A stretch of DNA of 64,000 nucleotides from Rariglobus hedericola (lineage in GTDB: Bacteria > Verrucomicrobiota > Verrucomicrobiia > Opitutales > Opitutaceae). The stretch lies in NCBI RefSeq assembly GCF_007559335.1, contig NZ_VMBG01000001.1:1116001-1180000 (forward strand), given 5' to 3'. Below the pieces are notes generated by a model. The model had not been told where the DNA came from. It searched no databases and worked only from the letters and a program-made list of their open reading frames with translations. This document shows, in pieces, positions 1-64,000 of this stretch; position 1 is the first letter of the stretch, and each line of letters begins with the position of its first letter. A program made the position numbers and the translations under genes.

Positions 1-860
1 CGGTGACCGGTCACGATCTTAAGCGAACCACGCTGGTTGCCGATGGACTCGGAGGCGTTGAGCGCGAGGTTGAAGAGAATCTGGCGCACACTCAATGGAG
101 CCAGATCCAGATGCGGCAAATCCGTGGAGAGCTGGTAATCAATCGTGATGTTTTTCTTAACGATGGTGCGGATCAGCGTCTGCGATTCCCACACGATGGC
201 GGAAAGTTCGGCCACCGGAGGACCACTCACCGCCGTCGATGAATACTGGAGAAACTCGCGGCATAAAGTGGAGCCCTTCATGCCGGCCTCCACGGCCTGG
301 TCGAGCATCTGACGGGACTTGCTTCCGCGCGGCAGATCCATCGAGGCAATCTGGATGTAACCGAGCACGGCATGCAGGCGGTTGTTGAAATCGTGCACGA
401 GGTGACGACTCATCACGCCGAGGCTCTCGGATTTTTGCACGGCGAGCATTTGTTGCTCGAGCCGGCGACGCTCGCCCTCCACTTGATGGCGGACGATTGC
501 GCTTTGCAGGACGGATTGCAGCTCGCGACCTTCAAACGGGAAATGCACGCAACCATAGGATTTCATGGCGTCCGCATACGCATCATCCATCGCATTACCA
601 CGACGCGCCACGGTCACCACGGGCAGGTTGTGCTCCGTGCGCAGACGGCTGTAAACGCACCCGCCGCCCTGCCCGCTCTCCAGATGAAGATCCAACAACA
701 CCAGATCGGAATCCGCGCCACGCGAACCGATTTCGGCGGGATCATCGAGCACCGCGACCACATCGTAACCCAGTTCCCCGAGATAACGATCAAGCCCGTC
801 ATCATCCGCGAGGGTTTTACCCAAAATTATGAGACGGCCGGCGCTCGATGACTTCATCAT
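1..860 (-). CDS. Receiver-like domain / histidine kinase, partial (C-terminal end beyond window)
   Basis: Two-component sensor protein read leftward; the 3' end lies outside the window. Translation from the ATG at 858-860 (an MMKSS start) gives an N-terminal receiver-like domain, about residues 8-125, with a phosphoacceptor-type Asp57 in LVLLDLHL. The usual Lys of the KPF motif is Phe (HFPFE), so this receiver is atypical. A short helical linker leads to a dimerisation/phosphotransfer helix with the H-box HDFNNRLHAVLGY (His156). The N-box NLALNASESIG of the ATPase domain comes just before the window edge. The H-box resembles NtrB-type kinases and that of the kinase at 24321-26462. It lies 57 bases downstream of fliN on the same strand, so it may be read from the flagellar operon; a role in motility control is only inferred. 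Confidence 0.85.
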   Translation of the reverse strand, partial: MMKSSSAGRLIILGKTLADDDGLDRYLGELGYDVVAVLDDPAEIGSRGADSDLVLLDLHLESGQGGGCVYSRLRTEHNLPVVTVARRGNAMDDAYADAMKSYGCVHFPFEGRELQSVLQSAIVRHQVEGERRRLEQQMLAVQKSESLGVMSRHLVHDFNNRLHAVLGYIQIASMDLPRGSKSRQMLDQAVEAGMKGSTLCREFLQYSSTAVSGPPVAELSAIVWESQTLIRTIVKKNITIDYQLSTDLPHLDLAPLSVRQILFNLALNASESIGNQRGSLKIVTGH

Positions 861-917
861 TTTTTACGCACTGTATCCAACGGATGTCGGGTGGATCTTA
901 TCAAAAGGGAGCGTGGC

Positions 918-1184
918 TCAAGACGGACGCGAACCAACCAGTTCGGTAATCTTGATACCGAAACTGTCCTCGACGACGACGACCTCGCCATAGGCGATCA
1001 GCTTGTCGTTGACATAGAGACCGACTGGATCGCTCGCGTGTTGGTTGAGCTGGATGATGGCGCCCGGCGCCAGCGCCAGGACTTCGCGCATGGGCAGCTG
1101 GCAGGAGCCGAGCTGGACGGTGACCTTGACCTTGACGTCAAGAACGAGATCGAGCGTGGACGTATCATCAATGAGCGTGGGCAT
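918..1184 (-). CDS. fliN: Flagellar motor switch protein FliN
   Basis: C-ring component that, with FliM and FliG, forms the rotor switch on the cytoplasmic face of the basal body. The 88-residue product is essentially one SpoA domain. It has the family pattern LDVKVKVTVQLGSCQLPMRE followed by an LAPGAIIQLNQ segment, a DPVGLYVNDKLIAYGEVVVV strand pair and a GIKITEL end. It is shorter than enterobacterial FliN (about 137 residues) because the N-terminal extension is absent, as in many other phyla. Its start overlaps the end of fliM by 17 bases, which points to translational coupling. It is the last flagellar gene of this cluster. Confidence 0.95.
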   Translation of the reverse strand: MPTLIDDTSTLDLVLDVKVKVTVQLGSCQLPMREVLALAPGAIIQLNQHASDPVGLYVNDKLIAYGEVVVVEDSFGIKITELVGSRPS

Positions 1185-2199
1185 GGGAGGTTTCCTCTGT
1201 TTTTAGTTTTTCTGAGATTTTCACGACGACCTTGTCATCATCGAGACCGACGGTGCCGTTGAACTTGGGCACACCGGCGAGGCAGATTCGGGTTTTGTCG
1301 ACGATATCGACCGGCAGTTCGAGCACGTCACCGACTCGAAGCTGGGTGAGTTCGCGCAACGAAAGATCAAACGCGTCCCACTCGGCGTGGGTCGGCAGCG
1401 CGATGTGCGCATACACATCTTTCCATTCGGCGGTGGCTCGCGTCTGGGCGGGCGACGAATCGCGGTTACGTTTGGCCTGAATGGACTTCACCATCGGCTC
1501 GATCGTGTAGTATGGCACCCCGATCTGAATCGGCTCCGCACAGTCGCCGAAATCAAACTCGATGGTGAGCGCCAGCATGATGGCGTCCTTGGGTGAAGTC
1601 TGGAGAAACCGCCCGTTGTTTTCATGACCGATGATTTCCGGATGCAGATCGGTGTCGTGGTGCCATTGGCCGCACCACTCTTCGAGCACGATACGCAGGA
1701 TGTCCTCCAGCAGTGCGATTTCGATCTCGGTGAGATAACGATCCACCTTCACCGAGTGTCCGCGCCCCCCGAGCATGCGATCAACGAGCGTGAGTGCGAG
1801 GCGAGGATTGATGTCCAAAATACCCACGCCCTGCAACGGTTCGACCTTGAACAGACACAAGTGCGTCGGATTCGGCAGACCCTCGGTAAACTTCGCGTAG
1901 GTGAGCGTCGTGAGCTTCGACATCTTCATTGTGCACTCCATGCGCAGGAAAAGCGCGAGTCGTGCGGAAAGATAACGAATGAAATCCTCGTGAATGAGAC
2001 GCAGACGACGCAGATCGACTTCGGTGAGGAAAACCGGATTCCGGAAATCGTAAGCTTCGACCTTAGGAGCGGCCGCATTGGCATCGCGACGGCCATCGGC
2101 GCGGTAGATGAGCGGTTTCGCCGGTTCGACGGCTTGCGAAAGCAGGCGGTCAATCTCGCTTTGATCGAGAATGGACGAGAGATCGTTGTCGTCGGACAT
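1168..2199 (-). CDS. fliM: Flagellar motor switch protein FliM
   Basis: C-ring protein that binds phosphorylated CheY and passes the switching signal to FliG. The 343-residue product has the full family layout. An N-terminal CheY-binding peptide LDQSEIDRLL lies at residues 11-20. After a linker comes the CheC-like middle domain with the GGRG-type motif (VDRMLGGRGHSVKVDR). A C-terminal SpoA domain shared with FliN ends the protein. It sits between fliL and fliN in the usual order, 11 bases after fliL. The conserved N-terminal peptide implies that a CheY is made somewhere, although no stand-alone cheY is in this window. Confidence 0.97.
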   Translation of the reverse strand: MSDDNDLSSILDQSEIDRLLSQAVEPAKPLIYRADGRRDANAAAPKVEAYDFRNPVFLTEVDLRRLRLIHEDFIRYLSARLALFLRMECTMKMSKLTTLTYAKFTEGLPNPTHLCLFKVEPLQGVGILDINPRLALTLVDRMLGGRGHSVKVDRYLTEIEIALLEDILRIVLEEWCGQWHHDTDLHPEIIGHENNGRFLQTSPKDAIMLALTIEFDFGDCAEPIQIGVPYYTIEPMVKSIQAKRNRDSSPAQTRATAEWKDVYAHIALPTHAEWDAFDLSLRELTQLRVGDVLELPVDIVDKTRICLAGVPKFNGTVGLDDDKVVVKISEKLKTEETSHAHAH

Positions 2200-2210
2200 G
2201 GGAAGGACGT

Positions 2211-2798
2211 TTACTGCACCACGAAGTCGGAGAAGAAAATCTGCTCGGCGACCTTGCGACCCAGCGCCTGATTGTAGGACTGGATCAGTTTTTCACGGAT
2301 CAGGTTTTTAGAGCCGGCTTCCTCCAGATCGGCGAGCGAGAGCGAGGACAACACGTTGAGCGTCACATCCAGCAATGCGGGGCGTTTCTCATCGAAGATG
2401 GACTTGATCGCGCCATCGGAACCGGTGACCAGGAACGTCGTTTTGAGATAACGAGTGCCCATGGTGCCGGACAGATTCACAACGATGTTTTCAAACGTGT
2501 ATCCACTGGCGGCGGACGCGGCTTCGCCACCTTTGGCCGCCTTGCCGTGACCGCTGGCTTCTTTGCCGTGACCACCTTCGGCCGCAGTCTCGGCGACATG
2601 TGCCGGCTCGCCAGCAGCGGCGGAACCCAACTCTTTTTTCAGCTGCGGGATGAGCACGAACTGGCACACCGCCCAGGTGATCGCCGGTGCGGCCACGATC
2701 GCCATGATCGCGGGAAGCATTGAGGAGCCTCCGCCTTTCTTGGCGGCGCCCGCCTCGGCCGGAGCCGACGCTTCGGGAGTTTCGGATTTGGAGGACAT
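2211..2798 (-). CDS. fliL: Flagellar basal body-associated protein FliL
   Basis: Single-pass inner-membrane protein that surrounds the stator units. Of 195 residues, 1-27 form a cytoplasmic Ala/Lys-rich tail and about 28-50 a transmembrane helix. A Gly/His/Lys/Ala-rich periplasmic linker follows (several GHGKxA-like units near residues 75-90). The FliL domain has the typical YTFENIVVNLSGTMGTRYLK start and ends in the family-like VAEQIFFSDFVVQ. The order flgE-fliL-fliM-fliN supports the call. Odd point: the linker is longer and richer in His and Gly than in most FliL proteins. No motA/motB lies next to it, unlike in spirochete operons of similar order. Confidence 0.9.
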   Translation of the reverse strand: MSSKSETPEASAPAEAGAAKKGGGSSMLPAIMAIVAAPAITWAVCQFVLIPQLKKELGSAAAGEPAHVAETAAEGGHGKEASGHGKAAKGGEAASAASGYTFENIVVNLSGTMGTRYLKTTFLVTGSDGAIKSIFDEKRPALLDVTLNVLSSLSLADLEEAGSKNLIREKLIQSYNQALGRKVAEQIFFSDFVVQ

Positions 2799-2807
2799 GG
2801 CGGCTTA

Positions 2808-3677
2808 TCAGCGCTTGAGGTTGACGATGTCCTCGAGCACGGAGTCGGAGACCGTGACAAGACGCGAGCTGGCCTGGAAGGAACGTTGCGTCGTGATCAT
2901 GTTGGCGAACTCCTCGGTGAGATCCACATTAGAGAGTTCGAGTGTGCCTGACTCGATGGTGCCGAGGCCGTTTTGGCCGGCGCCGTTGGCGGCGGTGAGC
3001 GCAACACCACCGATCGCACCGGCGGCAGAAAACCCCGTGTAGAGATTGTTGCCCTCTTTTTGGAGTGCACTCGGGTCGGTGTAGTTTTGCAGGAGCAGAC
3101 GGTTGCTGGTGAGCGAGGAACCGTCGGAGTAAAACTCAACAACGTTGCCGAGGCGGTCCACCGAGTAGGACTGCAACTCGGTGCCGGTCGGCGGCGTTGT
3201 ATTCAAGCGGATGTCGCCCACGGTGCCCGGAGCCGAAGAGCTGGTGCCACCGGTGAGGCCCTGCACACGATAACCCTCGGAGGTGACCAAGTAGCCCTGG
3301 TCGTCGAAGCGGAAGTTGCCGGCACGCGAGGCGTATTCCTGTCCGTCGACGGTGTTAACGACGCGGAAAAAACCATTACCGGAAACACCGAGGTCGCTGC
3401 CCACGCCCGTTGTGGTGAGCGCGCCCTGTCCGTAATTCGACGTGATGCCCGCGATGCGCACGCCGGTGCCCACCTGGATCGATGATTGATTGGGAGTAGT
3501 GCCGTTTGACGGAGCGGAACCGCGCAGCGTGTTGCTAAAGCTGTCGGCAAAGCTCGCCTGGGAGCTCTTGTAGCCGACGGTGTTCACGTTCGCGATGTTG
3601 TTGCCGATGACTTCGAGGCCTTTGGTGAAACTGCGCAGGGCGCTGACGCCTGAGGTAAGAGTGCCGATGAGTGACAT
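2808..3677 (-). CDS. flgE: Flagellar hook protein, short FlgE-type
   Basis: Axial hook subunit, secreted by the flagellar type III export system. The N-terminus holds the basal-body rod motif NNIANVNTVGYK within the first 40 residues. The C-terminus has the matching SNVDLTEEFANMITTQRSFQ helix and ends in VNLKR, both diagnostic of FlgE/FlgF/FlgG proteins. At 289 residues it is much shorter than usual hook proteins (about 400 or more), so most of the outer D2-type domains must be missing. The position directly after flgD (the hook cap gene) argues for FlgE rather than the rod protein FlgF, but length alone would also allow FlgF. The gap to fliL is 9 bases and to flgD 36 bases. Confidence 0.85.
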   Translation of the reverse strand: MSLIGTLTSGVSALRSFTKGLEVIGNNIANVNTVGYKSSQASFADSFSNTLRGSAPSNGTTPNQSSIQVGTGVRIAGITSNYGQGALTTTGVGSDLGVSGNGFFRVVNTVDGQEYASRAGNFRFDDQGYLVTSEGYRVQGLTGGTSSSAPGTVGDIRLNTTPPTGTELQSYSVDRLGNVVEFYSDGSSLTSNRLLLQNYTDPSALQKEGNNLYTGFSAAGAIGGVALTAANGAGQNGLGTIESGTLELSNVDLTEEFANMITTQRSFQASSRLVTVSDSVLEDIVNLKR

Positions 3678-3713
3678 GAGAATGCGGATTTTATGGTTGG
3701 TTTAGAATGAGGA

Positions 3714-4145
3714 TCAGGCGGCCGGTTGAACCGGAGCCTGGGAAACGCGCATCAGCCCTTCGTAGGAATAAGCCGTGCCGTTGATGGAAAGTAGCGGGCC
3801 GGTCTCGGTCTGCTCGACGGAGTCAACGATACCGGTAACGGCCGCGCCGCTCGGATTGACCACCGTGACCTGGCGGCCGAGCAAGGAACCCGCCGAAGCG
3901 AGCTGAGTGTCGAGACGCATGGCCTGAAAACTTTTATTGAGCTCGGTTGTCTGCTGCAGGGAGCTGAACTGCGCCATCTGGGCGATCGACTGCGTGTCGT
4001 CCATGGGCTTCATCGGGTCCTGCTGTTGAAGCTGCACCGTGAGCAGTTTCAAAAAATCATTCTGCCCGAGCGCCTTTTGCGGAATGCGGTTGGAGGTGTC
4101 GGCCGTGGCGGCCGCGCCGAGGGAATTGACGGAGTTTACTTGCAT
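3714..4145 (-). CDS. flgD: Flagellar hook assembly (capping) protein FlgD
   Basis: Scaffold that caps the growing hook and lets FlgE subunits assemble. The 143-residue product has the FlgD N-terminal signature ALGQNDFLKLLTVQLQQQDP followed by MKPMDDTQSIAQMAQFSSLQQ, which carries the secretion and capping activity. The C-terminal half contains a short beta-rich segment (LLGRQVTVVNPSGAAVTGIV), smaller than the FnIII plus tudor pair of enterobacterial FlgD (about 230 residues). A short FlgD of this kind occurs in many non-proteobacteria. It lies between fliK and flgE, as expected. Confidence 0.95.
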   Translation of the reverse strand: MQVNSVNSLGAAATADTSNRIPQKALGQNDFLKLLTVQLQQQDPMKPMDDTQSIAQMAQFSSLQQTTELNKSFQAMRLDTQLASAGSLLGRQVTVVNPSGAAVTGIVDSVEQTETGPLLSINGTAYSYEGLMRVSQAPVQPAA

Positions 4146-4150
4146 GATTT

Positions 4151-5692
4151 TTAAGCGAAGGCGTGGAGAAGGCGGTCATGGGAACTGCGAGATCCGGCCG
4201 CCGGAAGAACCGTCGCAGGTGAAAAACGGGAGCTCCGCAAGGAGCCGGAAAGAGTCGCATCAGGCTGCGCGGCCGGATCATTCGCGTGAGAAGAATACTG
4301 CTGGCGCGCATCGCCACCGGCCGATGAGCCTGCGTTGCGCTGATCGGGAGAACCGGAGAAATCCGCCGTGCGGGTAAACACCGGTTCGGAAACCCGATAC
4401 TCGCGCGGCTGCTGGATCGCGGCTGCCGCATAACCCTGCCACTCGTGGCTCAACGCCGCGCGCAGCGAATCCGAATCGGTGCGAAACGTCGTCTGCACAT
4501 CGCCGTCGCGATAAGCGAGCCGCACAGAAAGTTCGGTGTCGTCCTTAAAATTGAACTTCACCTCTACCGAGTTGCGCTCGCGGGCTCGAAACTCGTGCGT
4601 CAGCTCGACGACTTCGCGCACCACGCCGGCGGCATCAACCGCGTGGGAAGAGATTTTGAGCTCGGGCTCACTTGAACTCACGCCAGCCGATCCACCGGCA
4701 ACGATCGCTGGAGATTGCAGCGGAGTGACGGCAGCAAACTCACGCCCCACGCTCACGCCCGGTTCAGCAACCGGCAGAGATGAGAGGGAATCGGGTTTGG
4801 TGCGCATGACGTCGCGAGACTTTGCATTTACGGTGCCAAGCGTCTTTTCACTTCCTACATCTACTTTATTATCAACAATTAAAAAATTATTAATTGGTGC
4901 TGAATCCACGGTCTTCAACGCCGGCTCCAGCGCTGCAATCACCGGTGCGGCAATTTTTTCCACGCGCATTTCAGGCTGCGCAACGTCCGCCGGAGTCATT
5001 GCGGTGGCGACGCGATTGGCCGGTGTGGCCACGGGGGCCATGGCGTTCATCGGAGTCGATGATTTCTCCAGCTCGTTACCGGCCGACACCGGCTCGGGCA
5101 CGGAAACCGGAACTGCGCTCACATCTCGTATCTCAGGCTGCGCACGCGTCGTCGCATCAGACAATGTATGCACCTCAGCACTAAACGGCCGGGCGGATCG
5201 ATTACCCGCTGATGGTGCTTCGATGGTCTTCAGCTCGGGCAACGAAACGATCAAGGGCGCACTGATTGCCTCCGAGAGAATTTCGACGGGAACGATCGGC
5301 GTCGCCGGCTGCGCGTCATCTGAAACGGTCTTAGTTTCGACGTCGGCCGCCGGCACCTCACTCGCCACATCGGAATCAATCACCGGCTTTTTCTCGATCA
5401 CTTGAGCGCTGTTGAGTTGAATGGCTCGCGGTGAAGTGGAAAGCGCCGGCGGAACGGCCGCCACGAAACCAGTCCCTGCGGGCGCGCGGCCCGGCGACTC
5501 GGCCCGGAGAGGCTGCACGCTAGGAACGGGCGCGGTGTCGGTGCATTCGCCCAACACACTGGAAAAGATATTGCCGGAGTTATCACCAGAATCGTCGGCT
5601 AGCAGCGGAACCAGACCGGAAAAATCCGTGCCGTTGAGAGGGGAAACGATGCCGCCATCGGTCGGCGGAAAACCAGCGGGAAGCGTGGTCAT
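4151..5692 (-). CDS. fliK: Flagellar hook-length control protein FliK
   Basis: Secreted molecular ruler that ends hook export. The 513 residues show the expected two-part build. A long, low-complexity N-terminal stretch is rich in Ala, Pro, Val, Ser and Thr (residues 1 to about 350) and looks unstructured. A conserved C-terminal Flg_hook domain follows (about 355-440) with VEVKFNFKDDTELSVRLAYR and DSLRAALSHEW. Recognition rests mainly on that domain and the position before flgD. Odd feature: codons near 4850-4905 are strikingly A+T rich (protein segment INNFLIVDNKVDVG) in an otherwise G+C-rich gene, and contain a 7-base inverted repeat. Confidence 0.88.
   Translation of the reverse strand: MTTLPAGFPPTDGGIVSPLNGTDFSGLVPLLADDSGDNSGNIFSSVLGECTDTAPVPSVQPLRAESPGRAPAGTGFVAAVPPALSTSPRAIQLNSAQVIEKKPVIDSDVASEVPAADVETKTVSDDAQPATPIVPVEILSEAISAPLIVSLPELKTIEAPSAGNRSARPFSAEVHTLSDATTRAQPEIRDVSAVPVSVPEPVSAGNELEKSSTPMNAMAPVATPANRVATAMTPADVAQPEMRVEKIAAPVIAALEPALKTVDSAPINNFLIVDNKVDVGSEKTLGTVNAKSRDVMRTKPDSLSSLPVAEPGVSVGREFAAVTPLQSPAIVAGGSAGVSSSEPELKISSHAVDAAGVVREVVELTHEFRARERNSVEVKFNFKDDTELSVRLAYRDGDVQTTFRTDSDSLRAALSHEWQGYAAAAIQQPREYRVSEPVFTRTADFSGSPDQRNAGSSAGGDARQQYSSHANDPAAQPDATLSGSLRSSRFSPATVLPAAGSRSSHDRLLHAFA
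4876..4896. repeat. A+T-rich inverted repeat inside fliK
   Basis: Arms CAATTAA (4876-4882) and TTAATTG (4890-4896) with a 7-base A/T loop. They sit in an A+T-rich tract of about 60 bases within the G+C-rich fliK coding sequence. Purpose unknown. Confidence 0.5.
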
Positions 5693-5703
5693 GCGGAGGA
5701 GAT

Positions 5704-6306
5704 TCAGGGTGTGCGTTTGGCCGCTTTCACCAGACGAAGTCGGTCGGTGAACTGCGCGGCTCGCTTGGTCAGTTCGGGGTCCGGCGATGATCCCATTTCC
5801 TGCAAAATCGGGCTCACAACATCGCTCTTCATCAGATAGAGAATTTTAACCGCAGTGGTTTCATCCAGCTTCTGAAGAATACCGACGGCGGCCTTCGGAG
5901 TGAGTTCGCTGTAGGTCTTCGCGAGGGTTTTAAGATTTTTGGACTCCTCGGCTTCAAACTCCACCAGCGTGCCCACGGCTTCGACGCGCAACGCTTCGAT
6001 CTGTTTGCGGGTTTTCTCCAGCTCTCGTTGATCGGCGGAAAAACGCTCCTCACGAGCGGCCACGGCTTGTTCACGCACGGCCAGCGCAGCCTTCTGATCC
6101 TTCAACTCGGCGGCGAGATTCTCGATCTCGAGCGTCCAAAAATCCCACGGTTTCTCAGGGCGAACCGGTTCGTGCGCCACGGTCTGCTCCGCTCGAACCA
6201 CGCGGGCAAGTTTCATCGCCTCACTCCAGAATACACCGATTCCGGTGCCTACGCCGAGCAGTAGACCCAACGCGACACACACAACAGGATTGGAAAGCAA
6301 TTTCAT
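5704..6306 (-). CDS. MotE/FlbB-like flagellar periplasmic protein (MgtE-N-like domain)
   Basis: Probable accessory protein of the flagellar motor. The 200 residues contain one N-terminal membrane helix (about 5-30, VVCVALGLLLGVGTGIGVF). A long charged coiled coil follows (about 55-125, LKDQKAALAVREQAVAAREE). The C-terminal domain resembles the MgtE intracellular N-terminal fold, with YSELTPKAAVGILQKLDETT and AVKILYLMKSDVVSPIL. This layout is that of MotE (stator chaperone) and spirochete FlbB (base of the periplasmic collar). The gene sits between fliJ and fliK, exactly where flbB lies in spirochetes. Which of the two roles applies cannot be told from sequence alone. Confidence 0.75.
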   Translation of the reverse strand: MKLLSNPVVCVALGLLLGVGTGIGVFWSEAMKLARVVRAEQTVAHEPVRPEKPWDFWTLEIENLAAELKDQKAALAVREQAVAAREERFSADQRELEKTRKQIEALRVEAVGTLVEFEAEESKNLKTLAKTYSELTPKAAVGILQKLDETTAVKILYLMKSDVVSPILQEMGSSPDPELTKRAAQFTDRLRLVKAAKRTP

Positions 6307-6315
6307 GGCTAAAGA

Positions 6316-6759
6316 TCAGCTCGCGCGGGCAACGAGGGCGTTGGTGCGATCATCGAGCAGCGCCTGCTCCTCGCGTTCATAAGCCTGGCGATAAGTGGTG
6401 CGCGCCTTGGCCTCCAGCGTCTCGATCAACCGCACATCACGACGCGATTCGATCCAGCTTTCGCGGGCACGATCCATCTCGGTGCGGCGTTGGGCGACGA
6501 GTTCCGAGGCCTGGGTCTTGAGCGCGATCTCTTCAGACAACGCTTGCATGAATGCGATCTGCGCGGCGGGCCGGAAAAGTCCGCAGCGCTCAGCCGCGAT
6601 GATCTCCTCAAGCTCGACGATGCGGGTGTTGATGCGGGCAAGGGCCTCCTCGGAGGCGACGTAGGCATGCACAGCGGCGGCAAAGCGCTCGCGTCGATCA
6701 CTCTCCCTCAACTTGCGTTGGGTGGCCACCGAGTGGAGCGGGAAGCGGAATTTTTTCAT
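6316..6759 (-). CDS. fliJ: Flagellar export protein FliJ
   Basis: Soluble coiled-coil stalk of the flagellar type III export ATPase complex, which couples FliI to the FlhA gate. The 147-residue product starts with the family-like MKKFRFPLHSVATQRKLRES and is then almost entirely charged alpha helix (long coiled coil with Glu/Arg/Ala). Sequence conservation in FliJ is weak, so the call depends on size, N-terminus and position after fliI. A 178-base gap separates it from fliI and holds a good sigma-54 type promoter. It is therefore probably the first gene of a separate transcript running to fliN. Confidence 0.88.
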   Translation of the reverse strand: MKKFRFPLHSVATQRKLRESDRRERFAAAVHAYVASEEALARINTRIVELEEIIAAERCGLFRPAAQIAFMQALSEEIALKTQASELVAQRRTEMDRARESWIESRRDVRLIETLEAKARTTYRQAYEREEQALLDDRTNALVARAS

Positions 6760-6784
6760 GAGATGAACAAAGTTTATCTGCTAT

Positions 6785-6800
6785 TGCACAGCCGGTGCCA
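6785..6800 (-). promoter_or_regulatory. Sigma-54 type promoter upstream of fliJ
   Basis: On the minus strand the bases read TGGCACCGGCTGTGCA. Against the RpoN consensus (TGGCACG, four free bases, TTGCA) this matches 10 of 12 informative positions, with exact spacing of the -24 GG and -12 GC. The predicted transcription start is near 6774, about 15 bases before the fliJ ATG. It lies in the only sizeable gap inside the flagellar cluster. Confidence 0.7.
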
Positions 6801-6937
6801 TTCGCTCCGGTCAATTTGCTTAACGTTTAATTACAGTGTTTTAAAAATTTAATCCTTTCAGATTCATCCGGTAATTAGCCGCCGCACCATTGACCGGCAA
6901 AATCTTCCCTCCCCTCGCCCGCAGGCATACCGCGATC

Positions 6938-8257
6938 TCAGCCGACGATTTTTTTAAGCGCCGCGTAAGTATCCGATCGCTCGATACGGTCATGCGTAGG
7001 CTGGCGAAGAAAGGCGCGTAACGGCTCATGCATTGCGACCGCCTGGTCGAGTGATGGGTTCCCGCCCTTTTGATAGGCGCCGATGGTGATCAGATCCTCG
7101 CTCTTGCGATAGTTGGCCAGGTGTTCGCGCGCGCGCCCGACCGAGGCGACTTCGTCGGGGGCACACACGTCGTTTACCAGTCGCGAAACGCTTTCGAGCA
7201 CGTCGATCGCCGGATAATGATTCGCATGGGCGAGCGCACGGGACAGCACGATATGTCCATCGAGAATACCGCGCACGGCATCGGCCACCGGTTCGTTCAT
7301 ATCGTCGCCATCCACCAGCACCGTGTAGATCGCGGTGATCGAGCCGGTTTCACCCGAGCCGGCGCGTTCCAACAGGCGCGGCAGCTTGGCGAAGACCGAG
7401 GGCGTGTAGCCGCGCGTCGCTGGTGGCTCGCCCACGGCCAGACCGATTTCACGCTGGGCCATGGCGAAGCGCGTAACGCTGTCCATGAGCAGAAGCACAT
7501 TGGCACCGGCATCCCGGTAAGACTCGGCGATCGCCGTCGCGGTGTAGGCGGCACGCATGCGCAGCGGCGCCGGTGTATCGCTGGTGGAGACGACGACCAC
7601 GCTGCGCTTAAGACCTTCTTCACCGAGATCTTTTTCGAGGAACTCACGCAACTCGCGTCCGCGCTCGCCCACGAGGCCCACGACCACGACATCGGCCTCG
7701 GCACCGCGGGCGATCATTGAAAGCAAAGTCGATTTACCCACGCCGGAGCCGGCGAAGAGACCGACACGTTGTCCGCGGCCCAGCGGCGTAAAGGCATCGA
7801 TAGCGCGCACGCCCGAGACAAACGGTTGTTTGATGCGCTGGCGGCGCAACGGATGCGGCGGCTTGGACATCGTGACATCGCCCCGACGCGTGATCAACGG
7901 CCCCAATCCATCCATGGGCCGGCCGAGCGCGTCGAGCACACGTCCCAACAATTGCGGTCCGGGCGCGGGCAACGGCGGCATGTCGCACGCCATGACCTCG
8001 GCCCCGGCGTGGAGGCCGTTGATTTCATCGAGCGGCATGAGCAGCACATGCTGTCCGCGGAAACCGACCACCTCGGCCAGACTGTCGAAGTCACCGCGCT
8101 CGGAACGGATTTTGCAAAGTTCACCCAAGCCTACGTTCGGGCCTTCGCTCTCGATGATGAGACCGGTGACGCCGGTGACGCGACCGATGCGCCGCACAGT
8201 GGGCAAGGCGCGCACCTGCGCGCGGAGGCTTTCAATCATCAAGGGAACTTCCGTCAT
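6938..8257 (-). CDS. fliI: Flagellum-specific ATPase FliI
   Basis: ATPase of the flagellar type III export apparatus, related to F1 beta subunits. The 439-residue product carries Walker A GSGVGKST at residues 170-177, a Walker B LLLMD ending at Asp259, and the family segment VGLVGERGRELREFLEKDLG. The C-terminal helical part (VGRAREHLANYRKSEDLITIGAY) is also typical. Length is normal for the family. It lies 11 bases after fliH; FliH is its regulatory partner. After its stop comes the fliI-fliJ gap. Confidence 0.97.
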   Translation of the reverse strand: MTEVPLMIESLRAQVRALPTVRRIGRVTGVTGLIIESEGPNVGLGELCKIRSERGDFDSLAEVVGFRGQHVLLMPLDEINGLHAGAEVMACDMPPLPAPGPQLLGRVLDALGRPMDGLGPLITRRGDVTMSKPPHPLRRQRIKQPFVSGVRAIDAFTPLGRGQRVGLFAGSGVGKSTLLSMIARGAEADVVVVGLVGERGRELREFLEKDLGEEGLKRSVVVVSTSDTPAPLRMRAAYTATAIAESYRDAGANVLLLMDSVTRFAMAQREIGLAVGEPPATRGYTPSVFAKLPRLLERAGSGETGSITAIYTVLVDGDDMNEPVADAVRGILDGHIVLSRALAHANHYPAIDVLESVSRLVNDVCAPDEVASVGRAREHLANYRKSEDLITIGAYQKGGNPSLDQAVAMHEPLRAFLRQPTHDRIERSDTYAALKKIVG

Positions 8258-8268
8258 GGGAGATGGGG

Positions 8269-8850
8269 TCAGGAGGCGAGCAACTCGCGCTCAAGGTTTT
8301 CGAGTTTGTCGGAAATGCGGGCGTCGGTGATGCCGAAGCGACTGCGCACCTGGCAGTCGCCCGGCGATAGCGATGCATCGGCGGTCACCCGCAACCCCGG
8401 ATAACGTGACGACCAGGACGGGTTCAGTTTTTCCAGCAAGCCCGCGTCGCGGGAGCAAATGATCAGCTCCAGATTTTCACGTTCAGGATAGAGCGCCTCA
8501 AGCACCTCGCGGCAATGGGCCTGCACCACATCGACCGGCGGCTCGTAGCCCGCGAGCAAACGACGGGCGAGATCGATGGCCAGGGCGGGCAACGCGTTTT
8601 GCAACTGCGCGACGATCGCCGGCTCCACGCCGGTGATCCGGCTCAAAAGACCTTCCTGCAATTGCTGCACATCGTGGCGCAGGTCGACCAGCTGCTGATC
8701 GGCAAACGCGCGGGCGGCATCGGCTCCCTCGCGATACGCGGCCGCACGGATTTCGGAGAGTTCCCGCTCATCGAGCGCGCGCGATTTTCCGGCAATGGAC
8801 GCACCGGCGAGCGGACGATCGAACGGAACCAAACGGGTAAAGGAAGGCAT
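8269..8850 (-). CDS. fliH: Flagellar assembly protein FliH
   Basis: Peripheral stator of the export ATPase, which binds FliI and links it to the C-ring. The product has 193 residues. It shows an N-terminal variable part, a central helix with AAYREGADAARAFADQQLV, and a C-terminal V-ATPase subunit E-like domain (ALAIDLARRLLAGYEPPVDV, then ENLELIICSRDAGLLEKL). FliH is poorly conserved; the call combines this layout with the position between fliG and fliI. Spacing to fliG is 14 bases. Confidence 0.9.
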   Translation of the reverse strand: MPSFTRLVPFDRPLAGASIAGKSRALDERELSEIRAAAYREGADAARAFADQQLVDLRHDVQQLQEGLLSRITGVEPAIVAQLQNALPALAIDLARRLLAGYEPPVDVVQAHCREVLEALYPERENLELIICSRDAGLLEKLNPSWSSRYPGLRVTADASLSPGDCQVRSRFGITDARISDKLENLERELLAS

Positions 8851-8864
8851 GGCAAAAAATGGAA

Positions 8865-9917
8865 TTAACCAACGACTGCGGAGTCGCCTCCATCGAGCGA
8901 GATGACGCCCTCATCCTCGAGACGACGCACGACCTGAATGATCGCATCCTGCGCCACCTCGACATCCTTGAGACGCACGGGGCCGAGCATGCTGATTTCG
9001 TCCCGCAGGCTCTCGGCGGCACGCTTGGAAATGGATTCGTAGATCTTTTCCTTGATGGGCTCGCTCGCCGATTTCATGGCGATGCCCAGATTGGCGGAAT
9101 CGACCTCGCGCAATACGCGTTGCAGATCGGCCGGTTGCAGGCGGCTCAGATCCTCGAAGCTGAACATCTTCTTGCGAATGGCGGCACCGAGCTGGGCGTT
9201 GCGCTCCTCGAGACGGATCAGCAGACTCTTGGAAATTTCCTTCTCCATGCCATTGAGCAAATCGGCCACCACCCGCACGCCACCGCTTTGATGGAAGGTC
9301 GGGCGGGTCTTGTGATCGAGGTGTTTGCCGAGATTGCGCACGATCTTGCCGACCAGATCGATGGACGTGCTGTCGATCGTTCCTAGACGCTCGATGATTT
9401 CCTCGCGCAGGTCGGGACTGAACAACGTGAAGACCTCGGCCGCCTTGTCCTTGCCGAGATACGACAACAGGAACGACACAGTCTGCGGCTGCTCGCTCTT
9501 GATGAGATTAAAAATCTGACGGCCCTCCATCTCGGCGATTTCTTGAATGATTTCCACGGTGCTGCCCGAAGGCGTGGCGCCCACGCGGCTGAGGATGGCG
9601 TTGGCCTTGTAGTCGCCACGGGCGCGCTCCAAGGCGCCACGGGCGAAATCCATGCCTCCGAGCGTGGATGCAACGCTCTCGCCGACGATCGGTGAAAACT
9701 CCTCCAACACCTGCCGCGCCAGCACGTCCGTCACCATGGGAAACTGGCTCATCTCACGGCAAAGAACCTCCGCCTCGGCATCATCAAACTGCTTGAGCAC
9801 CTCGGAGGCGGCCTGCGTGCCGATCACGATGAGGAAAACAGCCAGCTTCTGCTGACGGTTGAGTTTGGAATAGTCCGCAACGGGTGCGGCGGGAGTGGCT
9901 TCGGCGGTGGCGCTCAT
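8865..9917 (-). CDS. fliG: Flagellar motor switch protein FliG
   Basis: Rotor protein that contacts the stator and sets rotation direction. The 350 residues cover the three FliG domains. The N-terminal domain binds FliF (QQKLAVFLIVIGTQAASEVL). The middle domain has an EQPQ motif at residues 152-155, a variant of the usual EHPQ. The C-terminal torque helix is rich in alternating Arg/Lys/Glu/Asp (about 275-345). Length fits the family. The gene lies directly after fliF (18-base gap), consistent with the FliF-FliG complex. Confidence 0.97.
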   Translation of the reverse strand: MSATAEATPAAPVADYSKLNRQQKLAVFLIVIGTQAASEVLKQFDDAEAEVLCREMSQFPMVTDVLARQVLEEFSPIVGESVASTLGGMDFARGALERARGDYKANAILSRVGATPSGSTVEIIQEIAEMEGRQIFNLIKSEQPQTVSFLLSYLGKDKAAEVFTLFSPDLREEIIERLGTIDSTSIDLVGKIVRNLGKHLDHKTRPTFHQSGGVRVVADLLNGMEKEISKSLLIRLEERNAQLGAAIRKKMFSFEDLSRLQPADLQRVLREVDSANLGIAMKSASEPIKEKIYESISKRAAESLRDEISMLGPVRLKDVEVAQDAIIQVVRRLEDEGVISLDGGDSAVVG

Positions 9918-9935
9918 GGGATACGAAGGACGGGT

Positions 9936-11531
9936 TTAGTTTTTCTTCACCGCCATGTAATCACGGAGGGCATTGCCGATGTTGGCGGGCTTTTGCTGGA
10001 TGAGCTGGTTCAACATATCGGGCGTGAGCACCGAGTGTCCGTTGGAACCCAGGGATGCGCCACCGGCGGCGGCCGGCACGGAGAGCAGCTCGATCGGAAC
10101 GGGCTCGGGCTTCTGCCGGCTCAACATGCGAACGAAGAAAAACAGCACCAAGGCACCCACGCCGATCGGCAGATACGCACCAACGGTTTCAATCCAACTC
10201 TGGATACGCGTCTCGGATTGGATCTGCTGAATCTGCGCCGACACGGGCTCGGTAAGAAACGGCAGCTCTTGCAGGCTCACGAGACTGTCGAGGCTCTGTC
10301 CGTCGACCGCCTTGAGACCGAGCGCGTTGATCACAATCTTGCGCAACGCCTGGATTTCTTCCGGCGTGCGAATCTGCGCCACGGGCTCGGTGCCGGGCGC
10401 GGCGCCGGCGGGAACCGGAGCATACCGCTGCGCCACGAACACGGCGGCCGTGACATTGCGAATGGCACCCGGCTGGCGGCTCGTGTTGGTAAGCGTGCGG
10501 TTAATCTCGTAGGATGTGGTGCGGTTTTTGCGATTGGTCTCGGTGATGTTACTGGGGCGGGAGGCGGCGGGCTCGGCGCCGGCTTTTTCAGGCGTGTTGG
10601 CGGCCACCCCCGTGGAGCCGCCGGAACGTTGTTCGCTGGAATTGGAAATATCCTCGGTCTGTGTCTGGCTGCGCACGACCTGGCCATCCGGATCATACTT
10701 TTCCTCGGTGCGCGTCGTGGACTCGGTTTCGATCTCGGCGGAGACACGCACAACGGTGTTGCCGGCGCCCACGACGGGCAGAAGCATCGTCTCCACTTTT
10801 TTCGCGAGGTAGTCTTCGATCTGCTGACGGTAGCGCATCTGCGACGAAGCACTGGCGAGGGTCGGGTCCTGTTTCAGATCCTCGGAGAGCACACGGCCCT
10901 TCTGGTCAACGACTGCGACCTGGTCGATGAGCAGACCCTGCACGGCGTTGGCCACGAGATTGCGAATGCTGTTCACCGCCTCGGGTTCGAGCCGGGGTTT
11001 GGTGAGTTCGACGAAAACGGAAGCGGTGGGCTTCACGCTTTGGTTGGTCACGAGCAGACGATTCTCAGGCTGCACGATCATCACGCGAGCGCTGCGCACG
11101 CCGTCGAGTTGTGAGATGGTGCGGGCGAGTTCGCCCTGCAAGGCACGCAGGTAATTGGTGCGCTGCACGAAGTCGGAAAGGCCGAACTGGCCCTTGTCAA
11201 AAATCTCAAAACCCACGCCTTCGCCGGAGGGAACGCCCTTGCCGGCGAGATCCATGCGCAACCGGTGAACCCGATCGGCCGGCACGTAGATCGTGTTGCC
11301 GCCGTTGGCTATTTTATGAGGGATGTTTTGCGCCTGAAGCTGCGCGATGATCTGGGACGAATCCTTCTCGGAGAGTTTGCCGTAGAGCAACTGGTAGTCG
11401 GGCTGATGCGACCAGAGCACGACACCGATCAATCCCGCGACCACGGCGGCGGCGGCCACCACGAGCGTGACGCGCTGGTTGATCCCGAGTTGGGTCCAAA
11501 GTCCGAGAAGTGATTGGGTAAAGGCTTTCAT
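9936..11531 (-). CDS. fliF: Flagellar M-ring protein FliF
   Basis: Forms the MS-ring in the inner membrane, the base of the flagellum and housing of the export gate. The 531 residues show a transmembrane helix at about 22-42, a periplasmic ring-building region starting with the YscJ-like fold (YQLLYGKLSEKDSSQIIAQL) and a variable Ser/Gly/Thr-rich loop near 290-330. A second transmembrane helix is at about 443-463 (IGVGALVLFFFVRML), followed by a cytoplasmic tail that binds FliG. Length is close to the family norm of 530-570. A 68-base gap separates it from fliE. Confidence 0.97.
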   Translation of the reverse strand: MKAFTQSLLGLWTQLGINQRVTLVVAAAAVVAGLIGVVLWSHQPDYQLLYGKLSEKDSSQIIAQLQAQNIPHKIANGGNTIYVPADRVHRLRMDLAGKGVPSGEGVGFEIFDKGQFGLSDFVQRTNYLRALQGELARTISQLDGVRSARVMIVQPENRLLVTNQSVKPTASVFVELTKPRLEPEAVNSIRNLVANAVQGLLIDQVAVVDQKGRVLSEDLKQDPTLASASSQMRYRQQIEDYLAKKVETMLLPVVGAGNTVVRVSAEIETESTTRTEEKYDPDGQVVRSQTQTEDISNSSEQRSGGSTGVAANTPEKAGAEPAASRPSNITETNRKNRTTSYEINRTLTNTSRQPGAIRNVTAAVFVAQRYAPVPAGAAPGTEPVAQIRTPEEIQALRKIVINALGLKAVDGQSLDSLVSLQELPFLTEPVSAQIQQIQSETRIQSWIETVGAYLPIGVGALVLFFFVRMLSRQKPEPVPIELLSVPAAAGGASLGSNGHSVLTPDMLNQLIQQKPANIGNALRDYMAVKKN

Positions 11532-11599
11532 GCGGCGGATGCAGGCGGAGTCAGAAAACGAAATGAAAAAGTGTTAGCTAAAATGGACGCGACGGCGGC

Positions 11600-11950
11600 T
11601 CACACCGGCATGCGCATGAGTTCCTGGTAGGATTCGACGACCTTGTTGCGCGTCTCGACCATCAGCTGAAAAGCCACGCCGGCCTCCTGCATCGCGATGA
11701 CGCTCTGATGGAGCTGGTCGCTGTCGCCCATCAAAACCTTGCGGGTGATGTCGGAGGCTTCGCGCTGTTTGGTATCCACGGCGGAGACCATTTTATCGAA
11801 GACCGAACCGAAATCGGCGGGCGCGGCCCCCGATGTGCCGGCCGGAGCATCGGGGCGCAGAATTTGCGTCGGAGCCTCGGCGCCGCCCGCGCCGGGCAGG
11901 CGTTGAATAAAGGCCGAGGGGAGATTTCCAATGGAGCCGATGAGTGCCAT
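11600..11950 (-). CDS. fliE: Flagellar hook-basal body complex protein FliE
   Basis: Adaptor between the MS-ring and the rod, exported early. The 116-residue product has the FliE core. A Gly/Ala/Pro-rich N-terminal third leads to FGSVFDKMVSAVDTKQREAS, then a VLMGDSDQLHQSVIAMQEAG segment, and a C-terminal helix AFQLMVETRNKVVESYQELM ending in RMPV, the classic FliE ending. It follows flgC by 24 bases, in standard flgB-flgC-fliE order. Confidence 0.95.
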   Translation of the reverse strand: MALIGSIGNLPSAFIQRLPGAGGAEAPTQILRPDAPAGTSGAAPADFGSVFDKMVSAVDTKQREASDITRKVLMGDSDQLHQSVIAMQEAGVAFQLMVETRNKVVESYQELMRMPV

Positions 11951-11974
11951 GATAACGAGGGATCGCAGGCCGGT

Positions 11975-12394
11975 TTATTTTCCGATTTCGAGGGTTTTCA
12001 TCGCCATCTGACGGGCGTTTTTCACGACCGAAAGATTCGCCTCATACGCGCGGGATGCGGTGATCAGATCGACCATTTCAAAGGCGAGATTCACGTTGGG
12101 CATCTGCACCATGCCATCCGCACCGGCATCCGGATGCTGGGGATCGTAGATGCGCTGGCCCGGGGTCTTGTCGGTGGTGATCTGGGCCACTTTCACCGAC
12201 TGGAGGGACTGACCCGCCGCCTGCTGCTGGCGCATGAGCTGGGTTTCAAAGGAGACTACACGCCTCTGGTAAGCACGACCATCGGGACCACGGGTCGTCT
12301 GGGTGTTGGCGATATTCTGCGCGACAATATCAAGGCGGGTCTTCTGGGCGTTGAGCGCGCCGGTGGTGATATCGATTCCGGAGATAAGATTCAT
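11975..12394 (-). CDS. flgC: Flagellar basal-body rod protein FlgC
   Basis: Proximal rod subunit, exported through the flagellar type III system. The 139 residues begin with the rod-family pattern of small residues and QNIANTQTTRGPDGRAYQRR, the FlgC-specific version of the axial protein motif. They end with the helix FEMVDLITASRAYEANLSVV plus NARQMAMKTLEIGK. Length matches the family (about 135-145). The gene lies 36 bases after flgB and 24 before fliE. Confidence 0.97.
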   Translation of the reverse strand: MNLISGIDITTGALNAQKTRLDIVAQNIANTQTTRGPDGRAYQRRVVSFETQLMRQQQAAGQSLQSVKVAQITTDKTPGQRIYDPQHPDAGADGMVQMPNVNLAFEMVDLITASRAYEANLSVVKNARQMAMKTLEIGK

Positions 12395-12430
12395 GATCGC
12401 AGGAGTTGAATTTCAGGATGAATAACGGGA

Positions 12431-12814
12431 TCAGCCGGCACGACCGGTGATTGCGAGGCGCAGCTGCTTGATGTTTCGGCTGATGACCTCAGAGAGAAAA
12501 TCATGCTCCACCATGTTGCGGTTCATCTGGAGCAGCTCGCTGTCGATCTGAACGCTGTTGCCGTCGGGACGCATGCTGCGGGCATTGGAGTCCTCGGTCA
12601 GCCGGGCTTCCAACCGCGTCGCCGCAGTCATATCGCCGGCGTTGATGCGCGAACGAAGTTCGGTGGCGAAATCCGGAGCCACATCGATGCGGCGGTAACC
12701 GGGTGTTTCCGAGTTGGCGATGTTCGAGGCAATGGCTTCCTGACGCAGCACCGACACATCAAGCAGTTTGCTCGCGAGCTGGTAGTTGGGGGACTGGAAA
12801 ATCGGATCGACCAT
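12431..12814 (-). CDS. flgB: Flagellar basal-body rod protein FlgB
   Basis: Most proximal rod subunit and first gene of the flagellar cluster. The 127-residue form starting MVDPIFQSPNYQLASKLLDV has the FlgB signature SNIANSETPGYRRIDV and a C-terminal helix LLQMNRNMVEHDFLSEVISR. A longer in-frame start (GTG at 12842-12844) exists. The ATG at 12812-12814 is preferred because family members begin near it and because a strong sigma-54 element (12828-12843) overlaps the would-be extra codons. The predicted transcript would begin only about three bases before this ATG, so the message may be almost leaderless. Confidence 0.93.
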   Translation of the reverse strand: MVDPIFQSPNYQLASKLLDVSVLRQEAIASNIANSETPGYRRIDVAPDFATELRSRINAGDMTAATRLEARLTEDSNARSMRPDGNSVQIDSELLQMNRNMVEHDFLSEVISRNIKQLRLAITGRAG

Positions 12815-12827
12815 GCACGGGCTGTAA

Positions 12828-12843
12828 TGCAGCGGACATGCCA
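12828..12843 (-). promoter_or_regulatory. Sigma-54 type promoter upstream of flgB
   Basis: Minus-strand bases TGGCATGTCCGCTGCA match 10 of 12 informative positions of the RpoN consensus, with exact -24/-12 spacing. The predicted transcription start is near 12817, only a few bases before the chosen flgB ATG. Position at the head of the 15-gene flagellar cluster supports function. Confidence 0.7.
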
Positions 12844-12938
12844 CGACCGATTAACGTTTTTTTAATCACTAATAATCATAATCTTAAAAGTTAAAAAATC
12901 CATTCGTCCCCCAAATCAGAAAGCCTCCTCCTCGTGAC

Positions 12939-12954
12939 TGGCAGGACATCGGCA
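12939..12954 (+). promoter_or_regulatory. Possible sigma-54 type promoter upstream of cheR
   Basis: Plus-strand bases TGGCAGGACATCGGCA keep the -24 TGGCA and the -12 GCA with correct spacing but miss both T residues before the -12 GC (9 of 12 positions). The predicted start is near 12965, giving a leader of about 68 bases to cheR. Weaker than the two flagellar elements. Confidence 0.4.
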
Positions 12955-13032
12955 AAATCTGCCTCGGGATAATTTGCTGATAAATTACGCTTCATTTTCA
13001 CGGGCCGAGTCCGATCAACCATTCAACTCCCT

Positions 13033-13848
13033 ATGCTTGATCGTGATTATGAATTTATCCGCGGCCTGGTTTACACGCACAGCCGCATCAACCTGGGTGC
13101 CGACAAAAAAGAGCTGGTCTCGGCGCGTCTGGGCAAGCGCCTGCGCGCCACCAATCTGACGACGATAACGGACTACTGCCGTTATCTCCAAGGCCCCAAG
13201 GCAAGCGATGAAATTTCCCACCTCATCGACGTCATCTCGACGAACCACACTTATTTCTTTCGAGAAAACGCCCACTTCGATTTTCTCACCCAGACGGTTC
13301 TCCCCGAGTTCATGAAGGCTCGGCTACCGCGTATCAACATCTGGAGCGCCGCGTGTTCGTCAGGCGAAGAGCCCTACACGCTCGCGCTCCTCCTCGAGCA
13401 GTATTTCAGCCAGCACAGTCCCCGCTGCCCGTGGCAGATCGAGGCGACCGACATATCCAATCCCATTTTACTCAAGGCACGCGCGGGCGTGTATAAGACG
13501 GAAGCCTTGGATAAAATCTCCCCGACCCAGCTGCGCACCTATTTTAAGGAAGGCACGGGCGCGCAGGCGGGAACACATCAGGTGAAGCCCTCACTGCAGG
13601 AGCATATTCGTTTTCGTCAGCTCAATCTGCTCGGTGCATCGCTGCCGTTTTCGGAGCCATTTCAGATCATTTTTTGCCGCAATGTCATGATCTACTTTGA
13701 CCGGGCGACACAGGAGGAACTGATCACCCGGTTGACTCGCCTGCTGATGCCCGGCGGCTACCTGCTGGTCGGTCATTCGGAGAGCCTCACGAGCATAAAA
13801 CACTCCCTGCAACCAGTCCGGCCCGCGGTTTACCGCCGCGTCAAATAG
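13033..13848 (+). CDS. cheR: Chemotaxis protein methyltransferase CheR
   Basis: Methylates glutamates on chemoreceptors with S-adenosylmethionine, setting adaptation. The 271-residue product has the N-terminal helical CheR domain (residues 1-75), the conserved NHTYFFRE at 71-78, and the SAM-binding loop SAACSSGEEPYT at 105-116. Later come IIFCRNVMIYFD and the PGGYLLVGHSESL end. Length and order of motifs are standard. It is divergent from flgB and starts the plus-strand run cheR-cheB-regulator-cheD, with cheB 16 bases on. No C-terminal TPR or pentapeptide-binding extension is seen. Confidence 0.97.
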   Translation: MLDRDYEFIRGLVYTHSRINLGADKKELVSARLGKRLRATNLTTITDYCRYLQGPKASDEISHLIDVISTNHTYFFRENAHFDFLTQTVLPEFMKARLPRINIWSAACSSGEEPYTLALLLEQYFSQHSPRCPWQIEATDISNPILLKARAGVYKTEALDKISPTQLRTYFKEGTGAQAGTHQVKPSLQEHIRFRQLNLLGASLPFSEPFQIIFCRNVMIYFDRATQEELITRLTRLLMPGGYLLVGHSESLTSIKHSLQPVRPAVYRRVK

Positions 13849-13864
13849 CATCGGCCTCCGCCCC

Positions 13865-15040
13865 ATGAGCCCGCCCAAGATTCGTGTGCTGATCGTGGAT
13901 GACTCCGCCGTGGTGCGGAAACTCGTGACCGAGGCGCTCGCGCATGATCCAGCCATCGAGGTCGTCGGAACCGCTGTGGATCCGATCATCGCACGCACCA
14001 AAATCGAGCAGCTCAATCCCGATGTCATCACGCTCGACATCGAGATGCCGCGCATGGACGGGCTGACTTACCTGCGAGAAATCATGGAAACCCGGCCGCG
14101 ACCGGTGATCATCATGAGTTCGCTTTCCAAAACCGGCTCCACGCAGGCGCTCGAAGCCTTGCGTCTCGGCGCCGTCGATGTGCTGGGAAAACCCGGCGGC
14201 GCGTATTCGTTTGGCGATCTCGGCCCCCAGCTCTGCGAAAAAATCAAAGCCGCCGCCGTGGCTCGTTTGCGCCCCAAGGAGCACACGCCGGCGCTCGCAA
14301 CCGCACCCGCCTCGCTTCGCACCACGGCTGCCACGGCAATAAATTCCGGATCCACCTCCCCTTCCCCCCTGACCGCACGCGAGGTGGTTGCACGGATTCC
14401 CCTCAGCACCACGCATCGCCAGCACCATCCACGTCGCATCATTTTGCTGGGTGCTTCCACCGGAGGCACTGAAGCGCTGCGCTCCGTGCTCACGCGTCTG
14501 CCCGCAGGACTTCCCGGCATCGCCATTGTGCAGCACATACCGCCGGTATTTTCCAAAGCCTTCGCCGATCGCCTCAACACCTTGTGCGCGTTTCCCGTGC
14601 GCGAAGCCGTCGATGGCGACCGCCTCACGCCAAGCCTCGCGCTGATCGCTCCCGGCGGCCGTCACTTGGTTCTGCAGTGGAGCTCCGACGGCTACCGCGT
14701 GCGGCTCAGCGACTGGCCCGCCGTCTGGCACCAGCGCCCGGCCGTCGATATCCTGTTCAAATCGGCGGTCGAATGCGCAGGTCCCCAGGCGATTGCCGGC
14801 GTGTTTACCGGCATGGGCAAGGACGGCGCCGAGGGGCTGTTGCGCCTGCGCGAAAAAGGTGCACTGACCTTCTCGCAAGACGAGGCCAGCAGTATCGTTT
14901 ACGGCATGCCGCGCGCAGCGTGGGAACAGGGCGGTTCTCAAAAACAGATCAGCCTGCCGATGGCCGCCCAACACATCGTATCGCTGGTCGAAACCACTTC
15001 AGCCGCGCCCCCGATGGCGGGCGACGCCCATCCCGCCTGA
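13865..15040 (+). CDS. cheB: Chemotaxis response regulator protein-glutamate methylesterase CheB
   Basis: Removes methyl groups from (and deamidates) chemoreceptors once phosphorylated by CheA. The 391 residues hold a receiver domain with DD at 12-13 and phosphoacceptor Asp58 (ITLDIEMPRMDG), a linker of about 50 residues rich in Ala, Thr and Ser, and the methylesterase domain. The catalytic triad is visible: Ser198 in LLGASTGG, His224 in IVQHIPP and Asp320 in GMGKDGAEG. Length is slightly above the usual 350 because of the linker. The gene follows cheR by 16 bases, the usual adaptation pair. Confidence 0.97.
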   Translation: MSPPKIRVLIVDDSAVVRKLVTEALAHDPAIEVVGTAVDPIIARTKIEQLNPDVITLDIEMPRMDGLTYLREIMETRPRPVIIMSSLSKTGSTQALEALRLGAVDVLGKPGGAYSFGDLGPQLCEKIKAAAVARLRPKEHTPALATAPASLRTTAATAINSGSTSPSPLTAREVVARIPLSTTHRQHHPRRIILLGASTGGTEALRSVLTRLPAGLPGIAIVQHIPPVFSKAFADRLNTLCAFPVREAVDGDRLTPSLALIAPGGRHLVLQWSSDGYRVRLSDWPAVWHQRPAVDILFKSAVECAGPQAIAGVFTGMGKDGAEGLLRLREKGALTFSQDEASSIVYGMPRAAWEQGGSQKQISLPMAAQHIVSLVETTSAAPPMAGDAHPA

Positions 15041-15119
15041 AATTATCCTCATTTTTCCCGTTATCCGCGCGCAACTGTGCCGATAAAGAGGCGAAACCAT
15101 CCGTGCTGATTTCCACTTT

Positions 15120-16391
15120 ATGAACCCGTCCGGTGATCCACATTCTCCGCGTATCCTTGTTGTCGATGACGAGGCCATCGTCTTGGGCGCGCTCAAGGAA
15201 ACCCTCGAGCGCGACGGGCACCGGGTAACCGCCACCACCAGTCCGATCCGCGCGCTCGAGATGCTGCGTGACCAGGATTTTGCGGTGATCCTTTCCGACC
15301 ATCGGATGCCCGAGATGATGGGTCTCGATTTCCTGATCGAGTCGCGAAAAATCCGCCCGAACGCCTCGCGTATTCTCATCACCGCGGTGCTCTCGCTGCC
15401 CACCATTGTGGAGGCGATCAACAAGGGTGAGATTTTCCGCTTCGTCGCCAAACCGTGGCTGCGCGAAGAGCTGGCCGCGACCATCCGCAACGCATTTCAA
15501 CGCCACCATCTCGTCAGCGAAAACGAACGCCTCAGTGCCCAAACGCAGGAGCTCAACTCGCGCCTGATGGTCGCCAACGCCTCGCTCGCCCGGCAGGTCA
15601 AGGACCTCGAAAAACAAAAGTCGGCCCTCGACGCGGCCAATCAGGATCTCGCCACCAGTTACGACCACTCGCTCGATCTGTGCAGCCGTATTCTCGCGAC
15701 GTATGACCCCTATCTCGGAGGCCAGACCAAGGCCGTGGTGGAGATCGCCCAATGCATGGCGGACACCAATCACTTCACCGATGGTGAACGTCACGCACTC
15801 CGCACCGGCGCGTGGCTGTGCGACCTCGGGCTGATCGGCATCCCGCGCGAGTTGTTGCGCGCTTTCCGCACGCATCCATCGCGCCTCACCGAGCGCGAGC
15901 GCGAGAGCATTCAGACCCACCCGATCTACAGCCAGACGCTCGCCTCTTACGTCGACACCAATCCGCTGGTGGCGGAAACGATCCGCGCCCACCACGAGCG
16001 TTTTGACGGCACGGGTTTCCCCGACGCCTTGCGCGCCCAATCGATTCCCTGGCCGGCAAGGTGTCTTGCCGTCGCCGTGTGTTTTGTCGAAAGCGGCCTG
16101 GCCAAGGAAAAAGCCATCGAAGCGATTCTTGCCGAGTCGGGAAAAGCCTTCGATCCCGAGGCCGTGCGCCTGTTTCTCAAGGTCACCCACCTGGTTCAAC
16201 TACCACGGCAGGTGCACGAGATCATGCTCGAAGAACTGCAACCCGGCATGGTGCTCGCCAACGGTCTTTACAGTCCGCACGGCCTGCTTCTCGTCGGTGA
16301 AGGCCAGACCTTGAGCGCCAGCACCATCGCCAAGATTCGTAATCACAATCTCATCAGTGCGATCAGCCAGCGGCTGCTCGTATATTCCTGA
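15120..16391 (+). CDS. Response regulator with degenerate HD-GYP domain
   Basis: RpfG-like signalling protein. Of 423 residues, about 10-125 form a complete receiver domain (acidic pair Asp16/Asp17, phosphoacceptor Asp60, Lys111 in AKPW). A coiled-coil linker (about 130-180) follows, then an HD-GYP-type domain (about 185-350). HD-GYP enzymes normally hydrolyse cyclic di-GMP. Here the HD pair is Cys234-Asp235 (WLCDLGLIGIP), the following GK is GL, and the upstream metal-binding position (GGQTK) is also altered. His267 and the HHE at 291-293 and a GFP version of GYP remain. Catalysis is therefore doubtful; a c-di-GMP-binding or protein-docking role is possible. A 79-base gap separates it from cheB, and cheD follows after 15 bases. 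Confidence 0.85.
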   Translation: MNPSGDPHSPRILVVDDEAIVLGALKETLERDGHRVTATTSPIRALEMLRDQDFAVILSDHRMPEMMGLDFLIESRKIRPNASRILITAVLSLPTIVEAINKGEIFRFVAKPWLREELAATIRNAFQRHHLVSENERLSAQTQELNSRLMVANASLARQVKDLEKQKSALDAANQDLATSYDHSLDLCSRILATYDPYLGGQTKAVVEIAQCMADTNHFTDGERHALRTGAWLCDLGLIGIPRELLRAFRTHPSRLTERERESIQTHPIYSQTLASYVDTNPLVAETIRAHHERFDGTGFPDALRAQSIPWPARCLAVAVCFVESGLAKEKAIEAILAESGKAFDPEAVRLFLKVTHLVQLPRQVHEIMLEELQPGMVLANGLYSPHGLLLVGEGQTLSASTIAKIRNHNLISAISQRLLVYS

Positions 16392-16406
16392 TACACCAAC
16401 CATTTC

Positions 16407-16928
16407 ATGGCGGGCTCCCCCACTATTTCGATGCTGTTTGCGCAGCGTGTGGTCATTGGCGTCGGCGACATCGCCGTTTCCAACAACAACATGGTCACGC
16501 TCACCACCTACGCGCTGGGATCCTGCATCGGAGTCGTTGCCTATGATCCCGTGAACAAAGCCGGAGGCATGTTTCATCTGATGCTGCCGGACTCGTCGAT
16601 CTCCGCCGAGAAAGCCTGCAAGCAGCCCGCCATGTTTGCCGATACCGGCCTGCCTCTTTTTCTCCGTGAACTCGCCGGTGTGAAGGCCGACCGCAATCGC
16701 ATCAAAATCTACCTCGCCGGAGGTGCCTGCGTGCTCAGCGGTCCCGACACTTTCAAGATCGGCGAACGAAATTCCGTCGCGATCAAAAGCCTGCTGGCTG
16801 CCCAGGGACTTCGCATAACGGGCTCCGATCTGGCCGGCACCTTGAATCGCACCTTGCATCTGGAACTCGCCACCGGACTGCTCACGGTTAAGCTTCCCGA
16901 TCGGTGCGAAAAGATCACCCTCAACTGA
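16407..16928 (+). CDS. cheD: Chemoreceptor glutamine deamidase CheD
   Basis: Deamidates receptor glutamines to glutamates and helps adaptation. The 173-residue product has the active-site Cys40 in ALGSCIGV and His57 in GGMFHLMLP, the characteristic Cys-His pair. It also has the KIYLAGGACVLSG segment and the C-terminal IKSLLAAQGLRITGSDLAGT. Length is within the family range (155-200). It ends the plus-strand chemotaxis run and converges on the HDOD gene. CheD often works with CheC, which is not found here. Confidence 0.95.
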   Translation: MAGSPTISMLFAQRVVIGVGDIAVSNNNMVTLTTYALGSCIGVVAYDPVNKAGGMFHLMLPDSSISAEKACKQPAMFADTGLPLFLRELAGVKADRNRIKIYLAGGACVLSGPDTFKIGERNSVAIKSLLAAQGLRITGSDLAGTLNRTLHLELATGLLTVKLPDRCEKITLN

Positions 16929-16986
16929 GGGCGCGTCAGACTCCGGCGTGATCTGCGCGTTTAAAACGCCGGCAAAAAAATCCGCC

Positions 16987-17859
16987 TTAGAACGAGAGCT
17001 GCCCGTAGGTCAGTTTCTCCTTCATAATCCGGCTCGCGCGATCGAAGATCACCGGCAATGCGGACTCCAGCAACGCATTCGTAATGCCCCATTCCGACAG
17101 CAGTGGAGCATTCAGATTAAAGAGGAATCCATCATCGCCGACGCCGGGGCCCATCGAGGTCGCCAGAAACTTCGCCGCATGCACATGCACCAACAGTGGC
17201 AGTGCGGCCGCGGGCGCACTCGCCGTCGGCGGATTATATTGCGCCACCGCGATCAGCACCTCCGGAAAATTCCAGCGACGCAGCAGCATCGCCCCGACCT
17301 CCGCATGATTGTAACCCAGCACGGATTTTTCCGCCTCCAGCCAGGTGATGCCCTGCGACTCCTGACGCTCGCGAATCTCTCCAAAATGATTCGCACAGCT
17401 GTAAGCCACCGCCAGCTTGCCCACTTCGTGCAGCAGACCCGCCGTATAAGCCGTCTGCGGTTCAACGCGTCCGGTCTGTTCGGCCAGGTATTCCGCCGCC
17501 ACCGCCGTCACGAGTGAGAACCGGCAAAAGTCGCTCGCCTCCCAACCAAAGCCTTTCACTGGGGTGTTCATCCACCGACCGGTCAAAGCCAGCGCCGCCA
17601 GGCGGTAAATCTCGCGCTGCCCCAGTCGTTGAATGGCGTCGCCGAGGTTATCCACACGATTATGCCCCGCTGAAAAATAAGCGGAGTTCGCCAGCCGCAA
17701 CGTGGATACTGCCAGCGCCGTATCCAGTTTCACCACCGACTCGAACTCGGCCACGGACGAATCTTCACGCGACAGCACGTGAAGGATGCGTGGGATCAAA
17801 ACCGGCGCGGCCGGAAGCCCGAGCGCCTGGGTGCAAACTTCGGCCAGAGTGGGAATCAT
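16987..17859 (-). CDS. HDOD domain protein
   Basis: Putative signalling protein of the HDOD superfamily (HD-related output domain, usually non-catalytic). The 290 residues show an HDOD core: IPRILHVLSREDSSVAEFES, LDTALAVSTLRLANSAYFS, QRLGQREIYRLAALALTGRW and LLHEVGKLAVAYSC, where HE replaces HD. The 10-base gap after cheA suggests joint transcription and a role in the chemotaxis or c-di-GMP network; this is inferred from position only. A second HDOD gene lies at 26466-27386. Confidence 0.85.
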   Translation of the reverse strand: MIPTLAEVCTQALGLPAAPVLIPRILHVLSREDSSVAEFESVVKLDTALAVSTLRLANSAYFSAGHNRVDNLGDAIQRLGQREIYRLAALALTGRWMNTPVKGFGWEASDFCRFSLVTAVAAEYLAEQTGRVEPQTAYTAGLLHEVGKLAVAYSCANHFGEIRERQESQGITWLEAEKSVLGYNHAEVGAMLLRRWNFPEVLIAVAQYNPPTASAPAAALPLLVHVHAAKFLATSMGPGVGDDGFLFNLNAPLLSEWGITNALLESALPVIFDRASRIMKEKLTYGQLSF

Positions 17860-17869
17860 GGGAATGAGC

Positions 17870-20002
17870 TCAGGCGGCGATCAGCGACGGGAGATCCAGA
17901 ATAAGCGCGATGTTGCCATCACCGAGAATCGCGCCACCGGCGATGCCGGGGAGATTGGCGAGATAACCACCGAGGTTCTTTACGACCACCTCCTGCTTGC
18001 CCACCAATTCGTCCACCAGCAGCGCGGTGATGCGATCATGCGTCTCGATAATCACGAGGATACCGCTTTCCGGATTCTCGATCGCACCGGGAATCACAAA
18101 TTGTCGATGCAAACGGCGGACCGGAACGATGTGTCCGCGGTGATCAAAGACTTCTCCACGACCATGCACCGTGATGATCGACTCCTTGTCGGGACGGAGC
18201 GCCATTTGCACGCTCGTGCTCGGGAGGATAAACCGGTCCATGCCCACGCGAACCACGAGTCCATCGATAATGGCGGTCGTCAGAGGAAGCTTGATTTTGA
18301 AAGTCGTGCCTTTTCCCAGCTCCGTGAGGATCTCGACCTTGCCGCGCAACTTGTCGATGTTGCGCTTCACCACGTCCATCCCGACGCCTCGACCGGAGAC
18401 GGAGGTGACTTTCTCCGCCGTTGAAAATCCCGGCGCGAAGATGAGCTGTAAAATCTCATCCCGTCCCGGCGTTTCATCCGCCGACACGATACCTTTCTCG
18501 ATCGCCTTGCGAAGAATGCGTTCGGGATCGATGCCGCGACCATCGTCGATGAGCTCGATGATGATATGAGAACCTTGATTGTAGGCCTTCAAGCTGAGCG
18601 AGCCCTGCTCGGACTTTCCGGCGGCGATGCGATCTGCGACGTTCTCAAGTCCGTGGTCGAGTGAATTACGCACCATGTGCACGAGCGGATCGGCGATCTC
18701 CTCGACCACGGTGCGATCCACCTCGGTGTCTTCACCCTCGGTTTGAAAAACGACTTTCTTGCCAAAATCCCGGGCCAGATCACGGGCCAGACGTTCCATT
18801 TTTTGGAACGTGGGTTTGATCGGCATGAGACGCAGCGACATGGCGTTACGCTGAAGCTCCTTGGTGATTCGGCCAAGTTGGGCGATGTTGCGCGAAAGCG
18901 GCGAATTGGGATCGGTCTGCCCCCGGGCGGACTCCGCGATCTGGCTCTGCACGATCACGAGTTCGCCGACCACATTCATCATCGAATCCAACTTCTCGGT
19001 GTTGACGCGGACGGTGCTCGAGGAGCCATTCCCGCGTGCTCCGGAGTTCGCCGTATCCACGGCGGTCAGCGGCAGCGGAACGCCATTTCCCATTTCTTCA
19101 GCCGGCGCACCGGTCATGGAAATCACCGGAGCCAGTGTTTTCACGGGAGCAGAGGAACCAACGGGTGGAACCGGTGCCGCCACGGAGGCCACGGGATTTT
19201 TAACCAAGGCTTTCACTGTGCGGATCAGATGACCGACGGGCACGATGACCGTGGGCGTTTTCCCCTTTTCCAAGGCAACCGTGATCTGGCCGATCATAGA
19301 CTGCACGGCATCGCGACTCTGGAGCACGGCGGTGACAATCGTCGGGTTAAGCCGCAGTTCACCATTACGCGCAAGATCCAGCAGCGACTCCACTTCGTGG
19401 GTCAGCGTGTGCATCGGCGTGAGATGCAGAAAACCCGACACCCCCTTGATTGTATGGAAAGAACGGAAGAGCTGGTTCAGCGCATCACGATCATCGGGAG
19501 TTTCGTCCAACTTGAGCAAAGACGACTCGATTTGCGCGAGATGGTCGATGGCCTCGGCGTGAAACTCGGTCAGCAACTCCGCGTTTTCAGCCATGTTCAA
19601 ATCAAGCACTTGTTCTTGAAAGGGAACTTCGGTTTCAACGGCGGCCGGCGATACTCCGGCGATGCCTTGGCCTTCGTCGGTCGATTGCCACACTGGCACC
19701 TCTTGATCCGCAACGCGCGCCTCGATGGCGGGCCTTAACCACGCGAGCAGCGCGTGCAGCGCATCCAGCGTGCCTTGATCAAACGGCCGGGCGCTGTCGA
19801 GCAACGCATCCAGACGGGCACGAAGCGCAACCGCGGGCCCATGTAACGCCGCATCATCCTCGGTGGCCGTAACCAGATCCGACATCAGGCTGTAAGCTGG
19901 AATGAGACCGTCATCGCGCCCCACCCTGGCCAGGGAAATCTCCGCGGTCAGGCGGTTGCAGGCGTCATCCAGAGCTTGGTGATAGTGTTCGGAAATAGGC
20001 AT
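17870..20002 (-). CDS. cheA: Chemotaxis histidine kinase CheA
   Basis: Central kinase of chemotaxis, coupled to receptors by CheW and phosphorylating CheY/CheB. The 710 residues contain an unusual N-terminal helical region (1 to about 130) and then a P1 Hpt domain with His183 in SFHTIKGVSGF. P3 dimerisation has LDSMMNVVGELVIVQSQIAE. The P4 ATPase has N-box HMVRNSLDHGLENVADR, DDGRGID and GRGVGMDVVKRNI. A P5 CheW-like domain ends the protein (DGLVVRVGMDRFILPSTSV). P2 (the CheY-binding domain) is not obvious. The gene is read away from the receptor gene and is followed closely by an HDOD gene. Confidence 0.96.
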   Translation of the reverse strand: MPISEHYHQALDDACNRLTAEISLARVGRDDGLIPAYSLMSDLVTATEDDAALHGPAVALRARLDALLDSARPFDQGTLDALHALLAWLRPAIEARVADQEVPVWQSTDEGQGIAGVSPAAVETEVPFQEQVLDLNMAENAELLTEFHAEAIDHLAQIESSLLKLDETPDDRDALNQLFRSFHTIKGVSGFLHLTPMHTLTHEVESLLDLARNGELRLNPTIVTAVLQSRDAVQSMIGQITVALEKGKTPTVIVPVGHLIRTVKALVKNPVASVAAPVPPVGSSAPVKTLAPVISMTGAPAEEMGNGVPLPLTAVDTANSGARGNGSSSTVRVNTEKLDSMMNVVGELVIVQSQIAESARGQTDPNSPLSRNIAQLGRITKELQRNAMSLRLMPIKPTFQKMERLARDLARDFGKKVVFQTEGEDTEVDRTVVEEIADPLVHMVRNSLDHGLENVADRIAAGKSEQGSLSLKAYNQGSHIIIELIDDGRGIDPERILRKAIEKGIVSADETPGRDEILQLIFAPGFSTAEKVTSVSGRGVGMDVVKRNIDKLRGKVEILTELGKGTTFKIKLPLTTAIIDGLVVRVGMDRFILPSTSVQMALRPDKESIITVHGRGEVFDHRGHIVPVRRLHRQFVIPGAIENPESGILVIIETHDRITALLVDELVGKQEVVVKNLGGYLANLPGIAGGAILGDGNIALILDLPSLIAA

Positions 20003-20187
20003 AAGGAGACAGGGATTTATCCCATCTCATTCGTCGCTTTGTGGGAAAAGTTTACCCCCTTTCTATGAATAATTTCATCCGCCGGCATTAAGAAAATCCT
20101 CTGCCGTGACGTATGCACCCACACGACCCGCCTCGTCTTTCATCGGGAGCCACACGTCGTCTTTCACACTCACCTCAAGCCACTGTC

Positions 20188-21720
20188 ATGAAAAACTGGA
20201 GCATTAAAAACCGTATCATCGCCGGTTTTGGAATCATTTTACTGATCACACTTATCATCGGCGTATTTTCGTATTTTCGCCTGATGATCATTGATCGTAA
20301 CAAGCAGGCGCTGACAGAGCGCAGCCTGCCGCTCACGCTCGCGCTCAATCGCATCAACCGCAACGTCACGATCAACAGCAGCCTTGTTCTCAAGCACATC
20401 CTGACCGTCGAACCCGACCGCATTGCCGAGATCGACAGCTTATCGAAGCAAAATTCCGCCGAGATCAACGAGCTCTACAAGATCGTTGAAACCAGTAATC
20501 TGTCCGCTGACGAACGAGCTCTTTACGAGAAAGCCGTCGCCGAGCGCAAAAGCTACGTGAAGGCGCGCGAAGCCGTCTATGTTCTGAGCCGGGCCAATAA
20601 AAACGAAGAGGCTTTCGCCGTTTACCGCGAACAGATGGAGCCCGCCTACAAAGCCTATTCCGGAAGCGTCAATGCCATGGTTGACCACTACGAAGCGGCC
20701 GGTCGCACTGCGGGAAATAATATCGATAAAGCCATCACCTCGTCGGTCCGCTTCAGCACCGCCGGAGTGGGCACCGCCCTCGCGTTGGCGTTGCTCACGG
20801 GCTTTATAATCATTCGCGGAGTCAATCATCGCCTGCTCACGGCCAGCACCACGCTTGAAAGCGGAGCGTCACAGGTCGCCGCCGCCGCCGCCCAAGTCTC
20901 CTCGTCCAGCCAGGCTCTCGCCGAAGGTGCCAGCGAACAGGCCGCCAGCCTCGAAGAATCCAGTGCGTCACTCGAAGAAATGTCGTCGATGACCAAGCGC
21001 AACGCCGAGAATGCCCAGAAGGCCCGCGAACTCTCCTTGCAAACCCGTGCCTCCACCGAGTCCGGCGCCGGTCGTGTCGACGAGATGCACAAGGCCATGC
21101 ACGCGATCAAAGCTTCGTCCGACGACATCGCCAAGATCATCAAGACCATCGATGAGATCGCCTTTCAGACCAACATCCTCGCGCTGAACGCCGCGGTCGA
21201 AGCCGCCCGTGCCGGCGATGCGGGCGCGGGTTTCTCAGTCGTAGCCGAGGAGGTTCGTAACCTCGCGCAACGGTCCGCCACCGCCTCGCGCGAAACCGCC
21301 GGCAAGATCGAATCCGCCATTCAAAAAAGCCAGCAAGGCGTGTCTCTCGCCGATGCTGTTTCGCAGGCTCTGGGCGACATTCTCGAAAAAGCACGCGGCA
21401 TGGATTCGGTCATCGCCGAGATTGCCCAGGCTTCGAACGAACAAAGTCAGGGCATCTCGCAGATTAACATCTCCATCACCCAGATGGACCAGGTCACCCA
21501 GTCCAATGCCGGTAACGCCGAGGAAACCGCCGCCGCCGCCGAAGAACTCAATGCCCAATCGCTCACGTTGCGCGAAGCCGTCGGTGATCTTCGCAGACTG
21601 ATCGGCGGCAAAACTCCCGCCGGGGATCAAGCATCCGCTAACTCCGGTTCTCACGACCGCCCGAAGCAGCCAGCCAGACTGGGTGGGCGCCTCGGAAAAC
21701 CCTCCTTTTCCAAGCTCTGA
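20188..21720 (+). CDS. Methyl-accepting chemotaxis protein
   Basis: Transmembrane chemoreceptor of 510 residues. The N-terminus [20 protein letters not shown] gives a transmembrane helix at about 9-32. A four-helix-bundle sensor of about 150 residues follows, then a second membrane helix near 187-207 and the cytoplasmic signalling hairpin, with the invariant tip [20 protein letters not shown] and [20 protein letters not shown]. The start at 20188 is preferred over an upstream in-frame ATG at 20113, because receptors begin with this short basic segment and the extra 25 residues look non-family. No CheR-binding pentapeptide is seen at the C-terminus. cheW follows after 27 bases. Confidence 0.95.
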
Positions 21721-21747
21721 TAAACCCTCTCGTAACCAATTAATCCT

Positions 21748-22251
21748 ATGAAAACGACACTCCAAGCACCCTCCGCCACCACGACCAACTCCGGAAAATA
21801 CCTGACCGTGGTTCTTGAAAACGAAGCCTACGGCATCGCCGTGCTCAAGGTTCGTGAAATCATTCGCATGCAGAAAATCACCCCCATCCCGCAGATGCCT
21901 GAATTCGTGAAGGGTGTTATCAATCTGCGCGGTCGCGTGATCCCGGTGCTCGATTTACGCGTGAAATTCGGCCTGCAAGCCTCGTTCGCCGAACGCACCT
22001 GCATCGTCGTGGTGCAGGTCACGCTGCCGGCGTCCGTCGTGCAGATGGGCCTGATCGTCGATAGCGTAGAGGAAGTCGTCAGCCTCACCCCGGCTGAAAT
22101 CGAGCCCACGCCCGACTTCGGCACACGTATCGACACGACCTACATTCTCGGCATGGCCAAGATCAAGGGCATCGTGAAAACCCTCCTGGATATCGATCGC
22201 GTCGTGGCACCGGACACCATGGAAGCAATCGCCCGCAGCGCCGCGGCTTAA
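21748..22251 (+). CDS. cheW: Chemotaxis adaptor protein CheW
   Basis: Scaffold linking receptors to CheA. The 167-residue product has the CheW pattern: YLTVVLENEAYGIAVLKVRE, then IRMQKITPIPQMPEFVKGVI, NLRGRVIPVLDLRVKFGL, and a later LIVDSVEEVVSLTPAEIEP. Length is typical. It follows the receptor gene by 27 bases and is closed by a strong intrinsic terminator about 40 bases after its stop, so receptor and cheW form a small transcript of their own. Confidence 0.97.
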   Translation: MKTTLQAPSATTTNSGKYLTVVLENEAYGIAVLKVREIIRMQKITPIPQMPEFVKGVINLRGRVIPVLDLRVKFGLQASFAERTCIVVVQVTLPASVVQMGLIVDSVEEVVSLTPAEIEPTPDFGTRIDTTYILGMAKIKGIVKTLLDIDRVVAPDTMEAIARSAAA

Positions 22252-22293
22252 ACAAAACCGCGTCTGAAAGCCTCACGGCCGAGGTTTTCTCCA

Positions 22294-22330
22294 CGCCCGG
22301 ACTGAGCCCTACTCAGTCCGGGCGTTTTTA
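22294..22330 (+). terminator. Intrinsic terminator after cheW
   Basis: A perfect 13-base stem (CGCCCGGACTGAG at 22294-22306 with its complement at 22312-22324), a five-base loop CCCTA, and a TTTTT tract directly after it on the plus strand. It sits between the convergent cheW and hybrid kinase genes. Confidence 0.95.
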
Positions 22331-22367
22331 TGCCTGAGTTACACCTTCTGAATCCGGTTTGGCTGGA

Positions 22368-24266
22368 TCAACTACTCTCGCAGGCCTCAAACCGCGTAAA
22401 CGCGGCGCGCAACGCATCAATTTTTAGAGGCTTGGTGAGATAATCATTCATCCCGGCACTGATGCATTTTTCACGATCTTCAGGCATTGCGCTCGCGGTC
22501 AGGGCGATGATCCAAGGCTGGTGAACCGGATTCAATTCCGTGCGAATCGCACGCGTGGCGTCGAGACCGTTGAGCTCCGGCATGTGCCAGTCCATAAAAA
22601 CGATTTCGTAATCCCGGCTGCGCAGGGCCTCAAGCGCCTCCAGTCCGTTGCGCGCGACATCGGCGCGATGTCCGAGATTCGAAAGCATCGCCACCACGAT
22701 CTGCTGGTTGATGCGTTCGTCATCCACGACGAGAATACGTGTGACCAGGGTGCGACCGGTCGGTGCAGTCGGCACCACGACTTCACGGGGCTTTTCCGCA
22801 ATACCGACGACGAGCGAACAGCGGAACACCGAACCAACGCCCACCGTGCTCTCGAAGCCGATCTCACCATCCATCAACTCCGTGAGCCGGCGGCAGATCG
22901 CCAGCCCCAACCCCGTGCCGCCGAAGCGTCGCTGGGTCGATGCGTCGAGCTGGCTGAACGGTTTGAAGAGCAACGATTGCTTCTCGTGCGGAATTCCCAT
23001 GCCGGTGTCGCGCACCGAAAACTGAATCCGCATCTTTCCGGGCACCGCATAAGACAGACGCGTGACGTTGATCGCCACTTCACCGCGCTCGGTGAACTTG
23101 ATCGCATTGCTGGTAAAATTACCCAGCACCTGGCGCACGCGGCCCGCATCGCCCATGACCATCTCGGGCACATCCGGATCAACCGTCATTTGCAAGCGGA
23201 GCCGGCGCGCCTGCGCCCTTCCATAAAAAAGCTGCAACGTCTCACGCACACAGCGGCTGGGACTGAAGGGGATGTTCTCCAGCGTAAGCTGACCTGACTC
23301 GATCCGCGAGAAATCCAGCACGTCGTTGAGAATTGCCAGCAAGTTGTTTCCCGAGTTGCGGATCGTCTCCAGCGAGTGGCGCTGTGAGGGCGTTAGCTCG
23401 TCTTCCAGCAACAGATCCGTGGTGCCCAGCACGCCATTCAGCGGAGTGCGGATCTCGTGGCTCATCATCGCCAGAAAGTTACTCTTGGCCTCATTGGCCG
23501 TCTCTGCACGAAGCGCGAGGACATTGGTGCGGTCCATCGCATCGAGCAACTGCGCATTGGTCTCCTGCAAACACGCCTGCGACTTTCTAAACTCCATTTC
23601 GATGCGCAGCTGGTTGCGGATTTCCTCGGCCATTTTCGCCTGAGACTCCATGACGATGCTTCCGCTTTCCTGAAGCATCGCCTCAAATTTCTGCGTCTTT
23701 TTTCTCTCCTGCCGGAGGGCCTGACCCATCGCTTTCGCGCGCAATAGCATCCGCGCCCGTTGTCGCTGCCAGCGCGTTTTCCCAAGAACGAAACCCGCCG
23801 CGCCCAAGGTCAAAACGCCCAGCACCATCGCAGACGCCGGCATTCCTGCCATCAGGGCCGCGCCCACCAAAATGCCGCCGCCCGTCAGCGATGACCACAC
23901 TTCGGTGTGCAGCCCCAGGACTGGCACCAATAAAAACAAGGCTTCGGGCCGTCCGCTCGCGTGAAAACTCATCGCCCCCATCACCCCGGGAGCCACCGCT
24001 TGAATCAACCGGGTGAACCGTGAACTCGGTTTCCAATGCCCCGCCACCAGTGTCGTTGCGGTTAAGCCCGCGAGGAAAGCCGGTGGCGTCCAGTCGTGAA
24101 CGAACCAGAGCGAACAGGCCGTCGATCCCACACCGGTCAGCAGCAACGCCGGACGAAGCAGCCGATTCGAAAACCGCATGTAAGCCGCATGGCTGTGGAC
24201 ACTCACGTTACGCAGATCGGCATCGTGAAAATCGGGCACGGGCATAGCACGTTCAACAGGGCTCAT
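22368..24266 (-). CDS. Membrane-bound hybrid histidine kinase with C-terminal receiver
   Basis: Two-component hybrid kinase of 632 residues. The N-terminal part (about 30-175) holds several hydrophobic helices with short loops, probably a 5-6 helix membrane anchor. A coiled coil leads to the HisKA domain with [15 protein letters not shown]. The ATPase domain follows ([37 protein letters not shown]), then a receiver with phosphoacceptor Asp in [13 protein letters not shown]. No separate DNA-binding output is attached. An internal ATG eight codons in (24243-24245) is an alternative start. A 54-base gap separates it from the next kinase on the same strand. Its signal and partner are unknown. Confidence 0.93.
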
Positions 24267-24320
24267 GGACCTCTGCTAGATCGACCCGCCTGTTCAAAAC
24301 TTGAACGAAGAACGTTGGGT

Positions 24321-26462
24321 TCAACGCGATGTAACGGCGGGTTTGTCCAGCACTTGGCGCAAGGCTTCCCCCAGCGTGGCCAGACTGAACGGTTTGCTCA
24401 CGATGGCCGCGTCTCCAGCCTGCTCGATGTCTTGGCGCAGTTCCGGTGGCACGTGTCCGCTCGCGATCACGATACGGGTCGACGGACGCGCACGACGGAC
24501 ATATTCACGCACCTGCAAGCCGCTCATCCGGGGCAGATCGAGATCGAGCACGAGCGCATCCACCGGTTCTTTATGGCCCATAAGAAAGTCCAGCGCCTGT
24601 CCGCCATCCTCCGCGCAGAAGACCCGGTATCCGCTGCTCTCCAAAGTCGCGCACAACAAATTGCGAACGCCCTCCTCATCCTCGACCACCAGCACGGTTT
24701 CCGTCCCACGAGGAATCAGCGCCGACGAATTTGCCTCGATCACGCCCGGCGTCTCCCCTTCCCGTTCGAGCAAAGGCAGGTGAATCATGAACGTCGTCCC
24801 CTTGCCCGCTGCGCTCCGCACATCGATCAACCCTCCGTGTTTGGAAATAATCCCGACGACCACCGCCAGTCCGAGTCCGGTGCCTTGGTTTTTATCCTTC
24901 GTCGTGAAAAACGGTTCAAATATCCGCGCGCGCACATCGTCGCTCATGCCGCAGCCGGTGTCGGCCACTTCAATCGTCACATATTTCCCGTGCACATCGG
25001 CTCCCTTGCAGGTGATCTCCGAGCCGGCGTGCAAGCGCGTGCGCAATGTGAGGGTGCCGCCGCCTTTCATGGCATCGCGGGCATTCACGCATAGATTCAT
25101 GACCACTTGCTGCAGCTGGTTGGAATCGGCCCTCACCATGGGTAGCGACGGCAGCGTCTCCACCACGAAATCGATGTCGCGGGGAAACGTCTCTCTGAGC
25201 AGTCGCAAGATGTCTTCGACCAGTTGGTTCAATTTCACCTGCCGCACCCCGTCCTCCGGCTTTCGACTAAACGAGAGAATCTGACGCACGAGCGCCGAAG
25301 CACGGCTGGTCGCATCGTGGATCTCGCGCAGATAACGCGTGAGCTTTTCATCCGTGGCCGGCACACGCAGTTGCGACATTTCGCAAAAGCCGCTGATGAT
25401 CGCCAGCAGGTTGTTGAAATCGTGGGAAATGCCGCCGGCCAGCGTGCCGAGAATCTCCATTTTTTGAGCCTGGCGCAGCTGGGCTTCGAGCAACTTTCGA
25501 TCAGTGATGTCTTCGCACAAACAGAGCAGGTGCGTGACCCGGTCGCGATGATCGTGGATCGCGGAAACCTGCGCCGATTCCCATCGCGCCTCACCGCGTT
25601 TCGAAATCGATTGGAACTCGCCGCGCCAGGTCTTGCCGCTTTGCACGGTTCGCAGGAACGCGCCGTAATCCTCATGATTGGTGAAGCCCGTGCGGAGGAC
25701 TTCGATACCTTGCTCGAAGATCTCCTCGAGTGTGAAACCGCTGACCTGCGTGAAACGCGGGTTCACATATTCCACGCGCCCATCCGGCATCGCGAGCACC
25801 ACCGAGAGCTGGGTCTGCTCGACGATACTGGCCAGCTTTTGAAAATGTTCCTCGGCCAGCCTGCGACGGGTCACATCGCGACCAATGGCTCGCGTGGCCA
25901 CGATCGAGCCCGATGCCGTGCGCACGCCCTGCTCTTCCCAGGATAACCAGCGCCAGCCTTGCGCCGTCATCCAACGATGCTCGTGCGCGACTTGATAAGG
26001 CGGCTGCCCGAGACGGCCCACGGCTTCCCGCCAGCCCAGAATGTCATCGGCATGAATCAATTCCTCAGGATCGCGTCCGGTCCACTCATCAGCGGCGGAA
26101 CCAAACTTGCGCGCAAAGGCCGAGTTCACCGCGAGCAACCGGCCATCCGGTCCGCGCAGCACCGCCAGCTCCACGCTGTCGCTCCACGGCGCCAGCCACT
26201 CCGCATGCACACCGGTTTCACCAGTGGTGTTCAACGTGATCAAACGCAGTTTGGTGCGCCGCGTGCCGGACTCCAGCGTATGCAGGCGCAACGTCGCGGA
26301 GACATCGGACGGGCGCGTGATCTCCACCCACGGGCGTCCGATCAATTCCGCCAGACCCAACCCGAGTAGCGCCCCCGCGCGGGGCGTGGCGGCGCTCACG
26401 CGCTCGTAGGCATCGAGCAGGAGAATGGCATCCTCCGCGTCATTGATGACCGGGGCGGACAT
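24321..26462 (-). CDS. PAS-domain hybrid histidine kinase with C-terminal receiver
   Basis: Soluble hybrid kinase of 713 residues with no membrane helices. In order: three PAS/PAC-like units over about the first 330 residues (for example DAILLLDAYERVSAATPRAG, and VVLAMPDGRVEYVNPRFTQV with an MTHLL-like PAC end); an NtrB-type H-box GGISHDFNNLLAIISGF; an ATPase domain with VMNLCVNARDAM, ADTGCGMSDDV and GTGLGLAVVVGI; and a receiver with phosphoacceptor Asp in LVLDLDLPRMSG. Its H-box closely resembles that of the partial kinase at 1-860. The HDOD gene upstream on the same strand ends three bases before its start codon, so the two are probably co-transcribed. Ligand unknown. Confidence 0.93.
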   Translation of the reverse strand: MSAPVINDAEDAILLLDAYERVSAATPRAGALLGLGLAELIGRPWVEITRPSDVSATLRLHTLESGTRRTKLRLITLNTTGETGVHAEWLAPWSDSVELAVLRGPDGRLLAVNSAFARKFGSAADEWTGRDPEELIHADDILGWREAVGRLGQPPYQVAHEHRWMTAQGWRWLSWEEQGVRTASGSIVATRAIGRDVTRRRLAEEHFQKLASIVEQTQLSVVLAMPDGRVEYVNPRFTQVSGFTLEEIFEQGIEVLRTGFTNHEDYGAFLRTVQSGKTWRGEFQSISKRGEARWESAQVSAIHDHRDRVTHLLCLCEDITDRKLLEAQLRQAQKMEILGTLAGGISHDFNNLLAIISGFCEMSQLRVPATDEKLTRYLREIHDATSRASALVRQILSFSRKPEDGVRQVKLNQLVEDILRLLRETFPRDIDFVVETLPSLPMVRADSNQLQQVVMNLCVNARDAMKGGGTLTLRTRLHAGSEITCKGADVHGKYVTIEVADTGCGMSDDVRARIFEPFFTTKDKNQGTGLGLAVVVGIISKHGGLIDVRSAAGKGTTFMIHLPLLEREGETPGVIEANSSALIPRGTETVLVVEDEEGVRNLLCATLESSGYRVFCAEDGGQALDFLMGHKEPVDALVLDLDLPRMSGLQVREYVRRARPSTRIVIASGHVPPELRQDIEQAGDAAIVSKPFSLATLGEALRQVLDKPAVTSR

Positions 26463-26465
26463 GAC

Positions 26466-27386
26466 TCAGATCAACCCGCTCACGATCGCGGGGAGTTGTC
26501 GCATGCGGTTCAGCAGCGAGGCCTGCGCGAGTAGCGATTCACGCTCGTTGTCACCGTAAAGAATTTTCCATCCGGGCAACTGCAGCCAGGCTTCCTCGCT
26601 GAGGGCGGGCACATTTTCAAACCCACCGCGGATTCCCGCCGTGCGCACCACTTGATCGGCGATCTGCACGGCGGCCGTAAAATGCGCACTGTCGCCCCCC
26701 GCCGCCGGATTGTTGTGGTGAAGCACCGCGTCCACGATTTCGGGCGCGAGTTGATGGCGCGTCAGATAATAACCGCCCGCACGCGCATGATCCCAGCCGA
26801 TCAATTCGCGCTCGCGTTCGCAGACGGCGGCGGTGCCGGAATATTCGCCCTCCACGATGCGCCCAAACTCGTCGGGAAACGTCGAAGCGAGGATGACTTT
26901 GCCCACATTGTGCAGCAGCCCGACGATGTAATCCGTATCGTCGTCGATATGAAAATTCGTGGTCGCGAGGATCTCGCGTGTCATGATCGCCGATCCAATG
27001 GAGTGCTTCCACAAATCGCGCCAGGGCAGCCGGAGATGGGTGCGGTTGATCTTCTCCAAATCCTCGATGACCGGCGTGGCCATGGACAACTCGCGGATCT
27101 GGCGAAGACCGAGATAAAAGACGGCCTCCTCGATGTTGTTCACCTTGGCGCTAAGACCAAAATAAACGCTGTTTACCATGCGTAACAAACGGGCCGTCAA
27201 CGACGGGTCGCGACGGATGATCTCCGCGATCTGGCTGGTGATGCTTTTCTCGGATTTCACGAGGCCGGCGAGCGCACTGTTGATGCTCTGCAACGAGGCA
27301 AGCTTCGGACAGGCGTCGATGCGGCGCATGATATCCTGATCCGAGTAACGACGTCGGTCTTCAGATGGCAAAAGGGGCGCGGTCAT
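26466..27386 (-). CDS. HDOD domain protein
   Basis: Second HDOD-superfamily protein, 306 residues from the ATG at 27384-27386. The core shows ACPKLASLQSINSALAGLV, RDPSLTARLLRMVNSVYFGL, AVFYLGLRQIRELSMATPVI and GLLHNVGKVILAS, with HN where catalytic HD proteins have HD, then WDHARAGGYYLTRHQLAPEI. It is probably a non-enzymatic signalling module. A longer reading frame from TTG at 27431 exists, but those extra residues are not HDOD-like. It lies three bases upstream of the PAS hybrid kinase, so the two may act in one pathway. Confidence 0.87.
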   Translation of the reverse strand: MTAPLLPSEDRRRYSDQDIMRRIDACPKLASLQSINSALAGLVKSEKSITSQIAEIIRRDPSLTARLLRMVNSVYFGLSAKVNNIEEAVFYLGLRQIRELSMATPVIEDLEKINRTHLRLPWRDLWKHSIGSAIMTREILATTNFHIDDDTDYIVGLLHNVGKVILASTFPDEFGRIVEGEYSGTAAVCERERELIGWDHARAGGYYLTRHQLAPEIVDAVLHHNNPAAGGDSAHFTAAVQIADQVVRTAGIRGGFENVPALSEEAWLQLPGWKILYGDNERESLLAQASLLNRMRQLPAIVSGLI

Positions 27387-27526
27387 GGATAACACGGGAA
27401 AGAAAATACACGTCGGTATACCCCTCCTCAATCGACTGAATCCGCCCGAAATTTAGGGTGTTTTTCACGAACGGACGGGATTTTTTATCCATCGAAAAGC
27501 CAGGAAATAACTTTAGTGCGCAGTCG

Positions 27527-27555
27527 TTGCAGGTTACTCAAATCACCGGAACAAT
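27527..27555 (+). promoter_or_regulatory. Possible housekeeping promoter for the DJ-1/PfpI gene
   Basis: A -35-like TTGCAG (27527-27532) and a -10-like AACAAT (27550-27555) are 17 bases apart, placing a start near 27562, about 40 bases before the gene at 27603. The -10 box is only a 4 of 6 match. The rest of the 27387-27602 gap holds no other recognisable element. Confidence 0.35.
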
Positions 27556-27602
27556 CCGCCGGTTTTCGAATCCGCTAAACTCAAGCCATCACCCCTTAAA
27601 TC

Positions 27603-28142
27603 ATGCCCACCGTCCTGGTTATTTTGCCCGAAGGTTTCGAGGAATTGGAAGCCGTCGCCCCCATTGATGTTTTACGACGCGCCGGAGTCGAAGTGACCGT
27701 GGCCGCTCTGGGCGACAACCTCGCGGTCCGCGGGCGCAACGCCATGACGCTGCTCGCCGACACGACACTGGCCGCGGTGGGCACCCGGCTGTTCGACCTG
27801 CTTTTCCTGCCCGGAGGCCCCGGCGTAAAACTCCTGCGGGCCGATCCTCGCGTGCGCACAACCGTGCTCGCCCACCAATCCGAAGATCGCTGGCTGGCCG
27901 CCATCTGCGCGGCCCCCACCGTGCTGCACGATGCCGGCTTGCTGACCGGTCGCCGCTACACCGCCCATTTCTCGGTGGCCGATGAATTGCCCTCCATACT
28001 CACCGCAGAACGCACCGTTGCCGATGGACGTCTGCTTACATCGCGCGGCGCGGGCACGGCGACGGATTTTGGACTCCTGCTCGTCGAGAAGCTGACGTCC
28101 CCCGAAAAGTCGCGCGAAGTCGCCCAATCCATTTGCGCTTAA
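27603..28142 (+). CDS. DJ-1/PfpI family protein
   Basis: Member of the DJ-1 branch of the class I glutamine amidotransferase-like superfamily, whose members act as glyoxalase/deglycase-type or stress proteins. The 179 residues match the DJ-1/YajL pattern. GFEELEAVAPIDVLRRAGVE contains the conserved Glu16; FLPGGPG follows; the nucleophile elbow is AAICAAPTVL with Cys102; and His122 is in AHFSV. C-terminal TSRGAGTATDFGLLLVEKL is also typical. It stands alone between the divergent HDOD gene and the polysaccharide locus, and a palindromic terminator-like structure follows. Exact substrate cannot be given. Confidence 0.92.
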   Translation: MPTVLVILPEGFEELEAVAPIDVLRRAGVEVTVAALGDNLAVRGRNAMTLLADTTLAAVGTRLFDLLFLPGGPGVKLLRADPRVRTTVLAHQSEDRWLAAICAAPTVLHDAGLLTGRRYTAHFSVADELPSILTAERTVADGRLLTSRGAGTATDFGLLLVEKLTSPEKSREVAQSICA

Positions 28143-28202
28143 TCACCGTATTCTGCCAAAACAAAGGCATTGCCGAACATACTCGCATTTCGTCAATTCA
28201 TG

Positions 28203-28237
28203 CAGCGACTAGGGGTTTAACCCTAGTCGCTGTTTTT
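28203..28237 (+). terminator. Palindromic hairpin with T-tract between the DJ-1 gene and asnB (shares motif with 57926)
   Basis: Perfect 12-base arms CAGCGACTAGGG (28203-28214) and CCCTAGTCGCTG (28221-28232) around GTTTAA, followed by TTTTT. It has the form of an intrinsic terminator for the DJ-1 gene. The core CTAGGGGTTTAACCC (28209-28223) recurs exactly at 57926-57940, where no T-tract follows, so an operator role before asnB is also possible. No convincing promoter boxes were found in the rest of the 28143-28321 gap. Confidence 0.75.
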
Positions 28238-28321
28238 GCACATGGTGCCCACGCATACGCATTCTTCATCGGTTGCTTCCACGGGAAGTGACGGGGCGAA
28301 GCCATTACAATTTCACAAACC

Positions 28322-30214
28322 ATGTGTGGAATAGCAGGTTACATTAACCCAGAGCTAGCACCGGTCCTGCGTGTCGAAGCCGTTGAACGCATGAATGCCG
28401 CCATGCTCCATCGCGGCCCGGATGACGCCGGCGTGGAGTCTTGGGGTGATGCGACCCTCGGCATGCGGCGTCTGGCGATTTTCGACCCGGCGCATGGCCA
28501 CCAACCTATGAGCACGCCGAATGGCCGCTGGCATCTGGTGTTTAACGGAGCCATTTATAATTTCCGGGCACTCCGCGCCGAATTGGCGTCGTCGCACGAT
28601 TTCAAAACCGAGTGCGATACCGAAGTTCTCCTCGCGGCCGTCGCACGCTGGGGCCAAGGCGCCCTGCCCCGTCTCCGCGGCATGTTTGCCTTTGCGGCCT
28701 GGGATTCACTTGAGCGCAAACTGCTGATCGCCCGCGACTCCTTTGGCATCAAGCCGATCTACGTTCACACGAAGCCGGATGGCAGCCTGCTCTTCGCCTC
28801 GGAGCTCAACGCGCTGCTGGCCTCGGGCTGCGTCGCCGGTGACATCGATCCGCAGGCCGTCAGCGACTACCTGTCCTGGCTGTCCGTCCCTGCTCCGCGC
28901 ACGATTTACCAGTCGGTGAAAAGCCTGCAGCCGGGCGAATGCGGCGTGTGGCAAAACGGCCGCCTAACAATCACCGCCTACGACACCGCTCGCTCGCTGT
29001 TAACTCCGCCGGCCGGCTTTACCGCCGCGCGTTCGAAGCAAGAGTTCACCGCCGGTTTGCGCGCCCAACTCGAAGACACGGTGCGCGCACACATCGTCGC
29101 CGATGTGCCGGTCGGGGCGTTCCTCTCCGGCGGACTCGACTCAACCGCACTCGTCGCGTTGATGACCCGGCTCAGCGGCGCACGACTGAAGACCTTCTCG
29201 ATCGGTTTTGAAGACGCCGGTTATTCCGAGGCCGAAGCCGCTGCGAGCAACGCCCGTTACCTCGGCGCGGATCATCACGCTTCAGTGCTCACCGGTGCAC
29301 GCGTCGCGACCGACATCAGCACGCTGATCGCATCCCTCGATCAACCCACGGGTGACGGCATCAACACTTATTACGCAAGTCAGGCCGCTCGTGCCGGAGG
29401 CGTCACCGTAGCCCTTTCCGGCCTCGGCGCCGACGAGCTGTTCGGCGGCTACTCCTCGCTCGGAAACACCTTCCGCCTGGACCGCTGGTTACCCGTATGG
29501 AACGTAGTGCCTGGACCGATACGCAGCGCCCTCCTCACCCGCTGGGATCGTGGCAACACCCGCTCTCGCAAACTGGCCGATACGTTGCGCCACGCGAACT
29601 CACCGGCCTCGCTCGCACTGCTGCAACGCCGGGTATTCGCCGAGTCCACCCGCCGGTCCCTGCTCGCATCCGGCATCGCGTCGGCCTACTCGCCACACGC
29701 AGCTGAGGCCGCGCTCGCCGGTGACTTGCGCGACGCCAGTCTCTTCTCCGTGGCCAGCATGGCAGATGTGCGCGGCTACATGAGCGACGTGCTGTTGCGC
29801 GACAGCGATGTGATGAGCATGCGCCACTCACTCGAGCTCCGCGTGCCCTTCGTCGATCGCCCGTTCGTCAACTGGGTCAGCTGCCAGCCCGCGGCATTTA
29901 AACACACACCTAAGCAACCCAAGTCAGCGCTCGCTGATGCCCTGGCCGACCTGTTGCCGCCCGATTTGCTCACCCGCAAAAAACGCGGCTTCACCCTCCC
30001 CTACGCCGTCTGGATGCGCGGGCCGTTGAAACCGTTTCTCGAAGACACGTTCTCCTCCGCGAGCGTGGGCCGCAGCGGCCTGTTCGACGCACCGGCCGTG
30101 CAGGCCCACTGGCAAAGTTTCCTCGCTGGCAACGACACACTCGAATGGTCGCGCGTGTGGTCGCTGGCGATTCTCGTCGCGTTCATCAACCGGCCACGGC
30201 CTGCTTCCGCATGA
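28322..30214 (+). CDS. asnB: Asparagine synthase (glutamine-hydrolysing)-like amidotransferase
   Basis: Uses glutamine to amidate a carboxylate via an adenylated intermediate. The 630 residues start MCGIAGYINPEL, with Cys2 as the glutaminase nucleophile. RGPDDAG (31-37) and the rest of the class II amidotransferase domain run to about 210. The synthetase domain follows, with the pyrophosphate loop SGGLDS at 269-274 and LSGLGADELFGGY. It opens a 27-gene polysaccharide locus, and its stop overlaps the next start (ATGA). In such loci AsnB-like enzymes are often thought to amidate uronic acids or other glycan carboxylates. That substrate is inference; ordinary asparagine synthesis is the alternative. 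Confidence 0.9.
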   Translation: MCGIAGYINPELAPVLRVEAVERMNAAMLHRGPDDAGVESWGDATLGMRRLAIFDPAHGHQPMSTPNGRWHLVFNGAIYNFRALRAELASSHDFKTECDTEVLLAAVARWGQGALPRLRGMFAFAAWDSLERKLLIARDSFGIKPIYVHTKPDGSLLFASELNALLASGCVAGDIDPQAVSDYLSWLSVPAPRTIYQSVKSLQPGECGVWQNGRLTITAYDTARSLLTPPAGFTAARSKQEFTAGLRAQLEDTVRAHIVADVPVGAFLSGGLDSTALVALMTRLSGARLKTFSIGFEDAGYSEAEAAASNARYLGADHHASVLTGARVATDISTLIASLDQPTGDGINTYYASQAARAGGVTVALSGLGADELFGGYSSLGNTFRLDRWLPVWNVVPGPIRSALLTRWDRGNTRSRKLADTLRHANSPASLALLQRRVFAESTRRSLLASGIASAYSPHAAEAALAGDLRDASLFSVASMADVRGYMSDVLLRDSDVMSMRHSLELRVPFVDRPFVNWVSCQPAAFKHTPKQPKSALADALADLLPPDLLTRKKRGFTLPYAVWMRGPLKPFLEDTFSSASVGRSGLFDAPAVQAHWQSFLAGNDTLEWSRVWSLAILVAFINRPRPASA

Positions 30215-31290
30215 ATACGCTGCTGCTCGCCCCCGAGCTGTTTACGACCGACAGCGGAATTCCCCGCATTATGCGCCTCTACCTGAAGGCCGTGTGCGAG
30301 CTCGCCGAAAAAAAAGAGCGCGTGCGTTTCGTCACGTTGAATGACGTCTCCGTCGACTCCGCCGACCTTCGTCCCTACACAACGCCCGCCTCACTCGAAC
30401 AATGGGAAGCCTGCGGCCGGGACAAACGCCGATTCATTCGCTCCACACTGCGATTAAGCGCCGGCGTAAAGTTGATCATCTGCGGACATGTCGCCCAGTT
30501 ACCCGTCGCCTGGCTGGCGAGTTGGTTACGCCCGGGACTTCGCTATGTTCTGGTCGCGCACGGCATTGAAGTCTGGCGATCGTTCAACTTCTGGGAGCGT
30601 CGCGCCCTCAAAGGCGCCTGGTGCATCTTTTGCGTGAGTGAGTTTACTCGCACCGAGCTATTAAAAAACATCCCGCTGGATCCATCGCGGGTGATCGTTC
30701 TCCCCAATGCCCTCGACCCCGAGCTCGATAAAGACCGGGTGGATTCCGCATCGATCACCACCAGCCAGCCCGTGATCCTTACCGTATCCCGGCTATCCTC
30801 CACCGACCGCTACAAAGGCATCGATCACTTGATCGAGGCCATGCCCGCGATCCTCAAAACCGCCCCCGCCACGAAACTGCGAATCGTGGGCCGCGGCGAC
30901 GACTCGCCCCGACTGCAATCACTGGTGCGCGACTGCGGAGTTTCCTCAAATGTGGAGTTCGCCGGATATGTGGACGACGCTCAACTCCGCCACGAATTCA
31001 CCCGCTGCACGCTCTTTGCGCTGCCGAGCGAAAAAGAAGGTTTCGGCCTCGTGTATCTTGAAGCGATGGCCCACGGCAAACCCTGCATCGCCGCCAACGC
31101 CGGCGGCGCCCCCGAAGTTATCACCCCGGAAAGCGGCCTGTTGGTTCCTTATGCGGATCACGACGCGCTGGCGAAGGCCTGTAGTGAAGCCTTGCACCAC
31201 GAGTGGTCTGCAACCGCGATCCGCGCCTGCGCGGAAAACTACTCGTATCCGAAATTTAAATCCCGACTATCCTCCTTGCTGTCGACATGA
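30211..31290 (+). CDS. Glycosyltransferase, GT4-like
   Basis: Transfers a sugar from a nucleotide donor during glycan assembly on the cytoplasmic side. The 359-residue product has a GT-B fold pattern. The N-terminal domain holds VAHGIEVWRSFNFWERRAL and CVSEFTRTELLKNIPLDPSR. The C-terminal donor domain has ILTVSRLSSTDRYKGIDHLI, LRIVGRGDD and the EX7E-type motif PSEKEGFGLVYLEAMAHGKP. The start at 30211 gives an ATGA overlap with asnB; a longer frame from 30145 lies wholly inside asnB and is not used. The next gene (permease) also overlaps by four bases. Sugar specificity cannot be read. Confidence 0.92.
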   Translation: MNTLLLAPELFTTDSGIPRIMRLYLKAVCELAEKKERVRFVTLNDVSVDSADLRPYTTPASLEQWEACGRDKRRFIRSTLRLSAGVKLIICGHVAQLPVAWLASWLRPGLRYVLVAHGIEVWRSFNFWERRALKGAWCIFCVSEFTRTELLKNIPLDPSRVIVLPNALDPELDKDRVDSASITTSQPVILTVSRLSSTDRYKGIDHLIEAMPAILKTAPATKLRIVGRGDDSPRLQSLVRDCGVSSNVEFAGYVDDAQLRHEFTRCTLFALPSEKEGFGLVYLEAMAHGKPCIAANAGGAPEVITPESGLLVPYADHDALAKACSEALHHEWSATAIRACAENYSYPKFKSRLSSLLST

Positions 31291-32120
31291 GCACGCCCAA
31301 TCCCAGCGAAACCCTCGTCATTGAAGCCGGCCGGGCCGAACGCCATTATTGGCGCGATCTCTGGCGTTACCGAGAGCTGACTGAGTTTCTCGCCTGGCGG
31401 GATATCAAGGTTCGCTACAAGCAGGCTTCGCTCGGCATCGCCTGGGCACTGCTTCAACCGGTCGTCACGCTCGTGGTTTTCACGTTTGTTTTCGGGCGTC
31501 TCGCCAAAATGCCTGATGGCGGCATCCCTTACCCGTTGCTGGTTCTAAGCGGGCTTCTGCCTTGGCAACTCTTCTCCTCGGCGTTCAGCAACGCCAGCAA
31601 CAGCCTGGTCAGCAATACGCACCTGGTATCGAAAGTCTACTTCCCGCGCCTGCTGATCCCACTGTCTTCGATCATGGTCGCGTTAATCGACTTCGCGATC
31701 GTAATCGCCCTCTACGCGCTGCTAGCGCTCTGGTTTGGCCTCATCCCGGACTGGCGCATCATCGCCCTGCCCTTTTTTATTCTGCTTGGGCTGTTCGCCG
31801 CGTTGGGGGCCGGACTTTGGCTGGCCGCACTCACCGTTAAATTTCGCGATTTCCGTTTCATCGTGCCATTCATTCTCCAAGTGGGCCTATTCCTATCCCC
31901 GGTCGGCTTTAGTGCGGCAAACCTGCCGTCTTGGCGCTGGCTCATTTCCATCAACCCGGTTGCCGGCGTAATCGATGGTTTCCGCTGGAGCCTTCTCCAA
32001 GGGCAGCAATCGATCTACATGCCAGGTCTATTCATGTCGGTGGGCATAACCCTCCTGCTCGTGTGCACCGGGGTGCGCTATTTCCGCAAGGTCGAACGCT
32101 CCTTTGCCGACATCATCTAA
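31287..32120 (+). CDS. wzm: Polysaccharide ABC transporter permease (Wzm-type)
   Basis: Membrane channel of an ABC-2 type exporter that moves lipid-linked polysaccharide across the inner membrane. The 277 residues begin with a cytoplasmic segment (WRDLWRYRELTEFLAWRDIKVRYKQASLGIAWALLQP) that is the hallmark of the family. Six hydrophobic helices follow, including FTFVFGRLAKMPDGGIPYP and SISTNTHLVSKVYFP-like loops. It overlaps the upstream glycosyltransferase by four bases and is followed after three bases by its ATPase gene. The symbol is given by family; the exact polymer is unknown. Confidence 0.94.
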   Translation: MSTPNPSETLVIEAGRAERHYWRDLWRYRELTEFLAWRDIKVRYKQASLGIAWALLQPVVTLVVFTFVFGRLAKMPDGGIPYPLLVLSGLLPWQLFSSAFSNASNSLVSNTHLVSKVYFPRLLIPLSSIMVALIDFAIVIALYALLALWFGLIPDWRIIALPFFILLGLFAALGAGLWLAALTVKFRDFRFIVPFILQVGLFLSPVGFSAANLPSWRWLISINPVAGVIDGFRWSLLQGQQSIYMPGLFMSVGITLLLVCTGVRYFRKVERSFADII

Positions 32121-32123
32121 TCC

Positions 32124-33377
32124 ATGAGCACTCCGATGATTTCCGTAAAAAACCTGAGCAAACATTACGTGCTCAGTCACGACGCGGGCCATGATACTTT
32201 GCGTGATCAGATTGCCGGCTCCGCCCGTAATCTCTGGAAAATGCTGGCCCGCAAACAGGCCGGCCAAGCGACCAACGCAGACGATTTTTGGGCGCTCAAG
32301 GATGTTGCCTTCGACATCGCCCCCGGCGAAGTCGTCGGCGTTGTCGGGGGAAACGGCGCAGGTAAATCCACGCTTTTAAAAATCCTCTCACGCATTACCG
32401 AGCCAACATCCGGCAGCATCACGTTGCGTGGCCGCGTGGCTTCGTTGCTTGAGGTCGGCACAGGTTTTCACCCGGAACTCAGTGGCCGCGAAAACATTTT
32501 CTTAAACGGCGCCATCCTCGGGATGAGCCGGGTCGAAATCCGTCGTAAATTCGACGAGATCGTCGCCTTTGCCGAGGTGGAGCGTTTCTTGGACACTCCC
32601 GTGAAACGCTACTCGAGTGGCATGTATGTGCGCCTGGCATTCGCGGTCGCAGCTCATCTTGAACCCGAAATTCTCATCGTGGACGAGGTGCTCGCCGTCG
32701 GCGACCAGCAGTTCCAGAACAAGTGCATCGGCAAGATGCAGTCGATCGCCCGCAACAGCGGACGCACCGTTCTATTCGTCAGTCATAACATGTCCGCGGT
32801 GCTCAGTCTCTGCAGTAGAGCCTTGTTGCTAGAGCAAGGGCGTCTCTTGATTGACGGTCCGGTAGACCAAGTCGTCATGCGCTATATGCAGCGAACCGGA
32901 TCCTCTAACGGACGATATGTGAGCACGCGTCCCGCCGGCAGTCTGCCCATCTCCATACGGTCCGTTGAAATCCTGGACAGCCACGGACATGTTTCTCCGG
33001 CACTTGATAACGGCCGGCCCATCACCGTTCAAATCGAGTTCACCCGCTCCGCTCATTTTACCGACCCGCTGATTCCTTCTGTCGCATTCCAGACACCGGC
33101 CGGCATCAAGGTCTTCAACCATCACAGTCAGCTGAACCAGCAGGTATTCACGTCCCTGCCCGAACACGGAACGATCCGTTTCCAGATCGAAAAACTTCCG
33201 CTCCCCGGTGCGTCCTATTATGTTTCGGTCTTTTTCGTGGCACGCGGCCGTATCGTCGATCAGGCCGAGAACGCCTTGGAAGTGCGCGTGGTGGACGGCG
33301 GATTTTACGCACAGGACGGAATCAATGAAGGCGCGCACGGTCTGGTTCTGGTCGAGGGAAAATGGTCCGCAAGCTGA
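32124..33377 (+). CDS. wzt: Polysaccharide ABC transporter ATP-binding protein with C-terminal glycan-binding domain (Wzt-type)
   Basis: ATPase of the Wzm/Wzt exporter. The 417 residues split in two. The nucleotide-binding domain (1 to about 260) has Walker A GGNGAGKST at 75-83, signature YSSGMYVRLAF from 163, and Walker B ILIVDEVL with Asp187-Glu188. A C-terminal beta-rich domain (about 275-417, FTRSAHFTDPLIPSVAFQT, HGTIRFQIEKLPLPGASYYV) matches the Wzt C-terminal carbohydrate-binding module. In known systems that module recognises a modified non-reducing end before export. Its presence suggests a chain-terminating modification, and the locus offers methyltransferases that could make one. 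Confidence 0.95.
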   Translation: MSTPMISVKNLSKHYVLSHDAGHDTLRDQIAGSARNLWKMLARKQAGQATNADDFWALKDVAFDIAPGEVVGVVGGNGAGKSTLLKILSRITEPTSGSITLRGRVASLLEVGTGFHPELSGRENIFLNGAILGMSRVEIRRKFDEIVAFAEVERFLDTPVKRYSSGMYVRLAFAVAAHLEPEILIVDEVLAVGDQQFQNKCIGKMQSIARNSGRTVLFVSHNMSAVLSLCSRALLLEQGRLLIDGPVDQVVMRYMQRTGSSNGRYVSTRPAGSLPISIRSVEILDSHGHVSPALDNGRPITVQIEFTRSAHFTDPLIPSVAFQTPAGIKVFNHHSQLNQQVFTSLPEHGTIRFQIEKLPLPGASYYVSVFFVARGRIVDQAENALEVRVVDGGFYAQDGINEGAHGLVLVEGKWSAS

Positions 33378-33405
33378 GCGTCGCATCCCATTTCGCCGCT
33401 CTCTC

Positions 33406-34182
33406 ATGTTGAAATCAATCCGAGCGTTTGCTCCGCGGAGCCTGATCAGAAAACTACGGGCGACATTCCGGAGCCATTGTGAGGAACGTCGGCAACTGGC
33501 GCATCTCTCATTACAAAGAAACGCTTTCGTGGCCGCCGGTGGCACACGACGATTCGCGCTAGGCTACGACTACCCGTGCCTCAACGACAACAAAGCCCAG
33601 ATCCCGTTCGAGCCGCATTATTTTTATCATCCCGCCTGGGCCTGTCGCGTTTTGCGCAGCATTAATCCCGCGCATCACATTGATATATCGTCCATTTTTT
33701 CTTTTGCGGGGTGTATATCCGCATTCTGGCCAACCGACTACTACGAGTATCAGCCTCCGACTGTAAAACTGGACGGCTTACAAGCCGGCCGGGTTGATCT
33801 CTGCGCGCTGCCCTTCGCTGATAAATCAGTGGCCTCCCTATCATGCCTGCATGTCATTGAACACGTGGGACTGGGACGCTATGGCGATCCGCTCGACCCA
33901 GACGGTGATATCAAGGCCGCAAGGGAACTTGTCCGTGTTCTCGCTCCCGCGGGCCATTTTCTCTTCGTTACCCCGGTGGCTGAGATTGCCTCGGTGGAGT
34001 TCAACGCGCACCGCATCTACTCGTTCGAAGCCGTCATGGCGCTTTTCCCCTCGCTCAAGTTACAGGAGTTCGCGGTGGTCCTTGACGATCATCATCGCGG
34101 GCTCATACGACACGCCGACGCCTCCCTTCTCGCCGGACAGCGTTTCGCCTGCGGCTGCTTTCATTTCACCTGCCCGCTGTAG
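33406..34182 (+). CDS. DUF268-like putative methyltransferase
   Basis: The 258-residue product contains a class I methyltransferase-like core of the DUF268 kind. LPFADKSVASLSCLHVIEHVGLG is followed by RYGDPLDPDGDIKAARELVR and LAPAGHFLFVTPV, then a DDHHRGL segment. The start at 33406 is chosen because the longer open frame from 33208 lies inside the wzt gene and its extra residues look random. Located just after wzt, it is a candidate for modifying the glycan end recognised by the Wzt C-terminal domain; that link is inferred. Catalytic activity is not proven for this family. Confidence 0.8.
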   Translation: MLKSIRAFAPRSLIRKLRATFRSHCEERRQLAHLSLQRNAFVAAGGTRRFALGYDYPCLNDNKAQIPFEPHYFYHPAWACRVLRSINPAHHIDISSIFSFAGCISAFWPTDYYEYQPPTVKLDGLQAGRVDLCALPFADKSVASLSCLHVIEHVGLGRYGDPLDPDGDIKAARELVRVLAPAGHFLFVTPVAEIASVEFNAHRIYSFEAVMALFPSLKLQEFAVVLDDHHRGLIRHADASLLAGQRFACGCFHFTCPL

Positions 34183-34184
34183 AT

Positions 34185-35048
34185 ATGATCCGTGTCCTCC
34201 TCGAAGGTCAGCTGGGCAATAATCTTTTCCAGATCGCCACCGCGCTCGCACTCGCGGAAACGCATTGCACCCGGATTATCATCGATGTCTCTAGGCTGCC
34301 TCACATGCACACCGAGTTCGATGCCCGCCGAGTCGCCGCCCTCCGGTTTTCATTTCCTCGCCGGGTAGCCTCAGTCACGCTCGACAAGATTAATCTGCGC
34401 CTGCGCGGCCGCCACAGCCATGATTTATCACGCCACGTGCGCCACCGTGAAACATCACCGGAGTTTGACCCCGCCGTGCTCACACTTGGCCGCGATGTCA
34501 TACTCGGCGGGTTCTTCCAGGATGCGCGGTATTTTGCATCCATAGCCCCAAAAATCACCTCATGGTTCGACCTGTCTCCCTGGCTCGCCCTAGCCGATCC
34601 GCTCCTGCGCAAATTGGTCGCCTCGACAAACACCATTGGCATCCATGTGCGCCGTGGTGACTACCTCGACCCGGACAAAGCCTGCTTCAACGTCTGCGGT
34701 ATTGCTTACTACGAACGAGCCATTCTTCGGCTGCGTGAAACCACGCCCGACGCACGGCTGATTATTTTCTCTGATGACCTTGACTGGTGTCGCACGCATT
34801 TTGCCAAGCACGCCCCTTTGATTGCTGATCACCGGCACGAGCCCTACGGCATGTTGGTCGATCTCGCTCTTCTTTCATCCTGTCAGCATCAGATTATCGC
34901 CAACAGCTCCTTTTCTTGGTGGGCTGCTTGGCTCAATCCCAACCCAGCCCGACGCGTGCTCATGCCCGACCGCTGGGTTATCGACGAAACAGTGCCCATC
35001 TCGACCAAATCCATGCGCGGCTGTGAAACTGTTCCCGTTCATGACTGA
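34185..35048 (+). CDS. Glycosyltransferase family 11 (alpha-1,2-fucosyltransferase-like)
   Basis: The 287 residues show the GT11 pattern. GQLGNNLFQIATALALAE lies at the N-terminus, GGFFQDARYF near 108-117, the donor-binding motif HVRRGDY at 154-160, then IIFSDDLDWC, and SSFSWWAAWLNP near the end. Known GT11 enzymes add L-fucose from GDP-fucose to galactose in O-antigens and glycans. No GDP-fucose synthesis genes are in this locus, so the donor must be made elsewhere if fucose is used. It starts two bases after the upstream gene, and its end overlaps the next start by eight bases. Confidence 0.88.
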   Translation: MIRVLLEGQLGNNLFQIATALALAETHCTRIIIDVSRLPHMHTEFDARRVAALRFSFPRRVASVTLDKINLRLRGRHSHDLSRHVRHRETSPEFDPAVLTLGRDVILGGFFQDARYFASIAPKITSWFDLSPWLALADPLLRKLVASTNTIGIHVRRGDYLDPDKACFNVCGIAYYERAILRLRETTPDARLIIFSDDLDWCRTHFAKHAPLIADHRHEPYGMLVDLALLSSCQHQIIANSSFSWWAAWLNPNPARRVLMPDRWVIDETVPISTKSMRGCETVPVHD

Positions 35049-36018
35049 AGAGTTCATTACTCCTCCTCCGGTCCTGCTGGTGATTTTCAATCGTCCCGAA
35101 CACGCTGCCCAAACGTTTGCCCGCATCCGCGCCTCACGCCCGGCCAAGCTCTTCATTCACGCCGACGGTCCGCGCGTCTCCCGACCCGGCGAAGACAAGC
35201 GTTGCCTGCTCGCCCGCCAAGCCACCGAAGAAATCGACTGGCCTTGCGAAGTCCACCGCCTCTACCGCGATCAAAACCTCGGCTGCGGCCCCGGTGTGTC
35301 CTCGGCCATCACTTGGTTTTTCGAACACGTCGAAGAAGGCATTATTCTTGAAGACGACTGCCTTCCCCACCCCGCCTTCTTTACTTTCTGCGCGCTCATG
35401 CTGTCCCGGCATCGCGACAATGATCGCATCATGCATGTCGCCGGTTCCGGACTTGCCCTAGATTCGGTCGCCAGCCCCACGATTCATTTATTGCCGTTTC
35501 CTTTGATATGGGGCTGGGCCACGTGGCGCCGGGCTTGGAGCCATTATCAATTTAAGCTGCCCTCCGAATCCGAGGTGGAGGCGACTATTCGCCACTACAA
35601 TCACACCGCATCCGAACGCTCTTATTGGCGGACGACTTTTATCGCGACCCGCACCGGCGCGATCAACACATGGGATTATCAGTGGGTGCTGGCTCTCTGG
35701 CGCCAAGGAGGCTTGGCCGTGACGCCCTCGTTTGGTTTGGTTTCCAATGAAGGTCTCGGCGTCGATGCCACCCACACCCAAGGAATCAACTCAACCACCA
35801 TCGCCCCACTGCTTGAATCCCTATCGTTGCCATCGGACCTCGAACTCACGACAAACTCGGCGGCGGTCAACATGGGATACATCAACCGCCACTTGTTACA
35901 GGTGATTCCGTCCACTTGGGATTTTCGTTTTCAATCGTTTGCCAGAAAAACCTCGTGGACCTGGCGCCTCTACCTCGCGCTTCGCAGCCGTTTACGCCCC
36001 CTTTTATGCCGACACTAG
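35041..36018 (+). CDS. Glycosyltransferase of nucleotide-diphospho-sugar transferase type
   Basis: The 325-residue product begins MTEEFITPPPVLLVIFNRPE and has a GT-A-like core: RASRPAKLFIHADGPR, LYRDQNLGCGPGVSSAITWF, then GIILEDDCLPHPAFFTFCA, where EDD is the metal-binding DXD position. Later come LPFPLIWGWATWRRAWSHYQ and NTWDYQWVLALWRQGGLAV. This set of motifs recurs in proteins often labelled hemolytic protein HlpA-like, which are in fact glycosyltransferases. The start overlaps the end of the fucosyltransferase gene; a longer frame from 34822 lies within that gene and is rejected. Acceptor and donor unknown. Confidence 0.82.
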   Translation: MTEEFITPPPVLLVIFNRPEHAAQTFARIRASRPAKLFIHADGPRVSRPGEDKRCLLARQATEEIDWPCEVHRLYRDQNLGCGPGVSSAITWFFEHVEEGIILEDDCLPHPAFFTFCALMLSRHRDNDRIMHVAGSGLALDSVASPTIHLLPFPLIWGWATWRRAWSHYQFKLPSESEVEATIRHYNHTASERSYWRTTFIATRTGAINTWDYQWVLALWRQGGLAVTPSFGLVSNEGLGVDATHTQGINSTTIAPLLESLSLPSDLELTTNSAAVNMGYINRHLLQVIPSTWDFRFQSFARKTSWTWRLYLALRSRLRPLLCRH

Positions 36019-37544
36019 ACGTGATCATGACGGTGAAAGACGGTGCCACCTATCTCCCGGCCGCGCTCGACAGTCTTGCCGCGCAGTCATTCCGCGACTT
36101 CCGGTTACTCGCCTGCGATGATGGATCCACCGACGACACCGCAGCCATTTTCCAGCGCGAAACCCGTTTCCCGGTTGTGCTCGTTCGCAATGCAACCAAT
36201 CGGGGGATTTCGCAGTCCGCCAATAGTCTCCTGGATCTGCCGTCCGATGCACGCTATGTTGCCCGCTTCGACGGGGATGACGTCTGCGCCCCCGAACGGT
36301 TTGAGCTTCAGGTTGCCTATCTCGACAGCCATCCGGATGTAGGCGTCGTTGGCAGCAGTTTGTCCATGATGGATGCCGCGGGAACGATCACCGACCACCG
36401 GACCTTTCCCTCCACTGATTCGGAACTTCAGATTGAACTGCTGTTCAACTGTCCGCTTGCCCAATCCGCAGTCATGCTCCGCCGCTGTATCATCGGCCAA
36501 CACGGCGTGCGATACGACCCCGCGCTTCACACGTCGGAAGACTACGATCTCTGGTGCCGTCTCTCCTGTCTGACCCACCTGGCCAATCTACCCAAAGAAC
36601 TCACCGCATATCGCCGCCACGGTTCGGCCGCTTACTTAAGCGCCCGCAAAGAAGATTCATTGGCCGTCATGCGGAGCGTTCGCCTGCGTCACATCGAGCG
36701 CCTCTCTTTTACCGAATCCGAACGCGCTCTGCTCACTCGCGCGCTCGGACTTCAATCATATGCCGACTCTGTTCCCGGCGTCTTGGATGCCAACGGCATC
36801 GTGGGGCTTCTGCGCACTCTGGACCGGCTGTATCTAAAACCTGGATTCGCATCTCATGTCTTGGATCGTCGCAACGAAATCGGGCTGCGTCTCCTTCTGG
36901 ATTTAAGCGGAGCACAAAAACTCTCCCTGCTATTGCGTGACGCCCGCCTTCGTTGCGCCTATCTTCGCGAAAAATACCGCCAGTCCGTCGGCCTCAAGCG
37001 GGAGCGTCAGCTGGCTCAATCGTCACGGGCTAAACTGGCTCGCACGATCCGCAAAAAAATCCTGTCGAGCCACGGCTCCTGCGAAAGCGATTTCCGCGTT
37101 TACGGTTTTTCAGGCGCAGATGGGACGTCGTTTGCTCCCGGAACCGTGATCGAGCATGGCTGCAGCCTCTGGTTTCCCACACCGGCCGAAGGCGGTGTGG
37201 CCACACTGCAAGCCGGTGAAAATCTGTTCCTCGGTTTTAATACACGCATCAATGTCTATCACCCCGTTGTCATCGGGGCACAGGTTTCTATTGGTGCAAA
37301 CAGCTATATCGCCTCCAACAACCACCGCTATTCCCGCAAGGATGTCGCCATCCAAAATCAGGGATTCACCGGCGCTCCCGTCACCATCGGTGATGATGTC
37401 TGGATCGGCTGCCATGTCGTCATTCTGCCCGGCGTTACCATCGGCCGGGGCGCCGTGATCGGTGCGGGTAGTGTCGTGACCCGCGACGTGCCATCCGACG
37501 AGGTCTGGGCTGGCGTCCCCGCAAAAAAACTCAAGTCGCGCTGA
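36006..37544 (+). CDS. Fusion: GT2 glycosyltransferase plus left-handed beta-helix acetyltransferase domain
   Basis: A two-enzyme protein of 512 residues. Residues 1 to about 230 form a GT2 domain: DVIMTVKDGATYLPAALDSL, CDDGSTDDT, the DXD-type ARFDGDDVCAPERF near 86-99, and HTSEDYDLWCRL. A helical linker (about 230-360) leads to a hexapeptide-repeat acyltransferase domain (about 405-505) with NVYHPVVIGAQVSIGANSYI, a possible catalytic His440 in SNNHRYS, and the repeat run VTIGDDVWIGCHVVILPGVT. The ATG at 36006 overlaps the previous gene by 13 bases. The fusion suggests that one protein both adds and O-acetylates a sugar; this is inferred, not known. Confidence 0.9.
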   Translation: MPTLDVIMTVKDGATYLPAALDSLAAQSFRDFRLLACDDGSTDDTAAIFQRETRFPVVLVRNATNRGISQSANSLLDLPSDARYVARFDGDDVCAPERFELQVAYLDSHPDVGVVGSSLSMMDAAGTITDHRTFPSTDSELQIELLFNCPLAQSAVMLRRCIIGQHGVRYDPALHTSEDYDLWCRLSCLTHLANLPKELTAYRRHGSAAYLSARKEDSLAVMRSVRLRHIERLSFTESERALLTRALGLQSYADSVPGVLDANGIVGLLRTLDRLYLKPGFASHVLDRRNEIGLRLLLDLSGAQKLSLLLRDARLRCAYLREKYRQSVGLKRERQLAQSSRAKLARTIRKKILSSHGSCESDFRVYGFSGADGTSFAPGTVIEHGCSLWFPTPAEGGVATLQAGENLFLGFNTRINVYHPVVIGAQVSIGANSYIASNNHRYSRKDVAIQNQGFTGAPVTIGDDVWIGCHVVILPGVTIGRGAVIGAGSVVTRDVPSDEVWAGVPAKKLKSR

Positions 37545-37546
37545 CC

Positions 37547-38827
37547 GTGTTGCCCATTCGAACATCCGCACCGCTCGTCACCCACCTTGCCTCCACGCTG
37601 GGCGGCGGTGCAGGCGTTGCCTTGCAGCGCACCCACTTGGCTTTGCTAAAGTCCGCTCTTCCTTCGCGCGTGCTCACGGGGCAACCGTCACTCCTCGAAC
37701 AAACCGGAGTTTGCCCTGCTTCTCCACCCCCCCTCCCCGAACGACTGCTTCGGCGTGTGGGAATCCATCTGGATGGCACTGAACGCATGATGGACGAACT
37801 GGTGAAATCACGTCCGCCGTCCGCCCGCCCTGGCGACATTGAATTATATTCTCCGCCCTTCAGTCGCCACCACCCCGAACTTCATCCGTGGGTTGTCGAG
37901 GCGGACATTGTCCACCTGCACTGGATCGCCGGCTTTGTCGATTGGCCGCGATTTTTCCGAACCACGCGCAAGCCGGTCGTCTTCACTTTGCACGACCAGC
38001 AAAATTATCTCGGCGGGGTTCATTATGAAAACGATTTTACCGCCAACCCATGGCTTGCACCCTTGGAGCACCGAACCCGCCAAACAAAAAAAGCCGCCCT
38101 TTCCGGGCACTCGGTTTCGGTCATCGGCAACAGCGAATGGAACACCCGCCTCGCCGCCGCCTCGGGATTTTTCCCCCAGGGGACTACATTCCACACCATT
38201 CCCTACGCACTGGATACCGAGCTTTACTCCCCCAGGACAAAGACCGAAGCCAAAGCTGCGTTGGGACTTCCTCCGGATCACCTCGTCATCGGTTTCGCCA
38301 GCGACGATCTGGGCAACCGGCGCAAGGGCTTTGACGTCCTCATTCAGGCATTGCGTTCGCTGCCTGCCGCTGACTCGAAAGTTTCCCTTCTGAGTTTCGG
38401 CCGTTCTCCCGCCAACTCGCTTGCCGCTTCGCTTGAGCTCCCGTGGACGCATCTCGGGTTCATTGATGCAGACCCCGTCAAAGCCGCCGCCTACTCGGCA
38501 ATGGATGTGTTTATCGTGCCTTCGCGTGCCGAGGCCTTCGGCCAGACTGCCATCGAAGCGATGGCCTGCGGAACCCCGGTCATTGCATCCAATGTCGGCG
38601 GCCTGCCTGAAGCGTTGGATTTCGGCCGTTGCGGACTGCTCGTTGAACCGGACCGTCCCGATCTCTTGTGCGAGGCCATTAAATCACTGCTCGATGATCC
38701 GGCTCGCCGTGGAAGCCTTGCGGGCGACGCCCGCCGACACGTTGTCTCACAACACGATTCCGTGCGCCATGCATCGGCCTGCGGGCAAGTCTATCGTCAA
38801 CTGCTTGATCGCGTGCCTGTCATCTAA
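37547..38827 (+). CDS. Glycosyltransferase, GT4-like
   Basis: The 426-residue product has the GT-B layout. The N-terminus holds the Gly-rich LASTLGGGAGVALQRTHLAL, then VVEADIVHLHWIAGFVDWPR and PVVFTLHDQQNYLGGVHY. The C-terminal donor domain has GFASDDLGNRRKGFDVLIQA and the EX7E-type PSRAEAFGQTAIEAMACGTP. The N-terminal pattern resembles WcaC/AmsD-like exopolysaccharide transferases. It starts with GTG two bases after the fusion gene; no better start lies nearby. A 23-base gap leads to the methyltransferase gene. Confidence 0.9.
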   Translation: MLPIRTSAPLVTHLASTLGGGAGVALQRTHLALLKSALPSRVLTGQPSLLEQTGVCPASPPPLPERLLRRVGIHLDGTERMMDELVKSRPPSARPGDIELYSPPFSRHHPELHPWVVEADIVHLHWIAGFVDWPRFFRTTRKPVVFTLHDQQNYLGGVHYENDFTANPWLAPLEHRTRQTKKAALSGHSVSVIGNSEWNTRLAAASGFFPQGTTFHTIPYALDTELYSPRTKTEAKAALGLPPDHLVIGFASDDLGNRRKGFDVLIQALRSLPAADSKVSLLSFGRSPANSLAASLELPWTHLGFIDADPVKAAAYSAMDVFIVPSRAEAFGQTAIEAMACGTPVIASNVGGLPEALDFGRCGLLVEPDRPDLLCEAIKSLLDDPARRGSLAGDARRHVVSQHDSVRHASACGQVYRQLLDRVPVI

Positions 38828-38850
38828 ACCGATTCACGTTCATACTTACC

Positions 38851-39702
38851 ATGCGCACATTCTTAAACAAATTACGCACGCGACTCCGTCGCTTGCGTAA
38901 TCTCGCCGACGTTTCCGAAAACCCGATTTCGTTCACCAAATATTATTCGGGCCGCCCGCCCGGCACCGAACTGAACCTGCGCTATCAGCCCACTCCAAGC
39001 ACCGAAGCCCTCCCCGTCCCTCCGCGTGATCTTTGGCTGGGTTACGGCCAGGATGATGCCTCGTATCTTGAGTCTGGGAAAACCGACGTAGATGCCATGC
39101 TGGCTATTCTCCAGTCTGTGGGCTGGGCACATCAGCCCGATCAACCGATACTAGACTTGGGCTGCGGAGGCGGGCGCATGATCCGGCACCTCCGCAGTAT
39201 CGCCGAAAAGACTCCGGTATGGGGCATGGACATCAGCGCACCGCACATCAGCTGGCTGAAAACCCGACTCGTCCCGCCCTTTCATTTCGCGACCAACACC
39301 ACGCTTCCCCACCTGCCGTTTCCCGATAATCACATCGGGCTGGTCTATTGCGGCTCCGTATTCACGCACATCGACGAACTCGCAGAATCCTGGTTTATGG
39401 AGGTGCAGCGCACGCTCGCCCCCGGCGGCTATTTATTTTGCACGCTCCATGACGAGCATACCCGCGAAAAGCTGATGTCGGATCCATCTCAACCTCTCGC
39501 CCGCTCCTTACGCGGGCACGATCTGATTAACTCCGGAGTAACCGTGCCCGATATTCTCGTTCTCGGGCAGGATGCGAATTCCAATGTCTTTTACCACAGC
39601 CGCTATCTCCACGCGATGCTCGCGCCCCTCTTCGAAGTCGTGAAAATCGTCCCCGGAGCCTACGGTTATCAGACCGCATGGGTGCTGCGCAAACGCGCCT
39701 GA
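38851..39702 (+). CDS. Class I SAM-dependent methyltransferase
   Basis: The 283-residue product has a methyltransferase core with motif I PILDLGCGGGRMIRHL and the segment VWGMDISAPHISWLK. Motif-like stretches LPFPDNHIGLVYCGSVFTHI and LAPGGYLFCTLHDEH follow. A basic N-terminal tail (RTFLNKLRTRLRRLRNLADV) precedes the fold. It lies between two glycosyltransferase genes with small gaps (23 and 18 bases). It probably methylates a sugar of the glycan; the position on the sugar cannot be told. Confidence 0.87.
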   Translation: MRTFLNKLRTRLRRLRNLADVSENPISFTKYYSGRPPGTELNLRYQPTPSTEALPVPPRDLWLGYGQDDASYLESGKTDVDAMLAILQSVGWAHQPDQPILDLGCGGGRMIRHLRSIAEKTPVWGMDISAPHISWLKTRLVPPFHFATNTTLPHLPFPDNHIGLVYCGSVFTHIDELAESWFMEVQRTLAPGGYLFCTLHDEHTREKLMSDPSQPLARSLRGHDLINSGVTVPDILVLGQDANSNVFYHSRYLHAMLAPLFEVVKIVPGAYGYQTAWVLRKRA

Positions 39703-39720
39703 TTTCCGTTCGACCGCCAC

Positions 39721-40896
39721 ATGCCCGACCACCCCCAACCTCTACCAGCGCCCCCGCCCGGGAAATCCGGCTGGCCGTGGATTGGCTTTGAGGTTTCGGG
39801 GGGAAATCGCGACGCCTCCTGGCCGCGGATTTCCATCGTCACTCCATCCTACAACCAAGCCGCGTTTATCGAGGAAACCATCCGCTCAGTCCTGCTCCAA
39901 GGATATCCAAACTTGCAATACATCGTCATCGACGGTGGCAGCACCGATGGCTCGGTGGACATCATCCAAAAATACACGCCGTGGATCGACTATTGGGAAA
40001 GCACGCCTGATCGCGGCCAGTCACACGCAATCAACAAGGGGCTCTCCCGCTGCAACGGCGAGTGGTTCAACTGGCTCAACAGCGACGACTATCTTTTCCC
40101 CGGCGCGCTTCAATTCCTGGCGAGCTCCATCCGTGATCAACCTCAAGTGATGATCACCGCCGGCCGCACCCGCAATCTACGCCAAGGAGAACTCCGTGAA
40201 AGCTATGGCTGCCGTCTCTCCCAAGGCCGGCCAGAAGGCCTGTTTTCACTGGGACTCAACCAGCCGGGATCACTTTTACGCCTGGCTCCTGTCCGTGAGT
40301 GCGGACTCACCGAGGAACTGCACTACACGATGGACCTCGCGCTCTGGATACGCCTGTTGTTACAAGGCGAACTCAAGCTCATCGACCACGAAATCGCCGC
40401 TTACCGCTACCACGAAAACTCCAAAACCTGCAGTGCCGCCGATGTATTCGCACCCGAGGAGTTCTCCGTCCTGCACGATCTATTTCTCTCGCTCGTTTCC
40501 TCTAGTGCCACCGAGGCCCTTCGCCGGGTGCGCGCCCTCTGCCCCGCACCGCAGCTCGCCTTCACGGCTGCGTCCCCGGTCAATACAACCTCCATCACTC
40601 GAGCCTTTTTCGACCGCCTGTTCGTGACCGATAGTTTGCTCTTCCGCGCTCTGCGGGGATTCCTCAAAGATGATCGCCGCGCCTTCCCGGAGTTTCTTCG
40701 CCTGATCGACTGCCTGCGGCCCGTGCTCCAATCCGTGTATGCCGGCAATTTCGCCGCCGTTGAAAGCCGTGCGCTGCTCCACGCCCTTCAGGAAACCGGA
40801 CGCATCACTTCTTGGCCCGCCGCCCGCCGCGTCTTATTCGCCGCCCGCACGCCAGCAACCGTTCGCGCGCTCCTCCGCTTGTGGCTGAAATCATGA
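39721..40896 (+). CDS. Glycosyltransferase family 2
   Basis: GT-A enzyme of 391 residues. The start region is Pro-rich, then ISIVTPSYNQAAFIEETIRS, IDGGSTDGSVDIIQKY, and DRGQSHAINKGLSRCNGEWF. A DXD-type NWLNSDDYLFPGALQF and TMDLALWIRLLLQGE complete the catalytic region. The C-terminal 120 residues are helical and basic, with no family feature seen. Its stop overlaps the start of the next gene (ATGA). Of the GT2 proteins here it is closest to WcaA-like exopolysaccharide transferases. Confidence 0.92.
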   Translation: MPDHPQPLPAPPPGKSGWPWIGFEVSGGNRDASWPRISIVTPSYNQAAFIEETIRSVLLQGYPNLQYIVIDGGSTDGSVDIIQKYTPWIDYWESTPDRGQSHAINKGLSRCNGEWFNWLNSDDYLFPGALQFLASSIRDQPQVMITAGRTRNLRQGELRESYGCRLSQGRPEGLFSLGLNQPGSLLRLAPVRECGLTEELHYTMDLALWIRLLLQGELKLIDHEIAAYRYHENSKTCSAADVFAPEEFSVLHDLFLSLVSSSATEALRRVRALCPAPQLAFTAASPVNTTSITRAFFDRLFVTDSLLFRALRGFLKDDRRAFPEFLRLIDCLRPVLQSVYAGNFAAVESRALLHALQETGRITSWPAARRVLFAARTPATVRALLRLWLKS

Positions 40897-41912
40897 ACGC
40901 AGCCCCCGCCATCACGGTCCTGATGCCTGTTCACAATGCCGCGCCATTCGTCCGCGCCGCGATCGACAGCATTCTCACGCAGTCTTGGACCGAATTTGAG
41001 TTTCTCATCATCGATGACGGTTCTTCCGACGACAGCCTTGCCGTCATCAAAGGCATTGCCGACCCACGCATTCGTCTCGTTGAACAAAAGCCCAACCAAG
41101 GCATCGTTAGCACGCTCAACTCAGGTCTCGCGCTTGCCCGCGGCCGCTACATCGCCCGCATGGATGCCGACGACCTCGCGCTCCCCGGGCGCCTTGAGCA
41201 ACAATTCAACTTCATGGAATCGCATCCCGAGGTCGGCCTCTGCGGCACATACTTCCAAAAAATCGGCGACGATCCCGGCCCCGGCTGGATACGCTTTCAC
41301 GAAAACGCTTCACTCCAGATCGCCCTGCTTTTTGAGAATCCGTTTTGTCACCCCACGGTGATGATGCGTCGTGAAATCCTCTCGCGACATCAGCTGCTCT
41401 ATCCCGCGGATGCCCCCCACGCCGAAGAATACGCGCTGTGGGCCCGGCTTGCCCGGCACACACACTTCGCCAACCTGCCTGACACCTTGCTTCACTATCG
41501 CACCCATGCTCGTCAAGTGAGCCGGCTGCACAACGCAATCCAGTGCCGCTCGATTGATCACGTCATCCGCACGCAGCTCGCTCATCTCGGATTGCTCCGT
41601 CTTTCTTCCGGACAACTCGCCCTCCACCAAGTTCTCGGAGGCGGATTTTATCCGCTGCCCGGTTACATCGCGCACCTTAAAAAATGGACTCGCACACTCG
41701 TCGTCGCCAACGCACGCACCGGACTTTTTGATCACGCTGAACTCACACGACAGCTTGAAGAGCGGCTCCGTGTGGCGCGTGATTACCATGAACGCATGCT
41801 GGCTGAAATGCCCCCTGTTCGTCGTTTGAAATGGCGAATCTCAACTTGGTTAAGACATCACGCCGACTCGCTCCGCCCCCGCGCTGAGGCAACTCCACTC
41901 GCATCTCCATGA
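40893..41912 (+). CDS. Glycosyltransferase family 2
   Basis: GT-A enzyme of 339 residues, with AITVLMPVHNAAPFVRAAID, the donor site FLIIDDGSSDDSLAVI, RYIARMDADDLALPGRLEQQ bearing the DXD-type motif, and CHPTVMMRREIL. This motif series is shared with the GT2 half of the fusion protein at 36006. The start at 40893 overlaps the upstream stop (ATGA); the longer frame from 40812 lies in the preceding gene. Its end again overlaps the next gene by four bases. Sugar unknown. Confidence 0.93.
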   Translation: MNAAPAITVLMPVHNAAPFVRAAIDSILTQSWTEFEFLIIDDGSSDDSLAVIKGIADPRIRLVEQKPNQGIVSTLNSGLALARGRYIARMDADDLALPGRLEQQFNFMESHPEVGLCGTYFQKIGDDPGPGWIRFHENASLQIALLFENPFCHPTVMMRREILSRHQLLYPADAPHAEEYALWARLARHTHFANLPDTLLHYRTHARQVSRLHNAIQCRSIDHVIRTQLAHLGLLRLSSGQLALHQVLGGGFYPLPGYIAHLKKWTRTLVVANARTGLFDHAELTRQLEERLRVARDYHERMLAEMPPVRRLKWRISTWLRHHADSLRPRAEATPLASP

Positions 41913-42982
41913 GATCTTTTTGCACAGTCGTCACTTGGTCGTATCTGCCCTATGTGCGTGCTCTTCGCGATTCCCTGCGTGAATCGGGAAACTCCGAGCC
42001 ATTTCACGTTCTCGTCACCGATGCCACACGCGCCCAACTGCCCGCCGCCGAAGACGGACTGATCTGCATCACACTCGACGAACTGGCTCCGCAGCCACCG
42101 CGCGCAATGCGTTACTACTTCAGCGCGTTCGAACTGTGCAACGCCCTCAAGCCCTTTGTCGTCTCCCATCTGCTCACCGCCGGGTTCGAGCGCGTCATCT
42201 ATCTCGACTCCGATCTGCTGGCTTCCGGTTCATTCGCTCCTGTCTGGTCCCTGCTCGACGAGGCTCCACTCCTCCTCACGCCCCACCAGCTCACTCCGCC
42301 GCCCATCGACCTGCTCTACATCACCGAAATCGACATCGTCGACCAGGGTCTCTTCAACGGCGGTTTCACCGCCTGGAGGCGCGGCCCCGAGTCAGCCCGG
42401 ATACTCGAATGGATGCATTCACGTTTCCCTGTTTATGGATTTTGCGATCGCCAGCATGGCATGTTCGTTGACCAAAAAATGCTCCCGCTTGTCGCCGAGT
42501 ATTTCCCCACCTCGGTAAAAATCCTCCGCGATCCCTGCCTCAATATTGCTTTCTGGAACGCCCACGAGCGCGCCGTCCGCCCGGCAGGTGACGGACGCTG
42601 GGAGATCGATGGTCGTCCCGTCGTGTTTTTCCACCTCAGCGGCTACCGCACCTCAAAACCCGGCATCATCTGCACTTACATGGCAGCGTCCGACAACGAC
42701 GCCTTGATCGCCCGCTGCCCGTGGCTAAGCGGCGTGCTCGCACGCTATCACGCAGGTGTCATCCGCCACGAATCCGGCCACCCGGGAATCCGGTATCCTT
42801 ATTCCCATTACGAGGGCACCCGGCTCACGTCTGATTTCCGCCGCCTGCTCTTCGAAACGGGCGAACTCGACCGCCGTTCCTTCGCCTACTGGCGCATTCG
42901 CATTCGTGAATTCCTCCGGCCGATCAAACATTTCTTCACGCGTAATTTCGCCGCACTCCTTAATCGTGTCCGCTCACGCTGA
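41909..42982 (+). CDS. Glycosyltransferase, GT8-like
   Basis: The 357-residue product looks like a GT-A enzyme of glycogenin/LgtC type. The N-terminus reads FCTVVTWSYLPYVRALRDSL. The metal site GFERVIYLDSDLLASGSF has a DXD-type DSD. A later IVDQGLFNGGFTAWRRGPES corresponds to the NXG region of the family, and DGRWEIDGRPVVFFHLSGY is near the C-terminus. Similarity to named GT8 enzymes is only moderate. It is joined to the GT2 gene upstream by an ATGA overlap, and its end overlaps the next start by 17 bases. Confidence 0.75.
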   Translation: MRSFCTVVTWSYLPYVRALRDSLRESGNSEPFHVLVTDATRAQLPAAEDGLICITLDELAPQPPRAMRYYFSAFELCNALKPFVVSHLLTAGFERVIYLDSDLLASGSFAPVWSLLDEAPLLLTPHQLTPPPIDLLYITEIDIVDQGLFNGGFTAWRRGPESARILEWMHSRFPVYGFCDRQHGMFVDQKMLPLVAEYFPTSVKILRDPCLNIAFWNAHERAVRPAGDGRWEIDGRPVVFFHLSGYRTSKPGIICTYMAASDNDALIARCPWLSGVLARYHAGVIRHESGHPGIRYPYSHYEGTRLTSDFRRLLFETGELDRRSFAYWRIRIREFLRPIKHFFTRNFAALLNRVRSR

Positions 42983-43994
42983 GTCCATTTCAGAATCGCG
43001 CGGCGTCATTATCTGGACGTCGTTGCTACCCGACCCGCCCGAACCGGACCTCGTCGAGCGTTTCGGCGTGTTCCCGCTGGAGTTCCATCACAGCGCCCTT
43101 CACGCCGGTTTCGATCTGGTGCGTGGCGACACCCTCCCGCTCCTCCGCGCCGCCCTGCGCGCCGCCCGCGCCCAGGGCCGCAAGGTCATGATCTTCGTTT
43201 ACAGCCTGCGTCCCTACGACGTGCTCGCCCTCGCTCTCTACGCGCACACCGTCCCCATCGTCATCTACTACCAGAACATCGCGCCGGCCCTCCTCCCTTG
43301 GCGCAAACGCCTCTTCGTCACCTACGCTCTGCGCCGCGCCCGTCTTGTTCTTGTTCAGGATACGCGCCGTCTCGCCAGTTTCAGCCGAGAGCAAGGCGCA
43401 CACCGCACGCGTTTTTTCCCGTGGATCGTCGATGACGTTTTTTTCAAACCGGTCCCCGGCATCAAACACACCAAGACTTTGTTTGTCCCCGGTGATCGCG
43501 GGCGTCTCGATGACCTCGTCATCGAAATCGCCCGCCGCACCGGTCGTCATATCGTCCGCGTCTCGCGTTATTATCCGCCTCGCGAACTGGCTGCCTATCA
43601 AGCCTGCGAACTCATCGACCTTCGCTATTATGTGCGCTGGGAAACTCTTCTCCACCTCTATCAGGAAACCGCGATGGTGCTCAACGTCACCGACGACGCT
43701 GAAACCTCTGCCGGCATGACTTCGTTCCTCGAAGGTCTGGCCATGAACGCCCTCGTCCTCACCCCGGCCGGTCACAGCAGCGCCGGTTACGAATTCGCCG
43801 ACGGCTTCAAGCCTTACATCACCATCGCCCAACCGCGCAGTGTGGATGCTTGGGTCGAGGCCATCGAAGCCGCCGACCGTCATCCGCGCGACTGGCCCGC
43901 CGGCCGCACCCCGCGCGATTTATTTCTTCAACTCTCCGGCATGGCCGCCTCCTCGCAGCGCTGGCGCGAACTGTTCGCCGAAGTCACCGCCTAA
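42966..43994 (+). CDS. Putative glycosyltransferase (GT-B-like)
   Basis: The 342-residue product is not clearly assigned to a named family. It shows a two-domain pattern typical of GT-B enzymes: GVIIWTSLLPDPPEPDLVER, then VPIVIYYQNIAPALLPWRKR and RRARLVLVQDTRRLASFSRE, then a second half with TLFVPGDRGRLDDLVIEIAR and MTSFLEGLAMNALVLTPAGH. The GTG at 42966 is taken as start because the longer open frame from 42756 is out of character and lies inside the upstream gene. That gives a 17-base overlap. The context of glycosyltransferase genes on both sides supports the role. Confidence 0.68.
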   Translation: MSAHAESISESRGVIIWTSLLPDPPEPDLVERFGVFPLEFHHSALHAGFDLVRGDTLPLLRAALRAARAQGRKVMIFVYSLRPYDVLALALYAHTVPIVIYYQNIAPALLPWRKRLFVTYALRRARLVLVQDTRRLASFSREQGAHRTRFFPWIVDDVFFKPVPGIKHTKTLFVPGDRGRLDDLVIEIARRTGRHIVRVSRYYPPRELAAYQACELIDLRYYVRWETLLHLYQETAMVLNVTDDAETSAGMTSFLEGLAMNALVLTPAGHSSAGYEFADGFKPYITIAQPRSVDAWVEAIEAADRHPRDWPAGRTPRDLFLQLSGMAASSQRWRELFAEVTA

Positions 43995-44009
43995 CTCCCG
44001 CCGCTCCGC

Positions 44010-45005
44010 ATGACCGCCCCGCTTTCCCTCTTTTACGCCGAACCCGATCCCGACCGCTGGCTGCCCGGAGACCGGTTTCCTCGTCGCTGGATTCGTCGCC
44101 TCGCCCGCGGCCCTCGTCGCCCCGGCGGACAAGAGCGCGTGTTTATCAACCTTTGTGCCGGCCTCGACCGTCTCGGCGTTCCCTACACGGTCAACCGCTA
44201 CCGTCACGCCTTGCGCAATCCCGATATGCCCATCGGTATCATTGGAAAGTCCCACGTTCTCGACCTCCAACCGTGGCACAATCCCATCCTATTCGGTGCG
44301 TCGATCATGTCCCATCCGTTGGAAGATCCGAAGCTACTCGAACGCCTTCCCAACATCCGCCGTGTCCTCGTCCCCGGCGAATGGATGCGCGCCATGTGTG
44401 CACCTTATTGGGGGGATCGCGTTCAATCTTGGCCCGTCGGTATCGACACGCAGGCGTGGGCACCACCGGCAACTGCAGATCGCGACGTCGACGTGCTCGT
44501 ATACGACAAGGTCCGCTGGGAACACGACCACTACCAGCGTGAGTTGATCGACCCCATTCTAACCAAACTCCGCTCCCGCGGCCTGCGTGTCGCCACGATT
44601 CGTTATGGTTACTACAAAGAGGAGGATTTCGCCGCCTTGCTGCGCCGCACGCGCTCAATGATTTTCCTCTGCGAACACGAAACCCAAGGCATCGCCTATC
44701 AGCAGACCCTCGCCTGCGGAATCCCCATCTTCGCCTGGGATCGCGGCGGCTACTGGCAGGACCCTCAATACTACCCCGACCGCATCCGCTTCGGCCCGGT
44801 CAGCTCCGTTCCATATTGGGACGAGCGCTGCGGACTTACCTTCTCCGATGCCACCGCATTCACCGCCACTTTCGACGCTTTCTGGGACAACGTCTCCGCA
44901 CAACGCTACCGTCCGCGCGACTATATCTTGGAAAACCTCACCCTCGAAAAATGCGCGCAACTCTACCTCGACCAGTGGCACACCACCTTCGGCTCCGTCG
45001 CATGA
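44010..45005 (+). CDS. Putative glycosyltransferase, first of a tandem pair
   Basis: A 331-residue protein clearly related to the next gene's product. Both share EPDPDRW near the N-terminus, an RRLxRGPxxPGG segment, the stretch RYGYYKEEDF, the acid-rich FLCEHETQG at the place of the GT-B EX7E site, AWDRGGYWQDPQYYP, and DERCG. The two-domain length and the C-terminal motif suggest a GT-B glycosyltransferase, but no well-known family was recognised. Its stop overlaps the start of the second copy by four bases, as expected after a tandem duplication inside an operon. Confidence 0.65.
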   Translation: MTAPLSLFYAEPDPDRWLPGDRFPRRWIRRLARGPRRPGGQERVFINLCAGLDRLGVPYTVNRYRHALRNPDMPIGIIGKSHVLDLQPWHNPILFGASIMSHPLEDPKLLERLPNIRRVLVPGEWMRAMCAPYWGDRVQSWPVGIDTQAWAPPATADRDVDVLVYDKVRWEHDHYQRELIDPILTKLRSRGLRVATIRYGYYKEEDFAALLRRTRSMIFLCEHETQGIAYQQTLACGIPIFAWDRGGYWQDPQYYPDRIRFGPVSSVPYWDERCGLTFSDATAFTATFDAFWDNVSAQRYRPRDYILENLTLEKCAQLYLDQWHTTFGSVA

Positions 45006-46030
45006 CCGACTCCTCCCGCAGCCCCCGCGAACCTTTGTTCCTGTTTTACGAGGAACCCGACCCCGACCGCTGGTTCCCCGGCGATCGCCATATCCGTCGT
45101 TTCATCCGCCGCCTCGTGCGCGGCCCGCACAAGCCCGGCGGCGTCATGCGCTGGTATCTGAATCTTCGCGCCGGCCTCGATCAACTCGGTGTTACGTATC
45201 GGGTAAACGACTACCGAGGCCTCCGCCGCACTCCGGGAGCCTGGGCGCACGTCATCGGGCAGCACCACGTCATCAACAAAATCCCGGCCGGTCACCCCAT
45301 TGTCTATGGCCCAGCCATCGCCGACCACCCGCGCGAAACTTCATTTTTTGGCCAAGCTGATATCCGCCTACTCCTCATTCCCTGCGCTTGGTTCAAGGCC
45401 ATGTATGACCGCGATCTTGCCTGGTCCGGCCCGCGTGCCGTCTGGCCCGCCGGAGTCGATGTGGAACTCTGGCATCCACCCGCCACAACGCCTCCATCCA
45501 ACGAGGTTCTTCTCTACGATAAAATCCACTGGGACCGAGACCGTTACGAACCCGAACTGCTCAATCCAATCATCCAATCACTCACTCAGGCAGGGATGAA
45601 GATCCACCATATGCGCTACGGTTTTTATAAGGAGGAAGACTTTCGCGATCTATTGAAACGTATCGGCTCCATGGTGTTTCTCTGCGAACATGAAACCCAG
45701 GGTTTCGCCTACCTCCAGACACTTTCTTCCGGCGTGCCCATCCTCGCCTGGGATCGAGGCGGACTCTGGCAGGACCCCAATTACTACCCCGCTCTTGTGG
45801 AGTTTGAACCCGTCTGCTCGGTCCCTTACTTCGACGAACGCTGCGGTGAACGCTTCAAAGACTTTACTGAATTCCACGACAAGCTCCCCGCCTTTCTCGA
45901 CTCCGTTCGCCACGCCCGCTATCAACCCCGCGCCTACGTCACTGAAAACCTCACGCTAGCAGGCCAATCGGCCGCTTATCTCAAACTTTCCCAAGCAGCC
46001 ATGCACGGCGACCTGCCCAGTCCATCATGA
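45002..46030 (+). CDS. Putative glycosyltransferase, second of a tandem pair
   Basis: A 342-residue paralogue of the preceding protein. It keeps EEPDPDRWFPGDRH, YLNLRAGLDQLGVTYRVNDY, RYGFYKEEDFRDLL, FLCEHETQGFAYLQTLSSGV, AWDRGGLWQDPNYYP and FDERCGERF. The ATG at 45002 is used; the longer frame from 44816 overlaps the first copy and is not family-like. Differences are concentrated in the N-terminal half, the likely acceptor-binding side, so the two copies may add similar sugars to different acceptors (inference). It overlaps the next gene by four bases. Confidence 0.66.
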   Translation: MTDSSRSPREPLFLFYEEPDPDRWFPGDRHIRRFIRRLVRGPHKPGGVMRWYLNLRAGLDQLGVTYRVNDYRGLRRTPGAWAHVIGQHHVINKIPAGHPIVYGPAIADHPRETSFFGQADIRLLLIPCAWFKAMYDRDLAWSGPRAVWPAGVDVELWHPPATTPPSNEVLLYDKIHWDRDRYEPELLNPIIQSLTQAGMKIHHMRYGFYKEEDFRDLLKRIGSMVFLCEHETQGFAYLQTLSSGVPILAWDRGGLWQDPNYYPALVEFEPVCSVPYFDERCGERFKDFTEFHDKLPAFLDSVRHARYQPRAYVTENLTLAGQSAAYLKLSQAAMHGDLPSPS

Positions 46031-47151
46031 CCACCTTCGATCCCCAAATCGCTATCTTAGTCACCGCCTCAGTCGCCCTAAAAAAAGAAGGCGGCGGCGT
46101 GCAACGTTGCACCCATGAATACATCACGGTTCTCGAAGCCGCCGGACTGCGCCTTCACACGGTCGCCTACCCTTTCGAGCATCGCCTGCTTGTGCGTATC
46201 CTGCGCAAATTCCACAAACGTCCCTATAAAGACTCCATGCCCCGGGGCATGGCCGCCATCGTCCGGGCCGCTGCGATCGAGCACCGCGCCGGTTGGGTGC
46301 TCCTGAACCAGACCGAAGCCGCCCCCCTCGCCGCCGAACTCGCCGATCTCCGCGCCAGCGGCGTGCGCATCGGCCTGCTTTCACACGGAACCGACAGTTG
46401 TGACTATATTCATCTCGTCCGCGCCCGCGCCGAACTTCACGGAGGTCCCCCGATTTCCGCTCGTGATGCGCGTTGGTTAGGCGGCCTCATCTTCGCCGAG
46501 CAGGAACAGCACCGCAACCTGGACGCCATTTTCTGCCTTTCGGAAACCGACCGCCATCTCGAACAATGGCTCGGTGGCAACAATGTCAGCCTCCTGCCCC
46601 GCGTGATCGCCGACAAGACCCTCAATTGGTCACCCGTCGCGGGTCGCATCGGCACCGTTGGCACGCTTACACACGGACCCAACTACGAGGGCATCGTGCT
46701 GCTGTGCCGCGCGCTTGCCACCCAACCCGCCGGCTCGATTCGTTTCCGCATTGTCGGCACCCCCGTCAATCTGGGCCAGAAACTCGCCGCCGAGTTTCCG
46801 TTTGTAGATTATCTGGGCGGCTTGAGTGACACCGATCTAGCCGCCGAAGCCAGCACATGGTGTGCCTTCGCCAATCCCATCTTCTGCTACCCGCGCGGTT
46901 GCAGCACCAAGCTAGCTGTCCCCCTCGAATGGCGCATCCCTATCGCCACGACTCGCGCCGGTGCCCGCGGCTACGTGTGGGATGAATCCCTCGTCCCTTT
47001 TGTCGAGACACCCTCGGAACTCGCCATCCTCATTCGTCGCCTCGCCGATCCCGCCGAGGCCGCATTGCAACTCCCCGCCGTGCGCACACTCGCCGAACGC
47101 AGCCCCCGGCCCGCCGATCTCGCTGCAATAGTCCGCCGGACTCTGCGCTGA
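46027..47151 (+). CDS. Putative glycosyltransferase, GT4-like
   Basis: The 374-residue product shows a GT-B layout. N-terminal motifs are LKKEGGGVQRCTHEYITVLE and VRIGLLSHGTDSCDYIHLVR. Then come AIFCLSETDRHLEQWLGGNN, the domain-link GRIGTVGTLTHGPNYEGIVL, and a C-terminal stretch FRIVGTPVNLGQ and GCSTKLAVPLEWRIPIATTR. The pattern HGPN..G followed by IVGTP is common in GT4 enzymes, but the usual EX7E motif is not clear. It overlaps the upstream gene by four bases and is eight bases from the deacetylase gene. Confidence 0.75.
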   Translation: MTTFDPQIAILVTASVALKKEGGGVQRCTHEYITVLEAAGLRLHTVAYPFEHRLLVRILRKFHKRPYKDSMPRGMAAIVRAAAIEHRAGWVLLNQTEAAPLAAELADLRASGVRIGLLSHGTDSCDYIHLVRARAELHGGPPISARDARWLGGLIFAEQEQHRNLDAIFCLSETDRHLEQWLGGNNVSLLPRVIADKTLNWSPVAGRIGTVGTLTHGPNYEGIVLLCRALATQPAGSIRFRIVGTPVNLGQKLAAEFPFVDYLGGLSDTDLAAEASTWCAFANPIFCYPRGCSTKLAVPLEWRIPIATTRAGARGYVWDESLVPFVETPSELAILIRRLADPAEAALQLPAVRTLAERSPRPADLAAIVRRTLR

Positions 47152-47158
47152 TACCCGC

Positions 47159-47986
47159 ATGCCGATTCGCCGAACCCTCCTCCTCAGCGCCTTGTTAGCG
47201 CCCCTCTTCGGCGTCACACATAAACGAGTAAAGCTGTGGCTGCGGGTCCGTCTAGGTCGGCTCATGTTCATGCTCTTGCGAAACCGCCATCGCCCATGGC
47301 CGGCTCGCTCCGATAAGGTGACCTTGGTTTTCGCACCGCACCAAGACGACGAGGCGCTCGGCTGCGGAGGTTTGATCTCCCACCGCATCGCCCTCGGTGA
47401 AGCCGTTCACATTGTCTACATCACCGATGGCGCCGGTTCGCACCCCGCTCACCCCGAATATACTCCACCCATGATCTCAGGTCTGCGCGCCGATGAAGCG
47501 CGCGTAGCCGCGGGTATTCTCGGCGTGCCTGGTTCGAACCTCGTTTTCCTGAAGGCTCCCGATGGACAGCTCCCGCACCTCGACCCGAACGTGCGTGCCG
47601 ATTTGGTCACACGTATCGCCGCCTGCGTGGAACGCATCGCCCCTTCGCAAGTTTTCGTGACCTCACGCCTTGATGGCAGCTCCGAGCACACTGCGGCCAG
47701 CGCATTGGTTTCCGACGCACTCGCCGTTATCCGCATCGCCCGCCCCCGCCAACTCGAATACGTCGTATGGTCGCTCTGGAGCCCACGCCTTCTACGTCCG
47801 GCCCTTCGAATCGCCAAGTTAGTCCACCGCCACACGCTTTCCACAGAGGAATACCGCCTCAAACAAAACGCCATCCGCGCCTACCGTTCCCAAATTGAGC
47901 CGCTGGCCCCTTGGCACTACTCAACCCTTCCCGCAAACTTCACCCGGATGTTTCAGGACTCCGAGGAATTCTTCTTTGAATTTTAA
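47159..47986 (+). CDS. PIG-L family N-acetylglucosaminyl deacetylase-like protein
   Basis: Zinc-dependent deacetylase of the LmbE/PIG-L family, which removes acetyl groups from N-acetylated sugars or related compounds. The 275 residues hold the metal site TLVFAPHQDDEALGCGG (His61, Asp63, Asp64) and the later RLDGSSEHTAASALV, which supplies the third histidine. The first 45 residues are hydrophobic and basic and may anchor the protein. It lies between a glycosyltransferase and a methyltransferase gene, suggesting a deacetylated amino sugar in the glycan; this is inferred. Confidence 0.88.
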   Translation: MPIRRTLLLSALLAPLFGVTHKRVKLWLRVRLGRLMFMLLRNRHRPWPARSDKVTLVFAPHQDDEALGCGGLISHRIALGEAVHIVYITDGAGSHPAHPEYTPPMISGLRADEARVAAGILGVPGSNLVFLKAPDGQLPHLDPNVRADLVTRIAACVERIAPSQVFVTSRLDGSSEHTAASALVSDALAVIRIARPRQLEYVVWSLWSPRLLRPALRIAKLVHRHTLSTEEYRLKQNAIRAYRSQIEPLAPWHYSTLPANFTRMFQDSEEFFFEF

Positions 47987-48008
47987 GCCACTTTAACAGC
48001 CACACCAT

Positions 48009-48632
48009 ATGTCCAATCCTCTCAAACGCGCCTGGAATTTTTTCTACTACCGCTTCATTCACGCTCCTCGTGGCGGCGGCAAGCCGGTGCCCGTTTCCGC
48101 CTTGGATCACGAATACAGTTCAGGCAACTGGGATCACTTCACCGGACCGTCCGAACAAGCCCGTCATGAGGTCTTGCTCGAGTTAATCTACAAATACAGC
48201 GACGGCCTTCCCTCACTCCTTGACCTCGGCTGTGGTAGCGGACGCCTCGCTGCCATGATCGACCCGTCACGCGTATCAGAACACCTCGGCGTCGACCTCT
48301 CCGAAGAAGGACTGGCTCGTGCTCGGGCGCTTAACCTTTCGCATGCCCGTTTCGAATCCGGAAATTTCGAAATATGGCGCCCGGCCAAATCTTACGATGT
48401 CATCACCTTTAATGAATGCCTTGGCTACGCGGTGCATCCCGCCACCACGGCCGCCACATTTGGTCGTTATCTCACGCCAGGCGGAGTGATGATCATTTCA
48501 CACTTTCGCTGGGGCAACCACGCAGCGGTGTGGAAGAGCCTCGAGGACCACTTCACCGTAGTCGAAGCTCGCACCGCCACCAATGACCAAGGTCAGATCT
48601 GGGACCTTAAGGTGCTGCGACCCAAACAATGA
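48009..48632 (+). CDS. Class I SAM-dependent methyltransferase
   Basis: The 207-residue product has motif I LLDLGCGSGRLAAMI, the following HLGVDLSEEGLARA, SYDVITFNECLGYAV, and LTPGGVMIISHFRWGN. This is a complete small methyltransferase fold. It is the third such enzyme in the locus and shares only the core motifs with the other two. A 32-base gap follows that holds a CGGTTAACCG palindrome, after which base composition becomes visibly more A+T rich. Confidence 0.87.
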   Translation: MSNPLKRAWNFFYYRFIHAPRGGGKPVPVSALDHEYSSGNWDHFTGPSEQARHEVLLELIYKYSDGLPSLLDLGCGSGRLAAMIDPSRVSEHLGVDLSEEGLARARALNLSHARFESGNFEIWRPAKSYDVITFNECLGYAVHPATTAATFGRYLTPGGVMIISHFRWGNHAAVWKSLEDHFTVVEARTATNDQGQIWDLKVLRPKQ

Positions 48633-48645
48633 TCGGACTCACTTT

Positions 48646-48655
48646 CGGTTAACCG
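48646..48655. repeat. TTAA-centred palindrome in a polysaccharide-locus gap
   Basis: CGGTTAACCG, a ten-base perfect palindrome in the 32-base gap upstream of the GTG start at 48665. It resembles the centre of the 28209 and 57926 motifs. A palindrome this short can occur by chance. Confidence 0.35.
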
Positions 48656-48664
48656 GTATATTTT

Positions 48665-49975
48665 GTGAAAAAAGTTCTTATCATCAGTCCGCACTTCGCG
48701 CCCACCAATGCCCCAGATATGCAGCGTGCGCGACTGGCGATACCCTACTTGAAGGAACACGGTTGGGAGCCGGTTGTATTGGCCATCGCCCCCGAGTTTA
48801 TCGAAGGCGGCGTTTTGGATCCGCTGCTCGAGGCAACCTATCCGGCAGATACACGTATTATCCGGGTGCGGGGAATTTCGCCCAAACTTACGCGATGGCT
48901 CGGTATCGGCAGCCTCTGGCTGAGATGTGGACGGGCATTCCGCATCGCTGGCGAAAAATTATTGGCCAAAGAAAAATTCGATCTGGTTTTTTTTACGACG
49001 ACACAGTTTGACGCCTTTAAACTGGGTCCTCTCTGGAAGCGTAAATTCGGGGTGCCTTACGTCCTCGATTATCAAGATCCCTGGGTGAATGATTATTATG
49101 AGCGCACACGCACCAAACCGCCCGGAGGCGCCCTGAAATTTGCCTTTGCCCAATGGCGCGCACGCCAGCAGGAGCCCGAAACATTACGGGAATCATCCGG
49201 CGTAGTCGCCGTATCGGATGCCTACGGTCGTAATCTCGCCGCACATTACCCTTGGTTTTCAGCCAATCAAGTCCGGCTACTTCCCTTTGGTGCCGCCGCC
49301 AAAGATATCGCAACAGCCCGGCAGCACACTCCCGCAAAACCGGTGGTAGATTTTAACGACGGCTGTTTTCATCATATATATGCCGGTCGTTGCGGTCCGG
49401 ATATGTCTATCTCGCTCACGACTATTTTCCGCGCTTTCAAAAATTTCCGAGAGCACAATCCGCAAAAAGCGGCCAGCATACGTTTCCACTTTATCGGAAC
49501 GGATTATGCGCCTCCGCCGCTGGGCAGAGAATGGGCTATGCCCATTGCGCGAGCGGAAGGCGTGGCCGACCACGTAACCGAGCATTGTTACCGTGTGCCG
49601 TATTTCGATGCACTTTACTACCTTGTTAAGGCCGATGCGCTGCTTGCGGTAGGTTCCAACGATCCCACGTATAGTGCTTCAAAAATATTCCCCTACATAC
49701 TTGCTGAACGTCCGATGATAGTCGTTTTTAACCGGCACAGCCCGGTCCTCGCTTTCGCCAAACAGGCCGACTGCGGAGAGCGCTTCAGCTTCGATAACGC
49801 CGATGATATCGATGAGATTGCGCGCCAAATCGAAGACGTCTGGTTCAATCAAGACCACATGCATCTCGTTAGAGAACCCAACGTCACGGCATTTCTCCCA
49901 TTTACAGCTGAAAGCATGACGACTCAGCTTGTCAGCTGCTTCAATTCTGCAGTCTCTGCTTCGAATGAGCAATAG
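48665..49975 (+). CDS. Glycosyltransferase, GT4-like
   Basis: The 436 residues start (GTG) with KKVLIISPHFAPTNAPDMQR, the usual N-terminus of WbuB-like GT4 enzymes. Next come KFDLVFFTTTQFDAFKLGPL, PYVLDYQDPWVNDYYERTRT, SSGVVAVSDAYGRNLAAHYP, and a C-terminal half with HHIYAGRCGPDMSISLTTIF. It lacks a clear EX7E motif; the corresponding stretch reads AVGSNDPTYSASKIFPYILA. This is the first gene of a block with lower G+C than its neighbours. Its end overlaps the polymerase gene by 11 bases. Confidence 0.82.
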   Translation: MKKVLIISPHFAPTNAPDMQRARLAIPYLKEHGWEPVVLAIAPEFIEGGVLDPLLEATYPADTRIIRVRGISPKLTRWLGIGSLWLRCGRAFRIAGEKLLAKEKFDLVFFTTTQFDAFKLGPLWKRKFGVPYVLDYQDPWVNDYYERTRTKPPGGALKFAFAQWRARQQEPETLRESSGVVAVSDAYGRNLAAHYPWFSANQVRLLPFGAAAKDIATARQHTPAKPVVDFNDGCFHHIYAGRCGPDMSISLTTIFRAFKNFREHNPQKAASIRFHFIGTDYAPPPLGREWAMPIARAEGVADHVTEHCYRVPYFDALYYLVKADALLAVGSNDPTYSASKIFPYILAERPMIVVFNRHSPVLAFAKQADCGERFSFDNADDIDEIARQIEDVWFNQDHMHLVREPNVTAFLPFTAESMTTQLVSCFNSAVSASNEQ

Positions 49976-51515
49976 CTCCTACAAAGGACCGGTTACGCTG
50001 GACCGCTATACTCGAATCAGTGAGTTGGGTGACACCCTGCATTCACTTTTGAACAAGGGTATTCCCATAGTCGGGATTATCATCCTCCTGCTTGTTCTTA
50101 AAATGTTCCTGCAAGATGCCCCGGGCTGGCTGGGGCTTTTATGGATAGGTGCTGGCACGTGTATCGGACTGCTGGTCTGGCATAGTGCAGGAATCGGACT
50201 GCCGCTGTTGCCATTGTTAGCCATACAGCATTTTGCAGTTTATGGGATACCGCTAATCAATCGCAACGAAACCCTGGCCGACTACTCCGACACACTCCGG
50301 GACCGTGCAGGCATGGAGGTGCTTATATTGATGGTAGTGTGCTCGATTTCATGGAGGTTCGGCATGCAGTTATTCCGCCCTTCCCCTCCTGTTGCGCACA
50401 CACTGCGGATTTTTGTTACAGAAGGGAATAAAGTGCTCAACCGACTTGGAGTCGCCCTCATTCTCACATCCGCAGGTTACGAACTGCTCAACACCCTGCA
50501 TCTGACATCCGCTGTCCTGTCTTTATTTCCAGCAGGCACTCAATCGATCGTCGTAGCCATAATTGGCGCAGCTGGCATGTCCGGATATTTCCTGGTATCC
50601 ATGTTTATTGCCAGCGGTGAAGCGCACCGTAACACACGAACCATTTTTGGAGTAGTGCTGGTCAGTCATCTAATCCTGATGACCGCATCCATCCTTTTGT
50701 CTTCGGTTATCAATATCATCGGTGCGGTAACACTGGGACTTTTCTGGGGATCTGGCCGCATGCCCAAAATGTTTCTTTTGATATGCGCGATTACCCTGTC
50801 ATTTCTTAATATAGGTAAGTTTGAAATGCGGGAACGCTATTGGGGCGCATCAGGCCAAGTGACTACCAACGTCTCAATAGCCAAATTCCCCGCTTACTAT
50901 TGGGAATGGGCCGGCTACAGCACGAACAAAATTTTCGGTCAAACCGATGATTACGTCGGCAAAAAAAATGATAACCGGCAGACCATGCTATCGCGCATGG
51001 ATAACATGCAAAACCTGCTCTATGTCTCGAATAAAGTAACGGTCGAAAAAACCCCGGTCTTGGGCGGCGAAACCTATAGCCTAATACCTCCGCTTCTCAT
51101 CCCGCGAATTCTGTGGCCTGACAAACCGCGCGCACATGAAGGCCAGGCATTGCTGAATGTGCATTATGGACGTCAATCGCAGGCAGACACTTTTACCACC
51201 TATGTCGCATGGGGACTTTTACCTGAAGCGTATGGCAATTTCGGGCCCATATGGGGCGCAGTCATTTTAGGAGTTACGCTTGGAATTATTTTCGCATGGA
51301 TCGAAAATGCCACCGCCGCCAAACCGCTATTATCCTTGGAAGGAATGGTCACTTTTTCACTGCTGATTGGTTTTGCCGCCTCGTTCGAAATGGTCTCCAG
51401 CGTGCTGGTCACTTCGTTATTTCAATCGATCGTAACCATATCGATGGCCTGCATTCCCTTCGTTCAAAGCACGAGTGTGATCCGCCCCGAAGAGTCAGAA
51501 GCTGAATCCGAGTAA
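49965..51515 (+). CDS. Oligosaccharide polymerase-like membrane protein (Wzy-type)
   Basis: The 516-residue protein has about ten to twelve hydrophobic helices (for example GIPIVGIIILLLVLKMF, IVVAIIGAAGMSGYFLVSMF, GAVILGVTLGIIFAWI) with one larger loop (about residues 290-400) containing the PPLLIPRILWPDKPRAHEGQ segment. This is the plan of O-antigen/exopolysaccharide polymerases, which join repeat units on the periplasmic face. Sequence is poorly conserved in this class, so the call rests on topology and context. The ATG at 49965 is chosen, 11 bases inside the upstream gene. Composition is markedly A+T rich compared with flanking genes, as often seen for laterally acquired wzy genes. Confidence 0.75.
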   Translation: MSNSSYKGPVTLDRYTRISELGDTLHSLLNKGIPIVGIIILLLVLKMFLQDAPGWLGLLWIGAGTCIGLLVWHSAGIGLPLLPLLAIQHFAVYGIPLINRNETLADYSDTLRDRAGMEVLILMVVCSISWRFGMQLFRPSPPVAHTLRIFVTEGNKVLNRLGVALILTSAGYELLNTLHLTSAVLSLFPAGTQSIVVAIIGAAGMSGYFLVSMFIASGEAHRNTRTIFGVVLVSHLILMTASILLSSVINIIGAVTLGLFWGSGRMPKMFLLICAITLSFLNIGKFEMRERYWGASGQVTTNVSIAKFPAYYWEWAGYSTNKIFGQTDDYVGKKNDNRQTMLSRMDNMQNLLYVSNKVTVEKTPVLGGETYSLIPPLLIPRILWPDKPRAHEGQALLNVHYGRQSQADTFTTYVAWGLLPEAYGNFGPIWGAVILGVTLGIIFAWIENATAAKPLLSLEGMVTFSLLIGFAASFEMVSSVLVTSLFQSIVTISMACIPFVQSTSVIRPEESEAESE

Positions 51516-51519
51516 ATCC

Positions 51520-51529
51520 GGGTTAACCC
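51520..51529. repeat. TTAA-centred palindrome in a polysaccharide-locus gap
   Basis: GGGTTAACCC, a perfect ten-base palindrome in the 19-base gap between the polymerase and acyltransferase genes. Related in form to the 48646, 28209 and 57926 elements. Confidence 0.35.
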
Positions 51530-51534
51530 ACTAC

Positions 51535-52671
51535 ATGTCGCAACCACCAAGTAGCAACACTCCTTCGGAAAGCCACTCACATAGGCATTATGTCTTATTG
51601 GATTGGATGCGATTCCTCGCCGCCTTCCTTGTCGTATTATGCCATGCTCGACCCGAGCATTGGGTTGCGTGGTCAGAACTAAATAAAGATCACGAAATCA
51701 TCTCCAAGTTGTTTTTCCTCTTAATTCGTCCTGGGCCGGAGGCCGTGGTAATTTTCTTCGTTCTCAGCGGCTACTTTGTTGGAGGCAAGGTGATGGAACG
51801 TTTTGCAAACGGGACATTTAAGCCGGAAGATTATCTGCGAGATCGCATCAGCAGAATTTTTACTCCACTGCTGCCGAGCCTGCTCCTTACCATAATCTGC
51901 GTTTGGATAGTAAATCGTGGATTCACAGATGGGTTTGGCTTGGAGCTACTCGGCAATATTTTCCAGATGCAAGGTATCCTGTGTGAGAGGCTCGAAGGAA
52001 ACGCACCTCTTTGGTCACTCAGTTACGAAGTTTGGTTTTATACATTTGCCGGAGCATTGGCGACCCTATGCCTGCGCCCCCATAAAAAAAACGTCACTTG
52101 GCTAATCTCCGGAGCGTTAATTTTGTTTTCAGCATGGTGTCTCACAATGCTCGATACAGTTTATTTTTTCTGCTGGATCATGGGCGCACTTGCCTACGTT
52201 TTGCCCATGCCTGACTTTGGCAAAAAGGGCCTGATCGCAGGGCTTGTGTTAGCATTTATAGCCGCTTCAACAAGTCAGGCGACAGGAACCTACCAAGGCG
52301 GATTGATCGCAAACTCCGAGCCCATCCATAAAGCTGCCACCCTGTTATTAGCCGCATCCGTCTCCTTTCTCATCCCTATTCTCGCCAATACTGGATGGCG
52401 ATTTTCATCATCCCGGATAATGCTATCAGGGCCCTATTTAGCAGCTTTTTCCTATACTCTATACCTGACTCATTATCCGTTGTTGCTCGTGATGAACACA
52501 CTGCATGCCCCATTCCAAGCATTCACCCCGGTTTCGGTGTGCTTATTTTTCATAAAGATCGGTGTTTGCGTGGCGGTTGCATGGCTTGTTTATCTGCCTT
52601 TCGAACGAAATACCGCCCGTGTGCGCGGATTCATCCATAAGCATCAATCGCTCCCCCCTGCATCTTTGTGA
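51535..52671 (+). CDS. Acyltransferase 3 family membrane protein
   Basis: Membrane O-acyltransferase of the OafA/WecH kind, 378 residues. The start HYVLLDWMRFLAAFLVVLCH carries the RFLAAFLVVLCHA helix that defines the family. About ten hydrophobic helices follow, with the loop LWSLSYEVWFYTFAGALATL containing the conserved SYE/WF pattern, and a C-terminal AAFSYTLYLTHYPLLLVMNT. Such enzymes add acetyl or other acyl groups to lipid-linked or exported sugars. It is A+T richer than average. Its stop overlaps the next start (GTGA). Confidence 0.92.
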   Translation: MSQPPSSNTPSESHSHRHYVLLDWMRFLAAFLVVLCHARPEHWVAWSELNKDHEIISKLFFLLIRPGPEAVVIFFVLSGYFVGGKVMERFANGTFKPEDYLRDRISRIFTPLLPSLLLTIICVWIVNRGFTDGFGLELLGNIFQMQGILCERLEGNAPLWSLSYEVWFYTFAGALATLCLRPHKKNVTWLISGALILFSAWCLTMLDTVYFFCWIMGALAYVLPMPDFGKKGLIAGLVLAFIAASTSQATGTYQGGLIANSEPIHKAATLLLAASVSFLIPILANTGWRFSSSRIMLSGPYLAAFSYTLYLTHYPLLLVMNTLHAPFQAFTPVSVCLFFIKIGVCVAVAWLVYLPFERNTARVRGFIHKHQSLPPASL

Positions 52672-53861
52672 CCCCACCCCGCATCAGACTAGGGGTGATG
52701 GTTTCCCATCCCATCCAGTATTACAGCCCGTGGTTTCGATGGATGAGTGCGCACGGATGGACATTGCGGGTGTTTTTTTTATGGGATTTCGGCGTGGTCA
52801 AAAAGACGGATCGCGAGTTCGGGCGCGAACTGGCGTGGGATGTCGATCTTCTATCGGGATATGAACATGAATTTGTCCCAAATGCAGCTCGTGATCCCGG
52901 CACCCACCATTTGCGCGGTCTCAATAATCCCAGCCTCAACCATCGGATCCAACAGTGGAAACCCGATGCCATTCTCGTTTTTGGATACAAATATGTTTCC
53001 CATCTAAAACTCATTCTAAGCACCGACACTCCGCTGATTTTTCGAGGGGATTCGCACCTGCTTGATGTCCCGGCTCCGCGGCCGTTGAAGCGCGGCCTGC
53101 TGCGGTGTCTTTACGCCCGCTTTTCTGCGATCACTTACGTGGGACTCGCCAACCGTGATTATTTTCGGACGTTTGGTGTTCCAGAGAAAAAACTCTTTCA
53201 TGTTCCGCATTGCGTGAATGCTGAACACTTCGTCGCCAGCGAAAGCAATCGCGCTCAAGCGGTCGCGCTCAAGGAATCGCTTGGTTTGTCCGGCTGCAAA
53301 ATCCTGCTATTTGCCGGCAAGCTCATCCCCAAAAAACAACCTCGCGAACTGCTCGCTGCGTTTCTCTCAACAGACGTGACCACGGGGGACGCAGCCCTCG
53401 TATTCGTGGGTGAAGGCGAAGAGCTTGCCGCCCTCCGCCAACTTGCCGCCACGCGAACGGATAAACTCGTGCGCTTTCTTCCCTTTGCCAATCAAAGCGA
53501 GATGCCGTCGCGCTATCTGCTCGCGAATATTTTTGCGCTTCCTTCGCGTGGTCCAGAGGAAACCTGGGGATTGGCCGTCAACGAAGCCATGCACCTCGGG
53601 GTGCCGTGTCTGGTGAGTGATCGCGTAGGCTGTCAGCGTGACTTGGTAACAGACAAGGAAACCGGTTGGGTATTTTCCGTGGACACGCCCGACGGTCTGC
53701 GTGATGCGCTCCATCGTGCCTTTGCCGACATAGATCGCGATGCCGAGGGATTTCGCCAGCGCGTGGCCGCACGCATCGCCGGTTATACCTACGCCACCGC
53801 CACCAAGGGTCTCGCCCTCGCAGTGCAGCATGCGGTCGCCCCTTCCGGACGCGTGGTTTAA
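52668..53861 (+). CDS. Glycosyltransferase, GT4-like
   Basis: The 397 residues show IRLGVMVSHPIQYYSPWFRW at the start (GTG, overlapping the upstream stop). Then come DAILVFGYKYVSHLKLIL, FFRTFGVPEKKLFHVPHCVN-like linker residues, and the donor domain ILLFAGKLIPKKQPRELLAA. The EX7E-type motif is PEETWGLAVNEAMHLGVPCL, followed by SDRVGCQRDLV. All are typical of GT4 enzymes. It lies just past the A+T-rich block; composition here is back near the window average. A 38-base gap, the largest in the locus, follows. Confidence 0.92.
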   Translation: MTPPRIRLGVMVSHPIQYYSPWFRWMSAHGWTLRVFFLWDFGVVKKTDREFGRELAWDVDLLSGYEHEFVPNAARDPGTHHLRGLNNPSLNHRIQQWKPDAILVFGYKYVSHLKLILSTDTPLIFRGDSHLLDVPAPRPLKRGLLRCLYARFSAITYVGLANRDYFRTFGVPEKKLFHVPHCVNAEHFVASESNRAQAVALKESLGLSGCKILLFAGKLIPKKQPRELLAAFLSTDVTTGDAALVFVGEGEELAALRQLAATRTDKLVRFLPFANQSEMPSRYLLANIFALPSRGPEETWGLAVNEAMHLGVPCLVSDRVGCQRDLVTDKETGWVFSVDTPDGLRDALHRAFADIDRDAEGFRQRVAARIAGYTYATATKGLALAVQHAVAPSGRVV

Positions 53862-53899
53862 CGGTTGCCCCGCCAGCACGTTCTCAAACACTTTTATAC

Positions 53900-54472
53900 G
53901 TGGCGTCACCTACCTCATCACGGCCTTATCTAGGCGAAGGCAATGTCACTCCAAACCCGCGTGCGGAAATCGCACGTCGTTATGTTTGGGCTCTCATTCA
54001 AGCCACTCTGTTTCGTTGGAGTCCGCGAGGGTTGCATAGGTTTCGCGTGATGCTTTTACGCATGTTTGGCGCGAACATCTGCGCCGACGGCCATGTGCGC
54101 ATTTATCCGACCGCGCGAGTGATTTACCCATGGAAGCTCACCTGTGAAGACCGCGTCATGATTGGACCGGACGTAAACATTTACAACCTCGCCCCAGTCA
54201 CGCTCGGCTATGGTGCACAGCTGAGCCAAGCTGTTCATTTATGCGCAGGAACGCACGATTATACGCGCTGGGCCATGCCGTTGGTCGCCCGTCCGATCAC
54301 ACTTTCCCCGAATGTCTGGCTGGGCGCCGAGGTTTTTGTGGGACCCGGCGTCACCATCGGAGAACTTGCCGTGATCGGTGCGCGTTCTGTCGTCGTCAAG
54401 GATCAGCCTGCTCGAATGGTCTGCGCCGGCAACCCGTGCAAACCGCTCAAGTCACGCCCGGATCCGCAATGA
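53900..54472 (+). CDS. WcaF-like hexapeptide acetyltransferase
   Basis: Left-handed beta-helix O-acetyltransferase of 190 residues. Motifs in order: RRYVWALIQATLFRWSPRGL, RVMLLRMFGANICADGHVRI, WKLTCEDRVMIGPDVNIYNL, SQAVHLCAGTHDYTRWAMPL with the probable catalytic His, and VWLGAEVFVGPGVTIGELAV. It has the strong pattern of colanic-acid WcaF/WcaB-type enzymes, which use acetyl-CoA to acetylate a sugar. The start is a GTG at 53900; the first 20 residues are not conserved, so a later start is possible. It overlaps the next gene by four bases. Confidence 0.9.
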   Translation: MASPTSSRPYLGEGNVTPNPRAEIARRYVWALIQATLFRWSPRGLHRFRVMLLRMFGANICADGHVRIYPTARVIYPWKLTCEDRVMIGPDVNIYNLAPVTLGYGAQLSQAVHLCAGTHDYTRWAMPLVARPITLSPNVWLGAEVFVGPGVTIGELAVIGARSVVVKDQPARMVCAGNPCKPLKSRPDPQ

Positions 54473-55587
54473 AAATTGCCCAGATTGTCCCCAGTCTTGA
54501 AGCCCGCCACGGCGGCCCATCAAGGTCGGTGCGTGGACTCGCCGAGGGGCTCGCCCTCTGTGGCCAACAGGTCGAGCTGCTCACCACGGGACCATTGGTA
54601 GCAGCCCACACGGGGGCCAGTGCGCTCACCACCTTTGCATTCCCGCGCCAATGCCCCGAGTCGATCGCCCGCTCGACATCGTTGAGCACACATCTGGGTG
54701 CCCATTCCTACGATATCATCCATAGCCATGGGCTCTGGCAGCGCACGTTGCATTACGCACATGCCGCCGCACGCAAGACAGGTGCTCCCCTCGTGATTTC
54801 TCCGCGTGGCATGATGAGCCCCTGGGCGTGGCGGCACCGGCGATGGAAAAAACGCCTCGCATCCATGCTCGTTCACCCCGGTGCATTTCTCGGTGCCAGC
54901 GGCTGGCACGCGACCAGCCATGAGGAAGCCGAAGACATTCGTCAGCTCGGCTTCACCCAACCCATCTGCGTTGCGCATAACGGGGTCATCCCTCCCTCAC
55001 TCGCCGAAGAGGAGTCCGCCGCCGCAAACTGGCGCACTTTTTTACCTGATTTAAACGGCCGTCGCGTGGCGTTGTTTTACTCACGGTTTCATTCAAAAAA
55101 ACGGGTATTGGAACTCATTGATCTCTGGCTTTCAAAGCCGCGCAATGACTGGGTCCTGCTGCTGGCGGGGATCCCCGAACAATACTCGGTCAACGAGCTG
55201 GATTCTTACATCACCAGCAACGGAGGCTCCGGACGCATCATCGTGCAAGATGGTGCGAACCGTCCTCCGCCTTACGCCCTGGCATCGCTTTTCCTGCTTC
55301 CCTCCCATTCGGAAAACTTCGGCCTGGTTATCGCTGAAGCGTTGGTGCGCGGCGTGCCCGTTCTCACAACCGATGCCACGCCATGGCGGGATCTTGCGGT
55401 GCAAGGCGCAGGGCTTTGCGTATCCTGGGAAAACTACAGTGACGCACTCGATTCACTGCTCAATGAATCAGCCTTGTCCCTGCAGCAGTCCGGACAACGC
55501 GCACGCGTTTGGGCGAGCGAAACCTATTCATGGGAAAAGGCCGCACAAACGATCCTGGCATTTTACGATCAACTCACCCACCGATGA
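54469..55587 (+). CDS. Glycosyltransferase, GT4-like
   Basis: The 372-residue enzyme starts MKIAQIVPSLEARHGGPSRS, a signature of GT4 proteins of exopolysaccharide loci. Next come YDIIHSHGLWQRTLHYAHAA, PLVISPRGMMSPWAWRHRRW, and a donor domain with VALFYSRFHSKKRVLELIDL and PSHSENFGLVIAEALVRGVP as the EX7E-type motif. The ATG at 54469 overlaps the acetyltransferase stop by four bases; a longer frame from 54241 runs through that gene and is rejected. It ends with an ATGA overlap into the ligase-like gene. Confidence 0.93.
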   Translation: MKIAQIVPSLEARHGGPSRSVRGLAEGLALCGQQVELLTTGPLVAAHTGASALTTFAFPRQCPESIARSTSLSTHLGAHSYDIIHSHGLWQRTLHYAHAAARKTGAPLVISPRGMMSPWAWRHRRWKKRLASMLVHPGAFLGASGWHATSHEEAEDIRQLGFTQPICVAHNGVIPPSLAEEESAAANWRTFLPDLNGRRVALFYSRFHSKKRVLELIDLWLSKPRNDWVLLLAGIPEQYSVNELDSYITSNGGSGRIIVQDGANRPPPYALASLFLLPSHSENFGLVIAEALVRGVPVLTTDATPWRDLAVQGAGLCVSWENYSDALDSLLNESALSLQQSGQRARVWASETYSWEKAAQTILAFYDQLTHR

Positions 55588-57002
55588 GCAAAACATCGGC
55601 CTCCACGTCAGCGCCCTTGGAAAAGGCCGTGTTCATCCATTCGACTGTATTGCTCCTCTGCTCAGCCTGGATCTATGGCGGCAATATTTGGTGGATGCGC
55701 ATCGCACTCAGTCTTTGGACATCACTGGGCGCCGGACTTACACTGCTTGCTTTTTGCCAACGCGGCTCGCGAGGCGAAGCCGCACGACGCAAAATTTGGT
55801 GGCTGACCCCGCTGGCTCTTTTTAGCGGCCTCATTCTGCTCAGCGTATTTAATCCCAGCTTTCGGACGGTCCACATCGATGATGCCGTTTCATATGTGAA
55901 GACCACGGTGCAAAAACCGCATTGGCCCAGCACGATCTCCACTGAGTTAACATTACGTGCCTGGTGGTTTGGAGCCGGAGTCTATTTATCCGCATTCAAC
56001 ATTGTCTGCCTGATTCAGAGTCGTTCGATTTTGAGAAAAATCATGGTCTTGATCAGTGTCAGCACCCTGTTGCTGGCGGTGATGGGCACGCTGCAAAAGC
56101 TATCCGGCGTTGGTTTTTATTTCGGCGCGACCGAGTCACCCAATCCGCGTTTTTTTGCCACCTTCATCTACTATAACCACTGGGGCGCTTTCATGCTGCT
56201 CGGCCTTACGACCGCGATAGGTCTGCTGTTTTACCACGCCCGACGCTACGAAAGTCGTGATCTCTGGCACTCTCCTTTCAGCGCTGCACTCGTCGGGGTC
56301 TTGCTTATCGCCACCAGCGCGCCTGTCAGTGCGTCGCGGGCCAGCACCGTGATTACCGCCCTGGTGTTAGCCATCGGCCTCACTCATGCGCTTTCCCGCA
56401 TCGTCAACTTGCGGCGCGCACGCAGACAGAATCCCTGGCCGCTGTTGTTAACTATCATTACACTGGCGGTCATCACCAGCAGTGCGATCAGCTGGTTGTC
56501 CTATCAAACGCTCACGCAACGTTTCAACGAGACCCAACTGGCGATTGATCAAAATCAATCCGTCTTCGGTGGCCGAGCCGAACTCTATCGCGACACTTGG
56601 AGTTTAGCGAAAGAGAAACCCGTGTTCGGCTGGGGCCTTGATACCTATTCAATCGGGTTTCAGATGATCAGGCCCTACACGGTCAATTTACGTGATCGCT
56701 CGGAGAATATTTTCGCCACCGCGCACAACGACTGGCTCCAGTCCCTCGCCGAAAACGGATTCGCTGGCACCATCCTGCTGATGGCGATGGGGCTTATTCC
56801 ATTGATCATGATCCCGACCCGGCAGTTTTTTCACCCCTTGGTTATCTACCCGCTACTAGGTTGCGCACTGTTGCTGCTTTATGCCTTGGTCGAGTTTCCT
56901 TTCGCGAATGGCGCCGTTATGATCACTTTTTGGACTCTGCTTTTCACCACTGTTGCCTACGCCCGGCTGACCGACACTGCTTCCCGCACCCACCATGAGT
57001 GA
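55584..57002 (+). CDS. O-antigen ligase/polymerase family membrane protein (WaaL/Wzy_C type)
   Basis: Polytopic protein of 472 residues with about ten to twelve helices. The family-defining periplasmic loop contains GRAELYRDTWSLAKEKPVFG and FATAHNDWLQSLAENGFAGT, whose His-Asn pair matches the Wzy_C/O-antigen ligase motif. Members either ligate finished chains to lipid A-core or protein, or polymerise repeat units. Because another polymerase-like protein lies at 49965, this one may be the ligase; that division is inferred. Its end overlaps the next gene by eight bases. Confidence 0.86.
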   Translation: MSKTSASTSAPLEKAVFIHSTVLLLCSAWIYGGNIWWMRIALSLWTSLGAGLTLLAFCQRGSRGEAARRKIWWLTPLALFSGLILLSVFNPSFRTVHIDDAVSYVKTTVQKPHWPSTISTELTLRAWWFGAGVYLSAFNIVCLIQSRSILRKIMVLISVSTLLLAVMGTLQKLSGVGFYFGATESPNPRFFATFIYYNHWGAFMLLGLTTAIGLLFYHARRYESRDLWHSPFSAALVGVLLIATSAPVSASRASTVITALVLAIGLTHALSRIVNLRRARRQNPWPLLLTIITLAVITSSAISWLSYQTLTQRFNETQLAIDQNQSVFGGRAELYRDTWSLAKEKPVFGWGLDTYSIGFQMIRPYTVNLRDRSENIFATAHNDWLQSLAENGFAGTILLMAMGLIPLIMIPTRQFFHPLVIYPLLGCALLLLYALVEFPFANGAVMITFWTLLFTTVAYARLTDTASRTHHE

Positions 57003-57861
57003 GCTTTGCCCTATCTCGATTCTCATTCCCGCCAAAAACGAGATTTCGAATATCCGTGCCTGCATCGAGTCCGCTCGCTTCGCCGACGAAATTGTCGTGG
57101 TCGACTCGAACAGCACGGATAGCACGCAGGAAATTTCTATTTCTCTCGGCGCACGCGTGGTGGATTTCAAATGGAACGGAGCCTTCCCTAAAAAGAAAAA
57201 TTGGGCCTTGGCCAACATAGCGTGGAAACACCCATGGGTATTCATTCTGGATGCAGATGAGCGCATCACTCCAGAGCTCGCCGGCGAACTGCGCGCCATA
57301 GCCACACAGCCGGCGCCTGCATGCGAAGGCTATTACGTAAACCGGCGTTTTTGGTTTCTCGATGGCTGGCTCATGCACTGCGGCTATTATCCGAGTTGGA
57401 ATCTTCGTTTCTTTCGCCACGAACTGGGGCGCTACGAACAATTCACTGGCGTCGGTGACACGCAATCCGGCGACAACGAGGTTCACGAGCATGTCATTCT
57501 AAACGGACGCTCCGGTCATCTTAAATACGAGATGGAGCACTACGCCTTCCCCACGATTTCCATCTGGATCGAAAAACATAATCGCTACTCCAACTGGGAG
57601 GCACGCTTGCTCCGGTCCGAAGAAGGCAGCGCCTCCGCCTCGTCTGCCTCCATCACGCCGGAATTGGCCCGCAAACGCCGCATTAAACACTTCGCCGCCC
57701 GACTCCCCTTCAGACCCACGCTCCGCTTCTTTTATCACTATGTCTGGAGACGCGGCTTTCTGGATGGCTATCGTGGCTACGTATTTTGCCGGCTCATGGC
57801 TTTTTATGAATTCATGAACGTGACCAAAGCCGCCGAACTTCAACGCACGGGCACCAAGTGA
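56995..57861 (+). CDS. Glycosyltransferase family 2, WaaE/KdtX-like
   Basis: The 288 residues match LPS core transferases of the WaaE group. They show PISILIPAKNEISNIRACIE, ADEIVVVDSNSTDSTQEISI, FPKKKNWALANIAWKHPWVF, and the DXD-type ILDADERITPELAGEL. Then come YYVNRRFWFLDGWLMHCGYY and HYAFPTISIWIEKHNRYSNW. Known relatives add a hexose or heptose to lipopolysaccharide inner core. It is the last gene of the 27-gene co-directional run and is followed by a 119-base gap. Confidence 0.9.
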   Translation: MSELCPISILIPAKNEISNIRACIESARFADEIVVVDSNSTDSTQEISISLGARVVDFKWNGAFPKKKNWALANIAWKHPWVFILDADERITPELAGELRAIATQPAPACEGYYVNRRFWFLDGWLMHCGYYPSWNLRFFRHELGRYEQFTGVGDTQSGDNEVHEHVILNGRSGHLKYEMEHYAFPTISIWIEKHNRYSNWEARLLRSEEGSASASSASITPELARKRRIKHFAARLPFRPTLRFFYHYVWRRGFLDGYRGYVFCRLMAFYEFMNVTKAAELQRTGTK

Positions 57862-57925
57862 GTTGAGCGAGAATTTTTTGCATATTACTATCACAAAGTC
57901 CCGGTGAAGTAAGCTGTTTGACGCG

Positions 57926-57941
57926 CTAGGGGTTTAACCCC
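57926..57941. repeat. Palindromic element upstream of the initiating sugar transferase (shared with 28209)
   Basis: The core CTAGGGGTTTAACCCC repeats 15 bases found at 28209-28223. It is symmetrical (GGGGTTTAACCCC, 57929-57941), without a T-tract after it, and lies 40 bases before the gene start. A TTGACG at 57918-57923 could be a -35 box just before it, but no good -10 box is at the right distance. An operator is the best guess. Confidence 0.5.
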
Positions 57942-57980
57942 ATTCGCACGATTGTTTAAAGCGCACGGCTCACGCTCTCA

Positions 57981-59333
57981 ATGCATCAAAATCGCAAAGC
58001 ATCCCTCGCACTTGTCCTGCTTGATTTCGTGATGCTGCTGCTGGCCTTCAATGCCGCAGGTTGGATGCGCGGCATCATCAGCCCGGCGGAATGGATCATC
58101 CTGCCGTTGTGCGTGCCCCTACTGCTGGTGGTTGCCAGCATCTACCTCATCGATGGCTACAAGGCTCAGACTGACATGATCAGTCTGGACTACACCAGTG
58201 AACACATCATCGCGTTGCTCGCTGCCATGGTGGGCACGTTGCTGTTCACCTTCGTATTTCTGACCGGCGGCTATCCTTTGCAGCAAAGTCGCGGTGTCAT
58301 CCTCCTCAGTTTCCTGATCTACATTCCGCTTTCGCTAGGCTACCGGCGCGCGGTGTATTCGGCCGGGCGCGCCTTGCGCCGCGAACAGTCGCTCGTGTTT
58401 GTCGGCGATGCTGAAACCGGCGCAGTTTTTGAACAGGAATGCCTTCGCATGGGCTGCAAGCAGCCCATCGTTCATGCATCGCCCACCCAAGAAAATGAGG
58501 CCCCCGACAACTCTCAGATCGATACGGTGCTCGGCAAAATTGAGCGCGGCGAAATCGAGGTTGAAGCCGTCATTCTGCGTGAGAACAACCGCGATCTCAA
58601 TTCACACATCTCACAACGGCTGGTCGAACTCTACTTCCGCGGAGTTCCCACCTATACGCTCGAACTCTTTCATCAGGTTTATTGGCGCAAAATCCCCCTC
58701 TATCGCCTGAACCAGACCTGGCTTTTCCAAGAAGGCTTCAAGATCGCGCGCGAACCGGTGTTTGAACGTCTCAAACGCCTCAGCGACATCTTTCTTTCAT
58801 TGTTCGCGCTCACCATCGGTGCCCCGTTGTTTTTGGGCATCGCGCTCGCCATCTGGATCGATGACCGCGGTCCCGTGCTGTTTTGCCAGACACGCATTGG
58901 AAAAAATCGCGTGCCCTTCCGGCTTTTCAAGTTCCGCACGATGCGTCCCAACGACGGCAAAGACGTCTACACTAAAGTCGGCGACATGCGCATCACCCGC
59001 ATCGGGAAATTCCTGCGCTCCAGCCGGCTCGATGAACTGCCCCAGATGCTCAACGTGCTCTTCGGTGACATGAGCCTCATCGGTCCCCGCGCCGAATGGG
59101 ATAAGCTGGTCGACAAATACGAAACCCAAATCCCCTGCTACCACTTCCGCCATTTGGTGAAACCGGGCATCACGGGGTGGGCGCAGGTCAACTATCCCTA
59201 CGGCGCCAATCTGGACGACACGCTGCGTAAACTGGAATACGACCTATATTACATCCGGCATTTTTCCTTCCTCATCGATGCGGCCATCGTCCTGAAGACG
59301 ATTCACATCATGCTGTTTGGCAAAGGCCGTTGA
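57981..59333 (+). CDS. Undecaprenyl-phosphate sugar phosphotransferase (polyprenyl PGT, WcaJ-like)
   Basis: Starts glycan synthesis by moving a sugar-1-phosphate onto the lipid carrier. The 450 residues show four N-terminal hydrophobic helices (about 1-110), a nucleotide-binding-like middle region (SLVFVGDAETGAVF), and a membrane-inserted helix near 270-290 (IFLSLFALTIGAPLFLGIAL). The catalytic bacterial sugar transferase domain carries FRLFKFRTMRPN, ITRIGKFLRSSRLDELPQML and GDMSLIGPRAEW. The C-terminal WAQVNYPYGANLDDTLRKLE is also typical. It stands apart from the main locus behind a 119-base gap with a shared palindrome, so its expression may be set separately. The enzyme choice of sugar is unknown. 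Confidence 0.94.
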   Translation: MHQNRKASLALVLLDFVMLLLAFNAAGWMRGIISPAEWIILPLCVPLLLVVASIYLIDGYKAQTDMISLDYTSEHIIALLAAMVGTLLFTFVFLTGGYPLQQSRGVILLSFLIYIPLSLGYRRAVYSAGRALRREQSLVFVGDAETGAVFEQECLRMGCKQPIVHASPTQENEAPDNSQIDTVLGKIERGEIEVEAVILRENNRDLNSHISQRLVELYFRGVPTYTLELFHQVYWRKIPLYRLNQTWLFQEGFKIAREPVFERLKRLSDIFLSLFALTIGAPLFLGIALAIWIDDRGPVLFCQTRIGKNRVPFRLFKFRTMRPNDGKDVYTKVGDMRITRIGKFLRSSRLDELPQMLNVLFGDMSLIGPRAEWDKLVDKYETQIPCYHFRHLVKPGITGWAQVNYPYGANLDDTLRKLEYDLYYIRHFSFLIDAAIVLKTIHIMLFGKGR

Positions 59334-59351
59334 TCGCGCATAGTTAGTTAC

Positions 59352-60752
59352 ATGTCCAAACCCTACGATCTTCTCGTCATCGGCGGTGGCTCCGCCGGCT
59401 TCAACGCCGCTCGCGTCGCGGCCTCGCTCGGCAAACGCGTCGCCGTCGTGGACGGTGCCAAGATCATCGCCGGCCTCTGCATCCTCAACGGCTGCATGCC
59501 GTCCAAGACCCTGCTCTACTCCACAGAGATTCTTCATCTCGCTCAAAAAGGGAAAATCTTCGGGCTTAAAATCCCCTCGGCCAAAGCCGACATGAAGGCC
59601 CTTCACGCACGCAAAAAAAAGATCATCGGCGAATTCGCCGCCTACCGCGCGCAGGCCCTCGAATCCGGCAAATACGACGTTTACCGCAGCTATGCCCGCT
59701 TCGTTGATCCGCACACCGTCGAACTCGCGGACGGCACCACGCTCACCGCCAAAAAATTTCTCATCGCCACTGGCTCCAAGGTCAGCGTCCCTGCAGCCGT
59801 GCCTGGGCTCGCCGCCACGCCATTTTGGACCAGCGACGATGTCCTCGAACTCGATTTTATTCCCGAGAGCGTAATCGTCCTCGGCGGCGGCATCGTCGCT
59901 TGCGAACTCGCCCAGTTCCTCCGTCGCATCGGCTCCAAGGTCACCCTCATCCAACGCAGCAAAAACATCCTCAAAGATCACTCCGCCGCAGCAACTGAAG
60001 TCATCCAGCAGGCCTTCCGCGACGAAGGTATCGATCTTCACACCGACACCAAAATCACCGCCATCTCTGGTGATAAAAAAGGTGTCACCGTGAAATTCAC
60101 CAGCGCCGGTAAATCTGTCATTCGCAAGGCACGTTATCTCTTCAACGCCCTTGGGCGCGAACCCAACACCTCCAGCCTCAACCTCGCCGCCGCCGGCGTG
60201 AAACTCACCGGCGAAGGCCGCGTGCGCGTGAACCGCTGGCAGCAATCCTCCGCCAAACATATTTACGCCGGCGGTGACGTGGCCGGCCCGCACGACATCG
60301 TCCACCTCGCAGTCGCTCAAGGTGAACTCGCCGCCCGTCACGCTTTCGGCGTGAAAGGCATCAAACCCATCGACCATGCACTCCTGCTCAATGTGGTCTT
60401 CACCGAACCGCCGCTGGCCACTATAGGCGTGCAGGAAAGCGAACTCAGCGAACGCGACGAAAAATTCCTCGTCGCCACGTATCCATTCAACGACCACGGC
60501 AAATCCATCCTCATGGATGCGAACTATGGCTACGTGAAAGTCATCGCCGAACCGAAACACGGACGCATCCTCGGCGCCGAGATCGTCGGCGCGCAGGCCG
60601 GTGATTTGATTCACATCTTCAGCGGCCCCCTCGCCATGAAGGCGACCGTTTTCGATCTCCTCCGAGCCCCGTGGTATCACCCCACCCTCGCTGAAATCCT
60701 CACCTATCCGCTCGAAGAAATCGCCGATCAGATCAAAGTCTCGAAAAAATAA
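59352..60752 (+). CDS. FAD-dependent pyridine nucleotide-disulphide oxidoreductase (dihydrolipoyl dehydrogenase-like)
   Basis: Flavoprotein disulphide reductase of 466 residues. It has the FAD-binding VIGGGSAGFNAAR (from residue 10), the redox pair Cys43/Cys48 in GLCILNGCMPSK, an NAD(P)H-binding VIVLGGGIVACELAQFLRRI, and AGGDVAGPHDIVH. The dimer-interface His motif is WYHPTLAEIL near the C-terminus. All catalytic features of the lipoamide dehydrogenase/mercuric reductase group are present. It is not next to 2-oxoacid dehydrogenase genes, so lipoamide as substrate is not supported by context. It follows the sugar transferase by 18 bases and may be co-transcribed with it and the peptidase. Confidence 0.92.
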   Translation: MSKPYDLLVIGGGSAGFNAARVAASLGKRVAVVDGAKIIAGLCILNGCMPSKTLLYSTEILHLAQKGKIFGLKIPSAKADMKALHARKKKIIGEFAAYRAQALESGKYDVYRSYARFVDPHTVELADGTTLTAKKFLIATGSKVSVPAAVPGLAATPFWTSDDVLELDFIPESVIVLGGGIVACELAQFLRRIGSKVTLIQRSKNILKDHSAAATEVIQQAFRDEGIDLHTDTKITAISGDKKGVTVKFTSAGKSVIRKARYLFNALGREPNTSSLNLAAAGVKLTGEGRVRVNRWQQSSAKHIYAGGDVAGPHDIVHLAVAQGELAARHAFGVKGIKPIDHALLLNVVFTEPPLATIGVQESELSERDEKFLVATYPFNDHGKSILMDANYGYVKVIAEPKHGRILGAEIVGAQAGDLIHIFSGPLAMKATVFDLLRAPWYHPTLAEILTYPLEEIADQIKVSKK

Positions 60753-60765
60753 CTTCTCTTTATCC

Positions 60766-61833
60766 ATGTCTAAATACCAAGCGCCCGCCTTCCTCGTTGA
60801 CCTCCTCCACGCCCGCTCACCGTCCGGCGCTGAGTTCGAAGCCCAGAAGGTGTTCGATCACTACGTGAAACCTTCGGCCGATTCTTATGCTAAGGATGCA
60901 ATGGGTAATCGCATAGCCACGCTCAACACGAAGGGCGATCCCGTGCTCATGCTGGCCGGTCACATGGACGAGCTCGGCCTCATCATCACCTTTGTGAACA
61001 AGGATGGTTTCATTTATTTTGATACCATCGGCGGCCACGATCGCACTGTCATTTCCGGTCGTCGCGTGGTCATCCAAACCTCCAACGGTCCTATCAAAGG
61101 CGTTACCGGCAAGCGCGCCATCCATCTCATGAACGAAGGCGACCGCAAGAAGGTCCCCGAGATTCACGAGATCTGGATCGATATTGGTGCCTCCTCCAAA
61201 AAAGAGGCGCTGGAACGCGTCTCCATCGGCGACACGGTCACTTACGACCACGAGTTTGAACTCATCCACGGCAGCATCGGCACCGCGCGTGCGTTCGACA
61301 ACAAGGTCGGCGCCTACGTCGTCGGCGAAACGTTGATCCGTCTCGCTGCGACCAAGAAAAAACTCGCGGCGAAACTCGTATCCGTTGCCACCGCACAAGA
61401 AGAGATCGGCACGCGTGGCGCGATCACCGCCGCGTATGCGGTCAATCCGCATATCGCGCTCGCGGTCGACGTCGGTCACGCCACCGATCACCCCGACTGC
61501 GATCAGCGCAAATACGGCGAGACCAAGCTGGGCGGCGGCCCGATCATCTGCCGCGGTCCGAATATCAATCCCAAGGTCTTCGAGAGACTGGTGAAGGCAG
61601 CTAAAAAACTAAAAATCCCTTACCAACTCGAAGCCGATCCGCGCCCCACCGGCACGGACGCACGCGCAATCCAAGTCGGTCGCGGCGGCATCGCCACCGG
61701 CCTTGTAAGCATCCCGCTTCGCTACATGCATACCCCGAGCGAGATCGTGGATCTCGAGGATGTAGAGCGCACCGTGCAGCTCTTTGTCGAGTTCGCCCTC
61801 GATCTGGAAAAAGGCGAATACCTGCACTGGTAA
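60766..61833 (+). CDS. M42 family metallopeptidase (aminopeptidase)
   Basis: Cytoplasmic dinuclear-metal aminopeptidase that forms tetrahedral particles. The 355 residues carry all family landmarks: MLAGHMDELGLIITF with the first metal His and Asp, ARAFDNKVGAYVVGE with the bridging Asp, VATAQEEIGTRGA with the catalytic Glu pair, LAVDVGHATDHPDC and RYMHTPSEIVDLEDVERTVQ. Length is standard. It starts 13 bases after the flavoprotein gene and converges on clpX. The 36-base gap to clpX shows no clear terminator. Confidence 0.95.
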   Translation: MSKYQAPAFLVDLLHARSPSGAEFEAQKVFDHYVKPSADSYAKDAMGNRIATLNTKGDPVLMLAGHMDELGLIITFVNKDGFIYFDTIGGHDRTVISGRRVVIQTSNGPIKGVTGKRAIHLMNEGDRKKVPEIHEIWIDIGASSKKEALERVSIGDTVTYDHEFELIHGSIGTARAFDNKVGAYVVGETLIRLAATKKKLAAKLVSVATAQEEIGTRGAITAAYAVNPHIALAVDVGHATDHPDCDQRKYGETKLGGGPIICRGPNINPKVFERLVKAAKKLKIPYQLEADPRPTGTDARAIQVGRGGIATGLVSIPLRYMHTPSEIVDLEDVERTVQLFVEFALDLEKGEYLHW

Positions 61834-61869
61834 ACGCCTGCGGATTAAGGCGCCACCAAGACGCGCAAC

Positions 61870-63171
61870 TTAAGCCGCGTCCTGCGCTTTTTCGCCTTTG
61901 GCGGCTTTGCGCATGACAGGGCGGTGCTTGCCAGCGACCACACCGGCGTCGATCACCACTTCGACCACGTCGTCACGGCTAGGCAGGTCATACATAACCT
62001 CGAGCATGAGGTTTTCCATGATCGCCCTGAGCGCACGCGCTCCCGTCTTCAACTCGACGGCTTTTGCGGCAATGGCCTTGATGGCGTCACCCGTGAATTT
62101 CAACCGCACGCCGTCCATCGCGAAGAGTTTCGAATACTGCTTCACCATCGCGTTCTTCGTGCGTAGCAAAATTTTTTCCAGGTCGGCGATCTGCAATGGT
62201 TCCAGCACCGACACGACGGGCAGGCGTCCAATGAACTCGGGGATCATGCCGTAACGCACAAGGTCCCCCGGTTCGATGGACTTCATGATGCTTTCGGCGC
62301 TCATCGTAGCTGACTGCGTTTGCTGCGCGGTGATGGAGCCGAAACCGAGTCCACGCTGACCGAGACGTTTCTCGATAATGCCTTCGAGTCCGACAAAGGC
62401 GCCTCCGCAAATGAAGAGAATATTGGCCGTGTTGATCTGCACGTATTCCTGGTTCGGGTGCTTGCGTCCTCCCTGTGGAGGAACGTTGCATACGGTGCCT
62501 TCCAAAATCTTGAGCAAGGCCTGCTGAACGCCTTCGCCAGACACATCGCGGGTGATGGAAACGTTCTCGGTCTTGCGGCCAATCTTGTCGATTTCGTCGA
62601 TATAGATGATGCCGCACTCGGCGCGTTTCACATCAAAGTTCGCGGACTGCAAAAGCCGGAGAACCACATTCTCGACGTCTTCGCCGACGTAGCCGGCCTC
62701 GGTCAGAGTCGTCGCGTCCGAAATGGCGAAAGGCACGTCGAGCACCTTGGCGAGCGTGCGGGCTAGCAGTGTCTTGCCGGAGCCGGTCGGACCGGTGAGG
62801 AGAATGTTACTCTTCTCGATCTCGACCTCGTTGAACTCGGGTGCGAGCGCACCGTTGTCAGAGGGAGTCTGCCCCGCGCCGAACATGAGGCGCTTGTAGT
62901 GATTATAGACGGCAACTGATAAAACTTTTTTGGCGTGATCCTGACCGATCACAAAATCATCGAGTGCCGCCTTCACTTCGGCGGGCTTCACCAGACGGAA
63001 CGCGGGCTTGGCATCAATGGCGGGCTGCTTCACTTCGCGATCGATGATCGTTTTGCAGACGTTCACGCAGGCGTCGCAGATATGCACGCCGGGACCGGCG
63101 ATGATCTTTTTGACCTCGGCCTGCGATTTACCGCAAAACGAGCAAAGGGTCATACGTGACGATTTGGCCAT
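61870..63171 (-). CDS. clpX: ATP-dependent Clp protease ATP-binding subunit ClpX
   Basis: AAA+ unfoldase that feeds substrates to ClpP. The 433 residues start with the four-Cys zinc domain ([20 protein letters not shown] and ICDACVNVC). Walker A is [38 protein letters not shown]-like and [14 protein letters not shown] (Walker B) follow, and the pore loop GYVG is intact. The ClpP-docking IGF-type loop is represented by [11 protein letters not shown]. Length is normal. It lies downstream of clpP on the same strand but behind an intrinsic terminator, so some of its transcription may be separate. Confidence 0.97.
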
Positions 63172-63214
63172 GAGAAGAAGGTGCGCCCAGTCGTGCGTTC
63201 TGTCCAGTGTGCAG

Positions 63215-63246
63215 AAAAAAGACGGTGACTGTTAGGTCACCGTCTT
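63215..63246 (-). terminator. Intrinsic terminator between clpP and clpX
   Basis: On the minus strand an 11-base perfect stem (AAGACGGTGAC at 63236-63246 with its complement at 63219-63229), a six-base loop and a run of T (63215-63220). It lies 23 bases after the clpP stop, so most clpP transcripts should end here or be attenuated before clpX. Confidence 0.9.
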
Positions 63247-63268
63247 CGTTAAAAACATCCAAGGCACC

Positions 63269-63898
63269 TTATGCCGCGCTGGGGATCGCGCTCGGAACGA
63301 CTTTTGCCACTTCCTTGGTGGACTCGACGACGTGATCGACGAGACCGTAGGCCTTGGCTTCGTGCGCGCTCAGATAGTAATCGCGATCCGAATCCTTCTC
63401 GACCTGCTCGGGGGTCTTGCCGGTGTGCTTGGCGATGACGCCGTTGAGCGTCTGGCGCCAGCGGAGGATTTCCTTCGAGGCGATCATGATGTCGGCCGTC
63501 TGGCCGCCGGCGCCACCGCTGGGCTGGTGGATCATCACACGGCTATTCGGCAGGGCGAAACGCTTGCCGGGGGTGCCGGCGGCGAGGAGCACCGTCGCCA
63601 TGCTGGCCGCCTGGCCGATGCAATAGGTGACGATGTCGCACTGCAGGAAGTTCATCGTGTCATAGATGGCCATGCCACCGGTCACGACGCCGCCGGGTGA
63701 GTTGATGTAGAAGTGGATGTCCTTCTTCGGGTCTTCCATCTGAAGAAACAACATCTGCGCGATCACCAAATTGGCGACCATGTCGTCGATCGGCGAACCG
63801 ATGAAGATGATGCGATCCTTCAGGAGACGGCTGAAGACATCCCATTGACGCTCACCGCGGCCGGTGCTCTCGAGGATGGTGGGAACGTAATAACTCAC
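63269..63898 (-). CDS. clpP: ATP-dependent Clp protease proteolytic subunit ClpP
   Basis: Serine protease forming the two-ring ClpP chamber. The 209 residues hold the triad Ser99 ([12 protein letters not shown]), His124 ([11 protein letters not shown]) and Asp173 ([13 protein letters not shown]). They also hold the [20 protein letters not shown] segment and the N-terminal [20 protein letters not shown]. The start is GTG at 63896-63898 and, unlike most genes here, it has an AAGGA motif at normal spacing upstream. It follows tig and precedes clpX, the classic order. Confidence 0.97.
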
Positions 63899-63926
63899 GA
63901 AGTTTTCCTTGGTTTAAGTGAACTGA

Positions 63927-64000
63927 TCACGCCTTCGCTGAGGCGGTCGTCACCGTAGCCTTGGAGACCAGTAAATCAAGGGCCTTGTCGAAAATGATCG
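63927..64000 (-). CDS. tig: Trigger factor, C-terminal end only (partial)
   Basis: Reading in from the right edge on the minus strand, the last 23 codons before the stop at 63927-63929 give IIFDKALDLLVSKATVTTAS plus AKA. This matches the end of trigger factor (a V-x-DKALDFLL-type helix, then a short Ala/Thr/Lys tail). The order tig-clpP-clpX is widespread in bacteria and supports the call. The rest of the gene is outside the window, so domains cannot be checked. Confidence 0.65.
   Translation of the reverse strand, partial: IIFDKALDLLVSKATVTTASAKA

Follow-up and report, generated by a model that had tools for sequence, protein, structure and literature searches.

The window, i.e. the whole 64-kb stretch of Rariglobus hedericola DNA analysed here, harbours a polysaccharide gene run headed by an asnB-type amidotransferase gene (28322-30214, + strand; Pfam Asn_synthase, 270.6 bits; NCBIfam TIGR01536, 413.6 bits, above the cut-off of 267.1). 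A DJ-1/PfpI-family gene (27603-28142, + strand; Pfam PF01965, 134.6 bits) lies 5' of it, and behind asnB follow glycosyltransferases, an ABC exporter pair, methyl-, acetyl- and acyltransferases and a Wzy_C-domain gene, along with several frames that gave no family match. At the other end, a family 2 glycosyltransferase gene (56995-57861, + strand; Pfam PF00535, 58.4 bits) is followed by the gene for an initiating sugar transferase (Bac_transf, 57981-59333, + strand; Pfam PF02397, 202.9 bits). Genomes and loci are labelled Gnnn and Lnnn, respectively, with G000 denoting the genome of the window; the names JUMPstart-like, attC-like, LiaG-like and autotransporter-like were coined in this analysis.

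The 15 bases CTAGGGGTTTAACCC are found exactly at 28209-28223, before asnB, and at 57926-57940, before the initiating sugar transferase, both on the + strand. The two copies share their orientation and are 29.7 kb apart with glycan genes between them. That both are palindromic and situated in intergenic gaps, as the preliminary description had it, is correct, albeit the palindromes differ in extent. The first (site 1, putative operator CTAGGGGTTTAACCCTAG, 28209-28226, no strand assigned) is located in the gap 28143-28321, 3' of the PfpI gene; from the end of its 18-bp core to asnB there are 95 nt. It is the centre of a perfect 12-bp inverted repeat, CAGCGACTAGGG-GTTTAA-CCCTAGTCGCTG (28203-28232), followed by five T residues (28233-28237). 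This terminator-like form with its 12-bp stem, 6-base loop and T5 (28203-28237, + strand) has a predicted RNA fold of -26.3 kcal/mol (z -7.6, and none of 200 shuffles as good), and it was absent from the list returned by a simple terminator scan. The second copy (site 2, CTAGGGGTTTAACCCCAT, 57926-57943, no strand assigned) is located in the gap 57862-57980, 37 nt before the Bac_transf gene. Its palindrome consists of GGGG-TTTAA-CCCC only, no T-run follows, and its surroundings fold no better than shuffled sequence (z -0.87, 35 of 200 shuffles as good). A scan for sigma-70 promoters gave no matches around site 1 and three around site 2, none of them at site 2 itself.

The shared 15-mer is not significant on its own, since the window contains 15 repeated direct 15-mers compared with 6.05 (sd 3.2) under a first-order Markov model; the caution that such a repeat can arise by chance was thus well placed. 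With up to three mismatches, GGGGTTTAACCCC matches the window 21 times against 12.0 expected, a number reached by 4 of 100 shuffles. The literal motif was discarded as a genome-wide repeat, as TAGGGGTTTAACCCC with up to two mismatches occurs only four times in the 4.15-Mb genome, and as a common repeat, as exact AGGGGTTTAACCCC occurs only three times in 56 genomes. Only the consensus CTAGGGTNNNNACCCTAG, from which site 1 is one base away, brings out a signal.

This consensus was derived from sites in the 13 genomes of the genus. There, CTAGGGN6CCCTAG with at most one mismatch gave 66 sites, 20 of them exact, and the reversed pattern gave 148, so that site numbers alone exhibit no excess (66 vs 148 in the genus, 8 vs 13 in this genome). 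The neighbouring genes were then classified by eye from open frames, with PEP-CTERM-like C-termini read in the same way. By this classification 7 sites precede asnB, 11 lie between leuS and a FecR-domain gene (in 11 of 13 genomes), 4 precede a LiaG-like gene and 10 precede genes with a PEP-CTERM-like end. These four classes hold 32 of the 66 sites, and CTAGGGTNNNNACCCTAG was taken from them. The remaining 34 form a mixed group, in which 16 overlap an open frame by crude frame calls and 18 do not, and a few of the 34 also precede secreted-looking genes (L144, L156, L217). Among representatives of the classes, a FecR gene matched Pfam with 27.2 bits (cut-off 24), a LiaG-like gene matched NCBIfam only weakly (17.8 bits, against a cut-off of 285), and a PEP-CTERM-like gene (L142) had no match in NCBIfam or Pfam.

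Searched exactly in 141 related genomes, CTAGGGTNNNNACCCTAG yielded 17 sites compared with two for the reversed control. Thirteen of these are from the genus itself, four from other genera of the family and none from the 51 genomes of other families. All except one fall into the four classes (asnB 4, leuS/FecR 6, with the G090 site assigned by a leuS-like end alone, LiaG-like 2, PEP-CTERM-like 4), and the seventeenth, in G056, adjoins an lpxI-like gene. One palindrome thus precedes several functionally related genes, as would be expected for the operator of a dimeric regulator. In the genome of the window, at most two mismatches to the consensus palindrome gave eight sites (reversed, 13), seven of which precede surface or glycan genes: a FecR gene, a LiaG-like gene, asnB, three PEP-CTERM-like genes and one autotransporter-like gene (L235; judged by eye and extending past the end of the locus). 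The eighth is inside a frame. It had been proposed that enrichment of such sites before glycan or surface-protein genes in a wider search would count as support, and this is what was found. Control of all PEP-CTERM genes by the palindrome was ruled out, as three carry a site and the genome has 66 PEP-CTERM matches. No regulator protein was found for the palindrome and no candidate gene could be named.

Site 1 could instead be nothing more than the intrinsic terminator of the PfpI gene, with site 2 a coincidence. As in such terminators, a GC-rich stem of 12 bp is followed by T5, the perfect stem stands 3' of the gene and folds strongly, the repeated 15-mer is at chance level, and a score like that of site 2 (see below) is expected 3.5-8.6 times by chance in the whole genome. 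The comparison within the genus speaks against it, since stem and T-run are not kept. The core CTAGGG-N6-CCCTAG behind PfpI is conserved in G010, G004, G001, G003, G005 and G006, with loop, outer stem and T-run varying. The long stem with T-run is confined to G000, G010, G004 and an insertion-split copy in G009, and both are lost in G001, G003, G005 and G006, which retain the core. In G002 and G012 the PfpI gene does not adjoin asnB, yet a diverged palindrome is found at the same distance before asnB. Moreover, the palindrome also precedes unrelated surface genes, and its spacing to the leader element described below is fixed. Judged by these alignments, the palindrome core goes with asnB and not with PfpI, and we regard a mere PfpI terminator as quite unlikely. 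The earlier suggestion that the first copy is also usable as a terminator stands for this species and its nearest relatives, where the terminator form can be used as an addition to the conserved part. Two relatives differ at this position: G011 has another hairpin between PfpI and asnB, and in G009 (L041 / L064, G009:C142) an insertion with inverted ends interrupts the palindrome between the same genes.

Much of the genus, and other genera too, have the palindrome core before asnB, as part of a layout common to many asnB leaders: an RTTGC box, 32-35 nt, the palindrome, 50-58 nt, a hairpin with GACGGGGCGAAGC, and asnB. In the window the box is ATTGC (28169-28173, + strand), which lies 35 nt 5' of the palindrome and may be a -35-like element. 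Of 23 aligned asnB leaders, 20 have the box 32-35 nt 5' of the palindrome, compared with 1.3% in shuffles, albeit this range was chosen post hoc from the alignment itself. The position of the box would place the transcription start near the first base of the palindrome; a -10 box within the palindrome, the centre of which often reads TATA in the gene direction, was considered as an alternative placement. With conserved core, fixed spacing, upstream box and gene classes taken together, and with the palindrome found also where PfpI is missing (G002, G012), site 1 is probably a control site, read here as an operator.

Alternatively, the palindrome could act not as a DNA operator but in the RNA, where a stem-loop at the start of the transcript would control stability or translation. 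In line with this, most LiaG-like and PEP-CTERM-like genes carry it 0-15 nt ahead of their first open start, and some arm changes in the 23 leaders are paired, e.g. G3-C16 in three of them. On the other hand, there are several unpaired changes besides four positions that are invariant in either arm. In 10 of 11 FecR genes, moreover, the palindrome is 46-89 nt away from the start, and about 95 nt separate it from asnB, which is too far to cover a ribosome site. An RNA stem-loop is accordingly considered unlikely, and the operator is retained as the preferred reading.

For a comparison with both window sites, 24 sites belonging to the FecR, LiaG-like and PEP classes were used to build a matrix, with the asnB sites and site 2 itself left out. 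In the window it ranks site 1 first (23.6-24.0 at 28209) and site 2 second (16.7-17.7 on the better strand at 57926), followed by a third position at 7.9-9.6; chance expectation in 64 kb is 0.001-0.002 for the score of site 1 and 0.05-0.13 for that of site 2. That this matrix places the two reported sites first and second supports an operator. Every training site outscores site 2, in part because the 24 were preselected (at most one core mismatch, gene class), which makes weaker sites score low. A palindrome before asnB in another genome (L310) is one base off site 2. Site 2 itself is absent from the gaps upstream of the transferase in 10 relatives of the genus (the G005 contig ends within the gene), and among the loci compared the only other match in a relative to GGGGTTTAACCCC with up to two mismatches is GGCGTTGAACCCC in L029. 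Neither an RTTGC box nor a leader element accompanies site 2, the only copy of the element in a scan of the whole window being the one at 28284. The idea that one regulator acts at both ends of the locus is therefore likely for site 1, with its core before asnB in the genus and beyond, and, with moderate support, possible for site 2, where the matrix rank and the L310 variant stand against the lack of conservation, box and element. Site 2 probably arose recently as a weak copy of the site 1 operator.

The shared orientation of the copies, their 29.7-kb separation and the glycan genes that they flank could also be taken to indicate the direct-repeat ends of a mobile polysaccharide island. In G004, G001 and G011, however, PfpI and the transferase gene are likewise about 25-33 kb apart on one strand with no palindrome at the transferase, and site 1 belongs to a layout found in other genera, which makes such an island highly improbable.

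Between palindrome and asnB the leader carries a hairpin (28272-28292, + strand; arms 28272-28280 and 28284-28292) and the element GGAAGTGACGGGGCGAAGC (28284-28302, + strand), which is ops/JUMPstart-like in its position. A stem of at least five pairs ending at GAC is present in 70 of 102 distinct copies of the element, compared with 12% when the upstream bases are shuffled; among copies from other phyla it is present in 1 of 10. With at most one mismatch the element was found in 57 of 141 relatives (reversed control, 0). An exact scan of a collection of 84,980 species, which may omit records close to the window's own genome, gave 112 stretches. Among the 80 of 112 listed, 70 have Verrucomicrobia titles (mostly Opitutae) and 10 do not. 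In a set of 80 distinct copies (again 70 and 10), from which repeats with identical 60 nt upstream were dropped, the next gene is asnB in 32, all Verrucomicrobia, and other glycan genes follow in further ones, so the element occurs, like ops/JUMPstart, in leaders of long polysaccharide operons. The palindrome with at most two mismatches lies 50-56 nt before the element in 14 of these 32 asnB leaders and in none of the other 48; 18 of the 32 lack it at that threshold. With at most three mismatches and 51-58 nt, it was found in 9 of 11 asnB leaders of the genus and 6 of 13 from other genera, an overlapping set, and three element copies not before asnB (L086, L180, L184) have a three-mismatch palindrome at 61-115 nt.

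The JUMPstart family of Rfam gave no match at gathering score in the window and eight further loci, no Rfam match to the element was obtained at E up to 5 in 28100-28400, and the sole match in the Rfam scans of loci was a tRNA in L102. Several observations concern element copies elsewhere. One genome (G017:C1) carries 17 copies of a variant, GGACGTGACGGGGCGAAGC. At other glycan loci (L099, L103, L092, L101, L104) the gene directly 5' of the element resembles a GbsR/CudC-like regulator, and two such genes gave 29-31 bits in profile searches, far under the cut-off of 218. The stretch G000:C1:1486000-1513500 holds a second Bac_transf gene, about 19 kb from a leader element that has an EpsI-like gene and nucleotidyltransferases 3' of it.

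A divergent NusG-domain protein is encoded in all 13 genomes of the genus, and in 11 of them a canonical NusG was also found (not in G002 and G004). In this genome the gene of the divergent protein is located elsewhere than the leader element. Among NCBIfam families it matches UpxY best (77.3 bits, under the cut-off of 100 for NF033644), followed by RfaH (41.7) and NusG (21.2), and among solved chains a NusG alone was matched (5e-5). Strong orthologues are present in 66 of 141 relatives and some match in 94. With presence set at at least 167 bits, 52 genomes have both element and paralog, 14 the paralog only, 5 the element only (G019, G089, G094, G100 and G129, the last with a short partial paralog match scored as absent) and 70 neither. 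Thus 52 of the 66 paralog-bearing genomes have the element, compared with 5 of the other 75 (p 1e-19; p 7e-8 within the family and p 1e-4 by genus outside the own genus), although these Fisher tests are optimistic because the genomes share ancestry and independence is overstated. The paralog occurs in the same genomes as the element, as a specialised NusG paralog should, and this co-occurrence argues for antitermination: the element probably keeps RNA polymerase running through the long cluster. In G106, a one-mismatch leader element and the paralog gene lie about 1 kb apart on opposite strands (G106:C1:2179866, 2180838).

Taken together, we consider it likely that site 1 is the operator of a putative dimeric regulator at the start of the asnB operon, that the ops/JUMPstart-like element loads the UpxY-like NusG paralog, and that site 2 is a weak recent copy. 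In this model the regulator would bind site 1 at the transcription start of the asnB-led polysaccharide operon, the order here being RTTGC box, palindrome, a leader of about 57 nt ending in the hairpin with GACGGGGCGAAGC, and asnB. It would set when the operon starts and would also control the FecR-domain, LiaG-like and some PEP-CTERM-like genes that bear the palindrome. The stand-alone paralog would then join RNA polymerase at the element and prevent an early stop in the run of about 29 kb, and PfpI transcripts may end at the palindrome where it has been lengthened in this species to a perfect hairpin with T5. Conservation, spacing and target classes are direct observations, from which we infer the regulator, the sign of its action and the transcription start with its promoter. 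The co-distribution is likewise observed, and antitermination, like a role for site 2, is what the model predicts. Counted against it were the failure to find a regulator, the missing excess of sites, the asnB leaders devoid of the palindrome (18 of 32), the other hairpin in G011, the 14 paralog-only and 5 element-only genomes, the possibility that the palindrome is an RNA hairpin, the weakness and poor conservation of site 2, and the inflation of the Fisher tests by related genomes. The model offers a testable two-step control, operator and then antitermination element, for long Opitutae polysaccharide operons. Through a single candidate operator it connects such an operon with surface proteins, and for a UpxY-like NusG paralog it names a defined candidate site of loading.

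In the genome of the window GGAAGTGACGGGGCGAAGC has eight exact copies, and only 2 of 11 copies with at most one mismatch precede glycan operons, i.e. the one in the window and one at a second glycan locus. Five stretches of this genome (L091, L093, L094, L095 and L096; G000: C1 start, C2 end, C4 end, C5 start and C1:1092000-1099000) contain 43 attC-like repeats, mostly of 83-85 nt. Eight of the 11 copies are located between two same-strand attC-like repeats, as in integron cassettes, four of them within units about 270-290 bp long, and one further copy adjoins such a repeat. Five other element loci had no attC-like repeats. A tentative extension, which we regard as possible but hold below even chances, is that Opitutaceae and near relatives own an ops-type antitermination system, in which the hairpin with GACGGGGCGAAGC loads the UpxY-like paralog, and that integrons have captured it as small non-coding cassettes that let transcription cross long arrays, with the palindrome regulator setting the polysaccharide start separately. 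In any case, the copies among attC-like repeats invite the question of how transcription reaches distant cassettes of long integron arrays.

Literature searches, restricted to open-access papers, returned no prior report of the palindrome or the element, and the element core, the 15-mer and one written-out form of the palindrome were not found in the paper texts searched. A DNA motif shared by PEP-CTERM upstream regions in exopolysaccharide-making bacteria, the PrsK/PrsR sigma-54 motif, is presented in passages of Haft 2006 (PMC1569441), which place it only in Proteobacteria, describe it as ending in a -24/-12 sigma-54 box, and say that further PEP-CTERM motifs remain to be found. The motif described here is instead an 18-bp palindrome with few PEP-CTERM targets, i.e. 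the three genes with a site noted above.

Background on JUMPstart, ops, RfaH and UpxY is given in sections of PMC2864571, PMC7593976 and PMC7819879. According to the portions of PMC7819879 that deal with Bacteroides, UpxY proteins serve capsule operons and act in 5' leaders, upstream of their own upxY gene. UpxY is the best NCBIfam match of the paralog described here, albeit below the cut-off; the paralog gene, in contrast, is located elsewhere in the genome. A passage of the paper on RfaH evolution (PMC7593976) calls the mode of recruitment unknown for those specialised NusG paralogs that are encoded within their own operons. Among the closest parallels is ops/JUMPstart with RfaH in enterobacteria, as outlined in parts of these papers. 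The element sequence is different here and has no counterpart in Rfam, the paralog scores only 41.7 bits as RfaH, most element copies are found among attC-like repeats, and recruitment of the paralog is a prediction. In both cases, a short conserved element with a hairpin is located in the leaders of long polysaccharide operons, several unlinked copies of it are present in the genome, and the specialised NusG paralog is a stand-alone protein.
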